Part shown: positions 1 through 5,692 of the stretch, one piece after another | Position numbering within the stretch: position 1 is the stretch's first letter | Layout of the letters: the number at the start of each line of letters is the position of its first letter | NCBI GenBank assembly: GCA_023250585.1 | Contig: JAHFAK010000126.1 | Location: 1 to 5,692, forward strand | Reading direction: 5' to 3' | Origin: Deltaproteobacteria bacterium | Lineage (GTDB): Bacteria; Bdellovibrionota_F; JAHFAK01 | Length of the DNA: 5,692 nucleotides | Position numbers and translations under genes: made by a program | The notes under the pieces: generated by a model | Database searches by the model: none | What the model was told of the DNA's origin: nothing | Seen by the model: the letters and a program-made list of their open reading frames with translations, nothing else

Positions 1-19
1 TGCTTCGGAATACTACAAT

Positions 20-1039
20 ATGAAAGAGATTCTTAAAAAAATTCGAAAAAATCATTGTGCATTTGCAAGCCTCATCGTTATTGCACTTCTCTATTTTATT
101 GTACTTTTTGCCCCATTTCTTGCTCCATATAGTTATGACAATCAAGCACGAGAATATGGATTTTATCCTCCACAGCTTCTTAAAATTCATGTATTGACTG
201 AGCAGGGGACGCTCACTCGGCCTTTTATCTACGGCATACACGATACTTCCAAAAAATATCCATTGCATTTTTTTGAACGCGGAGATCCGTATCTTTTATT
301 TGGTTTTATTCCTACTTCAATTCATTTATTTTTAGTCGATGTTCCAGCTCGCCTTTATCTTTTTGGTTCTGATCAGTTTGGAAGAGATATTTTTTCTCGC
401 ATACTCTATGGATCACAGATCTCATTGACGGTTGGATTAGTGGGAATTTTTATTTCCATTATCTTAGCAATGATTATCGGAAGCATTTCAGGATTTTTTG
501 GCGGTAACATTGATTTTTTTACGATGCGTATCATTGAAATTATTATTGCAATTCCAAGTTTTTATTTATTGATTGCGCTTCGAGGTGTTTTCCCACTGAC
601 GCTTTCGTCAATTACGGTTTATTGTATCACCGTAATTGTTCTCTCATTTATTGGATGGACAAACATGGCACGCGTAATCCGAGGATTAGTACTCAGTATT
701 CGCACAAGAGACTACATTATTGCTGCACGTGTTTTGGGAATGAGCAATTGTGATATTATCATGAAACATATCTTACCCAATACCTATAGCTATATTATTG
801 TTGCTGCTACACTTTCTATTCCTTATTATATTTTAGGCGAAGTTTCGTTATCTTTTTTGGGCCTTGGGATTTCTGAGCCAGAACCTAGTTGGGGAAATAT
901 GTTAACAGTAGCGCAAAACATTCGATATCTTTCGAGCTATCCATGGATTCTTGCGCCGGGCTTTTTTATTTTTATTACCATACTTGCTTTCAACTTTTTA
1001 GGAGATGGCCTGCGAGATGCTTTGGATCCCCGAGAATAA
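20..1039 (+). CDS. ABC transporter permease, OppC/DppC type (peptide/nickel family)
   Basis: This is an inner-membrane permease subunit of a binding-protein-dependent importer, probably for oligopeptides. It would work with an OppB/DppB-type partner, ATPases and a periplasmic binding protein, none of which is fully inside the window. The 339-aa product has an N-terminal membrane segment (about 16-35, ending LFAPFLAPYS). The family signature follows (FGSDQFGRDIFSRILYG, 115-131), then several more hydrophobic helices. The cytoplasmic EAA loop that contacts the ATPase is at about 235-254 (AARVLGMSN...KHILPN). Further family marks are SFLGLGISEPEPSWGNML (278-295) and the C-terminus GDGLRDALDPRE. 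About 75 residues (38-112) separate the first helix from the GSDQFGRD motif, more than in short OppC proteins; some subfamilies carry such a periplasmic insert. The ATG at 20 has only a weak Shine-Dalgarno sequence, and the frame is open to the left edge, so a slightly earlier start is possible. An upstream gene probably overlaps this start: frame 1 ends in TAA at 34-36 with QYERDS, resembling a DppB/YejB tail, and frame 3 ends in TGA at 21-23. The substrate is not determinable. Confidence 0.93.
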   Translation: MKEILKKIRKNHCAFASLIVIALLYFIVLFAPFLAPYSYDNQAREYGFYPPQLLKIHVLTEQGTLTRPFIYGIHDTSKKYPLHFFERGDPYLLFGFIPTSIHLFLVDVPARLYLFGSDQFGRDIFSRILYGSQISLTVGLVGIFISIILAMIIGSISGFFGGNIDFFTMRIIEIIIAIPSFYLLIALRGVFPLTLSSITVYCITVIVLSFIGWTNMARVIRGLVLSIRTRDYIIAARVLGMSNCDIIMKHILPNTYSYIIVAATLSIPYYILGEVSLSFLGLGISEPEPSWGNMLTVAQNIRYLSSYPWILAPGFFIFITILAFNFLGDGLRDALDPRE

Positions 1040-1055
1040 GTAATCCCATAGGTTA

Positions 1056-1172
1056 TAAGGGAGTAGGTATGTTCTCAAAAAGTATTTCTATCGAGCGCGC
1101 TTCCATAATACTATTAAGAACAGGAAAGCGCGCTCGATAGAAATACTTTTTGAGAACATACCTACTCCCTTA
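1056..1172 (+). repeat. IR1: 117-bp palindromic element, perfect 47-bp arms, 23-nt loop
   Basis: The left arm 1056-1102 and the right arm 1126-1172 are reverse complements at all 47 positions, checked base by base. They flank a 23-nt loop (1103-1125). The inner 12 bp of each arm read TCGAGCGCGCTT and AAGCGCGCTCGA. The loop starts CCATAA and contains TATTAAGAAC. CC at the loop start and GG near its end could add two pairs with one bulged A. The element starts 16 nt after the stop of the permease gene and is homologous to IR2 (3960-4077). Here '+' gives the orientation of the asymmetric loop, with CCATAA first. Transcribed, it would form a very stable hairpin, but the bases after it (CTCCCGCATT) are not a T-run, so it is not a canonical intrinsic terminator. 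A palindromic mobile element or a 3'-UTR structure is possible; no function is assigned. Confidence 0.95.
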
Positions 1173-1207
1173 CTCCCGCATTAACTGAGCTGTTACGAGA
1201 ATAACAC

Positions 1208-1236
1208 TTTACATTTTTTTAACTAACTCCTAAAAC
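1208..1236 (+). promoter_or_regulatory. Candidate sigma-70-type promoter for tRNA-Arg
   Basis: TTTACA (1208-1213, five of six matches to TTGACA) is followed after exactly 17 nt by TAAAAC (1231-1236, four of six matches to TATAAT). Transcription would start near 1243, roughly 18 nt before the mature tRNA 5' end, a sensible leader length. The region is AT-rich, so chance matches are likely. It is supported mainly by position and spacing. Confidence 0.35.
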
Positions 1237-1260
1237 TTAACCCTTAAATCTTGATAAAGT

Positions 1261-1332
1261 GCCCTCATAGTTCAATGGATAAAACGCGGGATTCCTAATC
1301 CCGAACTACAGGTTCGATTCCTGTTGGGGGCA
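1261..1332 (+). tRNA. tRNA-Arg (anticodon CCT)
   Basis: A complete cloverleaf can be folded by eye. The acceptor stem GCCCTCA pairs with TGGGGGC (one T-G wobble) and the discriminator is A1332. The D arm is GTTC...AAAC with a C-A mismatch at its inner pair. The anticodon stem CGGGA/TCCCG encloses the seven-base loop TTCCTAA, putting CCT at the anticodon. The T arm is ACAGG, loop TTCGATT, then CCTGT. The variable loop is short. Anticodon CCU reads the AGG arginine codon. The 3' CCA is not encoded (AAG follows the discriminator), so it must be added by a CCA-adding enzyme. The gene stands alone, between IR1 and the convergent FKBP gene. Confidence 0.95.
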
Positions 1333-1350
1333 AAGAACAATCATAGGTGG

Positions 1351-1366
1351 AAAAAAATATTTTTTT
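1351..1366. other. A/T palindrome between convergent tRNA and FKBP gene
   Basis: Seven A, then TA, then seven T form a 16-bp perfect palindrome lying 18 nt after the tRNA and 7 nt past the FKBP stop codon. It gives a T-run in either direction and could help end transcription from both sides. It has no GC-rich stem, so it is not a convincing intrinsic terminator. Confidence 0.3.
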
Positions 1367-1373
1367 CAGTATT

Positions 1374-1811
1374 CTATTCTACATTGAGTAATTCTACGTC
1401 AAATATAAGCGTTGCATTTGGGGGAATAACTCCGCCGGCGCCACGTGCACCATAGCCTAGTTCTGGTGGAATCGTGAGTTTGCGTTTACCACCGACCTGC
1501 ATTGACATGACTCCTTCATCCCAACCTTTGATGACTTGGCCAACACCGATCGTGAATGAGAATGGCTCGCCACGAGTACGAGAACTATCGAAGGTTGTTC
1601 CATTCGTCAGTGTTCCTACATAATGAACGGTTACTTTCTTTCCAGGAGCCGGTGTTGCTCCTTTTCCGGTAACAAGATCGACATACTGTAATCCAGATTC
1701 AGTTTTCATAACAACTCCTTCTTGTTGGTGAGCAGTTTTTTTTTGATAGAAAAAATACGCAACACCAATAATTACTGTGATAAGTACAATAATAAACGGC
1801 ATTTTTTTCAT
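1374..1811 (-). CDS. Membrane-anchored FKBP-type peptidyl-prolyl cis-trans isomerase
   Basis: This enzyme catalyses cis-trans isomerisation of prolyl bonds to help protein folding, here probably on the outer face of the inner membrane. The 145-aa product begins with a single hydrophobic segment (about 5-22, after MKKM and before YQKK). This is best read as an uncleaved signal anchor; there is no lipobox cysteine. A short linker leads to one FKBP domain (about 37-145), opening TESGLQYVDLVTGKG. The usual binding-pocket residues are present: Y64 (HYVG), F74 and D75 (FDSS), F84 and F86, V93 and I94, W97 (IKGWDEG), Y120 (GYGARG), I129 (VIPPNA) and F137. The domain therefore looks catalytically competent. 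The length suits a minimal FKBP plus anchor, without the dimerisation domain of FkpA/Mip proteins. The ATG at 1811 has a good Shine-Dalgarno sequence (AGAAAGGA, 1825-1818, 6 nt upstream). The gene is divergent from the secreted-protein gene at 2009 and convergent with the tRNA. Client proteins are unknown. Confidence 0.95.
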   Translation of the reverse strand: MKKMPFIIVLITVIIGVAYFFYQKKTAHQQEGVVMKTESGLQYVDLVTGKGATPAPGKKVTVHYVGTLTNGTTFDSSRTRGEPFSFTIGVGQVIKGWDEGVMSMQVGGKRKLTIPPELGYGARGAGGVIPPNATLIFDVELLNVE

Positions 1812-1937
1812 ACATAATCCTTTCTATAATTTTTAAAAAGTATTCTTGCGTATTTTCATAATCACTGCAAGTACTAAACATTATTTATAATATATCAATA
1901 AAAATGCTAATAATTATAGCTAGTTAATTTATCCTGC

Positions 1938-1966
1938 TTGATTAATGTCCGCGTAGGAGCTATAGA
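1938..1966 (+). promoter_or_regulatory. Candidate sigma-70-type promoter for the gene at 2009
   Basis: TTGATT (1938-1943) and TATAGA (1961-1966) are separated by exactly 17 nt, each matching four of six consensus bases. Transcription would begin near 1973, giving a leader of about 35 nt before the ATG at 2009. That would put the alternative upstream ATG at 1970 at or before the start of the transcript, which supports the downstream start. The call rests on motif and spacing only. Confidence 0.4.
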
Positions 1967-1995
1967 ACAATGCAGTATTTATTAGTAAATAATAT

Positions 1996-2001
1996 GGAGG
2001 G
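1996..2001 (+). promoter_or_regulatory. Shine-Dalgarno site that decides the start at 2009
   Basis: GGAGGG lies 7 nt upstream of the ATG at 2009. The in-frame ATG at 1970 has no comparable site at proper distance. Starting at 2009 also puts the signal peptide (MKSRLFFLMV...) at the very N-terminus, so the longer form is unlikely. Confidence 0.85.
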
Positions 2002-2008
2002 TGCAATT

Positions 2009-3073
2009 ATGAAATCAAGACTATTCTTTTTAATGGTGAGTTTTATCTCCGTGGTATGTCTATCAAGCCTCGGTTATACTAAAGCTAAGGCAACAATTTC
2101 AGGTTGCAAGGTTACCATTAAGCAAGGTACATTAAACGGTACACGATCAATGATTATTAAATATAAAGAGGATAATGGCGACAATGAAGTGGATAAAGAA
2201 GCTTCAGAGGTTTTACAAGAATTCTTAGTGAGTAGTTTTATTCAAAAGAAGAATGCTGATGCACATGTCGTTGAACTTCTTGATTGGGAGTTAGAAGATA
2301 TTGAACATTTAAAGGATAAAAAGGTAAAAACTCCAGATGGGGAAGAATATCTTATTGATGGCATTAATTCATTACATAATAATGCAGCAGCTTTTCGTGC
2401 GACAGTTTTACTTTTAGTCAAATATCGTGGTCAAGAACAGGAGATCCGTATTACCAAAGAATTTATTACTCAGGTACCAAAAAATGGTAACCACGTACAA
2501 TTTGTATTTGAGTTTCAAGATGCATTAGCTACATATTTCTCTGTCTATAACATTGATGAGAGTTTCAAACGAGGAGATTATCTATACGATCCAGCATATA
2601 AACTTTTACAATCAGGTAATTATAAAAAAAATGTGAAAGCGGAGTTAGATGAACTCATGCAATTAAATAAAGACAGTTACGTCATTGAGTTAATACCCAA
2701 GGTAATAGGAGAAGAAATTGCAGTAACCGTACCTCAGCCCAATGGTATCATAAAAACTGAGTATTTTTCTCAAATTACCATAAAGATACCTGGATCAAGT
2801 GATTCCGTTTATGAAAAAAAGAATAAACTCAAAGATGTTATGGTATATACTCAAGATATTCAACCTGATGAAATAAAATTTCATGGTCTTTTGCTTAGAG
2901 TTCAGCAAAAAGGTACACCATGGAAGTTTTCTATCAAGAAAGATGAGCTATTCACAGAGCCTGAGACGATTATAGGTAATATAACTGGGGCAGAATTCGA
3001 TATTTTATATGCACGGTTGTTAGAACAAGAGATGCGGAAACTTGCCCGTACAGCAGCTGTCCCAAATTCCTAG
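2009..3073 (+). CDS. Predicted secreted protein of unknown function
   Basis: I do not recognise this 354-aa protein. It begins with a clear Sec signal peptide: MKSR, a hydrophobic core at about 5-22, then a likely signal-peptidase I site after AKA (residues 26-28). An ISGC sequence at 30-33 formally resembles a lipobox, but it lies about 11 residues beyond the hydrophobic core, so lipidation is less likely. The mature part is charged and soluble-looking. It alternates probable beta segments (ATVLLLVKYR 131-140, HVQFVFEFQ 162-170, EYFSQITIKI 251-260) with lysine/glutamate-rich helices, and ends in a helical stretch (about 328-347). No catalytic motif, repeat or further membrane segment is visible. 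It would act in the periplasm or outside the cell. The start is set by GGAGGG at 1996-2001 and a candidate promoter at 1938-1966. It is probably monocistronic: the next gene, rapZ, is convergent and only 3 nt away. Confidence 0.85.
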   Translation: MKSRLFFLMVSFISVVCLSSLGYTKAKATISGCKVTIKQGTLNGTRSMIIKYKEDNGDNEVDKEASEVLQEFLVSSFIQKKNADAHVVELLDWELEDIEHLKDKKVKTPDGEEYLIDGINSLHNNAAAFRATVLLLVKYRGQEQEIRITKEFITQVPKNGNHVQFVFEFQDALATYFSVYNIDESFKRGDYLYDPAYKLLQSGNYKKNVKAELDELMQLNKDSYVIELIPKVIGEEIAVTVPQPNGIIKTEYFSQITIKIPGSSDSVYEKKNKLKDVMVYTQDIQPDEIKFHGLLLRVQQKGTPWKFSIKKDELFTEPETIIGNITGAEFDILYARLLEQEMRKLARTAAVPNS

Positions 3074-3076
3074 TTC

Positions 3077-3934
3077 TTACTTCTTTCCTAAATCTCTATG
3101 CTCCGTTTTAACATAATAGTTCTTCTTGGTAAAATAATCTTTGAGATACTCAACGGTTACTACTGATCTATGCTTACCTCCGGTGCAGCCAATTGCAATC
3201 GAAAGATTTAATTTCCCTTCGGCTTCGTGTTTGGGAAGTGTATAATCTAAAAGTCGCATAAAATGATCGAGGAAAATTTTGGTTGTATCTTCTTCGAGGA
3301 CAAATTTTTTTACTTTGTGATCAAGGCCCGTATGATTTTTAAGGCTTTTAACAAAATAAGGATTTGGTAAAAATCTGACATCAAAGACAATATCGGCATC
3401 ATGAGGAGTTCCGTGTTTATAACCAAAAGAAATAAGATGGATATAGAGTAATTTATTTTTAGTTTTAAATTTATGATACGTAATATTCTTTACATCATGG
3501 ACGTTGAGCTTTGAGCTATCAATAGTAAGATTTGCATATCTTCTCACAGGTTCAAGAAGTTTTTTTTCTTTGTTAAGTGCTTTTTCAAGATTACCCTCAA
3601 AGAGGGGATGTCGACGTCTCGTTTCACTGTAACGATTCATGAGTACATCCTTTGATGCTTCGACAAAAATTACTTTTATGCTGTAATTACTTTTAAGCAT
3701 TTCTAGATGGCTCGTAAATTTTTTTGTAAAATCTTTTCCACGAACATCCATCCCTAATGCAATTTTTTTTATTTCTCTGTAGCTTGGTGATTTTATTCGT
3801 ATGAGATTTGTGATTAATTTAAGAGGAAAGTTATCAAAGCAGTGATACCCCAAATCTTCGAGTGCTTTCAAGACCGTTGTTTTTCCTGCACCTGATAGTC
3901 CTGTTACAATAATTATTTCTTTAAGATTTTTCAT
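3077..3934 (-). CDS. rapZ: RapZ family nucleotide-binding protein / RNase adapter
   Basis: RapZ is a cytoplasmic P-loop protein. In E. coli it binds the small RNAs GlmZ and GlmY through its C-terminal domain and directs RNase E cleavage of GlmZ, controlling glucosamine-6-phosphate synthesis; elsewhere its targets are less clear. From the ATG at 3934 the product is 285 aa, about the E. coli length (284). Visible family marks are a Walker A loop (GLSGAGKT, 12-19), LGYHCFDNFP (28-37), DVRG (63-66), a beta strand VIFVEA (88-93) and RYSETRRRHPL (101-111). The C-terminal half has ISFGYKHGTPHDADIVFDVR (168-187), FLPNP (188-192), TGLD (202-205) and GCTGGKHRSV (249-258). It ends in a basic tail (EHRDLGKK). 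A TTG at 3949 in frame could extend it by 5 residues but has no ribosome site; the ATG has a weak purine-rich one (AAGAG). It is on the same strand as the FHA/CpaF gene, with palindrome IR2 in the 151-nt gap, so the two may be cotranscribed. Conservation of the sRNA pathway here is inference. Confidence 0.95.
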   Translation of the reverse strand: MKNLKEIIIVTGLSGAGKTTVLKALEDLGYHCFDNFPLKLITNLIRIKSPSYREIKKIALGMDVRGKDFTKKFTSHLEMLKSNYSIKVIFVEASKDVLMNRYSETRRRHPLFEGNLEKALNKEKKLLEPVRRYANLTIDSSKLNVHDVKNITYHKFKTKNKLLYIHLISFGYKHGTPHDADIVFDVRFLPNPYFVKSLKNHTGLDHKVKKFVLEEDTTKIFLDHFMRLLDYTLPKHEAEGKLNLSIAIGCTGGKHRSVVTVEYLKDYFTKKNYYVKTEHRDLGKK

Positions 3935-3959
3935 GTTTCTCTTTCTCAACAGTGTGGTT

Positions 3960-4077
3960 AGGTAGGAGATATATGTGTTCTTTTTTATTTTCTGTCGAGC
4001 GCGCTTACCCCGTTCTTAATAATTTTATGGAAGCGACGTCGACAGAAAATAAAAAAGAACACATATATCTCCTACCT
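3960..4077 (-). repeat. IR2: 118-bp palindromic element, 47-nt arms with 3 mismatches, 24-nt loop
   Basis: Arms 3960-4006 and 4031-4077 are reverse complements at 44 of 47 positions around a 24-nt loop (4007-4030). The outer 35 bp are perfect. The three mismatches are clustered in the inner core, where one arm has TCGAGCGCGCTT and the other, read as its complement, TCGACGTCGCTT. Read on the minus strand, the loop begins CCATAA and contains TATTAAGAAC, like IR1, which sets the orientation. It begins 8 nt beyond the stop codon of the FHA/CpaF gene and ends 25 nt before the rapZ ATG. On the minus-strand transcript it would form a long hairpin in the 3' end of one message and the leader of the next. 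The downstream bases (AACCACACTG) lack a T-run, so it is not a typical terminator. Confidence 0.95.
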
Positions 4078-4085
4078 CAATTCAT

Positions 4086-5692
4086 TTACGTTTTTCCAAA
4101 TAAACTTAAATCAATTTTAATGCCTTTCCGTTTTAAATTTTCATAAAAGGTTGGCACAATGCCTGTCGGTTTTAATTCACAAGAAATTGAGCCATCTTCA
4201 TGAATATGTATATCTTGCAAATGAAATATATCACTTGTAGAAATTATGTCTTGTTCTAATCCTGTGATTTCAGTGATTTTAACAATTCGTCGTTTGCCAT
4301 CTGCAAATCGTTCAAGATGAATAATCAGTGTAAGAGCGCTGGAAATTTGGTGTCGTATTGCTTTAATTGGAATATCAATACCATTTATGACAACCATTGT
4401 TTCAAGTCGAGAAAATACATCACGGGGTGAGTTTGAATGAATGGTAGTGATTGATCCCTCATGTCCGGTGTTCATTGCTTGAAGCATATCGAGTGCTTCA
4501 GGCCCTCTACACTCGCCAATAATGATTCGATCTGGTCTCATACGCAGAGCATTTATAACCAGCTGTTGTAGTGTAATTTTCTGGTTTTTATCATCAAAAG
4601 ATTTTTTTGCTTCAAGACGAACTACATGTGGCTGACCCAGTTTTAATTCCGCAGTATCTTCAATCGTAATGATACGTTCATTTGGTGAAATAAAAGATGA
4701 GAGAAAATTAAGAAGGGTTGTTTTTCCTGAACTTGTTCCACCAGAAATAAGTATGCTTATTTTATTCTGAACACATGTTTTTAAAAAACGTGCAGCTGAT
4801 TTAGTGAGCGTTTCAGTTTCAACCAACGATTCTTCAGAAAAAGGCAGTGGCATAAATTTTCGAATTGTTACATTTGGTCCATCAATAGCTACAGGATTCA
4901 TAACGACATTCATACGTGAACCATCGTTAAGTCGTGCATCGATAAGAAACATATCTTTTGAGCGTGTAGTGCCTGATTGAGCAAGAAGTCTATCAATTGC
5001 CAAAGTTAAAGAACTCAGACCTGCAAATCGTTTATTCGTTTTTATGAGTTTTCCCTGTTTCTCAATATAGAGAGCATTAAGTCCGTTAATAATGATTTCT
5101 GAAATATCATTGTCAGAAAGAAAATGAGTAATTGGACCATAGGCAAGATATTCATTCTGCATATCTTGTAGAAATTCGGTATTGTGAATATTTTCTTTTG
5201 CTAATTCTTCTTGTATCAGGTGGGTAAAATCTTTAGCCGTTAGTTTATAAAGAGACACATTTTTATCTTTTATACTTTTTTGAATTTTTCGATACAGTTT
5301 TTCATACTCAGAAAAACTATAGGAATCTTTTTCAAGTGGCTCAATAAAAGATACGTCTTCTTTTAAATGTTCAATCCTCTCGCCAATGGGATCTGATTTA
5401 AATTTTCTTCCGGTAATTTCTTCATCGCGAGGATATGAAAAAAATATTTCCGTTGAACCTATAATCAATTTTTCATTACTTTTTAAAGATATCTCCTGAT
5501 TTAAAACAGTATTTTTATACAAAATTTTTCCTGAATTCTTGAGATCTTTTACCTTAAAAGAAAATTCAGGAGCGATCATAATTCGTAATTGAATACCTTC
5601 TAAATCTTTACCTTCGCAACGGATATGATTTTTGAAATCTCCTCCGATTGTAGTAACTTCCTTGTGAACTTTTATAGATTCAAGAGAACCAT
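4086..5692 (-). CDS. FHA-domain CpaF/TadA-type secretion ATPase (5' end outside window)
   Basis: This hexameric-type ATPase of the CpaF/VirB11 family would power a Tad/Flp pilus or related type II/IV secretion machine at the cytoplasmic face of the inner membrane. The frame is open to the right edge, giving at least 535 codons. An internal ATG at 5579 begins a 497-residue stretch, used for numbering here, but the N-terminal domain clearly starts before it. That domain (from the window edge to about residue 50) has an FHA-like pattern: VTTIGGDFKNHI, then FKVKDLKNSGKILYKN, then EKLIIGSTEIFFSY. A linker follows (50-110), then an N-terminal ATPase subdomain (YLAYGPITHFLSDNDISEII, 145-164; LNDGSRMNVV, 217-226). 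The motor core has Walker A GGTSSGKT (280-287), Asp box IEDTAEL (306-312), Walker B RIIIGE (351-356) with E356, and the His-box region TGHEGSITTIHSN (371-383). All nucleotide-handling motifs are intact. No other pilus genes are in view, so the machine is not identified. The gene ends 8 nt before IR2. Confidence 0.93.
   Translation of the reverse strand, partial: GSLESIKVHKEVTTIGGDFKNHIRCEGKDLEGIQLRIMIAPEFSFKVKDLKNSGKILYKNTVLNQEISLKSNEKLIIGSTEIFFSYPRDEEITGRKFKSDPIGERIEHLKEDVSFIEPLEKDSYSFSEYEKLYRKIQKSIKDKNVSLYKLTAKDFTHLIQEELAKENIHNTEFLQDMQNEYLAYGPITHFLSDNDISEIIINGLNALYIEKQGKLIKTNKRFAGLSSLTLAIDRLLAQSGTTRSKDMFLIDARLNDGSRMNVVMNPVAIDGPNVTIRKFMPLPFSEESLVETETLTKSAARFLKTCVQNKISILISGGTSSGKTTLLNFLSSFISPNERIITIEDTAELKLGQPHVVRLEAKKSFDDKNQKITLQQLVINALRMRPDRIIIGECRGPEALDMLQAMNTGHEGSITTIHSNSPRDVFSRLETMVVINGIDIPIKAIRHQISSALTLIIHLERFADGKRRIVKITEITGLEQDIISTSDIFHLQDIHIHEDGSISCELKPTGIVPTFYENLKRKGIKIDLSLFGKT

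Follow-up and report, generated by a model that had tools for sequence, protein, structure and literature searches.

The window (the whole stretch of DNA that was analysed, 5,692 nucleotides in length) contains two long hairpins, IR1 and IR2, the first between genes for a transporter permease and a tRNA and the second between genes for a RapZ-like protein and an ATPase. The features are listed by position, strand and content; target-site duplications and terminal repeats are given without a strand.

20..1039, plus strand: OppC-like ABC transporter permease (PF00528, PF12911), upstream of IR1
1032..1039: left target-site duplication (TSD) GAGAATAA, in which the OppC-like gene upstream has its stop codon (from direct reading and the family-wide 8-bp TSD signal)
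1040..1055: left terminal repeat (TIR) of the IR1 MITE, GTAATCCCATAGGTTA, partly diverged when compared with the family TIR GTAATSNCTCAGTTA
1056..1102, plus strand: IR1 5' arm, 47 nt, 100% complementary to 1126-1172
1103..1125, plus strand: IR1 loop CCATAATACTATTAAGAACAGGA, 23 nt, the most frequent loop of the family (21 copies)
1126..1172, plus strand: IR1 3' arm, 47 nt, with the family core mismatch healed (GCGCGC on both sides)
1173..1180, plus strand: asymmetric spacer CTCCCGCA (family form ATGGGGGAG, other-strand reading)
1181..1196: right terminal repeat of the IR1 MITE, TTAACTGAGCTGTTAC
1197..1204: right target-site duplication GAGAATAA (direct reading)
1261..1332, plus strand: tRNA gene (RF00005, 64 bits), downstream of IR1
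3077..3949, minus strand: RapZ-like protein (PF03668, PF22740), downstream of IR2 in the minus direction
3960..4006, minus strand: IR2 3' arm, with a mismatch triple at 3999-4001 (IR2 reads on the minus strand)
4007..4030, minus strand: IR2 loop CCATAAAATTATTAAGAACGGGGT (minus-strand reading), 24 nt
4031..4077, minus strand: IR2 5' arm, with a mismatch triple at 4036-4038; no TIR and no TSD outside it (bare class)
4086..5579, minus strand: T2SSE/CpaF-like ATPase (PF00437), upstream of IR2 in the minus direction

At 1970-3073 the window also holds an ORF of 367 aa that starts like a signal peptide and matches no Pfam family. In a scan of the window against Rfam 15, the tRNA was the sole match and no RNA family was found at either hairpin. 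An earlier note on this DNA recognised no named family for them, and none fits.

Re-derivation of the coordinates, arms and loops returned the hairpins as that note had described them. The arms of IR1 pair at 47/47 positions and those of IR2 at 44/47; the unpaired triple in IR2 (GCG at 3999-4001 against ACG at 4036-4038) lies five pairs below the loop and is the mismatch conserved in the hairpin family, to which IR1, in which it has been healed, is an exception. Folded as RNA, IR1 reaches -85.2 kcal/mol (z = -20.7 against shuffles) and IR2 -71.5 kcal/mol (z = -17.4), and neither fold is due to chance. Of the outer 35 stem positions, 14 are the same in the two hairpins whichever arm is compared; each hairpin has Watson-Crick pairs at all 35, and the inner 3' arm is identical at 12/12 positions. 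These figures reproduce exactly the counts of the earlier note, and we likewise conclude that IR1 and IR2 are homologous and that their stems diverged pair by pair from one ancestor. The accompanying tally of up to 21 coordinated pair changes holds as an ungapped count, but not as one of substitutions only, since a mirrored 1-nt indel between the two subfamilies is mixed in.

IR1 and IR2 are members of a family of about 80 copies, which are intergenic and scattered through the host genome (2.24 Mb in 164 contigs, 96.7% complete), the counts being based on genome searches and fetched stretches. In DNA searches of their own genome, IR1 matched dozens of copies, most of them 82-92% identical, and IR2 retrieved a second set. 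At three or fewer mismatches the core pattern CGCTTCCATAANANTNTTAAGAACNG has 76 matches in the host genome, of which 61 are exact, whereas the reversed control has none. Additional copies, at C24, C25 and C44, were picked up by a covariance model, whose scores show little tail below about 87 bits. Further copies are thus present and their outer stems are nearly all self-complementary, which is the opposite of the two outcomes that the earlier note had named as speaking against its proposal.

Elsewhere, no trace of the family was found: the covariance model returned no copy from the only other genome of the phylum (whose sampling amounts to two genomes), and the exact core had 7 matches in 84,980 species, none of them within a hairpin and at chance level. 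The core pattern occurred in 2 of 58 other genomes, again by chance and outside any hairpin; the viral sequences searched gave no match, and a search for relatives with RapZ as the query found none. Within the host, the four copies L003, L025, L056 and L094, whose arms are mismatched or shifted and which may be recombinants or assembly chimeras, were excluded from most counts. Two of these, L025 and L056, have mismatched arms and similar upstream flanks with the hairpin oppositely oriented, a pattern that may reflect recombination, inversion or an assembly chimera.

The hairpin has a constant tip and a variable stem. In every copy the tip, i.e., the loop together with 11 bp that include a conserved three-pair mismatch, is nearly constant; the loop (CCATAANANTNTTAAGAACRG..) is mostly 22-24 nt long (range 21-24 nt). 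From the loop outward there follow a 5-bp inner stem, the three-pair mismatch (CGT facing CGC, with CGA in a variant; unpaired in about 90-97% of copies), and about 37 bp of stem. Pairing remains at 0.9-1.0 out to position 45-46 and falls to background beyond; arms measure 45-48 bp, tightly so in copies of both the MITE and the bare classes. Among bare copies, mean pairwise identity is 0.96 and 0.90 in the core arms, 0.92 in the loop, 0.72 in the inner stem, 0.43 in the outer stem and 0.31 in the flank. Although identity at the stem base is 43% in the bare class, more than 97% of the outer stem is Watson-Crick paired: the outer stem is nearly free in sequence and fixed in length and pairing. 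The outer arms of the two classes share a diffuse ancestral pattern, a purine-rich base followed by TATGTTCT.

About half of the copies are MITE-borne, like IR1, and about half are bare, like IR2. IR1 sits inside a 157-bp MITE (1040-1196) with TIRs of 15-16 bp and an 8-bp target duplication, GAGAATAA, and ends of the GTAATSNCTCAGTTA type were found in 39/73 copies (score of 11 or higher on one side). For the MITE class, the longest direct repeat at the ends averages 6.81, where the null gives 2.84 (sd 0.22), the duplication being 8 bp; for the bare class the corresponding value is 3.48 against 3.54, such that there is no target duplication, and any TIR residue does not exceed that in shuffles. 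Nor does local GC skew around bare copies (positive in 15/34) indicate a replication-strand bias. At L124:415-570, L126:2400-2553 and L131:9323-9429, the same TIRs and 8-bp duplications enclose an unrelated hairpin, GGATCCCGTGGTCAAGCCACGGGATGACAA..., which resembles CGTC/RPE-type REPs; the MITE backbone therefore carries more than one hairpin. Half-MITEs, in which a single terminal repeat remains together with no more than the outer part of an arm, occur at L125:3028, L127:2517, L128:2584 and 6922, L129:2563 and L130:2615, as expected of deletions inside a palindrome.

Because their ends combine TIRs with 8-bp target duplications, copies of the MITE class would have been moved by a transposase of the cut-and-paste type acting in trans. 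A TIR search of the genome gave 28 matches, none shown to enclose a transposase, and PF03050 (IS66) had no match. TIR pairs 2.1 kb apart at L129 were considered as an autonomous element and rejected: the genes that they enclose are ribosomal-protein and other genes, with no transposase. Bare copies may be old insertions with decayed ends, or hairpins that spread by another route.

The closest known kinds are MITEs and, by analogy, REPINs. Like other bacterial MITEs (PMC10969869), elements of the IR1 class are short, non-coding, multi-copy and extragenic, with imperfect TIRs and 8-bp target duplications; they differ in holding an internal hairpin with 47-bp arms, a constant tip and a freely varying but paired stem, and the bare class differs in having neither TIR nor TSD. 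IR1 has the tested features of a MITE (TIRs in many copies and a TSD of fixed length), and an autonomous partner was not found in the genome. The resemblance to Rickettsia palindromic elements (PMC10969869, PMC3733652), to which the hairpins had been likened, extends to size (about 120-150 bp), palindromic form and dispersal, but not to membership: those elements encode an ORF and nearly half of the first-reported ones lie in frame within genes (PMC10969869, PMC3733652), whereas the copies described here are intergenic and, since their loops vary by 1-2 nt within the 21-24 nt range, have no common frame.

An improbable, though the best surviving, alternative to the history outlined above is that the bare hairpins are REPIN-like, moved as single-stranded DNA by a RAYT (a Y1 transposase), and that the MITE class arose by later capture of that hairpin. 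REPINs are dispersed extragenic hairpins of ~100 bp and constant length, in which compensatory changes are frequent (PMC3116915, PMC8266576, PMC3733652) and fall in a length-constrained spacer (PMC3116915), and the absence of a TSD from the bare class agrees with such a route. The host, moreover, encodes four Y1-domain proteins (L132:1459-1896, L133:1210-1863, L134 and L135), of which that at L132 (145 aa) has the size of an IS200 TnpA and that at L133 (217 aa) is RAYT-like by eye. However, none of the four genes has a core copy beside it, the hairpins lack GTAG and CGTC tags and have no conserved ends of another kind (flanks are 31% identical), and their conserved part is the tip, the opposite of the arrangement in REPINs, where it is the ends. 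By virtue of the constant tip, the lack of tags and the lack of an adjoining RAYT gene, the bare class is not filed with REPINs, although these are what it works most like.

How the stems stay matched can be read from the differences among copies, the direction and timing of which were inferred from paralogues. An alignment of 28 copies contains 286 two-sided and 7 one-sided changes; 98% of the cells are paired, and 0/500 shuffles attained covariation as high. Because the copies share ancestry and paired changes may be partly shared by descent, neither these counts of changes nor those that follow are counts of independent events. Between nearest copies, 141/152 stem differences are two-sided and 11 one-sided (about 13 to 1), and where two copies differ at one stem position only, the difference is two-sided in 6/7 cases. 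Nearly half of the two-sided changes (67/139) are of the transversion type, for which there is no path through G-T or A-C. Non-Watson-Crick pairs account for 35/2303 outer pairs, among them 8 G-T and 10 A-C, such that neither RNA strand is favoured. The TSDs of MITE copies provide a clock for the stems: 19/248 TSD positions are mismatched, against 22/1044 stem pairs of the same copies (Fisher p = 5e-5), 13 of those 22 stem mismatches coming from one indel in L029.

Events larger than a single pair follow the same rule. Single-base indels are mirrored on both arms in L022 and L023, and subfamilies are set apart by a mirrored 1-nt gap. The core mismatch has been healed in both directions: in L021-, L023 and L038 both arms now carry the 5' version, GACGTC, and in IR1 both carry the 3' version, GCGCGC. 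Asymmetries between the arms are erased, and L015, L028 and L095 contain flanking sequence that was copied from one side of the hairpin to the other. Given the excess of two-sided changes, those that bypass wobble pairs, G-T not exceeding A-C, the mirrored indels and the two-way healing, the stem data fit arm-to-arm copying better than base-by-base selection on RNA. We assign a probability of about 0.7 to the reading in which both hairpins are copies of a single palindromic repeat, dispersed and mobile but non-autonomous, whose stems are kept perfect mainly by arm-to-arm copying of DNA. The earlier note had left the choice between a selected fold and such copying open, and the family-wide data favour copying.

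Under this reading, one arm would be copied onto the other as DNA, either by template switching during replication or by mismatch repair in an extruded hairpin, and one event would turn a change in one arm into a paired change. What is observed is the signature of copying; the identity of the enzyme behind it is inferred. Mismatch repair in an extruded hairpin would leave the same trace as template switching, and the host has MutS. The SbcCD nuclease normally cuts such hairpins. SbcC was not found in the 96.7% complete host genome, although the same search detected it in 14/14 control genomes, and for SbcD the best score in the host was 30.8 bits against a cut-off of 77.65; with no recognisable SbcCD, long palindromes can persist. 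Template switching is a known means by which hairpin arms become homogenised (PMC8794818, PMC8604942, PMC7202029), quasipalindrome mutations in E. coli being one instance (PMC7202029). It is a process rather than an element, and the likeness lies in multi-base paired changes made in one step and in homogenised arms; in those studies the evidence for long-term maintenance of stems is called circumstantial (PMC8794818; PMC8604942; PMC7202029), whereas here the pattern is seen over about 70 paralogous 45-bp stems.

It is unlikely, and a shade more so than a REPIN-like origin, that the hairpin is instead an RNA structure (a processing signal, a stabiliser or a small RNA) whose pairing is kept by selection and ordinary compensatory mutation. 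The very strong folds and covariation, the constancy of the loop, and the location of many bare copies between co-directional genes, no further than about 25 nt from a stop codon, would all suit an RNA role. But bare copies are oriented at random with respect to genes (10 same, 9 opposite), the hairpins have no Rfam match, and G-T being no commoner than A-C and the proportion of transversion-type changes also count against it. A promoter function was likewise unsupported.

Very little probability attaches to the proposal that the outer arms are built anew from target DNA at each insertion, giving unrelated perfect stems of fixed length. Arms held at 45-48 bp, the nearly unrelated outermost sequences of bare copies, and the unique outer arms of the copy at C24 are what it would predict; yet the inner arms are homologous, and the outer arms retain the ancestral pattern that they have in common with the MITE class. 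Least likely of all, the hairpins would be bidirectional transcription terminators, as their strength, their intergenic location and their adjoining stop codons could suggest, but divergent gaps, which need no terminator, are over-represented (bare 9/30 and MITE 13/35, against 7/59 in a small background), convergent gaps are not enriched over that same small background, and no terminator-like site with a T tail occurs at IR1 or IR2. Random orientation to genes, together with divergent gaps not being avoided, makes both a strand-specific RNA role and a terminator role less likely.

Arm-to-arm copying alone falls short of explaining the tip: the core mismatch survives in most copies even though healing occurs, so that selection, or a bias against multi-base mismatches, must be added. 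The tight 45-48 bp arms also count against copying in its simple form, which predicts no ruler, and their fixed length suggests a constraint beyond copying. Because the core mismatch persists though it can be healed, and because conservation in bare copies is far higher in the tip than in the stem, the tip (the loop and the 11-bp inner stem with its three-pair mismatch) is probably the part that is recognised by a protein, whether for mobility or for a role in the host. A fuller version of this idea, which we offer tentatively and consider possible rather than probable, is that the tip structure serves as a recognition signal, with about 35 bp of stem free in sequence and held in length and pairing by continual arm-to-arm copying of DNA, and that, at about 35 bare sites subject to long-term purifying selection, a host or mobilising protein reads shape and tip rather than the sequence of the stem.

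Paired changes in a stem are routinely taken as proof of a selected RNA, and the present family indicates that matched stem changes need not signal a selected RNA fold. Its extreme covariation, across about 70 paralogous 45-bp stems, resembles a product of DNA copying, and the family is for that reason a natural control for covariation tests, as well as a place in which the maintenance of hairpins by template switching can be measured. It constitutes a new repeat family, half of it MITE-borne, whose host genome has no recognisable SbcCD and belongs to a barely sampled phylum.
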